Source of the DNA: Desulfobotulus pelophilus
GTDB taxonomy: Bacteria; Desulfobacterota; Desulfobacteria; Desulfobacterales; ASO4-4
Assembly: GCF_026155325.1 (NCBI RefSeq)
Contig: NZ_JAPFPW010000001.1
Span: 248,001 to 312,000, forward strand
Length of the DNA: 64,000 bases
Direction of reading: 5' to 3'
In this document: positions 1-64,000 of the stretch, piece by piece
How the letters are laid out: each line of letters starts with the position of its first letter
Position numbering within the stretch: the first letter of the stretch is position 1
Translations under genes and position numbers: made by a program
Notes under the pieces: generated by a model
What the model saw: the letters and a program-made list of their open reading frames with translations, nothing else
Told to the model about the DNA's origin: nothing
The model's database searches: none

Positions 1-2658
1 GATGATGAGTACAATATGGGTCTTGACAAGCGCAAGGCCATCTATGTGCCCTATCCCCAGGCTGTACCGCTTAAGTATGCCATTGATGCAGCTAATTGTA
101 TCAAAATCACAAAAGATAAATGTGGAAACTGTGAGAAGGTCTGCCCTGCGGATGCCATTAATTATAAAGATACGGACAAGACTTTTACCCTTAATGTGGG
201 TTCCGTCATTCTGGCCACGGGCTTTTCTGCCTACAATCCTTCGGGTAAGGATTTCCTCAACTATGACCGCAGCAAGGATGTGGTCACCTCTCTGGAGTTT
301 GAGCGGCTCCTTTCCGCATCCGGTCCCTTTCAGGGCCATGTGGTGCGCCTGTCCGATAAGGAACATCCCCATAAAATCGCTTGGTTGCAGTGCGTGGGTT
401 CCAGGGATGTGAACACCTGCAAAAACGGTCACTGTTCTTCGGTCTGCTGCATGTATGCCATCAAGCAGGCCATCATTGCCAAGGAACATGATCCGGAGCT
501 GGAAACCAAAATTTTCTACATGGATATGCGTACCCACGGCAAGGGCTTTGAGGATTGCTATAATCAGGCCAGGGAGAACTATGGTGTAAAGTTCCAGCGC
601 TGTCGTGTGCATACGGTGTATGACAATCTCGATGGTCCGGGACAGGTTCTGGAATACATTGATGAGAACAACCAGCGGGTAACGGAAGTCTATGACATCG
701 TTGTTCTTTCCGTTGGTATGGAAATCAATGATGAAGTGCGGGCCAATGCAGCAAATATGGGCATTGAGCTGACCGAAGGTGGTTTCGTTAAAACCTCCAC
801 CTTCAAACCTGTCAGCACTTCCAGGGAAGGGGTCTATGTCTGCGGTGCCTTCCAGGGTCCCAAAGATATTCCCCAGTCCGTTGTGGAGGCAGGTGCTGCG
901 GCCCTCAATGCCGGAGCAGGCCTTGTTGCTGCCCGGAACACCCTGACCCGCACCGTGGAAAAGGTGAAGGAAAATGACATCCGGGGAGATCGTCCCCGTA
1001 TCGGTGTCTTTGTCTGCCACTGCGGGATTAACATTGCAGGGGTCATTGATGTGGAGGCGGTGAGGGATTATGCGGCAAGCCTGCCCAATGTGGAGTTTGT
1101 GACCAATAATATGTATTCCTGTTCCCAGGATACCCAGGATGGCATGGTCAAGGTCATTAAGGAAAAGGGCTTAAACCGCATTGTTGTGGCGGCCTGCAGT
1201 CCCAGAACCCATGATCCCCTTTTCCAGGAAACCCTCATCAATGCAGGCTTGAATAAATACCTCTTTGAAATGGTGAACATCCGCAACCACGGCTCCTGGG
1301 TACACAAGGATCAGCCTGCGGAAGCCACCCTGAAAGCCAAAGAGCAGGTTCGCATGGCCGTGGCCAAGGTGGCCCTGTTTGAGCCTCTCTCCGAAGCCAC
1401 CCTTGAGATAGACCAGAACGTACTGGTCATCGGCGGCGGGATTTCCGGTATGGCTGCTGCAAGAGCCCTTTCCACCCAGGGCTATCATGTGACTCTGGTG
1501 GAGCGGGACAAGGTTCTGGGCGGTCAGGCAAGAAATCTTTATGTTACGGGCAAGGGCGAGTCCATTGAAGAAGGCCTTGCCGACATGGTCAACAGCGTGG
1601 CTGTGGATGATAAAATTGATGTCCTGCTGGAGTCCAGCCTTAAAAATGTGGAAGGCTTTGTGGGTAACTTTGTCAGTACCATTGAGACAAAGGGCAGTGA
1701 AAAAGAACTCCGCCATGGTGTTACCATCATTGCCACGGGGGCTGAGGAATATAAGCCCACGGAATACCTCTACGGCAGCTCTGATAGGGTGGTGACGGGT
1801 CAGGAGCTGGATGGACTCATGAAGAGCCATGATGCCAAGGTGGAGAAGGCGGAAACCGCTGTCTTCATTCAGTGTGTGGGTTCCCGTGAGCCGGGCCGTG
1901 CCTACTGCTCCCGCATCTGCTGTACCCATACCATGGTGAGCGCCCTTCACCTGAAGGAGAAAAAACCGGACATGGATGTCTTTGTCCTCTACCGGGATAT
2001 CCGTACCTATGGTGAAAAGGAAGCCCTTTACAAGAAGGCCAGGGAAAAGGGTGTGATTTTTGTCCGTTATTCCCTGGAGGCCAAACCCCTTGTGAAAGAA
2101 GCCGAAGGCAGACTGCTGGTTCGTGTGAACGATCCCATCATTCAGAGGCCCCTTGAGCTTGCGGCGGATCTTCTGGTACTGGCCTCTGCTGTTAAACCCT
2201 ACAAGGATGAGCGTCTGGCCCAGTTCTTTAAAGTGCCCCTCAATGATGACGGCTTCTTTGTGGAAGCCCATGTGAAGCTGGCACCCAGTGATTTTGCAAC
2301 GGACGGGGTCTTCCTTGCGGGCCTTGCCCACTATCCCAAGCCCATTGACGAGGCCATTGCCCAGGCCCAGGCGGCCGCAGCACGGGCCACGGGTCTCCTT
2401 GCCAGAAAGACCATCAATACTTCCGGTCAGGTGGCCTATGTGAATCAGGACCTTTGCTCCGGGTGCCGTGTCTGTGTGGCGGTCTGCCCCTACAACTCTC
2501 CGGGTATGATTCTGGAAGGGCCGAGGGCGGGCAAGGCGGAGATCAACCCCGTACTCTGTAAAGGTTGTGGGGCCTGTGTGGCATCCTGCCGCTCCGGAGC
2601 CTTGAATCTTAAAGGCTTTGAGGAAGGTCAGATCCTGGCCATGATTGATGCGGCCTGA
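1..2658 (+). CDS. hdrA: HdrA-like FAD/Fe-S heterodisulfide reductase subunit A, tandem type (5' end outside window)
   Basis: The frame is open from base 1, so the N terminus lies upstream; 885 residues are visible. HdrA proteins carry FAD and 4Fe-4S clusters and form the bifurcating core of Hdr complexes. Visible first is a ferredoxin-like CGNCEKVCP motif and the end of one FAD-binding half (GVYVCGAFQGP). A second complete half follows, with a new dinucleotide-binding motif VLVIGGGISGMAAA near residue 475, CVGSR motifs in both halves, and two C-terminal 4Fe-4S motifs (CSGCRVCVAVCP, CKGCGACVASC). Repeated landmark motifs show that two HdrA-like halves are fused. The downstream FlxD, FlxC, FlxB and FlxA genes place it in an NAD(P)H-linked Flx/Hdr complex. 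HdrB and HdrC are not in the window and may lie upstream. QmoB is a related alternative, but the MvhD-type neighbour favours HdrA. Confidence 0.88.
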   Translation, partial: DDEYNMGLDKRKAIYVPYPQAVPLKYAIDAANCIKITKDKCGNCEKVCPADAINYKDTDKTFTLNVGSVILATGFSAYNPSGKDFLNYDRSKDVVTSLEFERLLSASGPFQGHVVRLSDKEHPHKIAWLQCVGSRDVNTCKNGHCSSVCCMYAIKQAIIAKEHDPELETKIFYMDMRTHGKGFEDCYNQARENYGVKFQRCRVHTVYDNLDGPGQVLEYIDENNQRVTEVYDIVVLSVGMEINDEVRANAANMGIELTEGGFVKTSTFKPVSTSREGVYVCGAFQGPKDIPQSVVEAGAAALNAGAGLVAARNTLTRTVEKVKENDIRGDRPRIGVFVCHCGINIAGVIDVEAVRDYAASLPNVEFVTNNMYSCSQDTQDGMVKVIKEKGLNRIVVAACSPRTHDPLFQETLINAGLNKYLFEMVNIRNHGSWVHKDQPAEATLKAKEQVRMAVAKVALFEPLSEATLEIDQNVLVIGGGISGMAAARALSTQGYHVTLVERDKVLGGQARNLYVTGKGESIEEGLADMVNSVAVDDKIDVLLESSLKNVEGFVGNFVSTIETKGSEKELRHGVTIIATGAEEYKPTEYLYGSSDRVVTGQELDGLMKSHDAKVEKAETAVFIQCVGSREPGRAYCSRICCTHTMVSALHLKEKKPDMDVFVLYRDIRTYGEKEALYKKAREKGVIFVRYSLEAKPLVKEAEGRLLVRVNDPIIQRPLELAADLLVLASAVKPYKDERLAQFFKVPLNDDGFFVEAHVKLAPSDFATDGVFLAGLAHYPKPIDEAIAQAQAAAARATGLLARKTINTSGQVAYVNQDLCSGCRVCVAVCPYNSPGMILEGPRAGKAEINPVLCKGCGACVASCRSGALNLKGFEEGQILAMIDAA

Positions 2659-2744
2659 TTGAAGGATACGTGAGACCGGTGCCGCAGGTGCCGTTCTTTT
2701 CAAGAATCATATGCACCTTACCAAAAGGTGCAGGGAGGCTTCCT

Positions 2745-3185
2745 ATGCAGGAGTTTGAACCTAAAATCATTACCTTTCTGTGCAACTGGTGCACCTACGG
2801 AGCCGCAGATCTTGCGGGCGTGAGCCGCTTTCAGTATCCGGCCAACATGCGCATCATCCGTCTGCCCTGTTCCGGAAGGGTTTCGCCCAAAATGGTCCTT
2901 TCCGCATTCCGCAACGGAGCGGACGGGGTCTGGATTTCCGGTTGTCACCCCGGTGACTGTCACTACATCACCGGTAACTATTATGCCCGCCGTAAATTTA
3001 CACTGCTGAAGGAAATGCTGGAGCATACGGGCCTTGAACCGGGTCGTATCCAGTTTTCATGGATTTCTTCCGCAGAAGGCGTGAAGTTTGCCGATGTGGC
3101 CCGTACCGTGATTTCCGAGGTGAAGGCCCTTGGTCCTGCCAAAGGTATGGCAAAGGAGTTTATTATGAGTCAGGAGGTGGCGTAG
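2745..3185 (+). CDS. flxD: FlxD / MvhD-type hydrogenase iron-sulfur subunit
   Basis: This 146-residue protein has the MvhD family pattern: FLCNWCTYGAADLAG near the N terminus, a LPCSGRV motif and SGCHPGDCHY, with cysteines that bind a 2Fe-2S cluster in characterised MvhD proteins. MvhD/FlxD passes electrons between the electron-input module and HdrA. The ATG at 2745 follows AGGGAGG at 2732-2738; an upstream in-frame GTG at 2670 lacks such a site and would add 25 unconserved-looking residues. The stop codon (3183-3185) is immediately followed by the ATG of the next gene, so translation is probably coupled. Confidence 0.87.
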   Translation: MQEFEPKIITFLCNWCTYGAADLAGVSRFQYPANMRIIRLPCSGRVSPKMVLSAFRNGADGVWISGCHPGDCHYITGNYYARRKFTLLKEMLEHTGLEPGRIQFSWISSAEGVKFADVARTVISEVKALGPAKGMAKEFIMSQEVA

Positions 3186-4133
3186 ATGGCTGATGTCGCC
3201 CTGAAAATAAGAGAGATTGCCAGAGAGCTTCTTGATTCTGAGAAGGTTGATGTGGTGATCGGCTTCAAAAAGGGAACGCTTCCCGTCATGAGTGAGCCGA
3301 CCATCATTCGTAAGGCATCGGATACAAAGGATCTGATCTGGGACGCCACCTGCCGTCTCAATCTGTGCAATTATTTAACGGGCCGCAAGGACCGCATCGG
3401 TATCATTGCCAAGGGCTGTGATGCGCGGAACATTGTGGGTCACATTGTGGAAAACAAGATCAAGCGGGATCAGCTTGTGATCATCGGTGTTCCCTGCACG
3501 GGCATGGCGGACAAAAAAGTCCTGAGCGACCTTGCAGGCGGCGAAGTAACGGCCTACAGCGAGGCAGGTGATCAGATTACGGTAAGCGGCCCTGCGGGAG
3601 AAAAGACTGTTTCCAAGGCAGATGTTCTCCAGTCCAACTGCTGCACCTGCATTAAACGCAACCCCGTAATTTTTGACGAGATGGCAGGGGAGCCCGTGGA
3701 AGAACTTTCCCCTGACAATCGCTTTGCGGACGTGGAAGCCATAGCTTCCATGGATGCGGCTGCCAAGTGGGGGTATTTTGAGGAGCTTCTTTCCGGCTGC
3801 ACCCGCTGCTATGCCTGCAAGAACGCCTGCCCCTTGTGTTATTGTCCCACCTGTTTTGTGGATGAATCCCGTCCCCAGTGGGTGGGTAAGGGAACGGACC
3901 CCATTGATATCCGCACCTACCACTTCCTGCGGGCCTACCATTGTGCAGGGCGTTGTACGGATTGTGGTGCCTGTGAGGCGGCCTGTCCCATGGATATCAA
4001 AATGCGTGCCTTCACACGGAAAAGCATCAAGGACTGTGTGGACAACTACGGTTGGGAAACGGGTATGAAGGAGGGTGTGCGGCCGCCGCTGGACACCTTT
4101 AAAACCGATGACCCCGAGGCCTTTATCCGCTAG
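3186..4133 (+). CDS. flxC: FlxC-like 4Fe-4S dicluster protein
   Basis: This 315-residue soluble protein has two C-terminal ferredoxin motifs (CTRCYACKNACP, then CTDCGACEAACP) and additional cysteines (NCCTC near residue 153, CYCPTC after the first motif). The N-terminal half resembles the beta subunits of F420-type hydrogenases and dehydrogenases, with KGCDARNIVG and a GVPCTGM motif. In Flx/Hdr complexes two such Fe-S subunits link the flavin subunit FlxA to FlxD and HdrA. The assignment as FlxC rather than FlxB rests on gene order (hdrA-D-C-B-A) and is inferred. The ATG directly abuts the flxD stop, with CAGGAGG just before it. Confidence 0.75.
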   Translation: MADVALKIREIARELLDSEKVDVVIGFKKGTLPVMSEPTIIRKASDTKDLIWDATCRLNLCNYLTGRKDRIGIIAKGCDARNIVGHIVENKIKRDQLVIIGVPCTGMADKKVLSDLAGGEVTAYSEAGDQITVSGPAGEKTVSKADVLQSNCCTCIKRNPVIFDEMAGEPVEELSPDNRFADVEAIASMDAAAKWGYFEELLSGCTRCYACKNACPLCYCPTCFVDESRPQWVGKGTDPIDIRTYHFLRAYHCAGRCTDCGACEAACPMDIKMRAFTRKSIKDCVDNYGWETGMKEGVRPPLDTFKTDDPEAFIR

Positions 4134-4168
4134 GCCCTTACGACCCCAAGCATTATCGGAGGAAAATT

Positions 4169-5206
4169 ATGAGTTATATCCGAATTGCCAAGGCATCCTG
4201 GGACGGTGGGCTTGAGAAGGCGCGTAAAGCCTACGAACTCATCGGACCTGTGCCAGAAAAAGACAGTCACAAGTACGCGGTATTGGCCGCGGGCCAGCTT
4301 CCGGACATGGGATTTAAAAGCACAAAGCTGTCTCCCAAGTGGGTTGTGTTTCCCCAGTCTGAAGTGATGTTTGAATATACCCTGGATGAGAGCAAGGCCA
4401 ACCACCACATCCTTCAGGAAGTGCCCGCCGCACCGGGCGCACGGGCTGTGATCGGCATCCGTCCCTATGATGCCAAAGCCATCCAGCTGACTAAGATGAA
4501 CTTTGACAACAAAGATTACAAAGATCCCTTCTGGCTGCGCAATTATGAGCGCTGCACCTTTGTGGGCCTTGCCATCAATGAGCCTTCTTCAACAGATTTT
4601 TCCACCTCCTGTGGCACAGGTCCCTTTGCCGAAGAAGGCCTTGATGTACTGCTGGTGGATGCAGGGGATGCTTTCATCGCCAAGGTGTTGACGGATAAGG
4701 GGAAAAAATTCCTTTCCGAAGCAGGCTTTGCCGAAGAAGCCGGTGCCGATGCGGCCAAAGCCGTGGAAGATCTGAAGGCCAAGGCAGAAGCGGCCATCAC
4801 TTCGAAGGTGAGCTACAATAAGATTGCTGGCAAGACCATCATGGATCTTTATGATGCCCCCTTTTGGAAGGATGTTCTCTTTGGCTGCATCAACTGCGGT
4901 ACCTGTACCTATGCCTGCCCCACCTGCTGGTGCTTTGACATTCAGGATGAGGTGAAGGGTACGGATGGTGTGCGCGTGCGGAACTGGGATTCCTGCATGA
5001 CGGGTCTTTTTACCCACCATGCCTCGGGCCATAACCCCCGCGAACACGAATGGGAGCGTACCCGCCAGCGTTTCATGCACAAGCTGAAATATTTTGTGGA
5101 CAAGTACGATGCGGGCCTGATGTGTGTGGGCTGCGGTCGCTGCGTGGAGCAGTGCCCTGCCAACATTGACATCCGGACGGTGTGCAATACCCTGAACGAT
5201 TTTTAA
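4169..5206 (+). CDS. flxB: FlxB-like 4Fe-4S protein (sulfhydrogenase beta / AsrA family)
   Basis: This 345-residue protein carries two C-terminal ferredoxin motifs, CINCGTCTYACPTCWC and CVGCGRCVEQCP. It has the N-terminal layout of the family that includes sulfhydrogenase beta subunit HydB and anaerobic sulfite reductase subunit A (RPYDAKA, SCGTGPF). Such subunits relay electrons to or from the flavin subunit encoded next. An Ala/Lys-rich segment around residues 185-215 interrupts the domain. The start is supported by GGAGG 6 nt before the ATG at 4169. It is separated from flxC by 35 nt and from flxA by 111 nt, and the latter gap holds a hairpin. AsrA is an alternative name, but no AsrC partner is present here. 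Confidence 0.78.
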   Translation: MSYIRIAKASWDGGLEKARKAYELIGPVPEKDSHKYAVLAAGQLPDMGFKSTKLSPKWVVFPQSEVMFEYTLDESKANHHILQEVPAAPGARAVIGIRPYDAKAIQLTKMNFDNKDYKDPFWLRNYERCTFVGLAINEPSSTDFSTSCGTGPFAEEGLDVLLVDAGDAFIAKVLTDKGKKFLSEAGFAEEAGADAAKAVEDLKAKAEAAITSKVSYNKIAGKTIMDLYDAPFWKDVLFGCINCGTCTYACPTCWCFDIQDEVKGTDGVRVRNWDSCMTGLFTHHASGHNPREHEWERTRQRFMHKLKYFVDKYDAGLMCVGCGRCVEQCPANIDIRTVCNTLNDF

Positions 5207-5221
5207 ACCGGCCACGTGGCA

Positions 5222-5242
5222 GGGCAGGCTTTTGGCCTGCCC
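5222..5242 (+). repeat. Hairpin between flxB and flxA
   Basis: GGGCAGGC (5222-5229) and GCCTGCCC (5235-5242) form a perfect 8-bp stem with a TTTTG loop. No T-tract follows, so this is more likely an mRNA processing or stability element inside the operon than a full terminator. Confidence 0.6.
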
Positions 5243-5317
5243 ACTACCCCGTGCCTGCATATCGGTGCAGCCCCCTGTGTCTGCCCACTGGAAATAGCAG
5301 GATAAGGAGAAGACAAG

Positions 5318-6163
5318 GTGAGAAATCCCAATCCATATGAGCCGTATCCCGTCCGTATAGACGACATCACGGTGGAGACGGAAGACAAGAGCTTGAAGAC
5401 CTTCAAGTTCGTCTTCCTGAATCCTGAGCATGAGGAGATGTTTGCGTATAAGGCGGGCCAGTTTGCAGAGCTTTCCATTCCGGGTCAGGGCGAAATACCC
5501 ATCGGCATTGCGTCCAGCCCTACGGAAAAGGGTTTTGTGAAATTCACGGTGTTTAAAACCGGCAAAGTGACAAGCTATCTGCATTCCATGCAGGTGGGCG
5601 ATATCATGGGTCTTCGTGGCCCCATGGGCAACTGGTATCCCTGGGAGATCCTTGAGGGGAAGAACATACTGATTGTGGGGGGTGGTTTTGCTTTCACGAC
5701 CTTACGTTCTTCCATCAAGATGATGCTGGATAACCGGGATAAGTTCGGCAAGATCGATGTGGTGTATGGTGCGCGTTCACCGGGTATGCTTCTTTACATG
5801 GATGATCTGAAGGAATGGGAAGCGCAGGGTAAGATCAACATGCACATTACAGTCGACAAAACCGATGATCCTAACTGGAAATATCATCAGGGTTTTATTC
5901 CTCCGGTTGCGGAAAAGGTGGCACCCCCTGCCAGTGATGATACCTATGCCATTGTCTGTGGTCCTCCCATGATGATCAAGTTCACCATGCCTGTGCTGGA
6001 CAAACTGGGCTACAAGCATGACCACATTATCATGAGTCTTGAAAACCGTATGAAATGCGGCATTGGCATGTGCGGTCGCTGCAACATCGGCAAAGAGCTG
6101 GTGTGCAAGGACGGTCCTGTGTTCACTCTGGATCAGCTCAACCAGATGCCCAAAGAGTATTGA
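5318..6163 (+). CDS. flxA: FlxA-like NAD(P)H:acceptor oxidoreductase (ferredoxin reductase family, 2Fe-2S)
   Basis: This 281-residue flavoprotein belongs to the PyrK / sulfhydrogenase gamma / AsrB group. The N-terminal FAD-binding beta-barrel includes GQFAELSIPGQGEIPIGIAS. A nucleotide-binding domain starts at ILIVGGGFAF near residue 115, and a C-terminal 2Fe-2S motif CGIGMCGRCNIGKELVC lies near 248-264. It is expected to exchange electrons with NAD(P)H and pass them through FlxB, FlxC and FlxD to HdrA. A GTG at 5318 is chosen because AAGGAG (5304-5309) lies 8 nt upstream. It is the last gene of the operon; a strong terminator follows at 6216. Confidence 0.85.
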   Translation: MRNPNPYEPYPVRIDDITVETEDKSLKTFKFVFLNPEHEEMFAYKAGQFAELSIPGQGEIPIGIASSPTEKGFVKFTVFKTGKVTSYLHSMQVGDIMGLRGPMGNWYPWEILEGKNILIVGGGFAFTTLRSSIKMMLDNRDKFGKIDVVYGARSPGMLLYMDDLKEWEAQGKINMHITVDKTDDPNWKYHQGFIPPVAEKVAPPASDDTYAIVCGPPMMIKFTMPVLDKLGYKHDHIIMSLENRMKCGIGMCGRCNIGKELVCKDGPVFTLDQLNQMPKEY

Positions 6164-6215
6164 TACATAATAGGGGGGTGTCTCCCTGAGGTTCCAGTCC
6201 ATAGGGTTTGTGTAA

Positions 6216-6257
6216 AGGCCCATGATGCCGGTTATCGGGTGTCATGGGCCTTTTTTT
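6216..6257 (+). terminator. Rho-independent terminator of the hdr-flx operon
   Basis: AGGCCCATGA (6216-6225) pairs perfectly with TCATGGGCCT (6242-6251). A run of seven T (6251-6257) follows. Confidence 0.9.
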
Positions 6258-6384
6258 CAAAGTGAGGGATGCTCTGGAAAGGGCGGAGGTTTTTTGCAAC
6301 CTGATGGTAGATGGGCAGAAAGTTAAATTTTTATTGAGTGGATGATGAAGTGCTGTTTCGGGTGGCTGGCGGCAGCATTGTAAA

Positions 6385-6399
6385 GAGGAAAAATTCCTC
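6385..6399 (-). terminator. Possible weak terminator of the yciH-CDF-M55 operon
   Basis: GAGGAA and TTCCTC form a perfect 6-bp stem around AAA, 38 nt past the M55 peptidase stop. On the minus strand it is followed by CTTTAC only, so it would be a weak terminator. Confidence 0.3.
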
Positions 6400-6436
6400 A
6401 CGGAGTCTCCTTTCATTTGTCATGGAACAGGAGAAT

Positions 6437-7267
6437 TCAGTTCCATAGATTCTGCCAGCATCCCATATAGCGGTACCCCTGAAGAATGGCAGGAATGGCC
6501 GGTGCGGGTATACCTTTGAAAACGCTCTGGCGCAGAAGGGTGCCCAGCACTTCCCTGGCCGAAGGGAAATAACCTTCCTGAATTTTCCCGCGTATACTGC
6601 TTTCCAGAAACCATGGACCTTTTCTGCAACAGGGGAAGCTCTGGAAATTTTCTGCGGCAGTCCTGGCGTTTTCACGGATGTTTCTCTGAATGTCGGCCGT
6701 TTTTTTGGTGCTGGTTTTTTTCTTGGGAATGGTTACGGTACGGATCCATGGAATGTTCTCCTTGATTCGCTGGCATGCAGGAAAGTCTGCCGTGACAAGG
6801 GCAACAGGTATGCGGGCTTCTGCGAGAACAGCTGCCATGATCTCCACTTCGCTAACAGGCTTCTTTTCCAGACGGACCCAGTCGATGTCCCTGTGGAAAA
6901 TATGGGGGCTGAAAGCTTCCGGTTGATCCGGTGCACCGTGCCATCCTATCATCAGTGCCAGATCTGCCTCGGGGATATGGCCGAGTAGGGGGACTGGGTA
7001 CCAGTGATGCCCCTGCTGCAGTCTGATACCTTTTTCCGGCAGTAGGCGGGGAAGAATATTAAATCCTGTGGCATGCATGTCCCGTATATGGATGATTTCC
7101 ACCCCGGCATCTTTCAGGCCGGCAATGGCTGCGCTGACATCTGCTGTAATGAGGTTGCGGGCCTCCTGCCATTCCGCTGTGAGAGGTTTGCACTGTTTTT
7201 TTTCATAAACACCTGTTATTCCTTCTATATCCGCAAGAATAAGGGCTGATTTCGGAGTTGGTTTCAT
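6437..7267 (-). CDS. M55 family metallopeptidase (DppA-like D-aminopeptidase)
   Basis: This 276-residue protein matches the M55 family, represented by Bacillus DppA, a zinc-dependent D-aminopeptidase. The N-terminal ADIEGITG motif supplies Asp13 and Glu15; RDMHATG (His65) and MIGWHG (His110) are the other likely metal or catalytic positions. No signal peptide is visible, so it is probably cytoplasmic. The ATG overlaps the stop of the cation transporter by 4 nt (ATGA) and has GGAGG upstream, indicating translational coupling. The true substrate is not shown by the sequence; recycling of D-amino-acid peptides is the family expectation. Confidence 0.85.
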   Translation of the reverse strand: MKPTPKSALILADIEGITGVYEKKQCKPLTAEWQEARNLITADVSAAIAGLKDAGVEIIHIRDMHATGFNILPRLLPEKGIRLQQGHHWYPVPLLGHIPEADLALMIGWHGAPDQPEAFSPHIFHRDIDWVRLEKKPVSEVEIMAAVLAEARIPVALVTADFPACQRIKENIPWIRTVTIPKKKTSTKKTADIQRNIRENARTAAENFQSFPCCRKGPWFLESSIRGKIQEGYFPSAREVLGTLLRQSVFKGIPAPAIPAILQGYRYMGCWQNLWN

Positions 7268-8187
7268 GGGTCGCCTCCATGGCAGTTGAGGGGGTGATGG
7301 GGAGGGGTAAGGGGATCCGGAGGTTCAATATGGATGACCACGTCTTCCATGTGAGCATGTTTCCGGATGAGAAGCTGGCGCACTTCTTCGGCTATGGCGT
7401 GCGCTTCCCGTACAGAAATATCGCCGTTTACCACCAGATGAATGTCTGCAAAAATTCGGGTACCCAGAAAGCGGGTTCGAACATGGTGGGCATCCAGCAC
7501 CGCAGGGTGGCTGCAGGCATGCAGAGTGATGCTGTTGCATATTTCAGGGGACGCTCCTGATGCCATGAGTTCCTGGAAATTAGGCCATACAATACGGGTT
7601 GCGGCCTGTGTAATAAAAACGGATACAATCAGTGCACCAATGGTATCCAGAAAGCGCAGCTCAGGGAATAATATGGCCGCCGATACGGCAAGAAAGGCGG
7701 GTATGGAGCTTAAGGCGTCAATGCGGTGATGCCAGGCATTGGCCATGACAGCGGAGCTGCCCACTTCCGTGCCTACCTTATGGGTCCATCGGTAGATGGC
7801 TTCTTTGGCAAATATGGAGAATGCTGCTGCATAGGCCGCTATGGGGGTGGGCTGGGTTTTGTAGCCTGCAAGGAGATTTCTGGTTGCTTCTACACCGATA
7901 CCGATACCCGCAAAGAGCAGAAGGGTTCCTATGAAAAGGGTGACAAGGGTTTCAATACGGCGATGCCCGTAGGGATGGCTTTCGTCTGGTGGAAGTGTCC
8001 AGAAGGCGGCACCGGCTATCACAACGATATCTGTTATGGCATCGGTGGCAGAATGGACGGCGTCGGCCATAAGGGCTTCGCTGCTGCCCCACCATCCGGC
8101 CGCGTATTTGATACCGACGAGCAGCAGATTGACAAGAAGGCCGGCAAAGGTGACGTATTGTATACGTTTTCGTAGGTCGGAACCCAT
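7264..8187 (-). CDS. Cation diffusion facilitator (CDF) metal transporter
   Basis: This 307-residue inner-membrane protein has about six hydrophobic segments in its first 215 residues, followed by a cytoplasmic C-terminal domain. Metal-site motifs are visible: HSATD (His45, Asp49) in the second helix, HPYGHRRIE in the following loop, and HHRID near residue 153. This HxxxD plus HHRxD pair is typical of CDF exporters in the Fe/Zn/Mn-related group. The family exports divalent metal by proton antiport; the specific metal cannot be read from the sequence. Its ATG follows directly on the yciH stop (TGAATG), and its own stop overlaps the start of the M55 peptidase. Confidence 0.92.
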   Translation of the reverse strand: MGSDLRKRIQYVTFAGLLVNLLLVGIKYAAGWWGSSEALMADAVHSATDAITDIVVIAGAAFWTLPPDESHPYGHRRIETLVTLFIGTLLLFAGIGIGVEATRNLLAGYKTQPTPIAAYAAAFSIFAKEAIYRWTHKVGTEVGSSAVMANAWHHRIDALSSIPAFLAVSAAILFPELRFLDTIGALIVSVFITQAATRIVWPNFQELMASGASPEICNSITLHACSHPAVLDAHHVRTRFLGTRIFADIHLVVNGDISVREAHAIAEEVRQLLIRKHAHMEDVVIHIEPPDPLTPPHHPLNCHGGDP

Positions 8188-8547
8188 TCAGCCCCCGGCT
8201 TTTTTGGCTTTGAATCCCTTCTGGCTGAGCCAGGTAAGGATGGTGTCTCTGTGGTCTCCCTGAATCTCAATGTGTCCATCTTTGACGGTTCCGCCGCTTC
8301 CGCATTTTTGTTTCAGTTCTCTGGCCGTACTATGGATAAGCTGTCCATCCAGTCCGGAAACCAGAGTTACTCCCTTTCCCTTGCGGCCCTTGGTTTCTCT
8401 GCTGACGCGGATAGTGCCGTTATTATGGGAGGTATTGCTTTTGGTTTGGCTACAGATGCAGTTTTTTGCGGGTTTCTGGCAGCCCGGGCAGATGCGGCCC
8501 AGCTCCGATGAATAGACGAGGGCGTTGTTGTCTTGAGTTGAATTCAT
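8188..8547 (-). CDS. yciH: YciH, SUI1/eIF1-like translation factor
   Basis: The predicted 119-residue protein has an N-terminal zinc-ribbon-like cluster (CPGCQKPAKNCIC) and a C-terminal SUI1 domain with CGSGGTVKDGHIEIQGDHRD. YciH proteins influence start-codon selection and are related to eukaryotic eIF1. The ATG at 8547 is preferred; another in-frame ATG at 8559 directly abuts the AAGGA element and would have no spacer. A small palindrome (8551-8567) overlaps the ribosome binding site. It leads an operon with a CDF transporter and an M55 peptidase, an uncommon combination. Confidence 0.88.
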   Translation of the reverse strand: MNSTQDNNALVYSSELGRICPGCQKPAKNCICSQTKSNTSHNNGTIRVSRETKGRKGKGVTLVSGLDGQLIHSTARELKQKCGSGGTVKDGHIEIQGDHRDTILTWLSQKGFKAKKAGG

Positions 8548-8550
8548 AAA

Positions 8551-8567
8551 TGTAAGCATTCCTTACA
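8551..8567. promoter_or_regulatory. Palindrome over the yciH ribosome binding site
   Basis: TGTAAG (8551-8556) and CTTACA (8562-8567) are separated by 5 nt and cover the AAGGA of yciH. It could be an operator or a translation-masking hairpin; no repeat copy was noticed. Confidence 0.35.
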
Positions 8568-8721
8568 AAAGCGTAAAACAATATCACCTGCCAGTATAGC
8601 ATAGCCTGTTTTTTTGTGAATTGTCACGAACAGCCTGTGACGAGGAACGTCAGTTGTACCGTGTCATGTTGTTTATGACCTTATCAGTACTTGCCGACGC
8701 CGTATAGATGCAAAATAGTCC

Positions 8722-8750
8722 TTGACGGAAAAGAGTATGTCCTTTATACA
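8722..8750 (+). promoter_or_regulatory. Promoter of the TetR gene
   Basis: TTGACG (8722-8727) and TATACA (8745-8750) are separated by exactly 17 nt, a good sigma-70 arrangement. The -10 element lies inside the left arm of the long palindrome at 8741-8789, so bound TetR should block this promoter. Confidence 0.7.
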
Positions 8751-8789
8751 TGCTCATGACTGACATTCAGTCATGAGCATGTATAAAGG
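8741..8789. promoter_or_regulatory. 49-nt perfect palindrome containing the TetR operator
   Basis: The arms 8741-8763 and 8767-8789 are exact reverse complements of 23 nt around a 3-nt centre CAT. The core TGACTGA-CAT-TCAGTCA (8757-8773) recurs at 9452-9468 before the exporter genes. The palindrome spans the -10 element, the expected transcription start and the AAAGG of the tetR ribosome binding site. It can therefore act as a DNA operator and, if transcribed, as an RNA hairpin. Confidence 0.85.
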
Positions 8790-8796
8790 AGTTCTT

Positions 8797-9387
8797 ATGG
8801 AAAAAAAAGAAAAAATTATTGCCGCGGCCATAGATGTTTTCAGGGGAAAAGGTATTGAAAAGACAAAGGTTTCCGATATCGTTAAGGCCGCCGGAATTGC
8901 TCAGGGAACATTTTATCTCTACTTTCCTTCCAAATTATCTGTCATGCCGGATATCGCATCGGTTATGGTCCAGAGAACCGTTGCTGAGGTGCGGGAACGG
9001 GTGAGGGAGGAAGGCAGCTTCTGGACGCGGATGGAAGAGCTGGTGGATGTTGTTTTCCGCCTGACGGAAGAGTACCGCGATGTGCTGGCCCTCATTTATG
9101 CGGGTTTATCCCAGACAAGGCATATTACGGAGTGGGAAACCATCTATGCACCTTTTTATGAGTGGATGGGGCTGTTTCTTCGCCAGGCACAAAATAACGG
9201 GGAGATACGCAGTACCCTTAACGCAGACCGGACAGCCAAGCTTCTCATCGGTCTCATTGAATCCACTGCGGAGCAGATTTATCTTTATGATGCCCTGCCG
9301 GAGAAGGAGAAGGTTGCTTTTCAACAAAGAGAGCTGATGGATTTTATGCGGTATGGATTGATTTGCGAAGAAAGCAAACGGGCTTGA
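8797..9387 (+). CDS. TetR/AcrR family transcriptional regulator of the SMR pair
   Basis: This 196-residue regulator has an N-terminal TetR helix-turn-helix: IIAAAIDVFRGKGIEKTKVS, then IVKAAGIAQGTFYLYF, the classic recognition-helix pattern. A helical ligand-binding domain fills the rest. The ATG at 8797 is preferred because AAAGGA (8785-8790) precedes it by 6 nt; an in-frame ATG at 8773 lies within the operator. Its placement before a paired SMR exporter matches the yvdT-yvdSR arrangement of Bacillus. Matching palindromes in front of both units indicate that it represses itself and the exporter and is released by an exported compound. Confidence 0.9.
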   Translation: MEKKEKIIAAAIDVFRGKGIEKTKVSDIVKAAGIAQGTFYLYFPSKLSVMPDIASVMVQRTVAEVRERVREEGSFWTRMEELVDVVFRLTEEYRDVLALIYAGLSQTRHITEWETIYAPFYEWMGLFLRQAQNNGEIRSTLNADRTAKLLIGLIESTAEQIYLYDALPEKEKVAFQQRELMDFMRYGLICEESKRA

Positions 9388-9451
9388 GTCGATTGCTTTG
9401 ATTATGGAGCAGGTCTTTACCTGTTGCTGGCTACAACGCGGAGCTGATTTG

Positions 9452-9468
9452 TGACTGATATTCAGTCA
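9452..9468. promoter_or_regulatory. Second TetR operator, in front of the SMR genes
   Basis: TGACTGA-TAT-TCAGTCA differs from the core of the upstream operator only in the centre. It ends in the A that begins the AGGAGG ribosome binding site of the first SMR gene, so repressor binding would also cover the translation start region. Confidence 0.85.
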
Positions 9469-9479
9469 GGAGGATGAAA

Positions 9480-9815
9480 GTGAATAAGTCGTGGGTGTAT
9501 GTAGGGCTTACCTGCCTGTTTGAGCTTTTCTGGGTGTATGGTTTTAATGTGGCCTCCTCATGGTGGCACTGGGTAATCATTGTGGGGATTATTCTGGTAG
9601 ATTTTCATTTTTTATCAAAGGCATGTGAAAAGCTCCCCACGGGAACGGTTTATGCTGTATTTGCGGCTGTTGGTACCGCCGGAACGGCACTGATGGACGT
9701 GGTACTGTTTGCTGCGGATTTTCATTTGCAGAAGGGGCTTTTCATTGTTCTTATCATCATAGGGGTCGTCAGTCTCAAACTGGCTGATAATCAGGATGAA
9801 GGGGAGGTTGGATAA
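9480..9815 (+). CDS. Small multidrug resistance (SMR) exporter subunit 1
   Basis: This 111-residue protein with four hydrophobic segments has the SMR membrane Glu in CLFELFWVYGF (first helix). Paired SMR proteins form antiparallel heterodimers that exchange protons for cationic drugs or guanidinium-like compounds. A GTG at 9480 is chosen: AGGAGG (9468-9473) lies 6 nt upstream, whereas the ATG at 9474 touches it with no spacer. The short charged C-terminal tail overlaps the ribosome binding site of the partner gene. No guanidine riboswitch was recognised; control appears to be by TetR. Confidence 0.85.
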   Translation: MNKSWVYVGLTCLFELFWVYGFNVASSWWHWVIIVGIILVDFHFLSKACEKLPTGTVYAVFAAVGTAGTALMDVVLFAADFHLQKGLFIVLIIIGVVSLKLADNQDEGEVG

Positions 9816-9816
9816 A

Positions 9817-10137
9817 ATGGGCTGGTTGTTGGTTTTTTTAGCAGCGGTTTCGGAAATTATTGGAGTGGTGGGTTTAAAAATGTACAGTACGCAGAAAAAA
9901 AATGCGGTCAATACCCTGCTTTTTGTGGGTGGATTTGGCTGTGCTTTTGCCCTTCTCTATGCATCATTTCAGTTTCTTCAGCTCAGCATTGCCTATGCTG
10001 TCTGGATAGGAATGGGCACGGCGGGGGGGGTCCTGGTGAATATGATTTTCTTCGGAGAATCCAGAAATATGGGACGAATTATCAGTGTAGTGATCATTGT
10101 TGCCGGTGTGACGGGCCTGAAAGCTGTTTCCGTCTGA
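9817..10137 (+). CDS. Small multidrug resistance (SMR) exporter subunit 2
   Basis: This 106-residue, four-helix membrane protein has the conserved SMR glutamate in AAVSEIIGVVGLK and the loop motif SIAYAVWIGMGTAG. The ATG at 9817 lies 1 nt after the stop of subunit 1 and follows GGGGAGG (9801-9807). The two subunits share this unit and presumably form one heterodimeric transporter in the inner membrane. A terminator follows at 10225. Confidence 0.9.
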   Translation: MGWLLVFLAAVSEIIGVVGLKMYSTQKKNAVNTLLFVGGFGCAFALLYASFQFLQLSIAYAVWIGMGTAGGVLVNMIFFGESRNMGRIISVVIIVAGVTGLKAVSV

Positions 10138-10224
10138 TATGGCTTCCGGTTACTGTTCAGACTGGATGATATTATGCGGATGAGGGCCTGTGGTTCTGAC
10201 TGGAGTCTGGTCATGTATGGGAAG

Positions 10225-10261
10225 ACCGTTGCAAGAATGATTTTTTGCAGCGGTTTTTTTT
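10225..10261 (+). terminator. Rho-independent terminator after the SMR pair
   Basis: ACCGTTGCAA (10225-10234) pairs with TTGCAGCGGT (10245-10254), including one G-T pair, and is followed by a run of T to 10261. Confidence 0.85.
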
Positions 10262-10351
10262 GTCAGAAAGTTGCTGTATTTCTCTGTACCCGGTAAGAAA
10301 AGGGTCTAACGAGATGTCTTGCAGGGAGTAAATGGCAGCTAAGGGAGATTG

Positions 10352-11110
10352 ATGGTGAGCACAGAAGGTCATGGCGGGCAGCAGATCTGGAAGAGTGCGG
10401 AGCAGGCTGCGGCAGGATTGGAAAAACTGGCGGATGGAACCTATGCCCGGACTTTGCAGCGTTTTTTTAAAACGGGTCCCGGGGAGTATGGGGAAAAGGA
10501 CCGATTTCTTGGTGTGCGGGTGCCGGTTCTGAGAAGGCATATGGGTGCAGGCGCATCCATGGACCATGAAGAGGTTGGAAAGCTGCTGGCATCTCCCTGG
10601 CATGAGGTTCGGATGTTTGCCCTGTTACTGTGGGTGGATCGTTATAAAAAGGGGGATGAGAGCCGGAAAGAAATGATATTCAAAGATTATCTTTCCCGTA
10701 CGGCTTGCGTGAATAACTGGGATCTTGTGGACGTTTCGGCTCCGGGTATTGTGGGAACCCATCTGCTGACACGGGAAAGGCACCTGCTCTATGAGCTGGC
10801 TGCCTCCGTTTTGCTATGGGATCGCCGTATTGCCATGGTATCCACCCTTACCCTGATACGTCACGGTCTCTATGACGATGCCCTGCGGCTTGCGGATATC
10901 CTTTCCCATGATACGGAACCCCTGATACACAAGGCTGTGGGTTGGATGCTGCGGGAGGTGGGGAAGGGCGACAGAAATTTATTGGAGAATTTTCTTGCCC
11001 CCAGATGCCGCCAGCTTCCCCGCATTCTTCTCCGGTACAGCATAGAACATTTTTCGGCAGATTCCCGGAAAGTATGGCTTTCCGGGAATCTGCCGACGGG
11101 ACTTTCATAG
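10352..11110 (+). CDS. alkD: DNA alkylation repair protein, AlkD-like
   Basis: This 252-residue protein is made of HEAT-like helical repeats. It shows AlkD-family landmarks: FLGVRVPVLRR, NNWDLVDVSAPGIVG, SVLLWDRRIAMVST and HKAVGWMLREVGK. AlkD is a DNA glycosylase that removes bulky or cationic alkylated bases without base flipping. The ATG at 10352 follows AAGGGA with good spacing. The last 15 or so codons lie in a perfect 18-bp inverted repeat, so the C-terminal tail after the family core (RYSIEHF) may come from an inserted palindromic element. Confidence 0.85.
   Translation: MVSTEGHGGQQIWKSAEQAAAGLEKLADGTYARTLQRFFKTGPGEYGEKDRFLGVRVPVLRRHMGAGASMDHEEVGKLLASPWHEVRMFALLLWVDRYKKGDESRKEMIFKDYLSRTACVNNWDLVDVSAPGIVGTHLLTRERHLLYELAASVLLWDRRIAMVSTLTLIRHGLYDDALRLADILSHDTEPLIHKAVGWMLREVGKGDRNLLENFLAPRCRQLPRILLRYSIEHFSADSRKVWLSGNLPTGLS
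11055..11095. repeat. Perfect 18-bp inverted repeat in the 3' end of alkD
   Basis: Bases 11055-11072 and 11078-11095 are exact reverse complements around TATGG. The repeat begins with CGGCAGATTCCCGG. It lies inside the coding region and ends 15 nt before the end of the stop codon. Convergent ald ends 36 nt further on. It has no T-tract but could limit read-through in both directions. Confidence 0.8.
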
Positions 11111-11131
11111 GTAGTGGATGGGGGTAAAGGA

Positions 11132-12250
11132 TTATTCGTAAAAAGATTTTTCCACAGGTGTATAGTCCAGATCAAAGGCTTCGGCCACTCCCTTACAGGT
11201 TACATGCCCCCGGACAATGTTCAGACCTTTCTGCATTTCCGGAAACTCCCGTACGGCTTCCAGAAGGCCATTGCTGGCTATGGCAAGGGCATAGGGCAGG
11301 GTGGCGTTGGTCAGGGCTATGGTCGATGTCATGGGAACGGCTCCCGGCATGTTGGAAACACAGTAGTGCAGTACGCCATCAATTTCATAAACCGGGTCAT
11401 CGTGGGTTGTGGGCCTGGATGTTTCTATACATCCACCCTGATCAATGGCCACATCCACAATAACGGAACCGGTTTTCATGGTTTTCACCATTTCTCTTGT
11501 GATCAGTTTGGGTGTTTTGGCTCCGGGAAGCAGTACGGCTCCGATAATGACATCTGCTTCGCTGACTTTTTGGCGGATGATGGCTGGTGAGCTCATGATG
11601 GGTACACAGTTTTTGGGCATGGTGGCGGAAAGATAGCGCAGCCTGTCCAGCCGGGTATCAATAAGATCCACCTGAGCACCGAGTCCGCAGGCCATGAGAG
11701 CGGCGTTGGTGCCAACGGTACCACCGCCAAGGACGAGAACGCGGGCTGGAGGAACTCCCGTTACTCCACCGAGAAGAATCCCCCTGCCTCCGTGGGTCCG
11801 TTCCAGATATCGTGCTGCTTCCTGTACAGCCATGCGTCCGGCTACTTCGCTCATGGGAATCAGCAGGGGAAGGCCGCCATTATTATCTTCAATGGTTTCA
11901 TAGGCCAGAGCAATGCCTCTGGTGCGTATAAAGGCATGGGTGAGCTGTTCATAAGCCGCAAAATGAAAATAGGTAAAAACGATCTGATCTTCCCGTATCA
12001 GATCATATTCCGATGGCTGGGGTTCCTTGACGTGCATGACCATTTCTGCATCTGCAAAGATATCCGCCGGGTTTCCCACCAGACGTGCACCCGCACCGGC
12101 GTAGGACTCATCGTCAAAACCCGATGCAGCCCCTGCATTTTTTTCCACAAGAACGGAATGGCCGTTGGCCACCATAATTTCGACTCCGGCGGGTGTCATG
12201 GCAACACGATTTTCCTGATGTTTGATTTCTTTGAGAATGCCGACAATCAT
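11132..12250 (-). CDS. ald: Alanine dehydrogenase
   Basis: This 372-residue enzyme, normal length for the family, interconverts L-alanine and pyruvate plus ammonia with NAD. The N terminus MIVGILKEIKHQENRVA is typical, followed by VKEPQPSEYDLI and FHFAA near the substrate site and the NAD-binding VLVLGGGTVGTNAA. The ATG at 12250 follows AAGGA; a longer reading frame to 12307 has no support. It is convergent with alkD. In this organism it could feed alanine into the pyruvate pool next to the lactate pathway. Confidence 0.95.
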   Translation of the reverse strand: MIVGILKEIKHQENRVAMTPAGVEIMVANGHSVLVEKNAGAASGFDDESYAGAGARLVGNPADIFADAEMVMHVKEPQPSEYDLIREDQIVFTYFHFAAYEQLTHAFIRTRGIALAYETIEDNNGGLPLLIPMSEVAGRMAVQEAARYLERTHGGRGILLGGVTGVPPARVLVLGGGTVGTNAALMACGLGAQVDLIDTRLDRLRYLSATMPKNCVPIMSSPAIIRQKVSEADVIIGAVLLPGAKTPKLITREMVKTMKTGSVIVDVAIDQGGCIETSRPTTHDDPVYEIDGVLHYCVSNMPGAVPMTSTIALTNATLPYALAIASNGLLEAVREFPEMQKGLNIVRGHVTCKGVAEAFDLDYTPVEKSFYE

Positions 12251-12342
12251 GAAGAATCCTTCCTGGGTAATGGTTGGACAGTTGGGTAAGACTCTTTCAT
12301 GTAGCATTGTCTTCGCAGATGTAGCAATGGGTAACCGAAAGG

Positions 12343-12375
12343 AAAACCCGGCCTTTATGGAGAAAGACCGGGTTT
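12343..12375 (-). terminator. Terminator of the solute-binding protein gene
   Basis: On the minus strand AAACCCGG and CCGGGTTT form the stem, with further pairing inside the loop (TCTTT/AAAGG). The downstream tract is TTTTCC. Confidence 0.6.
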
Positions 12376-12442
12376 CTGTTCTTGTTCGGAAGTTGCCTTG
12401 TCTTTGGATTTGTAGGGGAAAGTACGACAGCCATAACGGCCG

Positions 12443-13207
12443 TTATCCCCCAAAATATTTTCTGTATATATCTTTGTAGGAAGCACTGGTTTTGAATTTC
12501 TTCAGTTCATCGGAAAATTTGTCAACAAAATCTTTTTCCACCGTATTCTTACTGAACACGACATAAAGAGATGTGGTTTCTATGGGCTTGGGAAGGGGGA
12601 TGATGGAGCCGGAAAGTCCCATCTGGTTGATAAGATAAAGACCGTTACCATAATCCATGACGGTTGTATCGATCCGTCCTGCCATCAGTTTTTGAATGTT
12701 GAACTGGTCATTGGTAACTTCTTCAAAATTTTTCTGTGAACGCATGAATTCCCACAGTTCAGGGGTGTAGGCATAACCCCTTACCACGCCGATGGTTTTT
12801 CTGGTGAGATCGTTGAATGTGCTGAACCGTATGTTGTTTTTATCTTCGCTGCGGATAAAAAAAGACCAGGATGAGTCCATGAGGCTTTCGGTGGCATAGT
12901 GGGTTACTTGAGCCCGTTCAGGATTGTACACGGCGGTGTAAAGAAGATCGGCATATCCGTCAATTACCATACGTTCCGCCCTGGCCCATGGATATTGCTG
13001 AATGCGGCCGTCAATGGCCACATTCATATTTTTCAGTACCTCCAGAATCACTTCCGTTGCAAAGCCGGATACGTACTCATTACCCGGTTCGCCGGCCTTG
13101 AATTCGTAGGGTGGCCATTCATCGGTTACAATTTTAAGGCTTTTTCCCATTGCGGGACCGGAACCGAGACAAAAAACAAGAGACAGCAGAAGAATCATGT
13201 GTTTCAT
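12443..13207 (-). CDS. Periplasmic solute-binding protein, family 3 type
   Basis: This 254-residue protein has a signal peptide (MKHMILLLSLVFCLGSGPAMG) and a bilobed binding domain beginning KSLKIVTDEWPPYEF. That opening is typical of amino-acid-type binding proteins. A membrane anchor, transporter permease or enzymatic domain is absent, and no ABC genes adjoin. It may therefore work with a remote transporter, or as a sensor partner. The ATG at 13207 follows GGAGG by 4 nt; the reading frame continues upstream to 13336 but without a ribosome binding site. Confidence 0.82.
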   Translation of the reverse strand: MKHMILLLSLVFCLGSGPAMGKSLKIVTDEWPPYEFKAGEPGNEYVSGFATEVILEVLKNMNVAIDGRIQQYPWARAERMVIDGYADLLYTAVYNPERAQVTHYATESLMDSSWSFFIRSEDKNNIRFSTFNDLTRKTIGVVRGYAYTPELWEFMRSQKNFEEVTNDQFNIQKLMAGRIDTTVMDYGNGLYLINQMGLSGSIIPLPKPIETTSLYVVFSKNTVEKDFVDKFSDELKKFKTSASYKDIYRKYFGG

Positions 13208-13390
13208 GGAAACCTCCAGTGGATGCAGGGGGAGCAATAGAGACTCTTTGCAGAGGCAGAAACGCCCCTGAAGAAAAGCATGGTATGGCGGTGAGTTAAG
13301 TGGGTATATTCTTGTGCGAACGGGGTTTTTTGTCAACGAAAAAGTAGAAGGATTCTCTTTTCGGGAAGCCGGTATATTCGGTGAAACGGG

Positions 13391-13417
13391 GGGATGGGCC
13401 AGACAGTGGCCCGTCCC
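13391..13417 (-). terminator. Hairpin at the 3' end of rhlE
   Basis: GGGATGGGCCA (13391-13401) and TGGCCCGTCCC (13407-13417) form an 11-bp stem with one mismatch around GACAG. It starts 4 nt after the rhlE stop in the direction of transcription. The following minus-strand sequence is C-rich then TTT, so termination strength is uncertain. Confidence 0.55.
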
Positions 13418-13420
13418 TCT

Positions 13421-14656
13421 TTATTTCTTTTTTCCTTTTTTCTTTTTTGTGGCTTCAAAGGCTTCCTGACTGGAAATGAGCTCTTCAAGGGATTTTTCGT
13501 GGGAGAACATCAGGGTTTCTGCATAGGTTCCCCTGTCCATGGAAAGTTCGGGTACGGGTTTACCGATCAGCTGCTCTATGTCTGCCAGCATGGTTTTTTC
13601 TTCTTCGCTGCAGAAGGAGATGGCCAGCCCTTTATGGACTCCCCTGCCGGTTCTGCCCACCCGGTGAACATAATTTTCCGTCACATCCGGTATGTCATAG
13701 TTGATGACAACCTGTACGTCCGGAATGTCAATTCCACGGGCAGAAACGTCGGTGGCTATGAGTGTACGGCAACGGCCTGTGCGAAAGGACTGCATGGCTT
13801 CGAGCCGTTCTCTCTGGTCTTTGTCGCCGTGGATAAAAAGGGCTGGTATCTCTGCCCTGTGCATGGCTTTGGCCACCCTTTCTGCGCGGACTTTTGTCCG
13901 GACAAAAACAAGAATCTTGTCTTCGGGGTGCTCTTTGATGAAGCGTTCCAGAAAAAAGCGTTTGTCATCCTTTTCTACAAAGAGAACATGGTGGGATACG
14001 TTTTTAGAAACTGGATCTTCCGGTGAGAGCTGGATGCGGATGGCGGAGCCCCTTACCTGAGAGTAGGCAAGTTTTTTGATTTCGGGGCTGATGGTGGCGG
14101 AAAAGAAGAGGGTCTGATGCTTTTGAGGCAGCTTTTTTTTGATGGCCTGGATGTCGTTAATAAAGCCGAGATCCAGCATGCGGTCCGCTTCATCCAGAAT
14201 CAGTGTACGGATGCGTTCCACACGGAGATGACCCTGTTTGATCAGATCAAACAGGCGGCCGGGAGTGGCTACAAGAATATCCAGCCCATCCTGTAGTTTT
14301 TTGATCTGGGCATCCTGCTCCACGCCACCGTAAAGGGCAAAGGTTGCCACTTTGGTATGTCGGGAGAGCTTGGCAAATACCTCGCCTATCTGTGCCGCCA
14401 GTTCCCGCGTGGGTACCATGATCAGACAACGGATCCCGTAGCTGCGCTTACTGGTTTTGTCTTTATGGATACTGTCTATTACGGGAATGGCAAAGGCTGC
14501 GGTTTTACCGGTTCCGGTCTGGGCTATGGCCAGTACGTCTTCTCCTTTCTGGATGGAAGGGATGGCTTTGAACTGGATATCGGTGGGTCGCTGGAACCCT
14601 AGTTTTGCAAGATTGGTCTTGATTTCTTCTGAGATAAAATACTGTTCAAATTTCAC
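13421..14656 (-). CDS. rhlE: DEAD-box RNA helicase, RhlE-like
   Basis: This 411-residue helicase has the full set of motifs: Q-motif region GFQRPTDIQFKAI, Walker A AIAQTGTGKTAAF, PTRELAAQI, TPGR, DEAD, SAT, and HRVGRTGR in the second RecA lobe. It ends in a basic KKKKGKKK tail that should aid RNA binding. RhlE-type helicases remodel rRNA and mRNA structures. The gene appears monocistronic, with its own candidate promoter at 14727-14754 and about 70 nt of leader. Confidence 0.93.
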   Translation of the reverse strand: MKFEQYFISEEIKTNLAKLGFQRPTDIQFKAIPSIQKGEDVLAIAQTGTGKTAAFAIPVIDSIHKDKTSKRSYGIRCLIMVPTRELAAQIGEVFAKLSRHTKVATFALYGGVEQDAQIKKLQDGLDILVATPGRLFDLIKQGHLRVERIRTLILDEADRMLDLGFINDIQAIKKKLPQKHQTLFFSATISPEIKKLAYSQVRGSAIRIQLSPEDPVSKNVSHHVLFVEKDDKRFFLERFIKEHPEDKILVFVRTKVRAERVAKAMHRAEIPALFIHGDKDQRERLEAMQSFRTGRCRTLIATDVSARGIDIPDVQVVINYDIPDVTENYVHRVGRTGRGVHKGLAISFCSEEEKTMLADIEQLIGKPVPELSMDRGTYAETLMFSHEKSLEELISSQEAFEATKKKKGKKK

Positions 14657-14981
14657 GAGTTGTCTTGCCTTAATTGAGAAATGAAAGAATCATGGTAACG
14701 TCGTAACAGAAACTGTTCTATTATATATTATACAAAGGCAGCACAGGCGGCCAATAAAAAACGGTTTCTCCTGATATAAATAATCCGGTTTTTCTGTTTT
14801 ACGGACAGGGAAAGCCCGGCATACCCAATAAATAAGGGGGGTGAATTTTGTGCGGAACTTCCATGGAATTTTCCACCTTCTTTTATCGGGTAAGAGAATC
14901 ATTCCCTTTATGGCAGCCGGTATACCAAGCCTTGTTTTGTATTAAGTTCATATCATTGTTGTCTTTCCCCGGGAGCAGATA
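14657..14981. other. Intergenic region upstream of rhlE
   Basis: No gene is visible. The left half holds the rhlE promoter and leader. The right half follows the hybrid kinase gene and shows no clear terminator. Confidence 0.6.
14727..14754 (-). promoter_or_regulatory. Candidate promoter of rhlE
   Basis: On the minus strand a perfect TATAAT (14727-14732) is preceded, after 16 nt, by TTGGCC (14749-14754) as a weak -35. Confidence 0.5.
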
Positions 14982-16124
14982 TTATGTTCCGGAAAGGGGT
15001 AGAAAAATTTCAAAGACGCTGCCGGCATCGGGTTTGCTTGTAACCGCTATGGCTCCCTGATGGGCGCGGACCATTCCCAGAACGGCGGAAAGTCCCATGC
15101 CTCTGCCCATCATATTGGTGGAGAAGAAGGGGTCGAAAATACTCTCCAGGTCCTGATTATCGATACCGCATCCCGTATCCCGTATGGTAAGGCAGGCATA
15201 GTTTTTTTTTGTAGCCATAAAGTCCAGCGGAAAGCGATGATGGCCGGGAATCGAGGTTGCCGGCAGAGCCCTAAGGCTCAGGACAATTGTTCCGTTTTCC
15301 CCGGTGGCTTCCACCGCATTCACGACCAGTTCCGTTACAATCTGCTGAATTCCGTTCCAGTCACCCTCAATGGTGAGCTGTTTTTCCGTAAGATGGGTTT
15401 CCATATCCATATGCTGCGGAAGCTTTGCAAAAAGATCCGGTAGCAGGGCGGTACAGCAGCGGGTCAGATTTATGGGGTGATGATGGATGGCGGTTTTTCC
15501 CGTATAAGTGAGAATCAGACGGCTGAACGCGGATGCCTTTTCCACGGAGCTGATGGCCGCATCCAGGTATCGGGATGCCTTTGGATTGTATCTGGTGAAA
15601 ATGCTTACCATCTCAAGATTACCCAGTACGGATTGAAGATGATTGTTGAACTTGTGGGCAATGGCACCTGCCATGCGGATGAGACCTTCTACTTTGAACA
15701 GCTGGCGATGGAGGGCTTCTTTTTCTTTCAGTTCCTTCCGGGCCTGAACAAGGCTCAGATGGGTTTCAATGCGGGCAAGGACCTCTGCCTCGTGAAAGGG
15801 TTTGGTAATGTAATCCACCGCCCCCTGGGCAAAGGCCTTCAGCTTATCATCCAGAGCATCCAGAGCAGTAATGAAAATCAGGGGGATTTCCCGGTTGTCT
15901 GGATTCTCTTTCAGGTAACGGCACACTTCAAAACCGTCCATTTCAGGCATCATGATATCCATCAGTATCAGGCAGGGCGATCGGGCCTCTATGGCTTTCA
16001 ATGCCATCGGACCGTTGGTGACAGGGCGGACTTCATATCCCCTTGTTTTGAGAATCCCCGTAAGTACCCGCAGATTATCGGTGTTGTCATCTACAATGAG
16101 AATGTCACTGGCCTGTGTTTGCAT
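14982..16124 (-). CDS. REC-histidine kinase hybrid (response regulator fused to kinase)
   Basis: This 380-residue soluble protein has an N-terminal receiver (ILIVDDN, phosphoacceptor in [13 protein letters not shown], lysine in DYITKPF). A coiled linker follows, then a kinase core with [18 protein letters not shown] as the H-box, an N-box VVNAVEA, DTGCGID and GRGMGLSAV. The H-box has AHKFNN where this kinase class usually has AHDFNN, so Lys replaces the acidic residue after His and phosphotransfer chemistry may differ. The ATG at 16124 follows AGGGAG and overlaps the upstream kinase gene by 20 nt, so it is translationally coupled. There is no DNA-binding domain; the output is probably phosphorelay. 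Confidence 0.88.
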
Positions 16125-17970
16125 CGCAGCTCCCTTCATCGACAGGCATTCGGGCCGTAAGGAGGGTGAGTATCTGTTCATAATCAAAGTTTTCAGCCAG
16201 AGCGAGAAGTTCAGAACCGATGACGGCGTCATACTGGCTGACTTCGATGATGCGCCGGTGAATCTGATCCAGTTCCGCTCTGCGTGTTACAGCGGTAAGT
16301 TTGTGGATAAGGGAAATGGGTACTTTGCATTCTTCGGGGAAAGGAAGGGATGTTTCCGGGGCCCGCGGTTCGGAAAGGAAGGCCGGTTCCTGCCGGGAAA
16401 TCGGTTGGGATGGGTCATGATCTGTCAGGGGGATGGAAAGGAAGAAAGCACAGCCTTTTCCCATTTCGCTGTGAACCGTCAGCGTGCCCTTCATCAGGGC
16501 GGCCAGGTTATGACAGATGGAAAGGCCAAGCCCCGTACCTCCCCTTGGGTCACGGCTTTGATGGGCTTTCTGGAAGGGCTTGAAAAGGCATGGAAGATGT
16601 TCTTCCGGAATACCGCACCCCGTGTCCTGTACATAAAACAGAATGAAAGAGGCATGGTCTTTTGTTTCCAGTTCAGTACCCAGTGAGATGCTGCCTTCAT
16701 CGGTGTATTTCAGGGCATTGCCAAGGAGGTTGATTAGTATCTGCCGAAGCCTGAGGCCGTCTATTGTAATATAGCGGGGAAGGTCCGGATTTCTGTGGAG
16801 GCGAAAGCTCAGCCCTCTTGCTTCAGCCCTTGGTCGGAACATGGCTTCCATGTCCGTAAGGAGGCTGTCCAGATTGGTGCGGTCTTCCTGCAGATGGATT
16901 CTTCCTGCCTCAAGGCTTGCTGTGTTGAGCACTTTGTTGATGAGATTGAGAAGATGTTCGCCGTTACGCAGGATGGCTGCCAGTTGCTGCTGCTGTTCAT
17001 GATTGATTTGTGGATTTTGGGAGGCCAGCCTGGAAAATCCGATGATGGCATTCAGGGGTGTTCTGAACTCATGGCTCATATTGGCAAGAAAGAGTCCCTT
17101 AGCCTTGCTGGCAGTTTCTGCTTCCTCTTTGGCATCGAAAAGTTCCTGAACTTTCTGCTGCAGATCATCATTAATCCTTTTCAGGTTGTCCGATGTCTGG
17201 TTAATGGCGTGGCTGATTTTACTGAGTTCATCTTTGCCCTTGAGGGGAATTTTTTCAGGAAAATTTCCCTGTCCAATTTCTGCAAGGGCCTTTCTCCAGA
17301 TGATAAGATAGTGATTCAGGTTGCCGAGGAACAGGATGAGAATCAGACTGACGCCAAAGGATATGACAAAACTGCACAGGATAATAAGCCGTATGGTTTT
17401 TTGGATCTGATAACGGATTTCAAGCTGAACAAGCTCGATGAGATCGGAAAGCTTGGATTCAAATTCAGCGGCGAGATACAGAGATGCTGCGTCAATGCTC
17501 TTTTTCGCTTCCAGCACGGCAAATTTTTTGGTGCTCATAACCTGATAAAGCAGTCCGTCGCGGGAGCCTCCGCTCTGCTGGAAGAGTACCGCCAGATCCC
17601 TGTCCGCACGGTACAGCCACTGCCGGGTGCTTTTCCAGAAGTTCATGAGGCTTTCCGGCGTTGCCTGCAGTTTTTCTGTTTTCAGCAGGGTTCTCAGGTG
17701 GGAAGAGCTGTGCAGGCTGTGCAGGCTGATATCCAGCCTGCGGTGGGCTTTCTGCCACTGCAAAAAGCTCTGGTCAAGGGTCTCTGAAATGAGCAGCTCC
17801 GTGGTTAGACGGCGGAGATCCATCAGCGCCTCCATGCTTTCCGCGCAGACCGTTTCCGCTTGTCTCAGATACTGGATTTTGAAAAGAAAAAAGACGGAAA
17901 GCCCGGATATGCCCATAAATCCGGACATGACAACGGCAATGATTAGGGAAAGGCGGGCTTTGAGATTCAT
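16105..17970 (-). CDS. Membrane sensor histidine kinase
   Basis: This 621-residue kinase has a first membrane helix at about 8-30, a helical periplasmic region of about 160 residues, and a second membrane helix near 195-220. A HAMP-like linker follows, then HisKA ([15 protein letters not shown]), HATPase ([29 protein letters not shown]) and a C-terminal helical extension of about 100 residues. The ATG overlaps the stop of the binding-protein gene by 4 nt. That overlap, with no transporter genes nearby, suggests its periplasmic region receives the signal from the co-encoded binding protein. The downstream REC hybrid is its likely partner. Confidence 0.9.
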
Positions 17971-19238
17971 GGTAAAGGCATGCTCCGGGACAGATCATTC
18001 TGTAAAAGGGCCAGTTTTTCCAGGGTCAGCTCAAGGTGGTCCGGATCCATGATAAAATGGGACAGGATATCCGTGACCGGCTGAAGCAGGGGGCCGGGTG
18101 CGCTTTCCCAGAAGCGTGGCAGTATATGAGGGTTTTTTTTCTCCATGTGGTACAGGAGCTGCTGGCGAAAATTCGGGAGATGGGTGGTTTCGACGTTTCG
18201 GTTGGCCGAAAAAGTACCCATGGACTGGGAAAAGAGAAGGCTGCCTTCCGTTCCCATCCACCAGTCTGCAATGGCATCCGCCTGTTCCCTCTCCTGTGAA
18301 TGGCTTGCTGTGAATATGGGGCCGGTTTCCATCATCAGGCTGAAGCCTGCCACCGGATTACGGGGAGGGAGAAGAAACATGCCGATGCTTTCTTCCGGAA
18401 CGCCCTGATCGATGAGAACCATGGAGGGATACCAGGAACCGCAGAGAACCATGGCAAAGGCTTCCGTGTTCCACAGGTGGGCTCCATTGGTGAACATGCG
18501 GGTGGATGGAGGCGTAAAATATCCCCTGAGCAGCATATACTGCCATGTCTCCATGGCTTTTCTGATTCTTGCATCACTGTAATCATGGGTATTGTTGTGC
18601 AGGTCAGTGTAGAATTCAGGATCTTCTCCCATAATGAGCTGAGAAAACCAGATGGTGGCATACCAGGAAAACTGCAGGGAAGAGAGAAGAGGCGTGATCC
18701 CCTCTGTTTTCAGCATTTCGCATATCTCAATGAATTCTTCCCATGTTGTGGGTGCTTGCAGACCCAGACGATCAAAAATATCCCGATTGTACCAGATGGG
18801 CCAGTATTCAATACTATAAGGAAAACCGTACATTCTTCCATCCCGGGTGTAGCTTTCCCGGATGAATTCGGGGTAGTGCTGCCTGTGTTTATTCCATATG
18901 TGGCTGATGTCTGCAATCACCCCTTTTTTGAGAAGATCGTCAGCACGGCTGCCTGTCCACCAGGTGAAGAGGGCAGGGGCTTTGCTGGTGGGTAGGTTGG
19001 CTTCCATGCGGCTGATGAAAAGATCCGTTGTCTGGGAGTCCGTGGGTATAAATCTGTGGCCCGTACGTTTTTCTGCCACAACGGCCTGGTTGACAAAGGC
19101 CTGCTGAAAACGTGGCAGGCTACCTTTGTCATGGGCCAGTGTGAGGGTGGGCTTTATTTCCTCCGGGGTGTGCTGAAAAAGAAACAGGCTGTACAGGCAC
19201 AGAAAAAAGAAAGCAGGTATTAGAATGCGTTTCTGCAT
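17967..19238 (-). CDS. Periplasmic sugar-type solute-binding protein (family 1) of a sensory operon
   Basis: This 423-residue protein has an N-terminal hydrophobic segment ([17 protein letters not shown]) serving as signal or anchor, then an extracellular-binding-protein fold. Landmarks are [46 protein letters not shown] and [15 protein letters not shown], as in carbohydrate-binding proteins of ABC importers. No permease or ATPase gene adjoins; the next two genes are signalling proteins. It is therefore more likely a signal receptor than an importer subunit. The ATG at 19238 follows AGGAG; the frame extends upstream to 19427 without a ribosome binding site. Confidence 0.83.
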
Positions 19239-19298
19239 GGAGGACTCCTGTGGTTGTTTGTTGTACCTCTTTAGGCCAGAAGTCCGTGTTCCTGCAAG

Positions 19299-19337
19299 CT
19301 TTTTTGAAACAAAAAAGATCGGTTTTGAGACAAAAAG
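19299..19337. promoter_or_regulatory. Two operator-like palindromes upstream of the sensory operon
   Basis: CTTTTTTG-AAA-CAAAAAAG (19299-19317) and the near copy GGTTTTG-AGA-CAAAAAG (19321-19337) share TTTTGA(A/G)ACAAAA. Their centres are 21 bp apart, two helical turns, and lie 70-91 bp upstream of the binding-protein ATG. This spacing fits cooperative binding of a dimeric regulator. Confidence 0.5.
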
Positions 19338-19997
19338 TGCTTTCGTGTGAGAGGCTGATGGTGGGCATGCATGGGCGAAGGGGAGGGACACGATAATGAT
19401 GAAAAAAGAGGGTACAACGGTTGGCAATGATGATGGCCCGAAAGATAGGTTACTGGTATAAAGATGTGTCTACGATGTTCTAGCCGCTGTACCCGGCGGG
19501 CCACGGTCTTCTGCTGGATGTTCCTTTGTTCCGTCCGCCGACGGAAGGACGGGCCCTTCCCGCTTGCCCAGTCAATCTGTCAGCCCAGCCTGAGCCATGC
19601 GGGAGATATCCGGAGAAATGGTGTTTCCATGGTACAGCTGGGGGCGTGGAGTAGGGTTCCATGGCGGATCTTACCGCTTTTGATGCCTATGGTGGTTCTG
19701 TATGGGGGGAAGGAAAAGGGGACTGCACACAGCTTTGGTCCTGGGCTTTCTGCCCATGGGCTCATCATGGGTGCAATCAGGAACACAAAGACATGGAGCG
19801 CAGCCCTGAAAAGGGGCCTTTCTGGAAGGTGGATGGCCTGTCAAGACGGTATGGTCGTTTTGCCAGCCATAGGAGCGTTGCCGGTTTGCTTTGTTGAAAA
19901 GCAACCCGACAAGACCGGATTGTACCTCATCGCCTGCATTCAGATCAAAAACAGGAATTTATGGTATGCCTGTTTCAAAGTCTGTGGCCTGTACAGA
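19338..19997. other. Long spacer without a recognisable gene
   Basis: Reading frames are open over 19464-20096 (+) and in fragments on the minus strand, but none resembles a known family or has a convincing start. The plus frame also runs through the lldFE stop and the hairpin at 19998. A small hairpin TTCCGTC-CGCC-GACGGAA lies at 19529-19546. This may be a decayed gene. Confidence 0.5.
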
Positions 19998-20030
19998 CCC
20001 GGCCCCTCTCCGGAAAGGAGAGAGGCCGGG
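19998..20030 (-). terminator. Strong hairpin after the lactate operon
   Basis: Bases 19998-20011 and 20017-20030 form a 14-bp stem with one mismatch around GGAAA, about 40 nt past the lldFE stop. No T-tract follows on the minus strand. Confidence 0.6.
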
Positions 20031-20069
20031 CAGGATCTTTTAAAACATGGAGTTCTGTTGTGGCTGGGT

Positions 20070-22232
20070 TTAATCTTTTTTCCTGAACTCCTGTAAAATC
20101 TCTGCCATATGGCAGACACGCATGCGGGAGGCATGTTTGTCCATGCCGCCGGAAATCTGCATGACGCAGCCCGGGCAGTCCGTGACCACAATGTCTGCCC
20201 CTGTTGCTTCCATGTTGGCCACTTTGCGGCGCAGCAGCTGCTCGGAAACCTCAGGGAAGTCTACGGAGTAGGATCCGGAGAAGCCGCAGCAGACATCCTC
20301 ATCCGCAGCAGGGATATAGTCAAGACCCGCAACCCGCATGAGCTCCCTTGGTTCTTCCACCACATCGAGGCCGCGGCAGAGATGGCAGGGCGCGTGGTAG
20401 GCTACCTTCTTTCCGCTCACACGGAAATCCTCCGCTGTCACCTTCAGCACATTCACCATGAAGGAGGAGAAATCGATGATCTTCTCCTCAAGTTTTCTGA
20501 CTTCATCGGGAACGGCATTTTCCTTTTGAAGAAGTTTAGGGTAATTCTCTTTGATGTGGGAGCCACAGGAGGCGCAGAGGGTGAGGATATAATCGTATTT
20601 GCTTGTATCCAGCGCCTTCAGGTTTTGCCCGGCTACTTCTTTAGCTGTTTCATTTTCCGCCATCATGAGAAGGGGCAGACCGCAGCAGGTCTGATCCATG
20701 GGAAGGTCCACATCCACGCCATAGCTGGCCAGAAGGGAAACGGCATCTTTTGCCTGCTGAGGGTAGATGAAGTCCTGGGCACAACCTGCAAAAAGGGCCA
20801 CTTTGAGTTTGGGATTTTTGACCACAGGTTTGAAGGAGGCCCACTGATCCCGCAGGGGGTGTTTGGCCAGCACGGGGATGGTGCGGAAGTCGTGCTTACG
20901 GCCGAAAATGGTGGGCAGGTGACGGATTTTCGGGCCATCGGCAATGGGGGCCTGGGCCATCCATGCGTTTTTGAGCAGGGTATGGAAGAGTCTGCGGTTG
21001 CCCATGACCTTGGCGAGAAGCCGGTTGCGTAAAGGCCGTTTGCCGTCTTCATCCATGACTTCCCGGTATACCTTTTTGATGAGGTAGGGAAGATCGATTT
21101 TGGCAGGGCAGACTACCTTGCAGCTTTGGCAGTTGAGGCAGTTTTTTACGATGGCACGGGCATTGTCCCTGCCATGGTAAAAGAAGGTGAGAATGAGACC
21201 GATGGCACCAATGTACACATGGCCGTAGGTATGGCCACCGAGGATCCGGTAGATGGGGCAGACATTGGCGCAGGCTCCGCAGCGGATGCAGCGCAGGACT
21301 TCGGAAAAGACGGGATCTTTGGCAAGGGCCAGTCGGCCGTTATCCAGAAAGACGATATGCCGGGTTTTGGCTTCTTTTTCCGAAGCGCCGCAGGGGGGCT
21401 GGCCCTTGATCCAGGTCACATAGGAAGTGAGCCCCTGACCTGTTGCATTCCTTGTAAGGCCTTTCAGCGCGGTGAGGGCACTTTTGAGATCGGGGATCAG
21501 TTTGTCCACACCGGCAAGGGTAACATGCACCCGTGGCAGGGTGGTGGTGAGCCGGGCATTGCCTTCATTGGTGACAATGCCGATGGCACCGGAGTCCGCG
21601 AGGGCAAAGTTGGCACCGGAGATGCCCATATCCGCTTCCATGAAGCGGGGGCGGAGCTGTTTTCTTGCCACCTTCACAAGTTTGTCGATGTTTTCCGGAT
21701 CCTGCTGTTCTCCGGAAACGTCGGTAAACAGATCGCCCACCTGATAGCGGGAAAGGTGGATGGCGGGCATAACCATGTGGGAGGGGCCTTCATGGCGCAG
21801 CTGAATGATCCATTCACCCAGGTCGGTTTCTGTGACCGTGAGGCCCTGTTTTTCCAGGTGGTCGTTGAGAAAGGTTTCCTCTGCGGTCATGGATTTGGAT
21901 TTGACAATGGTTTTTACATTGTTTTCCTTTGCAATGGCCGCAATGATGGCGTTGGCTTCCTGGGCGGTCTTGGCGAAGTGCACCTTCACGCCACTGGCTT
22001 CCGCATGACCGGTGAACTCTTCCAGTAACTCTTCCAGTCTTGGAAGGGCCGCATCCTTGGCGCAGGCGATATCCTGCCGCAGTCCTTCCAGATCCATACC
22101 GCTGAAAGCTTTGGCCCTTGAAGCCTTGTAGCTGGTGGCAAAGTTGTTCAGGGTTGTCTGAAGAAATTTTTCTTTTAAGGTCGCACGGATCTGGTCCGAG
22201 TAGTCTTTCATGTTCTGAGGCGTTTTAATCAT
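20070..22232 (-). CDS. lldFE: LldF-LldE fusion, L-lactate oxidation Fe-S protein
   Basis: This 720-residue protein joins two subunits of the LutABC/LldEFG lactate dehydrogenase. Residues about 60-310 are the LUD domain of LldF. Two ferredoxin motifs follow (CIRCGACANVCP, CLNCQSCKVVCP), then two CCG domains of LldE type (AGCAQDF with TCCGLPLL; VCCGFSGSYSVDF with TDCPGC). The complex oxidises L-lactate to pyruvate on the cytoplasmic side and passes electrons to a membrane acceptor. The same fusion occurs in the lactate region of Desulfovibrio. The ATG at 22232 follows GGGAGGA and overlaps lldG by 8 nt. It is the last gene of the operon. Confidence 0.9.
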   Translation of the reverse strand: MIKTPQNMKDYSDQIRATLKEKFLQTTLNNFATSYKASRAKAFSGMDLEGLRQDIACAKDAALPRLEELLEEFTGHAEASGVKVHFAKTAQEANAIIAAIAKENNVKTIVKSKSMTAEETFLNDHLEKQGLTVTETDLGEWIIQLRHEGPSHMVMPAIHLSRYQVGDLFTDVSGEQQDPENIDKLVKVARKQLRPRFMEADMGISGANFALADSGAIGIVTNEGNARLTTTLPRVHVTLAGVDKLIPDLKSALTALKGLTRNATGQGLTSYVTWIKGQPPCGASEKEAKTRHIVFLDNGRLALAKDPVFSEVLRCIRCGACANVCPIYRILGGHTYGHVYIGAIGLILTFFYHGRDNARAIVKNCLNCQSCKVVCPAKIDLPYLIKKVYREVMDEDGKRPLRNRLLAKVMGNRRLFHTLLKNAWMAQAPIADGPKIRHLPTIFGRKHDFRTIPVLAKHPLRDQWASFKPVVKNPKLKVALFAGCAQDFIYPQQAKDAVSLLASYGVDVDLPMDQTCCGLPLLMMAENETAKEVAGQNLKALDTSKYDYILTLCASCGSHIKENYPKLLQKENAVPDEVRKLEEKIIDFSSFMVNVLKVTAEDFRVSGKKVAYHAPCHLCRGLDVVEEPRELMRVAGLDYIPAADEDVCCGFSGSYSVDFPEVSEQLLRRKVANMEATGADIVVTDCPGCVMQISGGMDKHASRMRVCHMAEILQEFRKKD

Positions 22233-22797
22233 CGGCTTTTTCCTCCCGGAGAATAATGTGCAGGAATTCAGGCCCATGGACGCCAATGCTCAGAACCCGT
22301 TCTATGTCTGCCGTACGGCTGGGACCGGTGATGAAAGCCATATATGCGGCATGGTTTTCCTTGAGTGCCGCATCCAAGAGGGGAGTCAGCTCATCGGTGG
22401 AAGGATAAATTGTTGCTGGGTCCAGCACACAGACATGGGTTTCCGACAGCATGGTGGCAATGCGCAGGTTTTCCTCCGTCGAGTGCAGAACCAGAGTGCC
22501 TGTCTGGGCGATACCCCAGCTGGCAGGTGTGAGACCCGTATGAATCCGGTGCATCTGTGGCCGGAACGGAGGTTCCAGTACCTCAATGTCTTTGGCCGCT
22601 GCCATATCTTTGAGAACCTTCAGCAGTTCAGCAAGCTGATCCGGTGCAAATCCGGCTACGGCAATAGTTTTTCCGCCCTGTTCCGCGGTGAGATTGACGG
22701 CATAGGCTGCAATGGCCGGGATTGTTTCGGCTGTGCTGATCACGCCCTGCACGGCCTCTGCCTTTTCTTTAAACAGCTCAAGGATTTCATTTCCCAT
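22225..22797 (-). CDS. lldG: LldG/LutC, LUD-domain lactate utilisation protein
   Basis: This 190-residue LUD-domain protein shows the family region TPASWGIAQTGTLVLHSTEE, CVLDPATIYPS and FITGPSRTADIERVLSIGVHGP. LldG/LutC is the third component of the LUD-type L-lactate dehydrogenase. The ATG at 22797 is preceded by GGAGA; a longer frame to 22854 would overlap the end of the upstream glcF-like gene. The stop overlaps the lldFE start, so the two products are probably made in fixed ratio. Confidence 0.92.
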   Translation of the reverse strand: MGNEILELFKEKAEAVQGVISTAETIPAIAAYAVNLTAEQGGKTIAVAGFAPDQLAELLKVLKDMAAAKDIEVLEPPFRPQMHRIHTGLTPASWGIAQTGTLVLHSTEENLRIATMLSETHVCVLDPATIYPSTDELTPLLDAALKENHAAYMAFITGPSRTADIERVLSIGVHGPEFLHIILREEKADD

Positions 22798-22807
22798 AGC
22801 TCTCTCC

Positions 22808-24094
22808 TTACAGCCCTTCGGCATAAAGCTCGATGCTGTGTTTGACGCGGACATTATCTCCTTTAGAGGAAAGCATATCCGTGATCTGCATCATGCAGGC
22901 AGGGCAACCGGTGGCAACAATGGGAGCCTCCGTTGCGACGATGTTATTGCGTTTTTTCTGTCCGATTTCTGTGGATGTCTCATAGTGCTGGAGATTGAAG
23001 CTGCCGCCGGAGCCGCAGCAGGTATTGGCGTCTTTCATTTCCTTGATTCGGTACTTGCCACTGGCCTGAATCAGGGCTCTGGGCTGGGAGAAGACGCCCA
23101 GGGATTTACCGAGATGGCAGGGGTCATGGAAAGTAACAGCCGTGTCTCCCAGGGCATCTTTGGGCCGTACCCCCACCTTGTCCACCAGGAACTGATTGAT
23201 GTCCATGACTTTTCTGCTGAAGGCTTCAATGCGGGCCTGATCCTTCATGCCGAGGTTTTCTGCCATCATGGGCCAGACCTTTTTCAGTGTGGCAGTACAG
23301 GTGGCACAGGGAGTGACCAGCACATCAAAATGGCTTCCGGAAAAGGTCTCAAGGTTATGGCTGACCAGTTTTTCAAAGGATTTTGTATCCCCGGAAGCCA
23401 AAGATGGCATGCCGCAGCAGCCCTGATTTTCAGGCAGATAAATGCCGACGCCGTGATGTCGGAGAACCTTGATCACGGCATCCCCGATGCCGGTGTACAT
23501 TTTGTCCACAAGACATCCGGGATAAAAGGCCACTTTCAGCCCGGAAGAACCTGCCGGTGTATCCAGAAAAGGGTGGGTTTTACGAAAGGCCCGGTCAGCC
23601 AGAGGAACTATGTGGCGGTTGCCGAGTATGGAGGAAAGCATGGGTGCACAGGAAGTCCCATGATAGGCGTTGGCCTTTCGGGTCATGAGTCCCTGAAAAC
23701 GGGCCCCCACATCAATGAGTCTGTTAAAGAGTCCGGGGTGAGTAAGTGTACCCCGGAAAATCGCTTTTTTAACGGCTGACAGTCCGTTGTATTCCGTCAG
23801 GGCAGCTCTGGCCTTAAGGAAGATGTCCGTGGCTTTGACCCCGCTGGGACAGTTGGCGGAACAGGATCCGCAGAGAAGGCAGTTTTCCAGCTTGCACTGT
23901 ACCCCTTGCGCATCGCTGATGAGCTGCTGGCTGAGACCGTCCAGAAGGGCAATCTTACCCCGGGCCACGTCTCCTTCATTCAGGGTCTGCCCGAATACCG
24001 GGCATACGGACTGGCACATGCCGCAACGCATGCAGCTGGCCAGCATATCGTCGATTTCCTTGAGCAAGGAATGCAAACGTTTCAGATCCCCCAT
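22808..24094 (-). CDS. GlcF-like Fe-S subunit of lactate/glycolate dehydrogenase
   Basis: This 428-residue protein has two N-terminal ferredoxin motifs (CMRCGMCQSVCP, CLLCGSCSANCP) and two CCG domains (GCCGMPSLASGD with TPCATC; TCCGSGGSFNLQ with GCPACMMQ). This is the GlcF/LldE-like architecture that accepts electrons from a GlcD flavoprotein. It lies 4 nt after glcD, with GGAGG before the ATG at 24094. The longer frame upstream to 24619 overlaps glcD in another frame and is not used. Together with GlcD it probably forms a D-lactate (or lactate/glycolate) dehydrogenase. Confidence 0.9.
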   Translation of the reverse strand: MGDLKRLHSLLKEIDDMLASCMRCGMCQSVCPVFGQTLNEGDVARGKIALLDGLSQQLISDAQGVQCKLENCLLCGSCSANCPSGVKATDIFLKARAALTEYNGLSAVKKAIFRGTLTHPGLFNRLIDVGARFQGLMTRKANAYHGTSCAPMLSSILGNRHIVPLADRAFRKTHPFLDTPAGSSGLKVAFYPGCLVDKMYTGIGDAVIKVLRHHGVGIYLPENQGCCGMPSLASGDTKSFEKLVSHNLETFSGSHFDVLVTPCATCTATLKKVWPMMAENLGMKDQARIEAFSRKVMDINQFLVDKVGVRPKDALGDTAVTFHDPCHLGKSLGVFSQPRALIQASGKYRIKEMKDANTCCGSGGSFNLQHYETSTEIGQKKRNNIVATEAPIVATGCPACMMQITDMLSSKGDNVRVKHSIELYAEGL

Positions 24095-24098
24095 GATA

Positions 24099-25481
24099 TC
24101 AGCCTCCGATAATCTTGCCGGGGTTGAGGATATTTTTCGGGTCCACGGCACGTTTGATTTTTCTGGAAAATTCCATGGAACCCCTTCCCACTTCTTTTTC
24201 CATGAAACCTGCTTTGGCAAGGCCGATACCATGCTCACCGGAAAGGGTGCCGCCCATTCCCAGGGCCAGCTCGAAGATTTCTTCAATGCCCTTTTCAACG
24301 CGGTGCCACTCTTCCCTGTCCCGCTTGTCGCAGAGTATGGTGGGGTGCAGGTTGCCGTCTCCGGCATGGCCGAAGGTGCCGATGGTGAGTTTGTGCCTTT
24401 CCGCAATGGCGTCCAAACCGCGAACCATATCCGGAATCCGGCTTCTGGGAACGGTGGCATCTTCCAGTACGGTGGTGGGTCTGAGTTTGGCCAGGGAGGA
24501 AAGGGCTGCCCTTCTCGCTTCCCACACCTTGTTTTTTTCCTCTGCGGTCTGGGCCACTTGAATGCGGGTGGCTCCATTGGCCCTGCAAATGGTCTCCACC
24601 TGATCCGCTTCTTCGGCAACCTGTGCGGGATGGCCGTCTACCTCAATGAGAAGAAGAGCTTTGGCATCCGTAGGCAGACCGGCCTTGGCAAAGTCCTCTA
24701 CGGTGCGGATAGTGAAGTTGTCCATGAATTCCAGCGTACAGGGAATGATTTTAGCGGCAATGATGGCAGCGACGGTTTCGGCTGCCTTATCTACGGAATC
24801 GTAGATGGCCATCATGGATTTAGCCGCTGCAGGCGGTGGCACCAGCTTCAGGGTCAGCTGGCTGTACACTCCAAAACAGCCTTCGCTGGCAGTCATGAGT
24901 CCGGCAAGGTTAAAGCCGCTGACGCATTTAACGGTTTTGGAGCCAGCCCGGACAAGGGTACCTCCTGCATCATAAAATTCCATGCCCATGACATAGTCTT
25001 TGGTTACACCGTACTTCAGGCCCCGCAGGCCTCCTGCGTTTTCCGCAACGTTGCCGCCAATGGTGGAAACGGCCTGGCTGCCGGGATCGGGAGGGTAAAA
25101 AAGGCCTTTGCCCGCTACTTCTGTTGCCAGCTGGGCTGTGATTACGCCGGGCTCCACAATGGCGTACATGTCTGCTTCATTGATTTCAATGATGCGCTGC
25201 AGTCCGTTGGTGAGCATGACAAGACCGCCCATGGAAGGGATGGTGCCTCCACTTAAGTTGGTGCCGGCTCCCCGAACGGTTACCGGAATACCATTTTCAT
25301 TGCAAAGCCGCAAAATGCCGCTGATGTCTTCGGTTTTCCGGGGCCGGACCACCAGACCGGGCAAAACCGGAGCCAGAACAGCCGCATCATAGGCATAGTT
25401 CATACGGTCGGTTTCGCTCTCCATGACATTCTCTGCGCCAAGGAGTTCTTTAAAGGCACCCACCAGGGAATTCTTTTTCAT
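24099..25481 (-). CDS. FAD-linked D-lactate dehydrogenase (GlcD family)
   Basis: This 460-residue flavoprotein of the VAO/PCMH family has RGAGTNLSGGTIP and PPDPGSQAVSTIGGNVAENAGG in the FAD-binding domain. The C-terminal catalytic domain has TFGHAGDGNLHPTI and LSGEHGIGLAKAGF. These proteins oxidise 2-hydroxy acids such as D-lactate or glycolate to 2-oxo acids. The neighbours lctP, lldG and lldFE make lactate the likely substrate; enantiomer preference is inferred. A strong hairpin lies between lctP and this gene. Confidence 0.92.
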   Translation of the reverse strand: MKKNSLVGAFKELLGAENVMESETDRMNYAYDAAVLAPVLPGLVVRPRKTEDISGILRLCNENGIPVTVRGAGTNLSGGTIPSMGGLVMLTNGLQRIIEINEADMYAIVEPGVITAQLATEVAGKGLFYPPDPGSQAVSTIGGNVAENAGGLRGLKYGVTKDYVMGMEFYDAGGTLVRAGSKTVKCVSGFNLAGLMTASEGCFGVYSQLTLKLVPPPAAAKSMMAIYDSVDKAAETVAAIIAAKIIPCTLEFMDNFTIRTVEDFAKAGLPTDAKALLLIEVDGHPAQVAEEADQVETICRANGATRIQVAQTAEEKNKVWEARRAALSSLAKLRPTTVLEDATVPRSRIPDMVRGLDAIAERHKLTIGTFGHAGDGNLHPTILCDKRDREEWHRVEKGIEEIFELALGMGGTLSGEHGIGLAKAGFMEKEVGRGSMEFSRKIKRAVDPKNILNPGKIIGG

Positions 25482-25539
25482 GGGGTTTCTCCATAAGAGT
25501 AAAGGATGCAGGGCATCCGAAGGTCTGTGAAATCAGAAG

Positions 25540-25577
25540 AAGTGCCGGGTTCCGGGAAACGACGGAACCCGGCACTT
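25540..25577 (-). terminator. Perfect 15-bp hairpin between lctP and glcD
   Basis: AAGTGCCGGGTTCCG (25540-25554) and its exact reverse complement (25563-25577) flank an 8-nt loop. Lying inside the operon, it probably acts as a partial terminator or RNA end stabiliser that gives lctP a different transcript level from the dehydrogenase genes. Confidence 0.75.
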
Positions 25578-25656
25578 TCTATGAAAAGGAAACGTAAGGC
25601 AGATACTCTCGCTTTCGGGCTGGACAGGGCAATCCGAAAGCTGTGGCCGTTTTATC

Positions 25657-27348
25657 TTAGAAAGTGGCCGGGAAAAGAATGTAAGCAAAAAGCAGGCCCA
25701 ATGTACCAACAATGACGCCGTAGAGGGCCATGGGGATGACGGTACGACGGATGATCAGGCCTTCCACGCCCACAAGGCCGACGGTGGCAGAGGCGGCCAC
25801 AACGTTATGGACACAGATCATGTTGCCCATGGCCGCACCCACACCCTGCAGGCCCATAACGATCTCCCGGCTGGCACCGATGGTGGTGGCTAGTCCGTAC
25901 TGGAAATCGGAGAAGAGCAGGTCGGAAACGGTGGCGGAACCTGTGATGAAAGCACCAAGCGCACCCACATAGGCGGCAAAGAAGGGCCAGCTCTGGCCTG
26001 CAATGGCAGCTACGGCCGTGGCCATGGAAAGGGGCATGGAGTGGTAGCCCATGGCATTATTGCCGGATTGCCGCATGATTTCCACCAGAGCCACGGCAAA
26101 GAGCATGGCGATGGTTGGATTTTTCAGGCGGATGAAGCTGTCTTTCCATGCCTGAGCCGCTTTGGCCGCAGGGATTTTATGCAGGAAGATGGTGATCAGA
26201 GCAACGAGCATAAAGGGGATAACGCCGGGCAGATAGAAAGGCGTCATGGTGAAGTTGACGGTTTCATAGCCAAGGATCTGGGGAAAACTGATCTTGAACG
26301 AGGTAACAATACCTTTAAAGGGCAGGCTTCCTATACGGGTGAGGACCAGAAGTACCGCAATAATAATATAGGGCAGCCATGCCATGAACTGGCTCATGTG
26401 GGGTTTGAGATCTTTGGAGCCCACTTCGATTTCACCCATCCACTCCTTGTCCCAGGAGCTGCGCTCACCGAAGTCCCAGTTTGTATCCGGCATGAAAAGC
26501 CCTTTTTTGGCTGCGGTGATTACGATGCCAAGACCCACAAGCCCGCCGATGAGAGAGGGGAATTCCACACCCACAAAGAAGGCTGTCAGCAGATAGGGCA
26601 CGTTGAAGGCAATGGAGGCAAAAAGGGCAAATTTCCAGGCACCAAGGCCTTCTTTCCAGGATTTGTTTTTGCCGAAAAAACGGGTAAGAAAACACACAAG
26701 GAAAACCAGGAAGCCAAGGGCCACAATGGCATGCATGACAGCGGCCCATTGGCCGACATTCATGAGAAAGCCGTTAAAGCTTGTAAAACCGATGTTTTCA
26801 CCGGCGGCAATGGCGGCATTTACGGGAGTTTCCAGGGTCATCATGCCAAACCATACAGGAGTACCCACGGCTCCGAAGGTGACGGGGATGGAGTTGGATA
26901 CCAGGGCAACACAGACTGCTGCAAGGGCGGGGAAGCCTAAGCCCAGAAGCAGAGGGGCTGCAAGGGCAGCCGGAGTTCCGAAACCTGCAGAGCCTTCAAT
27001 AAAAGCACCGAACATAAAAGCAATGATGATGGTCTGGATGCGTCTGTCCGGGGATATGCCCATGAAGCCGTAGCTGATGGTTTCCATGGCCCCGCTGACC
27101 TGCATGGTATACAGAATGACAATGGCACCGAAAACAATGATGAGCACGTTGATGGCGCTGCCGAAACCGGCAAGGGTTGAGGCGGCTAAAAACCCGAAAT
27201 CCATGTTCCATACGGTCATGCCCAGCAGGGCACAGACGAGCCAGGCGAGGGGCATGGCCTTGGTGGCAGGCCAGCGCATACCGACCATCAGCACCAGAAC
27301 AAGGGCAATGGGTACAAAAGCAATCAAAGCAAGCATTCCAATGGACAT
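25657..27348 (-). CDS. lctP: L-lactate permease
   Basis: This 563-residue inner-membrane protein has at least 12 hydrophobic segments and the LctP family signatures GAFIEGSAGFGTPAALAAPLL and GSATVSDLLFS. The family imports L- and D-lactate, and glycolate, with protons. The ATG at 27348 follows AAGGAGG; the long upstream extension of the frame is rejected. It is the first gene of the lactate operon, with a sigma-54 promoter 174 bp upstream. Confidence 0.95.
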   Translation of the reverse strand: MSIGMLALIAFVPIALVLVLMVGMRWPATKAMPLAWLVCALLGMTVWNMDFGFLAASTLAGFGSAINVLIIVFGAIVILYTMQVSGAMETISYGFMGISPDRRIQTIIIAFMFGAFIEGSAGFGTPAALAAPLLLGLGFPALAAVCVALVSNSIPVTFGAVGTPVWFGMMTLETPVNAAIAAGENIGFTSFNGFLMNVGQWAAVMHAIVALGFLVFLVCFLTRFFGKNKSWKEGLGAWKFALFASIAFNVPYLLTAFFVGVEFPSLIGGLVGLGIVITAAKKGLFMPDTNWDFGERSSWDKEWMGEIEVGSKDLKPHMSQFMAWLPYIIIAVLLVLTRIGSLPFKGIVTSFKISFPQILGYETVNFTMTPFYLPGVIPFMLVALITIFLHKIPAAKAAQAWKDSFIRLKNPTIAMLFAVALVEIMRQSGNNAMGYHSMPLSMATAVAAIAGQSWPFFAAYVGALGAFITGSATVSDLLFSDFQYGLATTIGASREIVMGLQGVGAAMGNMICVHNVVAASATVGLVGVEGLIIRRTVIPMALYGVIVGTLGLLFAYILFPATF

Positions 27349-27521
27349 CACAGGCCTCCTTGATAAAAATAAGTGCAGGGATTTCGGGTGAGTCCCTGAC
27401 ATGAATGGTAAAGGATCACTCCGGGATGTCCGGGACGGGGAAGGGGGGAGTCCCGAGACTGTGAAACGCCGTTTGTTTTTCGGACGATGTCTCGCCCGGA
27501 GTGGTATCCGTTCCAAGACTT

Positions 27522-27537
27522 AGCGATAATTGTGCCA
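27522..27537 (-). promoter_or_regulatory. Sigma-54 promoter of the lactate operon
   Basis: On the minus strand the sequence is TGGCACAATTATCGCT. It matches TGGCAC-N5-TTGCW with one difference and has the invariant GG and GC at correct spacing. It directs transcription toward lctP. The adjacent NtrC-class regulator has the GAFTGA motif needed to activate this type of promoter. Confidence 0.75.
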
Positions 27538-28137
27538 TTGTCTTTAATTCTTTTTATTTCAATTCTTTATACTTAAGTGCTAAGCCGTTTCGGCAAGTGT
27601 GAAGGTTGCCGGGTCTGAAAAACAGGAATGGAATTCCGTGAGAAGGGTTTGTGTTTGGCATTGTTGAACAGATTTTGGTGTTTGTTTCAAAAACTTGTAG
27701 AAATGGTGTCCGGAAAATCGGATTCAGTATTCTTCTTTTTAGGATTTGGACTGGTAGAGCAGGTCAACTCCGCTGTCTTTGGCGAGTAAACAGCGTTTTG
27801 TGTCGGGCCGCAAATAGCCTTTTTTGAGGATTTTGTCCTTTTTATCCGTCTGGCCGGGCTTTCAATGGCTGGAAAGTATGACCCAGGGGGAGGTTTTTTA
27901 CGGATATCCTTGCATGATTGTCACTCATTCATTATGGAAGAGTCTTTATGATATCGGGTTTCAGTTGAAAATACAAAAGAAAAAACCGGACTGTGCCCCT
28001 CCTGTCATGCTTGCGGTGTTTCCCCTCTGCCTGTGGAATGTTTTTTCATGGGAACTTTGTGTTCCGGGAAAAGATTGTTTCTTGTACAGTGTTGTGACAT
28101 GGGTTGCTGAATGGCATATTTTGGGTGAGTGAAAATT
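27538..28137. other. Divergent control region between lctP and the sensor kinase
   Basis: No supported gene is seen; a 102-codon frame at 27824-28132 looks spurious. GGAAT-GGA-ATTCC at 27625-27637 lies about 90-115 bp upstream of the sigma-54 promoter, a usual distance for enhancer sites, but it is a single short palindrome. Confidence 0.5.
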
Positions 28138-31100
28138 ATGATGACTGTAAAAAACACGAGCCGCCTGTTTCTGATGGGAATCATGTTGTCTGTTTTGCTG
28201 CTTTCCGCTGCGGCAGGTGCGGACGAAAGATTGAAAAAGAGGGTGGTGTATCTGAATTCCTATGAAGATGGCTATGTCTGGTCTGACACCCTGCTGCAGG
28301 GAGTACGGGATGTGCTGCAGGAAACGTCCTATGCCGTTGAGCTGCATGTGGAATACATGGATACGAAACGTTATCCGGATCCCGGCCTTCGTCCTTACTT
28401 GATGGATCTGTATGCGTATAAATATGGTGACCTTTCCATCGATGCTGTAGTTGCAGCAGATGACTATGCCTTTGATTTTATACTGGAACACAGAGATCTG
28501 CTTTTTCCTGGAATTCCCATAGTCTTCTGCGGGGTTAATGATTATCAGCCCCATCGGATAGAGGGGATTCCCGCCATCACCGGTGTGGCGGAAAGCTTCA
28601 GTGTGGTGGAGAATGTGGAACTGGCGCTCCGATTCCGGCCTTCTGCCAGACGTATGGTGGTGGTGGGAGATGAGTCTTTTACGGGAGGAGCCACCATGGC
28701 CGTTATCCGTCAGGTGGCTCATCTTTTTGAGGACAGACTGGATATTGAGTACTGGTCTGACCTTGATATGGAGGTTGCCATCGATGCTGTGGGGCGTTTG
28801 CCTGAGGATACCTTTATTTTTTATGTGCCATATTATGAGTATCTTCAAGGAACTTATTACAGTGCGGATGATATTCTGGAGCGTATCTGTCAAAATGCCA
28901 GTGTTCCGGTATTTACTTTCTGGGAGTTTCTTATGGGTTCCGGAGCAGTGGGAGGACAGCTGACCAGCGGATCCCGCCATGGAAAAATGGCTGGTGAGAT
29001 GCTTGTGCAGGTTCTTGACGGCATGCTTCCTGAAAAAATTCCTGTGATTACAGAAGATCCTTATATTTTGCTTTTTGATTATCTGGCTTTGCAGCGTTGG
29101 GGCATCCGTTCGGCACTCTTGCCGGACGGAAGCCATTTTATTAATGAGCCCAGGCATTTTTATGAACTGAACCGGGAGGTTTTCTGGACAATCATGGGAA
29201 GCATGGCTCTGCTTGCCGGTGTTCTCATTCTTCTTGTACTGAACATTGCAAGACGCAGGGTGGTCGAGGAAAAAATAAAGGACCAGCTGTCTTTTCTGAA
29301 AATTTTAATGAATACCATCCCCATTCCCATTTATTTTAAGGATAAAGGGGCTCGTTTTCTGGGTTGCAATAACAGTTTTGAGCAGTGGTTCGGTGTACAG
29401 GTGCGTAATATCGTGGATAAGGGAGATGCCGTATTGCAGGGTCGGCATCCCGTGCGACTCAGTGATGAGGTGGATGATGCCCTGTTTCGGGATCCCGGCG
29501 TTCGGGTGTATGAGAACCGCATATATGATGCCTCCGGAGTTTACCGTCATGTGATTCTGACCAAGGCGACCTATCTCAATGCCAGGGGGGAAATTCTTGG
29601 CCTGGTGGGGGTGATCAACGATGTACATGACATCAAGACAGCCCAGGAGAATTTATGCATTGCTGAAGAACGGTACAGAAGTATTTTTGAAAACGTATCC
29701 AAAGGCCTTTTTATTGCCAATCCTGAGGGGCGGTTGACCCATATGAACAGGGCCTTTGCCCGGATTCTCGGGTACGGCACGGAGGGTGAGGCTCTTGAGA
29801 AAACCGGAGGTCTTCTGGAATTCCATTATGTGGATCCTGAAAACCGTAAAGTCTTTTGGGAAATATTGTTGTCCGGCAGAGAAGTGGCCGGTTTTGAGCT
29901 GGCCTTTTATACCCGTGACAGAAAGAAGCGATGGGCCGCTTTGAATGCCCGTGCCGTCTATGATACCGAAGGCAGGATGGTGCATGTGGAGGGTATTGCG
30001 GAAGATATCACCAAGCGCAGGCGGGCGGAAATGGCCCTTATGGAATCCCGCCAGCGGCTTTGGCTGGTGCTGGATAATATTCCCCAACTGGTTTTCTGGC
30101 AGGACCGTGAGCTGCGTATCATGGGGATGAACCGCAGTAGTGCGGGGTTTTTCGGTTTGGAAAACGGGCCGAGGGTGATAGGAAAAACCCTTTTTGAGCT
30201 GCTGCCGGATAAAGATGATGCCGCCATGCTGATGGAAAGGGGAGAGAGGGCCGTGCAGCTGCAGGAGCCAGTCTACCGTTTTAAATGCAGAATTCAGGAT
30301 GGACGGGGACGCAAGGTGTGGCTGGAAATCAACAAGGTTCCCCTGATTGGTGCGGATGGTGTGGCCAATGGTGTTTTGAGCTGTGCGGAGGATATCACGC
30401 AGAAGGTGACTCTGGAGCGGCAGTTGCTGCAGAGCCAGAAAATGGAGGCGCTCGGAAGGCTTTCTGGTGGTATTGCCCATGATTTTAATAATATTCTTAC
30501 TTCTATTATCAATTCCGCTGAGCTGGCCATGGAGGATCTGGAAGAGGGCAGTATGGGAAGAAGGGATCTGGAAAGGGTCCTCCGCGCCGGAGAACGGGGC
30601 AGTGGAATGATTAAAAAAATTCTGGCCTTCAGTCGTCCCGGAAAAGAAGAATTCCAGTGTGTGGATTTACGGCCGGTTATTCAGGAAGGGCTGGACCTTC
30701 TGCGTACATCCGTTCCCGGGCACATTCGCCTGGAGGAGAATTTTTGTGCTGAGCAAGCCCTTGTCTGCATGGCCGATCCTACACAGATTCATCAGGTACT
30801 GATGAATCTGTGTACCAATGCCCTGCAGGCCATGGGAATGCTGCCCGGTGTGCTGGAAATAGCTTTGACCTCTTTAGCCCTTGATGATACGAGCGCCATG
30901 GCCCTGGGGCTGCCTCCTGGTTTGTTTGCAAGGCTTACGGTAGCCGATAACGGGCCGGGTATCGATTCCGTTGTTCTGGATAAGATTTTTGATCCTTTTT
31001 TCACCACAAGGGAAAAAGGGGGCGGGAGCGGTCTGGGGCTTTCCATGGTACACGGCATTGTCAGAGCCCATGGAGGGGTTGTTCAGGTTAGCAGTGTTCC

Positions 31101-31560
31101 GTCGGAAAAAACCGTATTCGATGTCTATCTTCCCCTTGAGGGAAAGGGGTCTGCATCCTGTGCTTCCCTTTTGGAGAGTGTTGCGGAAGGGAATGAGCGC
31201 CTTCTTTTTGTGGAGGATGACCCGGATCAGCGTGAAACCGTTCCGAGAATTCTTCAGGGGCTTGGATACCGGGTAGTGGTAGCTGCCAATGCCGACGAAG
31301 CTCTTTCCCGCATGGAGTCATCGGAAAAAAGATTCCACCTTGTGCTGACGGATTATGATATGCCGGGAAGTGATGGCCTTCAATTTGCCGCCCATTTACA
31401 CTCCATGCATCCGGATCTTCCCGTGATTCTGGTGACGGGTGGTGGAATGGCGGAAACCTTTCAGCCGATAGATAATATTTGTGCTGTTATTTCTAAACCT
31501 TATAGTCGTGATTCCCTGAATCGTGTAATTCGGAGTGCACTGGATGTCAGGCTCCACTGA
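28138..31560 (+). CDS. Hybrid sensor histidine kinase with periplasmic binding-protein domain, PAS domains and receiver (LurS-like role)
   Basis: This kinase of about 1140 residues has a signal/anchor segment (LFLMGIMLSVLLLSAAAGA) and a periplasmic domain of about 300 residues like ABC-transporter substrate-binding proteins (VVYLNSYEDGYVWSDTLLQG). A membrane helix lies near 350-375. Three PAS-type segments follow, then HisKA (GGIAHDFNNILTS), HATPase (LCTNALQAMG, DNGPGID, GSGLGLSMV) and a C-terminal receiver (FVEDDPDQ, LTDYDMPGSDG, ISKPY). Together with the next gene it forms a two-component system transcribed away from lctP, which suggests it senses lactate or a related acid. The start is uncertain: GTG 28129, ATG 28138 and ATG 28141 are all in frame. 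Confidence 0.88.
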   Translation: MMTVKNTSRLFLMGIMLSVLLLSAAAGADERLKKRVVYLNSYEDGYVWSDTLLQGVRDVLQETSYAVELHVEYMDTKRYPDPGLRPYLMDLYAYKYGDLSIDAVVAADDYAFDFILEHRDLLFPGIPIVFCGVNDYQPHRIEGIPAITGVAESFSVVENVELALRFRPSARRMVVVGDESFTGGATMAVIRQVAHLFEDRLDIEYWSDLDMEVAIDAVGRLPEDTFIFYVPYYEYLQGTYYSADDILERICQNASVPVFTFWEFLMGSGAVGGQLTSGSRHGKMAGEMLVQVLDGMLPEKIPVITEDPYILLFDYLALQRWGIRSALLPDGSHFINEPRHFYELNREVFWTIMGSMALLAGVLILLVLNIARRRVVEEKIKDQLSFLKILMNTIPIPIYFKDKGARFLGCNNSFEQWFGVQVRNIVDKGDAVLQGRHPVRLSDEVDDALFRDPGVRVYENRIYDASGVYRHVILTKATYLNARGEILGLVGVINDVHDIKTAQENLCIAEERYRSIFENVSKGLFIANPEGRLTHMNRAFARILGYGTEGEALEKTGGLLEFHYVDPENRKVFWEILLSGREVAGFELAFYTRDRKKRWAALNARAVYDTEGRMVHVEGIAEDITKRRRAEMALMESRQRLWLVLDNIPQLVFWQDRELRIMGMNRSSAGFFGLENGPRVIGKTLFELLPDKDDAAMLMERGERAVQLQEPVYRFKCRIQDGRGRKVWLEINKVPLIGADGVANGVLSCAEDITQKVTLERQLLQSQKMEALGRLSGGIAHDFNNILTSIINSAELAMEDLEEGSMGRRDLERVLRAGERGSGMIKKILAFSRPGKEEFQCVDLRPVIQEGLDLLRTSVPGHIRLEENFCAEQALVCMADPTQIHQVLMNLCTNALQAMGMLPGVLEIALTSLALDDTSAMALGLPPGLFARLTVADNGPGIDSVVLDKIFDPFFTTREKGGGSGLGLSMVHGIVRAHGGVVQVSSVPSEKTVFDVYLPLEGKGSASCASLLESVAEGNERLLFVEDDPDQRETVPRILQGLGYRVVVAANADEALSRMESSEKRFHLVLTDYDMPGSDGLQFAAHLHSMHPDLPVILVTGGGMAETFQPIDNICAVISKPYSRDSLNRVIRSALDVRLH

Positions 31561-31571
31561 AAGGAATATCC

Positions 31572-33014
31572 GTGGCACGTATTCTTGTGATTGATGATGA
31601 TGTGGATTTTTGTGACACCATGGCCAGCCTGATAGGGAGAATGGACTATGGGTTTCATGCGGCGTACACGCTGAGGGAAGGGCTTGCTTTTCTAGCGGAA
31701 AATCCTGCGGACGTGGTTTTTTTGGATGTGCACCTGCCCGATGGCAATGGATTGGATGCCATTCCGAGGATCCGGACTTCCTCTGGAGGGCCGGAGGTGA
31801 TTATCCTGACGGGTCTTGGTGACCCCGATGGTGCCGAGCTCGCCATTGCTGCCGGTGTATGGGATTATCTGGTAAAACCTTTTTCCGTTAAACAGACTCG
31901 CTTAAGTCTGGACAGGGCCCTTCGCTACAGAAGCGAAAAGCAGCAGGCAAGGGAGCCTGAGCCGCTGAATCTCAGCTCCGTTGTGGGAGAAGGGCCTGCC
32001 ATGAAGGAGTGCTACGGTCTTCTGGCTCAGGCAGCCCGCAGTGATTCCAGAGTGTTGATCACAGGCGAAACAGGTACGGGCAAGGAGCTGTTCGCCCGCA
32101 CTATCCATGAGAACAGTAACCGGGCCAAAGGGGAGTTTGTGGTGGTGGATTGTGCATCCATTACGGAAACCCTTTTGGAATCCACCCTTTTTGGACATAA
32201 AAAAGGGGCTTTTACCGGTGCGGAAAGCGACCGTATCGGGCTTGTGAAGCTGGCCGACGGCGGAACCCTTTTTTTGGATGAGGTGGGGGATATGCCCCTT
32301 TCCATTCAGAAGTCCTTTTTGCGCGTGCTGCAGGAAAAACGTTTTCGTCCTGTGGGCGAAACCCGTGAACTGGCATCGGATTTTCGTCTTATTGCTGCCA
32401 CTAACCGGAATCTTCAGGAAATGGCTGAAAGGGGAACCTTTCGTCAGGATCTCCTTTTTCGTCTCTGGACCATTTCTCTGAAGCTGCCTCCTTTACGTCA
32501 CCGGGGAGTGGAAGATATTCGCTCCTTGTCCCGTCAGCATATCAGAAAGCTTTGCAAGGGGTCCGGTATGCCCATGAAAGAAATGGCCCCGGATTTTGTG
32601 GAAGTACTTCTGGCTTACCCCTGGCCGGGAAATGTGAGGGAGCTGTTCAATGTTCTGGAGGTTGCTTGTATAGTATCGGGTGAAAATAAAACTATCTATG
32701 CCATGGATCTGCCTCGCGAGATTCGTATTCAGGTTATGCGGGCTGCTCTGGGGGAAGGGGCGGAGGCTGAGAATGTTGCGCTGGATGTATCTGTACCCGG
32801 AGGAGGAGCCCTGTCTTGTGATATTCCCCATTCCCTTCGGGGGAATCTGCCGCCTTTGAAGGATTTCAAGGCTGAAATGGAAGCCCTGTATCTGGATATT
32901 CTCATCCGTAAAACCGACGGCAGTCCGCAGGAAATGATGGCGGCTTCCGGTCTTTCCAAATCTCATTTTTATGCATTGCTGAAAAAATACGGCCGAACGT
33001 TGAAGCCATTATGA
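31572..33014 (+). CDS. Sigma-54-dependent response regulator, NtrC class (LurR-like role)
   Basis: This 480-residue activator has a receiver (LVIDDDVD; phosphoacceptor Asp52 in VFLDVHLPDGNG) and an AAA+ domain with Walker A TGETGTGKE. The sigma-54 contact motif GAFTGAE and Walker B GGTLFLDEVGD are present. A C-terminal Fis-type helix-turn-helix (MMAASGLSKSHFYALLKKYG) completes it. It should activate sigma-54 promoters after phosphorylation by the kinase encoded 11 nt upstream. The GTG start follows AAGGA at 31561-31565. The divergent lactate operon carries a matching promoter, making that operon the leading target. Confidence 0.93.
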   Translation: MARILVIDDDVDFCDTMASLIGRMDYGFHAAYTLREGLAFLAENPADVVFLDVHLPDGNGLDAIPRIRTSSGGPEVIILTGLGDPDGAELAIAAGVWDYLVKPFSVKQTRLSLDRALRYRSEKQQAREPEPLNLSSVVGEGPAMKECYGLLAQAARSDSRVLITGETGTGKELFARTIHENSNRAKGEFVVVDCASITETLLESTLFGHKKGAFTGAESDRIGLVKLADGGTLFLDEVGDMPLSIQKSFLRVLQEKRFRPVGETRELASDFRLIAATNRNLQEMAERGTFRQDLLFRLWTISLKLPPLRHRGVEDIRSLSRQHIRKLCKGSGMPMKEMAPDFVEVLLAYPWPGNVRELFNVLEVACIVSGENKTIYAMDLPREIRIQVMRAALGEGAEAENVALDVSVPGGGALSCDIPHSLRGNLPPLKDFKAEMEALYLDILIRKTDGSPQEMMAASGLSKSHFYALLKKYGRTLKPL

Positions 33015-33066
33015 TCTGTCCGTTATGGCGGCCTGTTTTCCTCTTTTCCGGACAGATGGTTTTTTT
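33014..33066 (+). terminator. Terminator after the two-component genes
   Basis: ATCTGTCCG (33014-33022), beginning at the last base of the stop codon, pairs with CGGACAGAT (33049-33057). A T-tract (33060-33066) follows. The loop is long (26 nt). Confidence 0.6.
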
Positions 33067-33508
33067 ATCGGAAAATGGACCGTTTTTTTTACAAAGAGAC
33101 GGTGCGGCGGTGAAGGGCGGCAGAAGGGAAGGGTTTGCTTTAGGGCTGTCTGAGGAATGTCTGCTCGGGAATCGGGGGTATAATTATTTGTTTTGTAGGG
33201 TTTTTTTGAGGCCTGATGTTTTTTTCAGAAAGGCAAGGGTTTTTTTGGGGTGTGGGAGGTTGTTGTGGTACTTTATTTGCATTGTACTTGACCCAGAACC
33301 CCAGAAGGGGTCCCGTTGCTATTGGCAGCGGCGGAAACCAGCGTGCCGGGTAGTCTGTCTGATCATCTCATTTCCCTCACTTTGTTTTTTGCCAACCTTT
33401 CCGGATTTTATCCCACCTCTCAATAAAACCCTTTCTTCAGGCAACCCGGTGCTGGTATTCTGAAACATAAAACGTTTCCCCGGATGGATGCATAATAAGG
33501 AGAGAGCC
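33067..33508. other. Spacer with a GC-rich, possibly structured stretch at 33290-33355
   Basis: The region is T-rich except for 33290-33355, where successive short stems can form: ACCCC-AGAA-GGGGT (33298-33311) and CGTTGC-TATTG-GCAGCG (33314-33330, one G-T pair). A 150-codon frame (33011-33463) is not family-like and is rejected. A small RNA or leader of the next gene is possible but unproven. Confidence 0.35.
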
Positions 33509-33811
33509 ATGTTCAAGCATATAGTGCTGTTTCGTCTGAAAGAAAAGGCACGGGGCCTGAGCCTTGAGGCCAATGTTGGTGAACTCAGGGATATGCTGGA
33601 AGCACTGCCGCAAAAAATATCGGATATCCGCTTTCTTGAGGTGGGTGTGGATGTTCTGAAAACAGGTCACAGCAGTCATATTTCCTTGATTACGGAATTT
33701 GATGATGAAGCCGCTTTTACCCGTTATGTGCAGCATCCCGATCATCAGAAGGTGTTGGCATTTTTGCAGGGTGTTCTGGAGGAGCGGCGTGTGGTAGATT
33801 ATTCGGTGTAA
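33509..33811 (+). CDS. Dabb family (stress-responsive alpha/beta-barrel) protein
   Basis: This 100-residue protein has the Dabb pattern: MFKHIVLFRLKEKA at the start, a helix with LRDMLEALP, HISLITEFDDEAAFTRYVQHPDH in the middle and VVDYSV at the end. Dabb domains form dimeric ferredoxin-like folds; functions vary and are mostly unknown in bacteria. The ATG at 33509 follows AAGGAGAG. It stands alone, with a strong terminator directly downstream. Confidence 0.88.
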   Translation: MFKHIVLFRLKEKARGLSLEANVGELRDMLEALPQKISDIRFLEVGVDVLKTGHSSHISLITEFDDEAAFTRYVQHPDHQKVLAFLQGVLEERRVVDYSV

Positions 33812-33845
33812 GAATTCCTGTTATAGATAGGCTCTGGATTATGAA

Positions 33846-33882
33846 AGTGGTTTCCGCCATGGAGCGGAAGCCGCTTTTTTTT
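33846..33882 (+). terminator. Rho-independent terminator after the Dabb gene
   Basis: AGTGGTTTCCGC (33846-33857) pairs with GCGGAAGCCGCT (33864-33875), including two G-T pairs. Eight T (33875-33882) follow. Confidence 0.9.
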
Positions 33883-34039
33883 GTTGGTTCGGTATCCGGT
33901 GGGGTTAGGCCCTTATGAAGGCCCGGATGCCCCAAGAGGTGCAGGCCCGGGAGCAGTGAAAAAAAGGTAATGCCTGCCGAAGGCCGGTTGCATGCCGCCG
34001 TCAGAGCAGGGTCAGATAAATTGATTTGCTTCGGTTTTT

Positions 34040-35260
34040 TTAAAAATAATCCGAAAAATAAGGTGCTGCCTGGGGAATGAGCTGTTCCAGAGAGCGTAGT
34101 GTTCTGGGGTCCGTTCGGAGACGTTCAATACTTGCCAGATAGGAGGGGCGCTTGTAGCCCATGAGCATGGTGGTCAAGGTCTGGATATCTGTGTGGACCG
34201 GTTGTCCCAGGGGCTCTCTGGACAGGCACAGGTTCTCATTTCTGTCAAAGGAGATGCCGAAAACGCCCCGGTTCCATTCCAGCACAGAATCCTCAACAAC
34301 GAAATGGAAATCCGTAACTGGAGGATTGGCAAAGGGGCAGGCCAGAAGAAACTTTTCAAGATCTACTATGCGGGCCATGATATAGGGCTGGATAGTTTCC
34401 GTTATTTCGCTGTCTTCCAGAAGAAAGGCTATGGGTTCGTCTTTATAGGAAAAACCTTTGACTTCTTCTATCATGGAAAAGTGCGCGGAGATATAGTTCC
34501 ATAATCCTTTTCTGGCCTCCTGATTCAGATAAAACATTTCTTTGATGTGAAAAATGTCTTCAGCAATTCTGTAGAACAGGCACCCTGTGGGCTCTTTGTC
34601 TGAATTGTAATAAAGGGCGGCAAAGTGCTCTTCTTCATTTTCCCAGCGCCAGTACTCTTCCCATGCCAGATCATCCCTGATCAAAGCTCCATGGGTGGTT
34701 CTGGCAAATCTGTCGTAGGTATGAATGATATCCTCATGGTTCAGACTCTGTCTTTTGACGAACCCTTTTGTCTCTGCTTTTGACGGGAGCTGGGTGTCCC
34801 TCAGGCTGAAAGACATTTTATCGGATATGATTTCCCATCCCTTGCGCCGGTAATAGGGAATGGAATAGGGGAAAAGGTAGGATATCCATTGACCGTTGGC
34901 CCGCATCATTTCCAGGCCCTTTTTCAGAAGCCGGCTCATCAGTCCCATGCTGGCATATTCGGGATAGGTGCCAACGCCGGTGAGGTATCCCATGGCAAAT
35001 ATCGTTCCCCGTATATTCACTTCACAGGGGTAGATGGCCAGCTGGGAAATGAGTTTTTCCCGGTCAAACCAGCCGATGACATCGGCTTTTCTGAGGATGG
35101 GACGCTTGGCTCTTATGAGCTCACCTTTTTCATAGCCCACTTCCTGCAGGTCATGGCTTGTGACCTGAAAAACGTATTTGAGGAGTTCATTGAACTGCTC
35201 CAGATGCTCCAGCCTTACGGGCTGAAGTGTGAAATGGTCAGCAGGATAACCGCGAGACAT
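34040..35260 (-). CDS. GNAT N-acetyltransferase, Eis-like two-domain type
   Basis: This 406-residue protein has an N-terminal GNAT domain with the acetyl-CoA region MGYLTGVGTYPEYASMGLMSRLL and the substrate-side YLFPYSIPYYRRKGWE. A second GNAT-like region follows, then a C-terminal domain ending in a SCP2-like segment (FGISFDRNENLCLS). This layout is that of Eis-related acetyltransferases, which acetylate amines or peptides; the substrate here is unknown. It is about 220 residues longer than single-domain GNATs. The ATG at 35260 follows GGAAGGTG. It has no obvious operon partners. Confidence 0.82.
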   Translation of the reverse strand: MSRGYPADHFTLQPVRLEHLEQFNELLKYVFQVTSHDLQEVGYEKGELIRAKRPILRKADVIGWFDREKLISQLAIYPCEVNIRGTIFAMGYLTGVGTYPEYASMGLMSRLLKKGLEMMRANGQWISYLFPYSIPYYRRKGWEIISDKMSFSLRDTQLPSKAETKGFVKRQSLNHEDIIHTYDRFARTTHGALIRDDLAWEEYWRWENEEEHFAALYYNSDKEPTGCLFYRIAEDIFHIKEMFYLNQEARKGLWNYISAHFSMIEEVKGFSYKDEPIAFLLEDSEITETIQPYIMARIVDLEKFLLACPFANPPVTDFHFVVEDSVLEWNRGVFGISFDRNENLCLSREPLGQPVHTDIQTLTTMLMGYKRPSYLASIERLRTDPRTLRSLEQLIPQAAPYFSDYF

Positions 35261-36015
35261 GGTTCACCTTCCATTGACGGATGTCCATAGGGTCTGCCTT
35301 TTCTGTGGCCCCATCCCCGGTGGTATGGGAGAGTACCCCGAAGCAGGATGCAGAGACTTTGTTTTTTATAACAGAAATGGAAAGAAATTTCTGATAAAGT
35401 AGCATGGAAACACAGCTTCTCGGGCTGCACGGTGTCCTTCATATTCATTGCTGATGAACAGTCAGGTGCATTGGGTCAGGGTGTTTTTCAGGACGTGTTT
35501 TGAAAGATGGCCTTTTGCAGACGTACAAGATAAAACGGTTCCTCCGGACTCGGGGAGTGAGCAGATGATGGGGTCTGCCCCTGCTTTGGGAGGATTCTGG
35601 TTTGTCATCTTCTGTTGAAACCATGACCGGCGTCACCGGACTCCCGTATCCCGGATGCTTTTGTGCCTCCATGAAAGGCTTGATGGATAATGGGCTGTAA
35701 CGATTCATGGAGGGTACAGAATCCATCATCGGTCAGCCGTTCCATATCATTCTGCAAAGAGGGCATACTTTTATGGACGGGGTAGGGCGTTTTTCTCACG
35801 AAAGGGGGAAACAGGTGGCCTTTTTTTTTAACAGGTTCCAAAAAAGGAAGGGAAAAGAGGATGTCCTGTTCTCATATTCTGCACCTGCATTATGTGCTGC
35901 GGTCCATAGGAGGATTGCTCAAAAAAAAATGGTAGAGTGCAATATCCTAATTGTAGTTTGGAATGATTGAATTTCTGCTGATGGGTCTGATGCTTGATAC
36001 AGTGGAGGCATGTGT
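35261..36015. other. 755-bp spacer without a recognisable gene
   Basis: Short frames on both strands (for example 35605-35841 minus and 35707-35970 plus) overlap one another and resemble no family I know. No clear terminator or repeat is visible. The right end should hold the promoter of the protease gene. Confidence 0.5.
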
Positions 36016-39000
36016 ATGCACAGGAATACGGGGCGGAGTATTTTTTCCAGTAGTTTGGGCTGTCTGATTTTGTGGATCTGTTTCCTCTTGCCATCCATGG
36101 TTGGGGCAGCCAGCACTCGGCTGATTGTGGAACTGGAAGAAACACCCCTTGTCTGGCGGAACGACCAGAATTCCAGTTTTATGGCAAAGGAACGGCTGGA
36201 TTTTCAGCAGGCAGAAACCCGGAGGCACCTGTCTGCCATGGAAGCCCGCCAGGATAAGGTTTTGAGCAGTATGAGAACGGCCGTATCCGGGCTGAGGCTG
36301 GCAGTTTTCCGGGATGAGGAAAACCGTATGCGGGAGCATCGGTACAGTATTGTTTTTAACGGTTTTACCGTAGAAACCAATGGGGAAGATACGGATAGCC
36401 TTATGGAAAGGCTGAAAGGAGTACCGGGCGTGAAAGCCGTTTATCCGGTACAATCCTACTCTCCTTCCATGTATAAAAGTCTGGATCTTATTCATGCCCC
36501 TGTCCTTTGGGAACACCCGGTCATTGGAGGTAAATGGAAGGCTGGCAGGGGTATCCGGGTTGCCAGCATGGATGGCGGTGTTCATAAAAATGCCCCCATG
36601 TTTGATCCGGCAGGTTTTTCTTATCCGGCAGGTTATCCCCGTGGCGGGTTGGGATTGAAGGCAAACAACAATGGAAAAATTATTGCGTCAAGGGTTTATT
36701 ACCGGCCTGGAGATCCCCCTGCTGCCGGGGATATGGAGCCATGGCCCGGTCCTGAAGGTGATTCCCATGGGGTGCATACGGCAGGAACGGCTGCTGGGAA
36801 TCCTGTTCAGGCAGCTTTTCTTGGGAGGATTTTTGAAATCAGTGGGGTGGCACCTGCTGCCTGGGTTATGAGCTATAAAGTCTTCTATCTGAGCCGGGAG
36901 GGTAAAATGACCTTCGAGACTCCCGAAGGTATTGCCGCACTGGAGGATATGGTGAGGGACGGGGCAGATGTGGTGAATTGTTCCTGGGGTACGGGGCCTT
37001 TCAGTACGGGTGGTGCATATGATCCTTTGGATACGGCTTTACTGAACGCGTGGCGGGCTGGGGTTTTTGTGGTGATGTCTGCAGGAAACAGCGGGCCGTA
37101 TAGAGGGACTGCGGATCATCCTTCCGAAGAATATATCAGTGTTGCGGCCAGTACAACCGGTGGCAGCATTGCCGGCGGAAGCCTTGCCATAGCCGGACCT
37201 TTACCTGTTCCGGGAGAATACCTGAAGCTTGAGGTTGGAATTTCAGATTACGGGAAGATTCCTTCTCTTGGCTCCCGCAGCAGCTATTTTTTCAAAACAG
37301 CTGCCAGTGTGGAGCCGGATAATGTGACCGCCTGTGAACCCTTTGACGGTAAGCCCTTTGAGGGGTTGGCCACTGTGGTAAGAAGGGGAGGGTGCAATTT
37401 CGATGACAAAGTTCTGAATGCGTACAGGGCTGGTGCTGATTTTGTGGTGATCTATAACAATAATGGCGACGAGATTCGTGATCTTTCCTGTTATATGGAA
37501 AACTGTGATGAAGTAGGCGCCTTTGCTGTTTTTACGGGGGAGACTCATGGAAAGGCCCTTGAGAGCTGGTATGACAGTTATCAGGAGAGATCTGAATTGA
37601 TTTTTGATTTTACACCCTATCAGCTGGGTAACCGTGCCGATGAAGTTGCTGATTTCAGCAGTCGCGGACCCGGAGTCGGGTATACGCTGAAACCGGATAT
37701 CATGGCTCCCGGTGTGAATATTCTTTCTCAGGGATATGGACCCCTTGCAGAGGGTGAAGAAAAACATTTTGGTTTTGGTCAGGCTTCTGGAACATCCATG
37801 GCTGCCCCCCATATTGCCGGAGCTGCAGCCCTTTTAAAACAGCGTTACCCTTTATGGTCCAATGAGGATATTAAATCGGCTCTGATGTCCACGGCTAGAT
37901 TTATGGATATCTACACCCACGATGGAAAACCGGCTCAGCCTCTGGACATGGGAGCGGGCAGGGTGGATCTGTCGAAGGCTGCGGATCCAGGAGTTATTCT
38001 CACACCCCCGTCCCTTGGTTTCGGGGTTGTGGAGAAGGAGGGAGAAAAAACACTTTCCCTTTCTCTCCGAAGCATTCTCCCGGAAGCAAAAACCTATCAT
38101 ATCAGCACTGTTTATACGGGAGATGGCTTTGATGCCGTCCGTCCTCTGGACGGTTTTCATGGGGAGCCTCTATCCCTTACCCTGCCAGCCTTTGGTACGG
38201 CTTCCATCAATGTGCGCTTTGAAGGAAAGGGTTCTGTGGGAGATCATCAGGGATATGTTCTGTTGGAAAGTGACACGCACCGGGTTCATTTTCCCGTATG
38301 GGCAAGGGTTCAGGAAGCCCGGGGCAGCGGTTCAAAAGTTCTTCTTCTGGATATGGACGGCAGTTCCTTTGATGGCAATCTGAAAAATTACAGAGACTAT
38401 TATACAGATGCTCTCCATGCCCTTGGGAAAACCTGCGATGTACTGGATGTGAACCCGGACTTAAAAAATGTACAGCTTCCGGAGGCGGCTGTACTGGCAG
38501 CCTATGAGGCCGTACTCCTTTTTTCCGGAGACAGCAGCAAGTCGACCCTTGTGGGTGGAGACTTGGACCGTCTGATGGAGTACGTCAATGATGGTGGTCT
38601 GGTCATTGCCATGGGGCAGAATATGTTTTCCCGGGTTCTGGCGAACACGTCTTTCTTGTACAGCCGATTCAATGTCAGGGTTATTTCGGAAAGCGTTACG
38701 GGAGGGCAGTTGCCGGATTCTTATGTGATAGTTGCTGAAAATGTACCTCCTGCATTCAGGGATGTTTTTCTGGATCTGCGGGATGGTGGAGACGGAGCTT
38801 CCAATCATGGAAATATGGATGAGTTCAGTGAAGGTATTGTACGCTACCCCGGCAGAACTGCAGTGGGAAATGGTTATTTAGCACAGATTTCAAAGGGCCT
38901 GCTGACCCTTGAAAAACCTGCTCTTATTCAACCGGGGATTTTGGTGGCATCTGCCATGGGCCTGGAGGGAATGAACAATGATACCGGGGCTATGGCAAGG

Positions 39001-39387
39001 GAGGCCTTTCTGGGAAAAATATTCAGCTGGGCCTTGGATAAGCCGGATATGATGATAGAGGATGTATCTGAAAAGCATGAAAATCAGATGGAAATGAGCC
39101 GCTTTGAAGTAGGGTATTCTTCCGATACCGAAGGCATTGAACTTCTTTCCGTCCGTTGGGATATGGGAGACGGAAAAGGTTATCAAGGGCCATATGGGTT
39201 ACCCATGATTGGTTATGTCTATGAAAAATGCGGACCCTATACCCTGCGTGCAGAGGTTCTGGACAGCTTTGGCAATCATACCATAAACAGTCTGGACGTG
39301 ACCATTACCCGTTGTCTGAATAAAAATGAACCATCTTCCGGTTCTTCTTCCGGTTGCTTTATTGGTGAGCTGGCGGAAGGTTTGTAA
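36016..39387 (+). CDS. Secreted subtilisin-family serine protease with inserted PA domain
   Basis: This 1123-residue exported protease has a signal peptide (LGCLILWICFLLPSMVGAAS) and an inhibitor-type propeptide to about 150. The S8 catalytic domain has Asp186 (VASMDGGV), His251 (GDSHGVHTAGT), Asn358 (MSAGNSGP) and Ser594 (SGTSMAAPHIAGAAALL). A PA domain is inserted at about 430-535 (ATVVRRGGCNFDDK). A long C-terminal region follows, with Fn3-like and PKD-like segments. The protein ends in a Ser-rich linker and a GCFI motif with only eight residues after it, resembling a shortened CFI-box sorting tail. The ATG at 36016 has GGAGG 7 nt upstream; the ATG at 36010 is too close. It probably degrades extracellular protein for the peptidases nearby. 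Confidence 0.9.
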   Translation: MHRNTGRSIFSSSLGCLILWICFLLPSMVGAASTRLIVELEETPLVWRNDQNSSFMAKERLDFQQAETRRHLSAMEARQDKVLSSMRTAVSGLRLAVFRDEENRMREHRYSIVFNGFTVETNGEDTDSLMERLKGVPGVKAVYPVQSYSPSMYKSLDLIHAPVLWEHPVIGGKWKAGRGIRVASMDGGVHKNAPMFDPAGFSYPAGYPRGGLGLKANNNGKIIASRVYYRPGDPPAAGDMEPWPGPEGDSHGVHTAGTAAGNPVQAAFLGRIFEISGVAPAAWVMSYKVFYLSREGKMTFETPEGIAALEDMVRDGADVVNCSWGTGPFSTGGAYDPLDTALLNAWRAGVFVVMSAGNSGPYRGTADHPSEEYISVAASTTGGSIAGGSLAIAGPLPVPGEYLKLEVGISDYGKIPSLGSRSSYFFKTAASVEPDNVTACEPFDGKPFEGLATVVRRGGCNFDDKVLNAYRAGADFVVIYNNNGDEIRDLSCYMENCDEVGAFAVFTGETHGKALESWYDSYQERSELIFDFTPYQLGNRADEVADFSSRGPGVGYTLKPDIMAPGVNILSQGYGPLAEGEEKHFGFGQASGTSMAAPHIAGAAALLKQRYPLWSNEDIKSALMSTARFMDIYTHDGKPAQPLDMGAGRVDLSKAADPGVILTPPSLGFGVVEKEGEKTLSLSLRSILPEAKTYHISTVYTGDGFDAVRPLDGFHGEPLSLTLPAFGTASINVRFEGKGSVGDHQGYVLLESDTHRVHFPVWARVQEARGSGSKVLLLDMDGSSFDGNLKNYRDYYTDALHALGKTCDVLDVNPDLKNVQLPEAAVLAAYEAVLLFSGDSSKSTLVGGDLDRLMEYVNDGGLVIAMGQNMFSRVLANTSFLYSRFNVRVISESVTGGQLPDSYVIVAENVPPAFRDVFLDLRDGGDGASNHGNMDEFSEGIVRYPGRTAVGNGYLAQISKGLLTLEKPALIQPGILVASAMGLEGMNNDTGAMAREAFLGKIFSWALDKPDMMIEDVSEKHENQMEMSRFEVGYSSDTEGIELLSVRWDMGDGKGYQGPYGLPMIGYVYEKCGPYTLRAEVLDSFGNHTINSLDVTITRCLNKNEPSSGSSSGCFIGELAEGL

Positions 39388-39457
39388 TATTTTCGCAGCG
39401 CCAGTATGATGTTCTGCAACCACATCATGTTCAGAACTTTTTCTGAAAGGAGTGTTG

Positions 39458-42097
39458 ATGGCTGAGACCGCAGAGATGCATTATCTGAAAGACTACCGCC
39501 CCTTTGATTTTGAGCTGAAGTCAACCGGGCTGGATGTCTCTATCCATGGGACATTCGTAGACGTGACAGCCCGGCTTGTGATGGAGAGACGGCAGGACGG
39601 AGATGTGCAGGCCCCCCTTTTCCTCCACGGAGAAGATCTGGAAATTCTGGGAATATGGCTGGACGGTCGGTTGCTGGCACCAAGGGAGTTTTTGCAGGAT
39701 GGTCAGGGTGTGACCTTTTTTGATGTGCCGGTTTCCTTTGAGCTTGTGACAAAGGTACGAATTTTTCCGGATACCAATACCGCACTGGAAGGTTTGTACC
39801 GGGCGGGGAGCATGCTCTGTACCCAGTGTGAGGCCGAAGGGTTTCGGAAAATAACCTTTTATCCGGACCGGCCCGATGTCATGGCCCCCTTCCATGTCCG
39901 CATTGAGGCGGACAGAAGCCTGTTTCCCGTTCTTCTGTCCAACGGTAATCCGGTGAAAAATGAAACTCTCCCGGGGAATCGTCATGCCGTATGCTGGGAG
40001 GACCCTTTTCCCAAGCCTTCCTATCTTTTTGCGCTGGTGGCGGGCGACCTCGCCTGTCAGAAAGATTTTTTTCGGACTGCCGATGGCAGGGATGTACAGC
40101 TTGCAATTTATACGGAGCATGAAAATGCAAATCAGTGCGAGCATGCCATGGTTTCTTTGAAAAAGGCCATGACGTGGGACGAGGATGTTTTTGGTCTGTC
40201 CTATGATCTGGATATGTACATGATTGTGGCCACCAATGATTTCAATATGGGGGCGATGGAAAATAAGGGTCTCAATATTTTTAACAGCAAATACGTCCTG
40301 GCCCGGCCGGAAACGGCAACGGATGGGGATTTTGAGGGCATAGAAAGTGTCATTGCCCATGAATATTTTCATAACTGGACCGGTAACCGCGTAACGGTGA
40401 AAAACTGGTTTCAGCTGTCCCTGAAAGAAGGGCTCACCGTATTCAGGGATCAGCAGTTCACAGCAGACATGCAGTCTGCTTCGGTAAAGCGGATTCAGGA
40501 TGTCCGTAGTCTCAGGGCGCGGCAGTTCCCCGAAGATGCAGGCCCCATGGCCCATTCGGTCCGTCCGGAAGCTTATCTGGAGATGAATAATTTTTATACG
40601 GCAACGGTGTACGATAAGGGGGCTGAGCTGATCCGTATGATTCATACCCTGACCGGGCCGGAAAATTTTCGTAGTGGAATGGATCTGTATTTTGCAAGGC
40701 ATGATGGCAAAGCTGTTACCTGTGAAGATTTTGTGGCGGCCATGGAAGATGCTTCTGGGGCGGATCTTTCACTTTTCCGCCTGTGGTATGCCCAGGCAGG
40801 AACTCCGGTGCTCCATGTAACGACAGATTGGGATGAAGGAAAGGGACGCCTCACCCTGCACCTGCGGCAGGACATTCCCGATACACCGGGTCAGAAAAAC
40901 AAAAAACCCATGGTGATCCCCATACGAACGGCTTTTTTCTCCCGCTCCGGTGAACAGGTTCTGCTGGATTATAGGGGAAAAAAGGATAAAGAATTTCTTC
41001 TGGTCCTGCGGAGCAAGGAGGAGAGTTTTGTCTTTGACGGTGTCTCGCTGCCCGTTGTGCCTTCTTTGTTACGGGGGTTTTCCGCCCCAGTCCGGCTCCG
41101 AATTCCGCTGAATACCGAAGAACTGGCTGTGCTGCTTGCCTGGGATTCGGATCCCTTTAACCGCTGGGAAGCGGGGCGTATGCTGGTGGAAAGAACCTTT
41201 CGGCAGCTGGTGGAAGATCACAGGGCGGGACGATCCATGGTGGTGCCGGAGGATGTGATTGCCGCTTTTCAGGCAGTCCTTGAGAATGCGGATCAGGACC
41301 CGGCCCTCGCGGCGGAAATACTGAACATGCCATCGGAAGGAGAGCTGTACCATCTGCTGGCCGCTGAAAAGATTGCCGTAAATCCCCTGATGGTTCATGA
41401 GGTGCGGGAGTTTTTTCTGGATGCTCTTGCCAGGCCCTTGAAAACTTTGTGGGAAAGGACATGGTACGCCTGCAGGACACAGGGGGCCTATGTGTTCAGG
41501 GCTGCCGATGTATCGAAAAGAAGGTTGAAAAATCTGTCTCTTTTCTGGTTGTCCCGCTTTCCGGATACGGGTTTTGGGTGGGTGGAAAGGGCTGCGGAAG
41601 AGGCTTCCTGTATGACAGACCGCATGGCAGCCCTGCAGCTGGCAGCTCATTTTCATGAAGAGGGAAGCCGGAGAATGCTGCTTGATTTCGAAAGGGAGTT
41701 TGCCCAGGATGCTTTGGTGATGGATAAGTGGTTTCAGGTTCAGGCCCTTTCCCGTAGGGAAAATACTCTGGCCAGGGTGGAAGAGCTGATGGGGCACCCC
41801 CTCTTTTCCATGAAAAACCCCAATAAAGTAAGGGCGCTCATCGGTGCTTTTGCATCGGGAAACCCATTTCGGTTTCACCGGAAAGATGGTGCGGGTTATG
41901 CATTTCTGGCGGAGCGTGTTCTGGAGCTGGATGGGTTGAACCCGCAGGTGGGATCCCGTATGGTCAGCATCCTGAATGCCTGGAAAACCTTTGAGGAGCC
42001 ATGGCGGTCGGAAATGAAAAAAGCTTTGATGCATATTCGCAAAAAAGAAGGGCTTTCTTCGGATATCCGTGAAGTTGTGGACCGTGCTCTGGCCTGA
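39458..42097 (+). CDS. pepN: Aminopeptidase N (M1 family)
   Basis: This 879-residue zinc aminopeptidase has GAMENKG (substrate N-terminus recognition) and HEYFHNWTGNRVT, the HExxH motif followed after 18 residues by the third zinc ligand Glu in LKEGLTVF. The conserved tyrosine region TATVYDKGAELIRM is also present. Length and layout match the bacterial PepN group. It removes N-terminal residues from peptides in the cytoplasm. The ATG at 39458 follows AAAGGAG; in-frame GTG and TTG just upstream are less well placed. It lies 70 nt after the secreted protease gene and could share its transcript. Confidence 0.95.
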   Translation: MAETAEMHYLKDYRPFDFELKSTGLDVSIHGTFVDVTARLVMERRQDGDVQAPLFLHGEDLEILGIWLDGRLLAPREFLQDGQGVTFFDVPVSFELVTKVRIFPDTNTALEGLYRAGSMLCTQCEAEGFRKITFYPDRPDVMAPFHVRIEADRSLFPVLLSNGNPVKNETLPGNRHAVCWEDPFPKPSYLFALVAGDLACQKDFFRTADGRDVQLAIYTEHENANQCEHAMVSLKKAMTWDEDVFGLSYDLDMYMIVATNDFNMGAMENKGLNIFNSKYVLARPETATDGDFEGIESVIAHEYFHNWTGNRVTVKNWFQLSLKEGLTVFRDQQFTADMQSASVKRIQDVRSLRARQFPEDAGPMAHSVRPEAYLEMNNFYTATVYDKGAELIRMIHTLTGPENFRSGMDLYFARHDGKAVTCEDFVAAMEDASGADLSLFRLWYAQAGTPVLHVTTDWDEGKGRLTLHLRQDIPDTPGQKNKKPMVIPIRTAFFSRSGEQVLLDYRGKKDKEFLLVLRSKEESFVFDGVSLPVVPSLLRGFSAPVRLRIPLNTEELAVLLAWDSDPFNRWEAGRMLVERTFRQLVEDHRAGRSMVVPEDVIAAFQAVLENADQDPALAAEILNMPSEGELYHLLAAEKIAVNPLMVHEVREFFLDALARPLKTLWERTWYACRTQGAYVFRAADVSKRRLKNLSLFWLSRFPDTGFGWVERAAEEASCMTDRMAALQLAAHFHEEGSRRMLLDFEREFAQDALVMDKWFQVQALSRRENTLARVEELMGHPLFSMKNPNKVRALIGAFASGNPFRFHRKDGAGYAFLAERVLELDGLNPQVGSRMVSILNAWKTFEEPWRSEMKKALMHIRKKEGLSSDIREVVDRALA

Positions 42098-42140
42098 CAC
42101 GTCATGCAGACCCAGGTTCGTGCAGCGAGGATTGAAAAGG

Positions 42141-42176
42141 AGAAGGGGTACGAAATTTGTCCGTACCCCTTCTTTT
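42141..42176. terminator. Bidirectional terminator between pepN and sat
   Basis: AGAAGGGGTACG (42141-42152) and CGTACCCCTTCT (42162-42173) form a perfect 12-bp stem between the convergent genes. Short T runs follow the stem on both strands. Confidence 0.85.
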
Positions 42177-42217
42177 GCATCATCACACCTCCACCCGTAG
42201 TGGATGGGGATTTTTTG

Positions 42218-43495
42218 TTACTGGCCAGCACCCGTTGCAGCGGAGTGGGTTTTGATTTCTACTTTTTCGGTCAGGCCTGCATAGTATTCACGCAGGATGT
42301 CGAGAACTTCGTCGCGACCAAAGTGATCGGCAATGGGCGCACCTTCGGAAAGGCCTTTGCGCAGCATGGTACCGGAAAGGATAACGCGGTCTTCTTTGCC
42401 GTGGGGGCAGGTGCGCAGAGAAGCCATGCCGTCGCACTTGGTGCAGTAGAAGGTCCAGTCGATTTTCAGCGGGGTGCACTTCAGTGCCTTGCCATCTTCG
42501 GCAGGGTAGGGGATTTTGTCAAAGATGGTCTGGGCTTCGAACATACCGTAGAAGTCGCCAACACCAGCGTGGTCACGGCCGATGATCATGCGGGATACGC
42601 CATAGTTCTGACGGAAAGTGGCATGCAGGAGGCCTTCACGGGGTCCGGCATAGCGCATATCCAGAGGGTAGCCGCCCTGTACCACGTTTTCTTTGACAAA
42701 GTACTTGTCCACGAGGGTATCAATGCATCGTACACGAACGCGGGCAGGAATATCGCCGGGCTTCAGGTTGCCAACGAGGGAGTGAATGAACACACCGTCA
42801 CAGACTTCCACAGCGATTTTAGCCAGGTATTCGTGGGAACGGTGCATGGGGTTACGCAGCTGCAGAGCAGCAACATCGCTCCAGCCGCGCTCATCAAAGA
42901 TGGCCCGTGCCTGTGCAGGGGAGAGATATACACCTTTATAACGCTCGGGATAGATACCTTCGGAAAGGACCTTGACAGGACCAGCCAGGTTGAAGTCTTT
43001 CTGTCCCATAACCATCTGCACGCCGGGGTGATCTTCTTCGGCGATTTTCCAGAATTCTTCGGCGGTCTTGGTGCCTTCGCCCATGAATACTTTTTCGCAT
43101 TCCCAGCGCTTGTTGGCTTCGGTCATTTCGAATTTTTCGGTTACTTTCATGGTAGCCATGATTTCTCCGCCAGCCGTGACCAGAGCAACTTCTTCGCCGT
43201 CCTTGATGGTTTCGGCATCGGCTTTGTCAGCGGAGAGGGTTACGGGGATGGGCCAGAAAGTACCGTCTGCCAGAAGGAAGTTTTCGCAAACGCCTTTCCA
43301 GTCAGCCTTGGTCATGAAGCCGGTAAGGGGGGAAAATCCACCGATACCCATCATGATCAGGTCACCTTCTTCACGGGGGGTGATGGTGATTTTTTTGAGA
43401 CCTTCGGCTTTTTTCAGCTCGGCTTCTTTTGCCGCACCTTCCAGAAGACAGCAGGTAAGGCCTTTTCCACCATGGGGGGCTACAAGATTGGACAT
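42218..43495 (-). CDS. sat: Sulfate adenylyltransferase (dissimilatory ATP sulfurylase)
   Basis: This 425-residue homo-oligomeric enzyme converts sulfate and ATP to adenosine phosphosulfate and pyrophosphate, the activation step of sulfate respiration. It shows the [11 protein letters not shown] motif (212-222, nucleotide binding), GRDHAGVG near 310 and a metal-binding cysteine cluster [17 protein letters not shown] near 352-368, as in sulfate-reducer enzymes. There is no fused APS kinase domain. The start has AAGGAG upstream. It stands alone, without aprBA or qmo in the window, and has its own promoter candidate. Confidence 0.97.
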
Positions 43496-43553
43496 GCGTT
43501 CTACTCCTTTTTTTTCTGGGGGGGTTAGTAATTATATGGATTTGCGATCCGAA

Positions 43554-43571
43554 GTTGCCCCATTGGGCAAC
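43554..43571 (-). repeat. Hairpin in the sat leader
   Basis: GTTGCCC and GGGCAAC form a 7-bp stem around CATT, about 58 nt before the sat start. It may stabilise or regulate the leader. Confidence 0.5.
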
Positions 43572-43595
43572 CATTCATTTCTTCTTAAGTATGTC

Positions 43596-43624
43596 TGCTT
43601 AATAAGAAAGCAGAACTTTGTCAA
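43596..43624 (-). promoter_or_regulatory. Candidate promoter of sat
   Basis: A perfect -35 TTGACA (43619-43624, minus strand) is followed at 17 nt by TAAGCA (43596-43601), a poor -10. Other -10 choices nearby are possible, so only the -35 is secure. Confidence 0.45.
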
Positions 43625-44016
43625 GGTGAGAAATCCTGAAAGGCAGGTCAAATGGGCCATATCACAGGGATCTTTGCATATATTTTAGGCCCTTCGACAG
43701 GTGGCAGGGTATCTTCGGGCCTTTCGGGTGATGTGGGTCCCTTCTGCGACCTTTTTCAGTTTCCGGAGCAGGAGAAAGAGATTGAATCTCTTTACTGGAT
43801 TGGGTACAAAGTGCCTGATTAAAAAAAGAAAGGGAATGGTAAATGTTTATAAACAATTCCTTTACAATCAAAAGCATGCAACAGATCCAACCGTTTGCTT
43901 TATAAGTGTTTTACGGGTAACGATTTGTTTCAGCGTCTTGTCAACGGGTGCTGAATGAAAAGCTGCCGGAGCCGCCGGAGCTGTTCCGGGTACAGAATAA
44001 GGATGAGAGGAATGTC
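43625..44016. other. Divergent spacer between sat and acnB
   Basis: No gene is seen. An AT-rich tract at about 43840-43930 probably contains the acnB promoter. A weak AGGCCC/GGGCCT hairpin lies at 43687-43722. The acnB frame is open from 43948, but its family N terminus begins at 44017. Confidence 0.5.
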
Positions 44017-46533
44017 ATGATCAGTGAATACCGGGGTCATATGGCCGAAAGAGCTGCCGAGGGTGTTCCTCCGCTGGCTCTGAGTGCTGCTCAGGCCGAA
44101 TCATTGTGTGTACTGTTGGAATCTCCGCCGGAGGGAGAAGGTGAGTTCCTGCTTTCCCTTATGCGGGAAAGGGTATCTCCGGGTGTGGATCCTGCTGCCA
44201 GGGTAAAGGCGGACTTTCTGGCCGGTCTTGCTTTTGGATCAAAGGTTTCTCCCTTGTTGAGTCCTTCTGAGGCGGTGGAACTTTTGGGGACCATGCGCGG
44301 AGGTTACAATGTCAGGCATCTGATGGCGCTTCTTTCCCATGATATTCATGGAGAAGCGGCAGCAAAAGCTCTGGGGAAAACCCTGCTCGTGCTGGATGTT
44401 TTTGATGAGATTGCCGTAATGGCAGAAGATCTTCCCAATGCGCGGAGAGTGCTGGAGTCCTGGGCCTGGGCGGAATGGTTTACCGCCCGCCCGGTTGTGC
44501 CGGAGATTATGGACTGCATTGTTTTCAGGGTGGATGGGGAAATCAACACCGATGATTTTTCACCGGCGGGTGAGGCCTGGAGCCGCCCGGATATTCCCCT
44601 TCATGCGAAGAGCATGCTGACATCCAGAATGCATAACCCTCTTGAAATGATTGAAAAGCTAAAGGAAGCCGGGCTTCCTCTGGCCTTTGTGGGGGATGTG
44701 GTGGGAACGGGATCTTCCCGGAAGTCTGCGACCAACTCCCTCTTATGGCATATTGGTGAAGACATTCCCTTTGTGCCGAATAAAAGGCAGGGAGGGGTTG
44801 TGGTTGGCGGAAAGATTGCTCCGATCTTTTTTAATACACTGGAGGATTCAGGCGCCCTGCCCATTGAGTGTGACGTAAGCAGCCTTTCCATGGGACAGCG
44901 TATCCGCATCCGACCCCATGAGGGGCGTATAGAAGATGAGAATGGAAAGGTTTTGTGTGATTTCACACTCAAAACACCGGTTCTTCTGGACGGGGTCCGG
45001 GCCGGAGGCCGTATCCCTCTTATTGTGGGGCGCAGCCTGACGGCAAAGGCTGCTTCTGCCATTGGTCTGAAAGGGGCGGGCTCCGTGTTTGCCGAGTCAC
45101 CTCAGCCCGAGGATAGCGGCCGAGGTTACACCCAGGCTCAGAAAATCATTGGCAAAGCCTGTGGTCTGAAAGGCGTGCGTCCGGGAATGTACTGCGAACC
45201 CGTTATGACTACGGTTGGATCCCAGGATACCACAGGTCCCATGACGCGGGATGAGCTGACGGAACTGGCCTGTCTGACATTTGGTGCAGACCTTGTTATG
45301 CAGAGTTTCTGCCATACGGCCGCCTATCCACGGCCCGTGGATATACGGATGCATGAAACCCTGCCGGACTTCATCAGGGAGAGGGGTGGTGTGGCCTTGA
45401 ATCCCGGAGACGGTGTGATTCATTCGTGGCTGAACCGCATGATTCTTCCCGATACCCTCGGCACAGGGGGAGACTCCCATACCCGTTTTCCCGTGGGGCT
45501 GAGTTTTCCTGCTGGTTCCGGTCTTGTGGCCTTTGCGGCTGCCATGGGAGCCATGCCTCTGGACGTTCCGGAATCCGTACTGGTGCGCTTTCGGGGAGCT
45601 AGAAAACCGGGTATTACCTTGAGAGATCTGGTGAATGCCATCCCTCTGGCTGCCATTCGTGAGGGACTGCTCACCGTAGAAAAAAGCGGCAAGAAGAATA
45701 TTTTTTCCGGACGTATTCTGGAAATGGAAGGCCTTGATGACCTGGAGGTTGAAGAGGCTTTTGAGCTTACGGATGCCTCTGCAGAAAGATCTGCTGCTGC
45801 TGGTTGTATCCGTCTGCGGCCTGAAAAGGTTGCGGCCTATATGCGGTCTTCTGCCGTGCTGCTTCGCAGGCTTGCACGGGAAGGCTATGGCGATGCGAGG
45901 ACCCTTGAATGCCGTGCCGATGCCATGGATCAGTGGTGTGCCAGTCCCTGGTTACTTGAGGCGGATACGGATGCGGAATATGCGGCTGTTATAGAGATTG
46001 ATATGGACAGCATTTCAGAACCCATTCTGGCCTGTCCCAATGATCCCGATGATGTGAGGCTTCTGTCCGATGTGGCTGGTACTCATCTTCAGGAGGTGTT
46101 TATCGGATCCTGTATGACCCATATTGGTCATTTCCGGGCAGCCGCTGCATTGCTGGAAGGCAAGGCGGATCTGCCTGTCCGGCTCTGGGTCTGTCCGCCT
46201 ACCCGCATGGATGCGGATCAGCTCCGCAGGGAAGGTCTGTTCAGCGTTCTGGGCAGAGTGGGGGCTCGTATGGAAATGCCGGGCTGCTCTCTTTGCATGG
46301 GTAACCAGGCCCGGATAGCTCCGGGAGTTACGGCTCTGTCCACGTCGACCCGGAATTTTCCAAACCGCATGGGAGATGGCACTCAGGTTTTTCTGGCGTC
46401 CGCTGAACTGGCAGCCATTGCCGCAGCGTTGGGTGAACTGCCCGATCCTGTCCTTTATTTTCGGCTGATGCAGGAAAGGGTGACGGGAAAAGAAAAAGAT
46501 CTGTATCATTACCTTCGGTTTTCAGAAGAATGA
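44017..46533 (+). CDS. acnB: Aconitate hydratase B
   Basis: This 838-residue enzyme of the AcnB class interconverts citrate and isocitrate through a 4Fe-4S cluster. The N-terminal HEAT-like domain begins MISEYRGHMAERAAEG, as in other AcnB proteins, which fixes the start at 44017 (GAGAGG upstream). The swivel domain follows, with FSPAGEAWSRPDIPLHA and GTGSSRKSA. Cluster cysteines lie in SFCHTAAY, GSCMTHIG and GCSLCMGNQAR. AcnB can also act on 2-methylisocitrate. It runs divergently from sat and supports a partial or full TCA cycle. Confidence 0.96.
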   Translation: MISEYRGHMAERAAEGVPPLALSAAQAESLCVLLESPPEGEGEFLLSLMRERVSPGVDPAARVKADFLAGLAFGSKVSPLLSPSEAVELLGTMRGGYNVRHLMALLSHDIHGEAAAKALGKTLLVLDVFDEIAVMAEDLPNARRVLESWAWAEWFTARPVVPEIMDCIVFRVDGEINTDDFSPAGEAWSRPDIPLHAKSMLTSRMHNPLEMIEKLKEAGLPLAFVGDVVGTGSSRKSATNSLLWHIGEDIPFVPNKRQGGVVVGGKIAPIFFNTLEDSGALPIECDVSSLSMGQRIRIRPHEGRIEDENGKVLCDFTLKTPVLLDGVRAGGRIPLIVGRSLTAKAASAIGLKGAGSVFAESPQPEDSGRGYTQAQKIIGKACGLKGVRPGMYCEPVMTTVGSQDTTGPMTRDELTELACLTFGADLVMQSFCHTAAYPRPVDIRMHETLPDFIRERGGVALNPGDGVIHSWLNRMILPDTLGTGGDSHTRFPVGLSFPAGSGLVAFAAAMGAMPLDVPESVLVRFRGARKPGITLRDLVNAIPLAAIREGLLTVEKSGKKNIFSGRILEMEGLDDLEVEEAFELTDASAERSAAAGCIRLRPEKVAAYMRSSAVLLRRLAREGYGDARTLECRADAMDQWCASPWLLEADTDAEYAAVIEIDMDSISEPILACPNDPDDVRLLSDVAGTHLQEVFIGSCMTHIGHFRAAAALLEGKADLPVRLWVCPPTRMDADQLRREGLFSVLGRVGARMEMPGCSLCMGNQARIAPGVTALSTSTRNFPNRMGDGTQVFLASAELAAIAAALGELPDPVLYFRLMQERVTGKEKDLYHYLRFSEE

Positions 46534-46701
46534 TGTGGGGCATTTTATCCTGATAAAGCTGTTGCGACCGATGTTTATTTCGAGGCCTGGCGTATTTGGG
46601 GCTGATGGATGGCCATGAGACGCGTGATGTGTATACGGAAAAAAAACTGGTTGCTTTCAGGCTGTTTTATGAAGTAAAATAATAAATGGTCAAGACATGA
46701 T

Positions 46702-46738
46702 GGGCCAGCTGCTAGATTGAATGGCGCTGGCCCGTTTT
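46702..46738 (+). terminator. Probable terminator after acnB
   Basis: GGGCCAGC (46702-46709) and GCTGGCCC (46726-46733) form an 8-bp stem followed by GTTTTGGGTTTT. It lies about 170 nt past the stop; the rest of the 46534-46873 spacer shows no gene. Confidence 0.7.
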
Positions 46739-46873
46739 GGGTTTTGAGCTGATTATTGTTCATTGGTTTCCGCAAAGGTTGTTGGCTTGCAGAGATAACG
46801 TTTTGTTGTTGTGGGGTAAGAAAATTAGGTTTCTTGATCCCAATTCCTTAAACGTGAATGGAAGGATACGATA

Positions 46874-47335
46874 GTGAAGCGAATTTTTTCAGCCGTTCTG
46901 ATTGGTTTGTTTGTGGCAGCCCCTGCTTTTGCCGTTAACCGGGATAATGTGGGCTGTGGTCTGGGATCCATGATGATGCAGGAAAAAGGAGGGGTTGTTT
47001 GGGAAGTTATGGCGGCCACTACCAACGGCACTTCCGGTAACCAGACCTTTGGTATCTCTTCCGGTACCCTCGGTTGTGAAAAGCCGGCTAATCTGGCCAA
47101 GCGCGAGCAGTTGGACCGCTTTGTGGCGGACAACATGGATGCCCTTGCCGTGGATATTGCCATGGGTGAAGGAGAAACCTTGGGTGCGTTGGCTGAACTG
47201 GCTGAAATTGATGAAAATCTGAGGGGAGATTTCTACGCTGCCCTGCAGATGAATTTTGATCAGATTTATCCGGATGGCAGCGTGGCCGGTACCCAGGTTG
47301 TGGACCAGATTACGGGTTTTCTTGCACAGATCTGA
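46874..47335 (+). CDS. DUF3015 family periplasmic protein
   Basis: This 153-residue protein has a clear signal peptide (MKRIFSAVLIGLFVAAPAFA) and the DUF3015 signature NVGCGLGSMMMQ, then ATTNGTSGNQTFGISSGTLGC. Two conserved cysteines may form a disulfide. The function is unknown. A GTG start at 46874 has GAAGGA 7 nt upstream. A strong terminator follows, so it is mainly its own unit. Confidence 0.88.
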   Translation: MKRIFSAVLIGLFVAAPAFAVNRDNVGCGLGSMMMQEKGGVVWEVMAATTNGTSGNQTFGISSGTLGCEKPANLAKREQLDRFVADNMDALAVDIAMGEGETLGALAELAEIDENLRGDFYAALQMNFDQIYPDGSVAGTQVVDQITGFLAQI

Positions 47336-47361
47336 TTTTTCGCTGATGAGTGCATGAAGTG

Positions 47362-47407
47362 AAAAGTCCGGTTCTCCTTCTTCGGAGGGGCCGGACTTTT
47401 CTGTATT
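47362..47407 (+). terminator. Terminator after the DUF3015 gene
   Basis: AAAAGTCCGG (47362-47371) pairs with CCGGACTTTT (47391-47400). There is inner pairing, and a T-rich tail follows. It lies only 30 nt before the DUF4105 start, so that gene may depend on read-through. Confidence 0.85.
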
Positions 47408-47436
47408 TTTTCCGGGGGGGCAAGTTGTTGCAGATC

Positions 47437-49290
47437 ATGGAGAAAACCCGTCTGTGGGTGTGGGTGGTTCTGTCTTTTATGGTGGGGCCTCCGGTTGTTT
47501 TTGCCGGGAGCAGGGTGGAAAACCTGGTTCAGAAAGCAGAAGAGCTGAAGCTGGCCGAGCATCGCTACTGGGAGGTTCTGTATCATTATCACAGGCCATT
47601 GGGGCTGGGAGTGAAAAGCCGCATAGATGATCCTGCCTTCTTTATTTCTCCGGAAGGCAGACGCAATCCGCAGGAGGAAATGAGAGCGGCCATCCGGTTT
47701 CTTTTCTCCGGCAAAGCGGAGAGTCTGTGTCCCTATATCGCCCGGTATCACTGGCTGTACCAGCAGCTTCTGCCGGATTCCGCAGAGTTTCCTGAGCCAG
47801 TCTGTCCTGATATTGAAGGTATCAGCCCTACCTCAGCCCGTCTGGTGTTTCCCACCTACTTCATGAACAGTCCGGCATCCATGTTCGGGCATACCCTGAT
47901 GACCCTGCGTCTGGATAATACCTCACGGGTTTTGGATAAAGCCGTTAACTATTCGGCGTTCACTGATGAAACCAATGGACTTCTTTTTGCGTTCAGGGGA
48001 ATTTTCGGCCTCTACCCGGGCTATTTCAATGTCCTTCCGTATTATAAAAAAATTCAGGAATATGGCGAGATCAATCAGCGGGACATATGGGAATATCGTC
48101 TGGATCTCGAACCCCATGAGTTGGATGCCATGGTCAGGCACATCCGCGAAATGGAGGGAATTTATTCCAACTACTATTTTTTTGATGAAAACTGTTCTTT
48201 CACACTGCTCTATCTTGTGGAAGCTTCCCGTTCAGGACTGAGGCTGACCGAGAGCTTTCCTCTGTGGGTAATTCCTGTGGATACGGTTCGTACCCTGGAA
48301 AAGGCCGAACTGATTGCGGAGGCAGAATACCGGCCCAGCCGCGCAACCATCATACGGCACAGGCTGGCCCACCTGGATCGCAAGGATCAGGATCTGGCCT
48401 ATGATATTCTGGAAGGCAAAGAGGCCCCAGAAACTGTTCTGGAACTGGATGCCCAGAGAGCGATTCACATACTGGATACGGTCATTGACTGCATCCGTTA
48501 TCGTTTTGTCAAAAGAAAAATGGATCAGGATGCCTATCAGAAAATTCTGATCCGTACCCTGCGGGTACGAAGTCTGCTGGGTGTTACCGGTGAGGTTCTG
48601 CCCCCTATACAGGAGCCAGTCCGGCCTGACAATCTCCATAACTCGTCCCGGGTGAGCGCAGGAGTTCAGGTCCATGATGGCAAAAGTTCCTTGCAGCTTA
48701 CCTATCGGCCGGCTTTTACGGATCTCACGGATCCCGATTATCCCGAAAGTGATGGAATCCGTATTGTTTTTGGTGAGACAAGCCTTCGGCTGGGACCGGA
48801 GGGGGAAGGTGTGCAGCTGGAAAGGCTTGAAATTATAGACATTATGTCCCTATCTCCCAGAAATCGTTTTTTTTCGTCCCTGTCATGGGCTGCGGGCCTT
48901 GGGCTGGAAGGGGTGCCCGGTGAAAAGCGGGGGAGACTTCTGCGGGTAGCCGGGGGAGCCGGTTTTTCGTGGGGCGGAGGGAGTAATGGCCTTTGGTATC
49001 TCATGGGGATGCCCCGTTTTTTTGCAGGGACAGGGCTGGAAGAAGGCTATGCTTTAGGGGGCGTGGTGCGGGCCGGGTGGGTTTTCAGGCTTTTTGAACA
49101 TAGCAAATGGCAGGCTTTTGGTGAATACGGTGGGTTTGGTGCAGGGCATCAGGGCTATGCTGCCGCGGCAGGAGTGGAGGGCAGTGTCCGTCTGGGCCGA
49201 AACTGGCATCTGGGTGCTGAAATTTCCCATGAACAGCGCTGGGACCAGTCTACCCTCAAGAGTCTTATGATGCTCCACTGGTTTTACTGA
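47437..49290 (+). CDS. DUF4105 domain protein with C-terminal barrel-like region
   Basis: This protein of about 617 residues has a signal peptide (VWVVLSFMVGPPVVFAG), an alpha-helical segment and a DUF4105 (Lnb N-terminal-like periplasmic) domain. Landmarks are PTYFMNSPASMFGHTLMTL, VNYSAFTDE and YYFFDENCSFTLLYL, with His and Cys residues that suggest a cysteine hydrolase-like site. The last 200 residues alternate polar and aromatic residues and end in WFY, typical of an outer-membrane barrel strand. The start is uncertain: ATG 47437, or TTG 47428 or 47425 with GGGGGGG upstream. It likely acts at the cell envelope, with unknown substrate. Confidence 0.82.
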   Translation: MEKTRLWVWVVLSFMVGPPVVFAGSRVENLVQKAEELKLAEHRYWEVLYHYHRPLGLGVKSRIDDPAFFISPEGRRNPQEEMRAAIRFLFSGKAESLCPYIARYHWLYQQLLPDSAEFPEPVCPDIEGISPTSARLVFPTYFMNSPASMFGHTLMTLRLDNTSRVLDKAVNYSAFTDETNGLLFAFRGIFGLYPGYFNVLPYYKKIQEYGEINQRDIWEYRLDLEPHELDAMVRHIREMEGIYSNYYFFDENCSFTLLYLVEASRSGLRLTESFPLWVIPVDTVRTLEKAELIAEAEYRPSRATIIRHRLAHLDRKDQDLAYDILEGKEAPETVLELDAQRAIHILDTVIDCIRYRFVKRKMDQDAYQKILIRTLRVRSLLGVTGEVLPPIQEPVRPDNLHNSSRVSAGVQVHDGKSSLQLTYRPAFTDLTDPDYPESDGIRIVFGETSLRLGPEGEGVQLERLEIIDIMSLSPRNRFFSSLSWAAGLGLEGVPGEKRGRLLRVAGGAGFSWGGGSNGLWYLMGMPRFFAGTGLEEGYALGGVVRAGWVFRLFEHSKWQAFGEYGGFGAGHQGYAAAAGVEGSVRLGRNWHLGAEISHEQRWDQSTLKSLMMLHWFY

Positions 49291-49400
49291 GCCGGAAGCC
49301 CTGTGTGTTTTCCCCCGGTAGTGCGGAAAAAGATGCGGTATGAATCAGTCTTTTCGTTGGATGGCTGTCTGGCCTTTTTAATTTGATGGGAGGGGACCGT

Positions 49401-49802
49401 ATGTTTCGCTTGTTTGCAGGGGTGTTTTGTTTATGTGGTTTTCTGTTGGGTAGTACTGTGAGTGCGCAGGGTTCAGAGTGGATACCCTTTGATAAGGCCA
49501 TGGAGAAAGCGGCTGTTGAAGAAAAGAACATTTTTCTTTATCTCTACAGTCCTTCCTGTCCGTGGTGCCACAAAATGGACGAGGTGACCTTGCAGAGCCC
49601 CGAGGTAAGAGTGATTCTCCGCGAGAACTTTATCCGTACTAAAGTCAACATTTCAGAGAGAAAGTCTCTTATCCGGCAGTTTCAGATTCAGACCATTCCT
49701 GCCAGTATCTTCCTTTCTCCTCAGGAAGATGTTCTTGTGAATTATCAGGGATACCTTACACCGGAGCGTTTTCTGGAGATTGTGCCTGCGTCACAGCCCT
49801 GA
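49401..49802 (+). CDS. Periplasmic thioredoxin-fold protein
   Basis: This 133-residue protein has a signal peptide and a thioredoxin-like domain with the active-site motif SPSCPWCHKM (Cys53, Cys56) and the cis-Pro region QTIPASIFL. The CPWC motif resembles redox proteins of the DsbD-gamma/SoxW type that reduce or protect envelope thiols. The ATG at 49401 follows GGGAGGGG. It lies 110 nt after the DUF4105 gene on the same strand; a functional link is possible, since that protein carries exposed cysteines. Confidence 0.88.
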   Translation: MFRLFAGVFCLCGFLLGSTVSAQGSEWIPFDKAMEKAAVEEKNIFLYLYSPSCPWCHKMDEVTLQSPEVRVILRENFIRTKVNISERKSLIRQFQIQTIPASIFLSPQEDVLVNYQGYLTPERFLEIVPASQP

Positions 49803-49849
49803 CCCCGGCTATGACAGATATCCGGGGTCGGCAGGCTAAACCATGACCT

Positions 49850-50371
49850 TCAGGCAAATATTGCCGGATTACGGTAGGCTGTAGCCTTTTCGCAGTAGTG
49901 TTTTGCAGATTCCCGGATTATTTCAAGGATATCTTCTCCAAAGGTTTTTACAATCTTTGCGGGCATGCCGGCCACCAGACTGAAGGGGGGTACGAGGGTG
50001 TTTTCCAGCACCACGGCTCCGGCGGCGACAATACTGCCCCTTCCGATTACGGCACCGTTCATGACAATAGCTCCCATGCCGATAAGGCAGTGGTCTTCTA
50101 CGGTGCAGCCGTGAAGAATGGCCTTGTGGCCTGCGGTGATTCCGTCACCAAGGGTGAGAGGAAAGCCCGGGTCTGCATGAAGAACGCAAAGATCCTGAAT
50201 ATTGGTGTTTTGGCCGATGCGGATGGGAGCCGTATCCCCCCTTGCCACGGCACCGAACCACAACGAGCTGTGGTGGCCCATGTGCACATCTCCGATGACA
50301 GTGGCGGAAGGTGCGGTAAAGACCGAATCTGCCAGCTGTGGACTGGATTGATCAAAACGATGCCTGCCCAT
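49850..50371 (-). CDS. Gamma-type carbonic anhydrase family protein (YrdA-like)
   Basis: This 173-residue left-handed beta-helix protein is built of hexapeptide repeats. The three metal-ligand histidines of the family are in place: His65 (LHAD), His82 and His87 (AGHKAILHG). The motif RGDTAPIRIGQNTNIQD is typical. Many relatives bind metal but lack measured carbonic anhydrase activity, so catalysis is not certain. AAGGAGG precedes the ATG. It runs divergently from the GAF-kinase-Usp operon. Confidence 0.92.
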   Translation of the reverse strand: MGRHRFDQSSPQLADSVFTAPSATVIGDVHMGHHSSLWFGAVARGDTAPIRIGQNTNIQDLCVLHADPGFPLTLGDGITAGHKAILHGCTVEDHCLIGMGAIVMNGAVIGRGSIVAAGAVVLENTLVPPFSLVAGMPAKIVKTFGEDILEIIRESAKHYCEKATAYRNPAIFA

Positions 50372-50499
50372 TTTTCCTCCTTGGTGAGAGACGTTCCAGC
50401 CTGTGACAAGGGGTGACCCATCGTCAGGCCGGCTGATGGTGTTTCTTTCTGGATAGTGTAAGGATGGACGTTTGTGCCCGTAGTTTCAGTATTTAAGGT

Positions 50500-50529
50500 T
50501 TGACGAAAAAACGAATCATGGTTTATAGT
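50500..50529 (+). promoter_or_regulatory. Promoter of the GAF-kinase-Usp operon
   Basis: TTGACG (50500-50505) and TATAGT (50524-50529) are 18 nt apart. The predicted transcript start lies about 95 nt before the GAF start codon. Confidence 0.6.
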
Positions 50530-50630
50530 TTAAAACAATAATTATATTCTTACCACCCTTTCCTTCATCTGCTTTTTCCATTAGCAGCTTCGGTGATCTT
50601 TCCCCAACTTCAGCAAAGTGAGGCCATTCC

Positions 50631-51206
50631 ATGGAGCAGAAACCTACGTCCCGGATTCACCTTCGGGAGTTCAAGGCCATCAGTCATGCCATTTCCACCT
50701 ACGAGGATCTGACCGTACTGAATCAGCATCTTGTGGAGGGAATATGCAGCTCCTTCCATATCAAAGCCTGCAGTATCTTTCTGTACGACGATAGGGAAAA
50801 CCAGCTTTTTCGCGTGACAAGCTGTGGGCTGAGTGAGGAATATCTCCGCAAAGGTCCTATTATTGTTGATGATAACAAAAATCGTGAAGCACTGTCCGGA
50901 GAGGTTGTTTTTTATCAGGATTTACGAAACGATGGCCGGGTATTGTTTCCTGAGGCAGCCATGGCGGAAGGCATTTTGTCTATGCTTTCTGTACCCATTA
51001 AGTACCACGATCATGTGCTGGGGCTACTGAAAATGTACCATAGCGATCACTGGATTCTCCATGAGGATGATCTGGATGTTTTCTGTGTGCTGGCTGCCCA
51101 TCTGGGGCTTCGAATTGAGCATACGGGGCTTAGAAATTTTTTTGAAATGGTGAAAACCGCTGCGGCCAGTCTTCCTCTGCGTATGATGCAGGGCCTTGGC
51201 GTATGA
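50631..51206 (+). CDS. GAF-domain protein
   Basis: This 191-residue soluble protein is mainly one GAF domain (about 20-170): HIKACSIFLYDDRENQLFRV, then SMLSVPIKYHDHVLGLLKMYH and FCVLAAHLGLRIEH. GAF domains bind small ligands or chromophores and mediate dimerisation. No output domain is fused. The next gene overlaps by 4 nt and encodes a kinase-like protein, so the GAF protein is probably its sensory or scaffold partner. GAGG lies 8 nt before the ATG. Confidence 0.88.
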   Translation: MEQKPTSRIHLREFKAISHAISTYEDLTVLNQHLVEGICSSFHIKACSIFLYDDRENQLFRVTSCGLSEEYLRKGPIIVDDNKNREALSGEVVFYQDLRNDGRVLFPEAAMAEGILSMLSVPIKYHDHVLGLLKMYHSDHWILHEDDLDVFCVLAAHLGLRIEHTGLRNFFEMVKTAAASLPLRMMQGLGV

Positions 51207-52111
51207 AAGCTGGCCGGATTGTTACGGATACCACAGGTTTCTTTGAAATTACATCCGGTGATATTATTGAAATAGGCGGCCGCAGGTTTCGGGTTACGGG
51301 CAATGAAATGGAACGTCGTTTTGGCGTGGAAGATCCGAAATACTGGGTGAAACGGGTGGTCGAGGACGCCACCGGAGCCCGCAAAATCGTTAAGCTTTCT
51401 TTTCTTGAGACCTTTCAAACCACCATTTCCGGTGTCCCTATCCGTTGCTTCAGGGATCCGGATAAGGAAGGCGACATTCTGGATCTGGTGCGCGGCAGAC
51501 CTGATTTTATGCAGGGAGAAGTGTTCCGGGACAGCAGAGGGAATAACATCCGTGTGCTGGATGTGGTACGGGGTGCCAATTTTTACGTGGCGATGGGTGA
51601 TTATTATTCCATGCCCCACAGGGCGTATTATGAGAAAATTCTTCCGGGAATGCTGGCAAAGCTTCTGGAAGCCTGCCGTTCCATCCGCTTTCTTCATATG
51701 AATGGATTTCGCCACGGGGATATACGGAATGACCATCTCATGATTGAAAAAAAGACGGGCAACTATGTCTGGATTGATTTTGATTATGACTATGACGCAC
51801 CGGAAAATCCCTTTAGTCTGGATCTCTTCGGGCTGGGTAATCTTCTGCTTTATGCCGTGGGTAAGGGTTTTCATGATCTTTATCTTATTCGTCATGAACC
51901 GGATATTTACGGTGATTTTTTTGATCAGATCACAGAAGAAGATATGTCTCTTCTGGATGCCAGCCGTTTTGTCAATCTTCGTAAGCTCTATCCCTACCTG
52001 CCGCGCATGCTGAACGATATTCTCCTGCATTTTTCGAGGGGGACTACCATTTACTATGAGTTTATAGATGAAATTATCGAGGATCTTGAAGGATTTCTTC
52101 GTTCCCTGTAG
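51203..52111 (+). CDS. Atypical protein kinase-like protein
   Basis: This 302-residue protein has a beta-rich N-terminal lobe with Lys64 (RKIVKLSF) and a candidate helix-C Glu89. The catalytic loop is RHGDIRNDHLMI (His171-Gly-Asp173), with His178 where most kinases have the metal-binding Asn, and the magnesium motif is IDFDYD (Asp192) in place of DFG. The layout is that of a small Hanks/APH-like kinase; the Asn-to-His change is unusual and may mark a distinct subfamily. It is encoded between a GAF protein (ATGA overlap) and a universal stress protein (10-nt gap), which are likely regulator and partner or substrate. Activity is inferred only. Confidence 0.75.
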   Translation: MKAGRIVTDTTGFFEITSGDIIEIGGRRFRVTGNEMERRFGVEDPKYWVKRVVEDATGARKIVKLSFLETFQTTISGVPIRCFRDPDKEGDILDLVRGRPDFMQGEVFRDSRGNNIRVLDVVRGANFYVAMGDYYSMPHRAYYEKILPGMLAKLLEACRSIRFLHMNGFRHGDIRNDHLMIEKKTGNYVWIDFDYDYDAPENPFSLDLFGLGNLLLYAVGKGFHDLYLIRHEPDIYGDFFDQITEEDMSLLDASRFVNLRKLYPYLPRMLNDILLHFSRGTTIYYEFIDEIIEDLEGFLRSL

Positions 52112-52121
52112 GAGGTGAAGC

Positions 52122-52568
52122 GTGATCAACTCCATTTTGATTCCTGTAGCGGATTCGGCCAGCTCCAGAGCCGTTGTGACTTATATCGCAGGACTGGCTC
52201 TCTCACCGGACAGCACTAAAATTACCCTTCTGTACGTAAGCAGGACGCCATCGGGAAGTGAAGAGTTGATGGGCTACCGTTTTGTTGCCGCCCTTCCCGA
52301 AAGGGGTGATAAGGCTTTACAGTGGGCAAGAGATACCCTGGTGGCAGGGGGGATGGATCCGGATAATCTGTATGCCGATATCATATCCGGCCCTTTTGCT
52401 ACGGTGGGCGATGGTATTATTGCCTATTTTACCAAGGAACCCCATTCCTTGGTGGTTATTGGCAGGAAGAAGATGAGCAAGGCCGAGGAATTCGTTCTGG
52501 GAGATGTCAGCGTGAAACTGGTACGGGCCTTGGAAAATACGGCTGTCATGGTTGTGAAAACAATTTGA
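52122..52568 (+). CDS. Universal stress protein, UspA family
   Basis: This 148-residue protein has the Usp fold: ILIPVADSASSRAVVTYIAGLA at the N terminus, ITLLYVSR, and a C-terminal VVIGRKKMSKAEEFVLGDVSVKLVR. The last of these resembles the ATP-binding G-x2-G-x9-G(S/T) stretch in altered form. Usp proteins bind nucleotides or serve as stress-linked signalling partners. The GTG start follows TAGGAGG with 7-nt spacing. It is the last gene of the GAF-kinase-Usp operon. Confidence 0.9.
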   Translation: MINSILIPVADSASSRAVVTYIAGLALSPDSTKITLLYVSRTPSGSEELMGYRFVAALPERGDKALQWARDTLVAGGMDPDNLYADIISGPFATVGDGIIAYFTKEPHSLVVIGRKKMSKAEEFVLGDVSVKLVRALENTAVMVVKTI

Positions 52569-52598
52569 TTTTTTAAGTAAAACGATGAGGCAGCTATC

Positions 52599-52620
52599 AG
52601 GGCAGGGATTCCCCTGCCCT
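52599..52620. terminator. Hairpin between convergent usp and ahbD
   Basis: AGGGCAGGG (52599-52607) and CCCTGCCCT (52612-52620) form a perfect 9-bp stem around ATTC. It lies 5 nt from the ahbD stop. No T-tract follows on either strand. Confidence 0.5.
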
Positions 52621-52624
52621 GTGC

Positions 52625-53713
52625 TTATCCTCGGGTATCAGGCTGATAAAGACACAAGGGTTCTTCGGCCATAAAGTCACCCGTTGCCTCATAGGCTCTG
52701 GCCCGGCACCCCCCGCATACGGCCCTGTACTCACAGGGACCGCATTTCCCCGTGAGCTGGTCATAGTCCCTTAGGCGTAAAAGGGTGGGAGATTGTTGCC
52801 ATATATTCACAAAAGAAGTTTTTTTCACATTGCCGCAGGGTGTTTCGAGAAAGCCGCAGGGCTGCACTTCACCCACATGGGAAACAAAGCAAAAGCCGAT
52901 TCCACCGAGACATCCTCTGGTCATGGCATCGAGACCATGGGTGGCAGGGGATATGTGTTTCCCTTCCGCTTTTGCTCTCTGCCGGAGAATCCGGTAATAG
53001 TGTGGCGCACAGGTAGCTTTGAGCTGCAGGGGGACTTTGTCACGCTGATCGTAGAACCAGTTTAATGTTTCTTCGTACTGAACGGCATCAATGGCTGTTT
53101 CTTCAATTTCCTTGCCACGACCCGTTGGCACCAGAAGAAAGATATGGTGGGCTGCGGCCCCAAGTGAAACAGCAAGGTCTAAAATCTTAGGAATCTCCCC
53201 CAGATTCTGTTTGGTAATGGTGGTGTTGATCTGGAATTCAATGCCTTGCGCTTTTGCGTTGGCGGCTCCCTGCATGGCACCGTCAAAGGCACCGGGCATG
53301 GCGCGGAAGGTATCGTGTACCTCACGGGTGGCACCGTCCAGACTGATGGAGATGCGACGGATACCGCATTCGGCCATGCGCCGGGCATTGTCCGGTGTTA
53401 CCAGGGTTCCGTTGGGGGCCATGGTCATGCGCAGCCCCAGATTCGTGCCATGTCTGGCTATGTCGAAGATATCTTTTCGCAGCAAAGGTTCTCCACCGGT
53501 AAGAATGACAATAACTTCTCCCAGCTTCCGGATCTCTTCCATCAGTCTGAAGGCTTCATCAGTGCTGAGTTCTCCTGGATAGGGTTCGTTTCTGGCTGCT
53601 GCACGGCAGTGGATGCAGTTCAGGTTACAGCTTCGGGTGGTCTCCCATGCGACAAGGCGCAGGGTATCCCGTTTACCGGAAGTGGAACCGGGGTGGCTGT
53701 ACTTGGGTTGCAT
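52625..53713 (-). CDS. ahbD: Heme b synthase AhbD (radical SAM/SPASM)
   Basis: This 362-residue radical SAM enzyme has the cluster motif CNLNCIHC, GGEPLLR and a C-terminal SPASM-type cysteine region (GCLGGIGFCFVSHVGEVQPCG, then CGPCEYRAVCGGCRA; the first is given in part as a landmark). AhbD converts the two propionates of iron-coproporphyrin III to vinyls, the last step of siroheme-derived heme b synthesis. The assignment as AhbD rather than AhbC rests on the recognised family sequence and the clear AhbC nearby. The ATG at 53713 follows AAGGAAG; the longer frame to 53875 is not supported. Confidence 0.85.
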   Translation of the reverse strand: MQPKYSHPGSTSGKRDTLRLVAWETTRSCNLNCIHCRAAARNEPYPGELSTDEAFRLMEEIRKLGEVIVILTGGEPLLRKDIFDIARHGTNLGLRMTMAPNGTLVTPDNARRMAECGIRRISISLDGATREVHDTFRAMPGAFDGAMQGAANAKAQGIEFQINTTITKQNLGEIPKILDLAVSLGAAAHHIFLLVPTGRGKEIEETAIDAVQYEETLNWFYDQRDKVPLQLKATCAPHYYRILRQRAKAEGKHISPATHGLDAMTRGCLGGIGFCFVSHVGEVQPCGFLETPCGNVKKTSFVNIWQQSPTLLRLRDYDQLTGKCGPCEYRAVCGGCRARAYEATGDFMAEEPLCLYQPDTRG

Positions 53714-54006
53714 GAGCTTCCTTCCTTTATAATCAGTGCGAGGCTTTGTTACCCCTGTCTTAACAAGAACAATATATAGGATTAGACAGGGCACATAGGT
53801 ATTTTGTGAGCGATATGGCCGCTGCTTTGGATCAGGCCTGTGTGCAAAGATTCGGCAAGTGCCTGAAGTGGGCACAAAAGGCTGCGGATTCAGGCTCTAC
53901 GGCAATCGTGTAACCTGCCTGTGCCGACAAATTTTGCCGATTCAGCACAGGACAAGGGGTGTAATAAGTAAGGTGGCACATGGTCAAGTGGATTGTGTGC
54001 CTTACC
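53714..54006. other. Structured spacer between hemB and ahbD
   Basis: No gene is seen. CCTGTGC (53918-53924) and GCACAGG (53945-53951) form a stem with partial inner pairing (CGACAAA/TTTGCCG). GTGCC/GGCAC forms another small stem near 53860-53875. These may end or process the hemB transcript. Confidence 0.4.
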
Positions 54007-54984
54007 TCAACAGGATCTCAGTTTACGCGCCGCTTCCATGGCAAAATAGGTGATGATGATATCGGCACCGGCCCTGCGCATGGATAAAAGGGTTTCCATC
54101 ATGACAGCATCGCCGTCAATCCAGCCTTTTTCCGCTGCCGCCCTGATCATGGCATATTCACCGGATACATTGTAGGCGGCTACGGGAAGATCCAGTTCGT
54201 CCCGCAGACGGGTGATGATATCCAGATAAGCGAGGGCTGGTTTCACCATGATGATGTCGGCACCTTCTTCCACATCCATGGAGGCTTCCCGCATGGCTTC
54301 TCGGCTGTTGGCCGGATCCATCTGGTAGGTTCTGCGGTCGCCGAATTCCGGTGCATTGCCAGCGGCTTCCCGGAAAGGACCGTAAAAGGCAGAAGCATAT
54401 TTCACGGCATAGCTCATGATGGCTGTATCCGTATACCCTTCCTGATCAAGTCCTTCACGGATTTCAGCAACACGACCGTCCATCATGTCCGATGGGGCCA
54501 CCATCTGGGCTCCGGCATTGGCATGGCTGACGGCGGTACGCGCCAGCAGATCCAGGGTGGCGTCGTTGTCTATCCGGCCCTTTTCAACAATTCCGCAGTG
54601 ACCGTGATCCGTGAACTGACAGAGACAGACATCTGTAATCACCAGCATATCCGGTACGGCATCCCGAACGGCTTTGATGGCCTGCTGTACGATCCCGTCT
54701 TTCTTATAAGCCTGGGTGGCTAACGGATCTTTTTTATCGGGAACTCCGAAAAGAATAACCGCTGGAACGCCAAGATCCCGGGCTTCCTTTGCTTTTTTTC
54801 TGATATTATCACAGGACAGCTGGGACTGCCCCGGAAGGGAGGCGATGGGCTTGCTCACGCCTTTGCCGGGTACGGCAAAGAGGGGCAGCACCAGATTGTC
54901 CACTCCTAAGCTTGTTTCACGTACCATGCTGCGGATGATGGCACTCTGACGAAGGCGTCTGGGCCGGGAGTCGGGGAAAAGCAT
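54007..54984 (-). CDS. hemB: Delta-aminolevulinic acid dehydratase (porphobilinogen synthase)
   Basis: This 325-residue enzyme condenses two 5-aminolevulinates to porphobilinogen, the common tetrapyrrole precursor. The zinc-site cysteines are in DVCLCQFTDHGHCG, and the two active-site lysines are in YAVKYASAFYGPF and IIMVKPALAYLD. Length is normal. AAGGAG precedes the ATG. Its placement between ahbC and ahbD ties early tetrapyrrole synthesis to the late steps of the siroheme-dependent heme route. Confidence 0.97.
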   Translation of the reverse strand: MLFPDSRPRRLRQSAIIRSMVRETSLGVDNLVLPLFAVPGKGVSKPIASLPGQSQLSCDNIRKKAKEARDLGVPAVILFGVPDKKDPLATQAYKKDGIVQQAIKAVRDAVPDMLVITDVCLCQFTDHGHCGIVEKGRIDNDATLDLLARTAVSHANAGAQMVAPSDMMDGRVAEIREGLDQEGYTDTAIMSYAVKYASAFYGPFREAAGNAPEFGDRRTYQMDPANSREAMREASMDVEEGADIIMVKPALAYLDIITRLRDELDLPVAAYNVSGEYAMIRAAAEKGWIDGDAVMMETLLSMRRAGADIIITYFAMEAARKLRSC

Positions 54985-55035
54985 GGGAATCTCCTTGTTG
55001 ACGGGTTCGGAAAATTTTTGTCCTGAAGGAAGAAA

Positions 55036-55062
55036 AGGGCCGCCTCCATGGAGAACGGCCGG
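55036..55062 (-). terminator. Hairpin upstream of hemB
   Basis: On the minus strand, GGCCG and CGGCC flank a self-complementary CTCCATGGAG. A CTTTTC tail follows. It could end the ahbC transcript or act as an attenuator before hemB. Confidence 0.5.
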
Positions 55063-55150
55063 ATTTTTGCTCTGAAGTTATCAGGTGTACTTGTAACTGT
55101 TCAACATAATGTTCCCTTGGTAAATCAAACGCCTTCAATGCGGTACATAG

Positions 55151-55253
55151 GCAACCAGGCCAGTTGATCGTGACACGGATTTTATTCTTAGAGCTTCTGC
55201 CCTGTGCGGAAGCAGCTGAAATTCTCCGCCATGCAAGCTGAAAGCCTGGTTGC
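55151..55253. repeat. 10-bp inverted repeat enclosing 83 nt
   Basis: GCAACCAGGC (55151-55160) is the exact reverse complement of GCCTGGTTGC (55244-55253). The enclosed segment has further short complementary stretches. It may be a structured RNA or a small mobile remnant. Confidence 0.4.
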
Positions 55254-55530
55254 TGCCGCAGCTGACCCGGATGCAGCGTACGTGCCGGAATCCGAAATCA
55301 TAGCAACCTCACCCACAAACAGACCGGTTGTCTTATTCTGGAATCAGGTTGCTGAAATAAAAGCGTGAGTTCCCAGAATAAAACAGACGGAATAGTTAGC
55401 TGTGATGATTGGCAGGTCTTTCAGCCTGAGGACACTTTTTGAATGGAGTGCGCCCGAAAATTGATCCCTCAACCCGGTCCTTTCCCATAGGGTGGGGGGA
55501 AGAAAAGGCCTTTATATTTCAGGAAATGGC

Positions 55531-56718
55531 CTAGATACTCTGGCTGATTTCCTCATCCGTTAGATAGCAGGCCGGATCGGGAGCCCAGACATCGTCTGTG
55601 AGGGCTTCGGCACGTACCCGGAAATTACCGCCGCAGATATTCAGCCATCTGCAGGTAGCACAGCGTCCTGTTACAAAATCTTTTTTGTGTTTGAGCTGTG
55701 CCAGAAGGGGGTCTTCGGGTTGAGACCAGATCTGGGAAAAGGGTATTTTTCTGATATTCCCGAAGCTGTGGTGCCGCCAGAACTGGTCGGCATGGACCTC
55801 TCCGTCCCAGGAAACGCAGCCGATGCCACGACCGGAAGAGTTGCCTTCATTCATTTTTAAAAGTTCCATGACCTCTTCAGCCCTTGACGGGTCTTCCTGT
55901 AAAAGACGCAGGTAAATGTAAGGGCCGTCCGCATGGTTGTCTACGGTCAGTACTTCCTTGGGTTTGCCTCTTTCGTGCAGATCCCGTGTACGGTCCAGAA
56001 TAAGATCCAGTGCCTTGCGGGTCTCTTCGTGGGAAAGATCATCTTCCACCAGTTTTGAGCCACGGCCTGCATAGACCAGATGATAAAAGCAGACCCTGGG
56101 TATATCCATTTCTTCCATGAGATCAAAAATGCCTGGTATCTCGGCAACGTTTTGCTTGTTCATGGTAAAGCGGAGTCCTACTTTGATGCCGGCCTCCTGA
56201 CAGTTCCGTATGCCGTCCAGGGCTGCCTGAAAAGCACCTTTAACTCCCCTGAAGTGGTCATTGACCGTTTCCATTCCATCCAGGCTGATACCCACATAGG
56301 AAAGACCGACTTCTTTTAAGCGCCTTGCTTTTTCCCGGGTAATCAGGGTGCCGTTGGTGGAGATGACAGCCCGCATGCCCTGGGAAACGGCATAGTCAGC
56401 CAGTTCGGGGAGATCTTTGCGCATCAGGGGCTCGCCACCGGAAAAGAGCATCACCGGAGAACCAAAAGCAGCAAGATCCCTGATGAGTGCTTTGCCCTCA
56501 TCTGTGCTCAGTTCGTTGGCAAAGACCTGGTCCTTGGCATGGGCATAACAGTGTACGCATTTCAGGTTGCAGCGCCGGGTCATGTTCCAGACCACAACGG
56601 GTTTTTTGTCTTCGGAAAATTGCAGAAGATGGGAGGGAAGAGAGCCGGAGAGGCGCCCGTAGCGCAAAGCATCCGAAGGTTCGACTGTGCCACAGTAAAG
56701 TTTGGATATGCCTATCAT
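55531..56718 (-). CDS. ahbC: 12,18-didecarboxysiroheme deacetylase AhbC (radical SAM/SPASM)
   Basis: This 395-residue radical SAM enzyme begins MIGISKLYCGTVEPSDALRY, typical of AhbC. It carries CNLKCVHC as the SAM cluster motif, FSGGEPLMR and a C-terminal SPASM region with CATCRWLNICGGN. AhbC removes acetate side chains from 12,18-didecarboxysiroheme to give iron-coproporphyrin III, which AhbD converts to heme b. The ATG at 56718 has AGGTG upstream. The AhbA/AhbB decarboxylase genes are not in the window. Confidence 0.9.
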   Translation of the reverse strand: MIGISKLYCGTVEPSDALRYGRLSGSLPSHLLQFSEDKKPVVVWNMTRRCNLKCVHCYAHAKDQVFANELSTDEGKALIRDLAAFGSPVMLFSGGEPLMRKDLPELADYAVSQGMRAVISTNGTLITREKARRLKEVGLSYVGISLDGMETVNDHFRGVKGAFQAALDGIRNCQEAGIKVGLRFTMNKQNVAEIPGIFDLMEEMDIPRVCFYHLVYAGRGSKLVEDDLSHEETRKALDLILDRTRDLHERGKPKEVLTVDNHADGPYIYLRLLQEDPSRAEEVMELLKMNEGNSSGRGIGCVSWDGEVHADQFWRHHSFGNIRKIPFSQIWSQPEDPLLAQLKHKKDFVTGRCATCRWLNICGGNFRVRAEALTDDVWAPDPACYLTDEEISQSI

Positions 56719-56907
56719 AAGATCACCTGTTGGGGAGATGCAGGGGAATGAAATATTCCTTTTGCATAAAAGGCCGATGCGGATTCTGTGCTCTTGCACC
56801 GGGCGTTTGTCTCCCGGGGATGCTGTCCGCCGGGAATGCGAAAAGAGCCTTTATGTCTATACCCTTTCCCGATTTGTCCGGCAAGTGCGGAGCATTCATT
56901 CCTTGTA

Positions 56908-58182
56908 TCAGAAAGGGAGGATGCCCTCATTCATGCCCCGGAGAATTTCACCTGCCAGATAAAGAGAACCCGCTATACAGATGGTTCCGTTTGCTGGGGT
57001 TATGGAAATGGCCCGGGCCAGTGCCTCTGGCGCATCCAGTAAGGTTTCACTGTGTTTTCCCTGGAAAATGTCGGCAAGGGCAGACGGATGAAGGCTCCTT
57101 GAATTTTGGGGGCGGGTCAGGATAAATTTGGAAAAAAGGGGGGTGAGATGATGCAGAATGGAGACGGCATCTTTATCTTCGAGGACCCCGAAAACCAGTG
57201 TTCTCGGCTCAGAGGTCTTTTGCCTGAGATAGGCGGCCAGAGCTTCAGCGGCTTGAGGGTTGTGGGCACCGTCAAGAAGAATGAGGGGAGAAGTGGCCAG
57301 TGTCTGCAGCCTTGCGGGCCACTTTCTGGCCGTCAGGGCTTTGTGGAGGATGGTCTCATCAAGGAGGACCGGCGTTGTCATAAGGGAAGTAATGGTCTCT
57401 ACTGCCGCAATGGCTATGGCCATGTTGTCTGCCTGATGTTCACCCTCAAGGCCGGGGTGCAGGTCTTTGAAGATGGTTTTTCCCGTGTATATGTACCGGG
57501 AGTCCCTGGTTTTTTCCGTGCAGAAATTCTGTCCCATGACGAACAGGGGTGCTTTGCAGTTTTCTGCTTGCCGGGTGATGACATCCAGTGCTTCCGGTGC
57601 AAGGGATCCGGCTATTACGGGAATGCCGGGTTTGATAATGCCGGCTTTTTCGGAAGCAATGGCGGCCAGGGTATCGCCCAGAAATTCTTTGTGATCCATG
57701 CCAATGCCGGTGATAACGCAGAGGGCAGGGTGGCAGGCTGTGGTGGCATCCCATCGGCCTCCCATGCCCGTTTCCATAACAGCCATATCCACACGACTGC
57801 GGGCAAAATGGAGAAAAGCCATGGCTGTGGTGAATTCGAAAAAGGTTGCGTTCTGCTCTCTGTCTGCAGCCTCAATCCTTGTAACCAGATCGTTTAGGCT
57901 TTGGTTGTCTGGAGTGGCTCCGTTAATTTGAAAACGTTCAGAAAAATGTACAAGATGGGGTGATGTGTACAGGCCCGTCCGAAGGCCCGCAGCCTGAAGT
58001 ATGGCGGCTATGAGGGAAGCCACGGATCCTTTTCCGTTGGTCCCTGCTACATGGATGACGGGGAAGTACTGCTGTGGATCCCCTAAATGGGCAAGCAGTC
58101 TGGTAATGCCTTCCAGGCCGGGACGGATACCCAGCCGCTGGCGCTGGAAAAGATGGGAAAAATGAGGTGTCATATCTGTCAT
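56908..58182 (-). CDS. folC: Bifunctional folylpolyglutamate synthase/dihydrofolate synthase
   Basis: This 424-residue Mur-ligase-type enzyme has the P-loop HVAGTNGKGSVASLI, YTSPHLVHFSERFQING, METGMGGRWDATT and DGAHNPQAAEAL. It adds glutamate to dihydropteroate and folates. Length and layout are normal for FolC. The M at 58182 is used; a second ATG three codons on is possible. It follows rpsU on the same strand after a terminator, so it is probably transcribed separately. The 56719-56907 spacer shows no gene. Confidence 0.95.
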   Translation of the reverse strand: MTDMTPHFSHLFQRQRLGIRPGLEGITRLLAHLGDPQQYFPVIHVAGTNGKGSVASLIAAILQAAGLRTGLYTSPHLVHFSERFQINGATPDNQSLNDLVTRIEAADREQNATFFEFTTAMAFLHFARSRVDMAVMETGMGGRWDATTACHPALCVITGIGMDHKEFLGDTLAAIASEKAGIIKPGIPVIAGSLAPEALDVITRQAENCKAPLFVMGQNFCTEKTRDSRYIYTGKTIFKDLHPGLEGEHQADNMAIAIAAVETITSLMTTPVLLDETILHKALTARKWPARLQTLATSPLILLDGAHNPQAAEALAAYLRQKTSEPRTLVFGVLEDKDAVSILHHLTPLFSKFILTRPQNSRSLHPSALADIFQGKHSETLLDAPEALARAISITPANGTICIAGSLYLAGEILRGMNEGILPF

Positions 58183-58209
58183 GGGAGCTTTCCGGTTAAG
58201 GGAAAATAG

Positions 58210-58248
58210 AAAAACCCGGACAGAACCCTCTTAGGGAATCTGCCGGGT
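58210..58248 (-). terminator. Terminator after rpsU
   Basis: On the minus strand ACCCGG and CCGGGT flank inner stems CAGA/CTGT (imperfect) and CCCT/AGGG. TTTTCTATTTT follows. Confidence 0.8.
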
Positions 58249-58268
58249 CAGAAGCACTCGCATGATCA

Positions 58269-58297
58269 ATTGCTTTAAAAAACAGTTTTAAAGCAAT
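58269..58297. repeat. Perfect 12-bp AT-rich hairpin downstream of rpsU
   Basis: ATTGCTTTAAAA (58269-58280) and its exact reverse complement (58286-58297) flank AACAG, 20 nt after the rpsU stop. With the terminator at 58210 it makes a double 3' structure. Confidence 0.75.
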
Positions 58298-58316
58298 GAA
58301 TTATCCGGGCCGAAAA

Positions 58317-58520
58317 CTACCGCTTAAACTTGCGTGCCGCAGCGATCCGCTGACGGCGTTGTGCTTCCCGCTGTTTGCGGCGTTTGTATTCGCTGGGTTT
58401 CTCATAACTCTTTTTGAGTTTGAGCCGTTTGAAAAGGCCGTCGTTCTGAATTTTTTTCTTCAGAATCCGCATGGCCTTTTCGAGGTCGTTATCCACAACA
58501 CGCACTTCGATTTCCTTCAC
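58317..58520 (-). CDS. rpsU: 30S ribosomal protein S21
   Basis: This 67-residue basic protein matches S21: EVRVVDNDLEKAMRILKKKI, then SYEKPSEYKRRKQREAQRR. S21 helps the small subunit with mRNA binding during initiation. A GTG start at 58520 follows AAGGGG by 9 nt. A close upstream ATG is out of frame. Two hairpins follow the gene. Confidence 0.97.
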   Translation of the reverse strand: MKEIEVRVVDNDLEKAMRILKKKIQNDGLFKRLKLKKSYEKPSEYKRRKQREAQRRQRIAAARKFKR

Positions 58521-58769
58521 GGTACATCGCCCCTTTCTTTCCGCAACTCAGAATAAGGAAATAAATCTCAGAGTTCGGGTATTGAATACCTTTTAAAAAT
58601 TATTAAAAATTCAGTTGTCTGAAAGACGACATCGGAAACGCCAAAAGCTGAATATGTAAAAAACCGAAAATGTATATCGGGTTTTTGGTGGGGTGTAAAG
58701 AAAATAGTGGAAAGCTGTTAGCTTGCTGTGCCTTTATGGCTGACCGCCGGGGCCGGATTCCAGGATTGT

Positions 58770-58798
58770 GGTGCAGGGGAGCGGTTTCCTCCTGCACC
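58770..58798 (-). terminator. Hairpin after adk
   Basis: GGTGCAGG and CCTGCACC form the stem, extended past a small mismatch by GATTG/CAATC. It lies 9 nt after the adk stop; no T-tract follows. Confidence 0.6.
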
Positions 58799-58806
58799 GG
58801 CAATCA

Positions 58807-59478
58807 TTAGAGCTGGGCTACAAGGGCATCCGTTACTTCGGGAACGCTTTTGGAACCATCCAGCACAATGTACTTTGTTTCGCCTTGGGCTGCCAGGTCT
58901 CTGAAGTAGTAGGCGGAGGCAAGGGTACCCTCCTTGGGATCGTAGTAAATGTCATGACGCTTGTCGATGGCAGACTCATCAATATCATCGGTACGTGTGG
59001 AGAGGGCTCCTCCGCATACCCGGCATTTGCCGTCTTTGGGCGAGATGGCGGGTATGTTGACATTGTTGGGGTGGTTGGGGTCGTTTTCACAGAGGCGACG
59101 ACCCGTAAGGCGACCCTTGGCAATTTCACGATCAAGCTCAATTTCCACAACATAGTTGAGCTTGATACCCGCTGCTTTCAGGGATTCATCCAGTTTTTTA
59201 GACTGGACAGGTGTTCTGGGGAAACCATCCAGCAGCCATCCGTCCTTGCAGTCTGGCTGCTGAAGACGGTCAAGAATCATGGGTATGGTGATATCGTCGG
59301 GGACCAGGTCTCCTGCGTCTATGAAGCTTTTGGCTTTTTTGCCTAGCTCGGTGCCACCCTTGATGTTTTCACGGAAAATGGCCCCGGACTCAATGTGGGG
59401 AACGGTGTATTTTTCTTTGAGAATGGCACCCTGGGTGCCTTTGCCGCTGCCATTGGGTCCAAAAAAGAGAATGTTCAT
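58807..59478 (-). CDS. adk: Adenylate kinase with Cys-His-Cys-Cys metal site
   Basis: This 223-residue enzyme interconverts ATP plus AMP and 2 ADP. It has the P-loop GPNGSGKGTQG, the AMP site DGFPRTPVQ and a LID containing Cys130, His136, Cys152 and Cys155. The 6-16-3 spacing equals that of the Zn/Co/Fe adenylate kinase of Desulfovibrio gigas (129, 135, 151, 154), so metal binding is well supported. The ATG at 59478 follows AGGAG; the longer frame to 59520 is rejected. It supports ATP recovery from the AMP formed during sulfate activation. Confidence 0.95.
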   Translation of the reverse strand: MNILFFGPNGSGKGTQGAILKEKYTVPHIESGAIFRENIKGGTELGKKAKSFIDAGDLVPDDITIPMILDRLQQPDCKDGWLLDGFPRTPVQSKKLDESLKAAGIKLNYVVEIELDREIAKGRLTGRRLCENDPNHPNNVNIPAISPKDGKCRVCGGALSTRTDDIDESAIDKRHDIYYDPKEGTLASAYYFRDLAAQGETKYIVLDGSKSVPEVTDALVAQL

Positions 59479-59611
59479 TGGAAAAGCTCCTTTCAAAATA
59501 AAAAAATGGTAAGAAGACACTATGCTGATAATACAGCTCGGGGTATGAATGCATTCCAGAAAGGTTTCATATCCTTTAGGCTGGAGAAAAAGCCAGATTT
59601 TCAGTCAGCAC

Positions 59612-59640
59612 TACCTATTAGAACACCGGTCGATTGTCAA
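59612..59640 (-). promoter_or_regulatory. Candidate promoter of adk
   Basis: A perfect TTGACA (59635-59640, minus strand) is followed at 17 nt by TAGGTA (59612-59617). The leader would be about 125 nt. The rest of the 59479-59811 spacer shows no gene. Confidence 0.45.
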
Positions 59641-59811
59641 GTTACGAGCTGTCTCCTTTCTGGAAAATAAACATATTTTTTAAAAAAAAACTTGCGCGAT
59701 GATCGAAGAACCGGATATGGGGAGTGAAACGTGTTAAGATTTTCAGAAAAATGGAGAACCGCTTCGGTTTTCGGTACTTCATTCGGATGGGTGTCCGTCA
59801 GAGGGAAGGGG

Positions 59812-60441
59812 ATGGATAAAAGGGTAGTGAAAATAGCCGTTACCGGTGGACCCGGTTCGGGTAAATCTTCGGTCTGTCGCCTTCTGAAAGAGTTTGGTTT
59901 TCCGGTTGTGGATCTGGATGTCCTGTCACGGGAGGCTGTAAAGCCTGGAATGCCTGCCTATCATGCCATAGTGGCAGATTTTGGCCCCGCTGCAGTGGGA
60001 GAGGGTGGCGTTCTGAACCGCGGATGGCTGAGGGAGCGTATGACCCGGGAACCGGGTGCAAAAGCACGGCTGGAGGCGGCTGTCCATCCGTCGGTATATC
60101 GGATGCTTGATCAAGAGGTGGAACGGTTGGCAGCCGGTGGGGCGGAAACGGTGGTGGTTGAATTCCCCCTTCTTTTTGAAACGAAGAGAGAATCTTATTT
60201 TGATAAGGTTCTTGTGGTTTTTGTGCCACCGGAGGTGCAGCTGGTAAGGCTGATGGCAAGGGACGGTGTGGGGCGGGACTCTGCAAAGGCTCTGATCCGG
60301 ATACAGATGCCCCTTGAGGAAAAGGCCAGAAGGGCGGATCTGGTTCTGGATAACTCCGGTTCGCCGGAAGCAGTTGCCCGTAGTGTCCGAGACTGGGTGG
60401 AAAAGGGAGAACTTTCCGTTGAAGGGATGAAATTTCCTTGA
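59812..60441 (+). CDS. coaE: Dephospho-CoA kinase
   Basis: This 209-residue P-loop kinase performs the last step of coenzyme A synthesis. Motifs are VTGGPGSGKSSVC, VVDLDVLSREAV (the D-x-D/D-x-hydrophobic element of the family), HPSVYRML and EFPLLFE. The LID-region arginines are in LVRLMARDG and AKALIRIQMP. The ATG at 59812 follows GAGGGA/AAGGGG; the upstream frame to 59731 lacks family sequence. It runs divergently from adk and precedes rho. Confidence 0.94.
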   Translation: MDKRVVKIAVTGGPGSGKSSVCRLLKEFGFPVVDLDVLSREAVKPGMPAYHAIVADFGPAAVGEGGVLNRGWLRERMTREPGAKARLEAAVHPSVYRMLDQEVERLAAGGAETVVVEFPLLFETKRESYFDKVLVVFVPPEVQLVRLMARDGVGRDSAKALIRIQMPLEEKARRADLVLDNSGSPEAVARSVRDWVEKGELSVEGMKFP

Positions 60442-60750
60442 CCGGAAAAAGTCATTGGGATATTCATTAAAAACTATTGCTTTCTGATCAGAGCGATAGG
60501 GGATATGGCTTTCTGATGCATTTCCTGCCTTGAACATTTTTTACCCACGGATCATCGCTACGCTCCTGATTCTTTTCGGAACAAACTGAATCGATTTTCG
60601 ACGCGTTTTTCCTTAAACAGAAATAACGGGTATTATTCCGGCCGGAATGGTTTTTTTTCTGCGCCTGCGGCCCCGAATTCCCCCCGGCAGTCTGGGTAGC
60701 ATGCCTTCCGGAAGGGACATCCATACATTCATCTTAAGGTGTAAGGGTTC
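60442..60750 (+). other. Spacer and rho leader
   Basis: No gene is seen in 309 bp. ATTCCGGCCGGAAT (60635-60648) is a perfect palindrome followed by GG and eight T (60651-60658). It is a possible terminator or attenuator before rho. Confidence 0.5.
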
Positions 60751-61998
60751 ATGAACATCACCGAACTTAAGGAAATGAAGATTAAAGATCTGACCCGGCT
60801 TGCCAAGAAATTTAATATTGATGGCGGGGCGGGAATGCGGAAGCAGGAGCTTATTTTTGCTCTGCTTCAGGCTCAGATCGAAAAAAACGGGCTGATATAC
60901 GGGGAAGGAACTCTGGAAATTCTGCCCGATGGCTTCGGCTTTCTTCGTTCTACGGATTGTAATTATCTGCCGGGACCTGATGATATCTATGTTTCGCCTT
61001 CTCAGATCCGGCGGTTTAATCTTCGAACGGGAGATACGGTTTCCGGTCAGATCCGGCAGCCGAAAGAGTCGGAACGTTATTTTGCCCTGCTGAAGGTGGA
61101 GGCTATCAATTACGAAGATCCTGAGGTTGCCAGGGAAAAAATTCTTTTTGATAACCTTACTCCTTTATATCCCGATAAGAAAATGATGCTGGAGGGTGCC
61201 AGGGATAATTATTCCATGCGTATCATGGACATCCTTACACCTATCGGGTTTGGACAGCGAGGCCTGATCGTTTCTCCACCACGGGCCGGCAAGACGGTTC
61301 TGATGCAGAATATTGCCAACTCCATCATCGCCCATCATGATGACGTGGTTCCCATCGTGCTCCTCATTGATGAGAGGCCGGAGGAGGTGACGGATATGGC
61401 CAGGAATGTCAATGCCGAAGTCATCAGTTCCACCTTTGATGAGCCTGCGGAGCGTCATGTGCAGGTTGCGGAAATGGTAATTGAAAAGGCAAAACGTCTT
61501 GTGGAGCACAAGAAGAATGTTGTGATTCTGCTGGATTCCATAACCCGTCTGGCAAGGGCGTATAACTCCGTTATGCCTCCTTCCGGAAAAATTCTTTCCG
61601 GTGGTGTGGACTCCAATGCCCTGCACCGTCCCAAACGGTTTTTCGGTGCAGCCCGCAACGTGGAAGAAGGCGGAAGCCTTACCATTATTGCTACGGCACT
61701 GGTGGAAACGGGCAGCCGGATGGACGAAGTGATTTTCGAAGAGTTTAAAGGAACGGGTAACATGGAGCTGGTGCTGGACCGTAAGCTTGCGGATCGCAGA
61801 ACCTATCCGGCCATTGACATTAAAAAATCGGGTACGCGCAAGGAAGATCTCCTTCTGTCTCAGGACGTGATTAACAGGGTGTGGATATTGCGCAAGCTTT
61901 TAAGTTCCCTGAATTCCATTGACAGCATGGAATTTTTGCTCGATAAGATGACCGGAACGAAGAATAATCAGGACTTCATGAATTCAATGAACGCATAA
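60751..61998 (+). CDS. rho: Transcription termination factor Rho
   Basis: This 415-residue hexameric RNA helicase has an N-terminal Rho domain ([20 protein letters not shown]), a cold-shock-like RNA-binding domain ([15 protein letters not shown]) and an ATPase core. The core has [27 protein letters not shown] and the R-loop region [12 protein letters not shown]. It terminates transcription at C-rich unstructured RNA. Length is normal. It is followed by rpmE, prfA and prmC, a frequent order in this group. Confidence 0.98.
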
Positions 61999-62029
61999 TT
62001 GTATCCCTTGGGATCATCAGGAGTTGACG

Positions 62030-62248
62030 ATGAAAGAAGGTATTCACCCCGCATACGAGATGACAACCATTACCTGTGCCTGCGGTAATGTTTTTGAGAC
62101 CGGTTCTACCAAAAAAGAGATCCGAGTGGAAATCTGTTCTGCCTGCCATCCGTTCTTTACGGGCAAGCAAAAGCTTGTGGATACGGAAGGCCGTATCGAC
62201 CGTTTCCGTAAAAAGTATGGTAACTATCAGCAGCAGATGGGCAAATAG
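62030..62248 (+). CDS. rpmE: 50S ribosomal protein L31
   Basis: This 72-residue protein starts [20 protein letters not shown] and contains [10 protein letters not shown]. The four cysteines (CAC... and C-x2-C) form the zinc-binding version of L31. AGGAG precedes the ATG at 62030 by 6 nt. A strong terminator follows directly. Confidence 0.97.
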
Positions 62249-62260
62249 CTTGTCAGTATA

Positions 62261-62292
62261 AAAAACCCCGCGATGTTTTGCGGGGTTTTTTT
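62261..62292 (+). terminator. Rho-independent terminator after rpmE
   Basis: AAAAACCCCGC (62261-62271) and GCGGGGTTTTT (62280-62290) form a perfect 11-bp stem with further T to 62292. Confidence 0.92.
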
Positions 62293-62362
62293 CTTGGGAA
62301 GGACTACCGGCATGGGCCGGTTTTCTTTTGGGGAAAAATGGAAGAAAAGACAGGGTGCGGGG

Positions 62363-63430
62363 ATGTTTGAAAAGCTTGCGGGAGTGGAAGACCGTTTTGT
62401 GGAGTTGGAGCGCCTGATGAGCGATCCGGCGGTTCTGGCGGACCGCGAACGGTATCAGAAGTATCTGCGGGAACATGCGGAAATTTCTGATCTTGTGGAG
62501 GGATTCCGGCACTATCGGGAAGTTGTTCAGGAACGGCATGAAAACGAGTCTCTCCTCCGGGATCGGGACCCGGAAATTCGGGAGATGGCAGAGGAGGAGT
62601 CGCGCCGTCTGGAGTCTCTGGAAAAATCCCTTGCGGACACCCTGCGTATGCTGCTTATTCCCAAAGATCCCAATGACGGTAAAAACATTATTCTGGAAAT
62701 CCGTGCCGGAACGGGCGGGGACGAAGCCGCTCTTTTTGCGGGAGATCTGTTCCGCATGTATGCCCGTTATGCGGAAAGTGCCGGTTGGAAAATAGAAATA
62801 CTTGACTCCAATGAGCCGGACGTTGGCGGTTTCAAGGAGGTTGTGGCTATGGTTCAGGGCCGCGGGGTTTACTCCGTTATGAAGTATGAATCCGGAATCC
62901 ACAGGGTTCAGAGGGTTCCGGCAACGGAAACCCAAGGCCGGATTCATACATCCGCTGTCACTGTTGCTGTTCTGCCTGAGGCGGAAGAGGTGGATGTGCA
63001 TGTGGATGAAAAGGACCTGAGAATTGATACTTACCGGTCCCAGGGGGCGGGTGGGCAGCACGTCAATACAACGGATTCTGCGGTCCGTATTACCCATATC
63101 CCCACAGGGATTGTGGTGCAGTGCCAGGATGAAAAGTCTCAGCATAAAAACCGGCTCAAGGCCATGCAGGTCCTGAGGGCGAGAATGTATGATGCCATGG
63201 CTCAGGAACAGGCGGCAAAGCGATCGGCAGACCGGAAGGAACAGGTGGGGACCGGAGACCGTTCCGGCCGGATCCGAACCTATAATTATCCTCAGGGGCG
63301 TGTGACAGATCATCGTATCGGTCTGACCCTTTATCGTTTGGAATCCATACTTCAGGGTGATATGGCGCAGCTGGTGGACGCTCTGAGAACCCATTATCAG
63401 GCGGAGGCCCTGCAGCATGGCGGGGCATGA
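62363..63430 (+). CDS. prfA: Peptide chain release factor 1
   Basis: This 355-residue class I release factor recognises UAA and UAG. The stop-codon recognition motif PATETQ (PxT type, RF1) and the catalytic GGQ loop [15 protein letters not shown] are clear. The start at 62363 ([12 protein letters not shown]) is the family start; AGGGTG lies 5 nt upstream. The frame is open further upstream across the terminator, which is not used. It overlaps prmC by 14 nt. Confidence 0.97.
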
Positions 63431-64000
63431 ACCGGGAAAAACAGATGTGTGGACCATTGGCCGGATTCTGCGATGGACTACGGAATATTTGGCAACCCAC
63501 GGCATTGACAGTCCCCGCCTGACCTCAGAAATGCTGCTTGCCCATTGTCTGAAGGCCTCCCGTATCGATTTGTACATGCGATTTGATGAGCCTTTGAATC
63601 AGGAAGAGCGAGCCGTTTTCCGGGATCTTGTCCGCCGTCGTACGGGACGCGAGCCCGTGGCCCATATTGTCGGTGAGCGCAGCTTCTGGACGCTGGATCT
63701 TGCCTCCGGTCCAGAGGCTCTGGTGCCGAGACCGGATACGGAAACCCTTGTAACGGAAGCGCTGAAGTACCTGCCTGAAAACCATAGGGCGAAGGTGCTG
63801 GATCTGGGTACAGGTACCGGTTGCATTGCTCTGGCTCTCGCGACGGAAAGACCTCTGTGTCAGGTAGTGGCAGCCGATCTTTCCCTTGCTGCATGCGGTC
63901 TTGCCATGCGTAATATTCGAAGGGTTGGTTTGGAAGGACGTGTTCTGCCTGTTGTTTCGGACTGGTGCGCTTCGTTCCGGCAAGAGCCTGTTTTTGATCT
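63417..64000 (+). CDS. prmC: Release factor glutamine methyltransferase PrmC (3' end outside window)
   Basis: The visible 194 residues contain the N-terminal helical domain ([45 protein letters not shown]) and the SAM-binding motif [16 protein letters not shown] after PRPDTETLV. PrmC methylates the Gln of the GGQ motif in release factors, matching its coupling to prfA. The catalytic NPPY motif would lie past the window end. The ATG at 63417 follows GGAGG by 9 nt. Confidence 0.92.

Follow-up and report, generated by a model that had tools for sequence, protein, structure and literature searches.

In Bacillus subtilis, the gene for the TetR repressor YvdT presumably adjoins yvdSR. Short palindromic operators of a related kind are known from the same organism, where the FadR site has the form TGAnTGA-N3-TCAnTCA. 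YvdR and YvdS themselves are described in PMC2716321 as a paired SMR system for which no drug resistance has been demonstrated.

The window analyzed here, a stretch of 64,000 nucleotides from the genome of Desulfobotulus pelophilus, carries a YvdT-like repressor gene with adjacent paired SMR genes, and a 17-bp operator core lies before tetR and again before the SMR genes. Of the relatives with solved structures, B. subtilis YvdT (2f07) scores best against the window's repressor. The operator is similar in form to those of FadR-type TetR autoregulators with 17-bp operators, but the protein differs, scoring 61.7 with the FadR model against a cut-off of 200 bits. Unlike the B. subtilis yvdT system, the copy in the window resides in a Desulfobotulus genome and has its tetR operator inside a 51-nt perfect palindrome. 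The regulatory core is a known kind of self-limiting repressor; the long palindrome is a rare, lineage-specific feature among the genomes compared.

The matches listed in literature searches on TetR operators that form perfect palindromes across a ribosome binding site, on paired SMR proteins with TetR, and on hairpin-guarded read-through describe no such arrangement, and those listed for YvdT, YvdR, and YvdS were mostly unrelated sequence strings.

The tetR-SMR locus and its sister in Desulfobotulus alkaliphilus

The module consists of three genes:

8797 to 9387, plus strand: tetR, YvdT-like TetR repressor, 196 aa (Pfam TetR_N and TetR_C_26; B. subtilis YvdT, 2f07, at 6.3e-44)
9480 to 9815, plus strand: first SMR subunit gene, GTG start, 111 aa (Pfam Multi_Drug_Res)
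9817 to 10137, plus strand: second SMR subunit gene, 106 aa (Pfam Multi_Drug_Res; 93% identical in D. alkaliphilus)

The repressor exceeds the cut-offs of 24 and 25 for its two domains (TetR_N, 51.7 bits; TetR_C_26, 134.3 bits). Both SMR proteins match PF00893 (58.5 and 79.1 bits) and fall below every cut-off of the NCBIfam SMR models listed, so that no named subtype is assigned. The two tandem SMR genes encode a putative paired SMR exporter. The start codon of tetR was set by its SD together with the D. alkaliphilus alignment, where ATGGATAAAAAA aligns; at the first SMR gene, an ATG at 9474 corresponds to GTG in D. alkaliphilus, and a start there would touch the SD.

The D. alkaliphilus locus comprises eight genes in the same order as in the window, the eighth being cut by the end of the locus. 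Upstream of tetR, its DNA aligns well through AAAATAGT and CTTGACGGA; past CTTGACGGA and up to the tetR start codon, the core alone aligns closely. That tetR-side core has one mismatch, in a left half that reads TGAATGA, and stands without long arms in a tetR leader that is 6 nt shorter than the window's and has a different SD. On the SMR side, the operator and the adjoining SD are identical in both Desulfobotulus species.

Two operator cores and probable ordinary TetR control

Two sites are predicted as TetR operators:

8757 to 8773, no strand assigned: predicted TetR operator 1, TGACTGACATTCAGTCA, at the expected tetR transcript start; core conserved in orthologs
9452 to 9468, no strand assigned: predicted TetR operator 2, TGACTGATATTCAGTCA; identical 17-mer in D. 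alkaliphilus

The core TGACTGA-N3-TCAGTCA is present in exactly two copies, one before tetR and one before the SMR pair, where the initial annotation had placed them, and these are the sole exact matches in the window as well as in the 3.66-Mb genome. Near-matches are few: four others in the window, all with three mismatches, for about two matches expected by chance, and three other places in the genome, each with two mismatches. The final A of operator 2 (9468) is also the first base of AGGAGG (9468-9473), the SD of the first SMR gene, so the abutment described earlier at this site is visible in the sequence as an overlap of one base.

Conservation was assessed across 81 loci: every one of the 79 matches from genomes of the Viridibacillus arenosi family, plus the loci of the window and of D. 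alkaliphilus. In 70 of these, tetR is followed within 700 nt by SMR genes on its own strand. Among these 70 tetR-SMR loci, with the window and D. alkaliphilus included, a core at no more than two mismatches lies before tetR in 56, before the SMR genes in 63, and at both positions in 50, which leaves 20 loci without one or both cores at this stringency. Each of 60 scrambled palindromes, searched in the same 70 loci, was found at most once before tetR, at most once before the SMR genes, and never at both. Several loci of similar layout (L050, L053, L056, L058, L061, and L063, for example) show no tetR-side site even at three mismatches. The contrast between 50 of 70 loci and none for the scrambled controls supports the proposal of twin operators, one serving tetR itself and the other the two exporter genes.

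The best reading of these predicted sites is ordinary two-operator TetR control. A dimer of the YvdT-like TetR protein would occupy both copies of the 17-bp operator. Bound to operator 1, which covers the expected tetR transcript start, the repressor would shut off its own gene; bound to operator 2, at the SMR pair's ribosome binding site, it would prevent initiation at the exporter genes or passage into them. Both operators would be freed by a putative small ligand.

A 51-nt perfect palindrome around operator 1

The surroundings of operator 1 hold four further features:

8740 to 8790, no strand assigned: perfect palindrome of 51 nt, 24-nt arms around CAT (100% complementary, 3-nt centre)
8722 to 8727, plus strand: -35 hexamer TTGACG of the tetR promoter, from sequence; block CTTGACGGA conserved in D. 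alkaliphilus
8745 to 8750, plus strand: -10 hexamer TATACA, in the left arm, 17 nt after the -35 hexamer, read by eye
8785 to 8791, plus strand: ribosome binding site AAAGGAG of tetR, first six bases in the right arm

A perfect palindrome had been reported here at 49 nt with 23-nt arms; it is real, and each arm is one base longer than was thought. Its described reach, over the -10 box, the transcript start, and AAAGG, also agrees with what we find, with TATACA inside the left arm, AAAGGA (8785-8790) ending the right arm, and the start falling within the palindrome if it lies where we expect it. When contigs C1 and C2 (844,631 of the genome's 3,656,775 bases) were scanned for perfect inverted repeats with a centre of at most 20 nt, 37 had arms of at least 13 nt, and the repeat at 8740-8790 was the longest in those 844,631 bases, with an arm of 24; the next five have arms of 19 nt, and several of the five are followed by T runs in the manner of terminators. 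The palindrome is not a product of chance: first-order Markov sequences matched to each contig in composition, five for each, had longest arms of only 10-13 nt.

The arm has no second match in the genome at up to three mismatches. A mobile-element end or a dispersed repeat, considered as a source of the palindrome, is ruled out by this absence of a second copy.

Symmetry beyond the core is a different matter from the core itself. Across the 55 other tetR-side sites, pairing within the core is 1.00 at six positions and 0.49 at the fourth; outside it, pairing is 0.71 and 0.65 at the first two positions and 0.40-0.47 at positions three to six, and from the seventh position onward it is close to the 0.28 of the background. 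At operator 1 of the window, all 17 outer pairs match. Perfect arms of at least 12 nt occur at nine of the 55 sites and arms of at least 20 nt at none; at 62 other SMR-side sites, perfect arms around the core reach 12 nt at most. When perfect inverted repeats of any kind, with or without the core, are counted in the 250 nt before tetR, the window reaches 24 nt and the 80 other loci no more than 17. Comparing the upstream regions of orthologous loci, the check that had been suggested for this palindrome, separates the two elements: the 17-bp core is conserved, and the full arms are not. Judged by this conservation, there is no sign of selection on the arms, and chance is excluded as their source.

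In some Bacillota loci (L027, L040, L043, and L044), A runs and T runs on either side of the tetR-side operator extend the arms around the core to 13-16 nt, and the arms finish in T runs just before a TTGAC box. The operator in these loci may double as the terminator of the preceding gene.

Promoter position and RNA folding

The tetR transcript is expected to start at about 8757, the first base of the core, some 7 nt past the -10 hexamer; the consensus promoter scan demands a T at position 6, and TATACA is consequently not listed by it. Since the left arm holds the -10 box, the promoter's own transcript would be without the outer left arm, and its ribosome binding site would be free. RNA folded from 8757 forms a 7-bp core hairpin, with AAAGGAG unpaired in the minimum-energy fold and a z of -0.26 against shuffles.

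The initial annotation had suggested that the palindrome forms half of a double lock, in which TetR represses transcription and a hairpin in the mRNA may cover the ribosome binding site of tetR. RNA that begins at or before 8740 does suit such a design: a hypothetical transcript from 8740 folds into the full 24-bp hairpin with AAAGGA paired (z -9.8), and one from 8700 gives a z of -6.9. However, the -10 box in the left arm puts the start of tetR's own transcript inside the palindrome, where AAAGGAG is left unpaired; the consensus scan lists no plus-strand promoter-like site at 8500-8740; the upstream neighbor gene (8188-8559) is on the minus strand, divergent from tetR; and the long arms are found in none of the 80 other loci. 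A start that leaves no full hairpin had been named in advance as the observation that would count against the design, and it is what the sequence predicts. The twin operators of the transcriptional half are supported by their conservation, whereas the RNA half is unlikely on the normal transcript, and the combination is in our estimation very improbable indeed. An RNA lock on the native transcript is rejected as unlikely, on the promoter position together with the absence of long arms from the other loci compared.

Only transcripts that originate upstream of the palindrome and run into tetR would have its ribosome binding site hidden. A guard against read-through could be built on this property, with the full hairpin forming only in such transcripts and silencing tetR there while the native transcript is translated normally. 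Hairpins that guard against read-through translation are a principle familiar from transposase genes of insertion sequences, although the matches listed on hairpin-guarded read-through include no paper on it, and the anatomy fits, given that the full hairpin needs a transcript start upstream of the palindrome. Yet read-through into tetR should be rare with the upstream neighbor on the minus strand, and the lack of long arms in the 80 other loci weighs against it as well; we regard such a guard as very improbable. More generally, a striking palindrome that covers a ribosome binding site is not necessarily an RNA switch when it also contains the promoter.

On the SMR side, a 75-nt RNA folds no better than its shuffles (z -0.78). 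Its minimum-energy fold, 4% of the ensemble, pairs AGGAGG with downstream coding sequence, and the centroid pairs only part of it. There are no Rfam matches at gathering score in 7000-11500, guanidine riboswitches included, and a known riboswitch was dropped from consideration on that ground.

A template switch as the probable source of the arms

The best explanation of the outer 17 nt of each arm is that they are not part of operator recognition and arose after the split from D. alkaliphilus. The arms are probably recent and the result of a template switch, a replication accident rather than an extra RNA lock. In one event, the nascent strand would fold on the operator core and use one flank as template, which would turn the other into its reverse complement, and the new flank would have retained a usable -10 box and SD. 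A single switch primed by the core would account for the 17 extra perfect pairs at once. Template switches that make perfect hairpins in one step are described by Monttinen and Loytynoja 2022 (PMC8794818); the hairpins treated there resemble the one in the window in being one-step perfect reverse-complement repeats absent from a sister sequence, and they differ in belonging to RNA genes, whereas the window case concerns a promoter and operator. The reverse-complement copy in the window is likewise absent from its closest ortholog, that of D. alkaliphilus.

Clues to the direction of copying diverge. Set against the D. alkaliphilus promoter side, the left arm shows some resemblance (shuffle p 0.017, a value biased by the -10 box that both must have); the right arm shows none to the D. 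alkaliphilus leader (p 0.57). In a wider alignment, the left region gives p 0.24. A control in which the D. alkaliphilus left flank was compared with the reverse complement of its own leader also returned p 0.017, which makes the arm-direction test a weak one. The arm resemblance suggests left-to-right copying, in what is a weak test with a single close ortholog; copying the other way is suggested by the left half-site, the one in which the two species differ.

The long palindrome might instead have been selected as DNA, either as an extended or tighter TetR site or as a supercoiling-responsive cruciform that removes the -10 box. The perfect 51-nt symmetry is centred on the operator, as this would have it, and some Bacillota arms are extended too, by mostly A/T stretches (the nine of 55 that reach at least 12 nt; longest 17). 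Against this, the perfect arms of operator 2 are just 7 nt in both Desulfobotulus species, and the outer arms show no further TGACTGA half-site; we consider selection of this kind improbable. Broadened to a selected switch of either sort, whether a supercoiling-driven cruciform unpairing the -10 or a guard confining tetR translation to RNA from its own promoter, the idea is still unlikely.

Perfect symmetry, and arms seen in one assembly only, could also betray an assembly or library artefact in the form of a fold-back chimera. Both flanks of the palindrome nevertheless align to D. alkaliphilus in the right order, and a fold-back chimera would not rejoin tetR; nor does the arm have another genomic copy within three mismatches. 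An artefact is exceedingly improbable.

If the arms did come from a template switch, they offer a natural example in which an operator-seeded replication accident might alter promoter and ribosome binding site together in a single step, with neither destroyed.

Probable acquisition of the module from Bacillota

Among 58 relatives, the repressor is found at E 1e-15 or better in two, the own genome included. At 1e-25 or better it is present in two of 291 genomes of the class (own genome included), both of the same genus, and in the Viridibacillus arenosi family (Bacillota) it occurs in 78 of 200 genomes; these class and Bacillota counts rest on samples drawn from larger groups, with the best 16 or 11 candidates per genome scored. 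Within the class sample, D. alkaliphilus is the other holder, and a third Desulfobotulus genome gave no repressor match. A Cyclobacterium relative (L013, 32%) was excluded from the counts, and a search of plasmids yielded one record at E 1e-15, 33% identical.

A tree of 42 hand-chosen proteins out of the 81, with L093 (internal stop) left out, joins the two Desulfobotulus rows (99/99) and places them among the other rows without firm support. Probably the tetR-SMR module (8797-10137) was acquired from Bacillota before the two Desulfobotulus species split, a direction to which the distribution points. The regulatory core would then be common to Bacillota and a sulfate reducer apparently through transfer. 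The account as a whole, in which two-site TetR control belongs to a module derived from Bacillota and the lineage-specific arms were added by a template switch, we judge to be likely.

Other inverted repeats in the window

A 35-nt perfect palindrome with 16-nt arms lies at 30780-30814, in a reading frame that translates as DPTQIHQVLMNLCTNAL, which we take to resemble the N-box of sensor histidine kinases; a perfect inverted repeat within a conserved coding motif is odd. At 11054-11096, an inverted repeat with perfect arms of 19 nt occupies the end of a DNA alkylation repair gene, before a convergent gene, and is possibly a two-way terminator that overlaps coding sequence.
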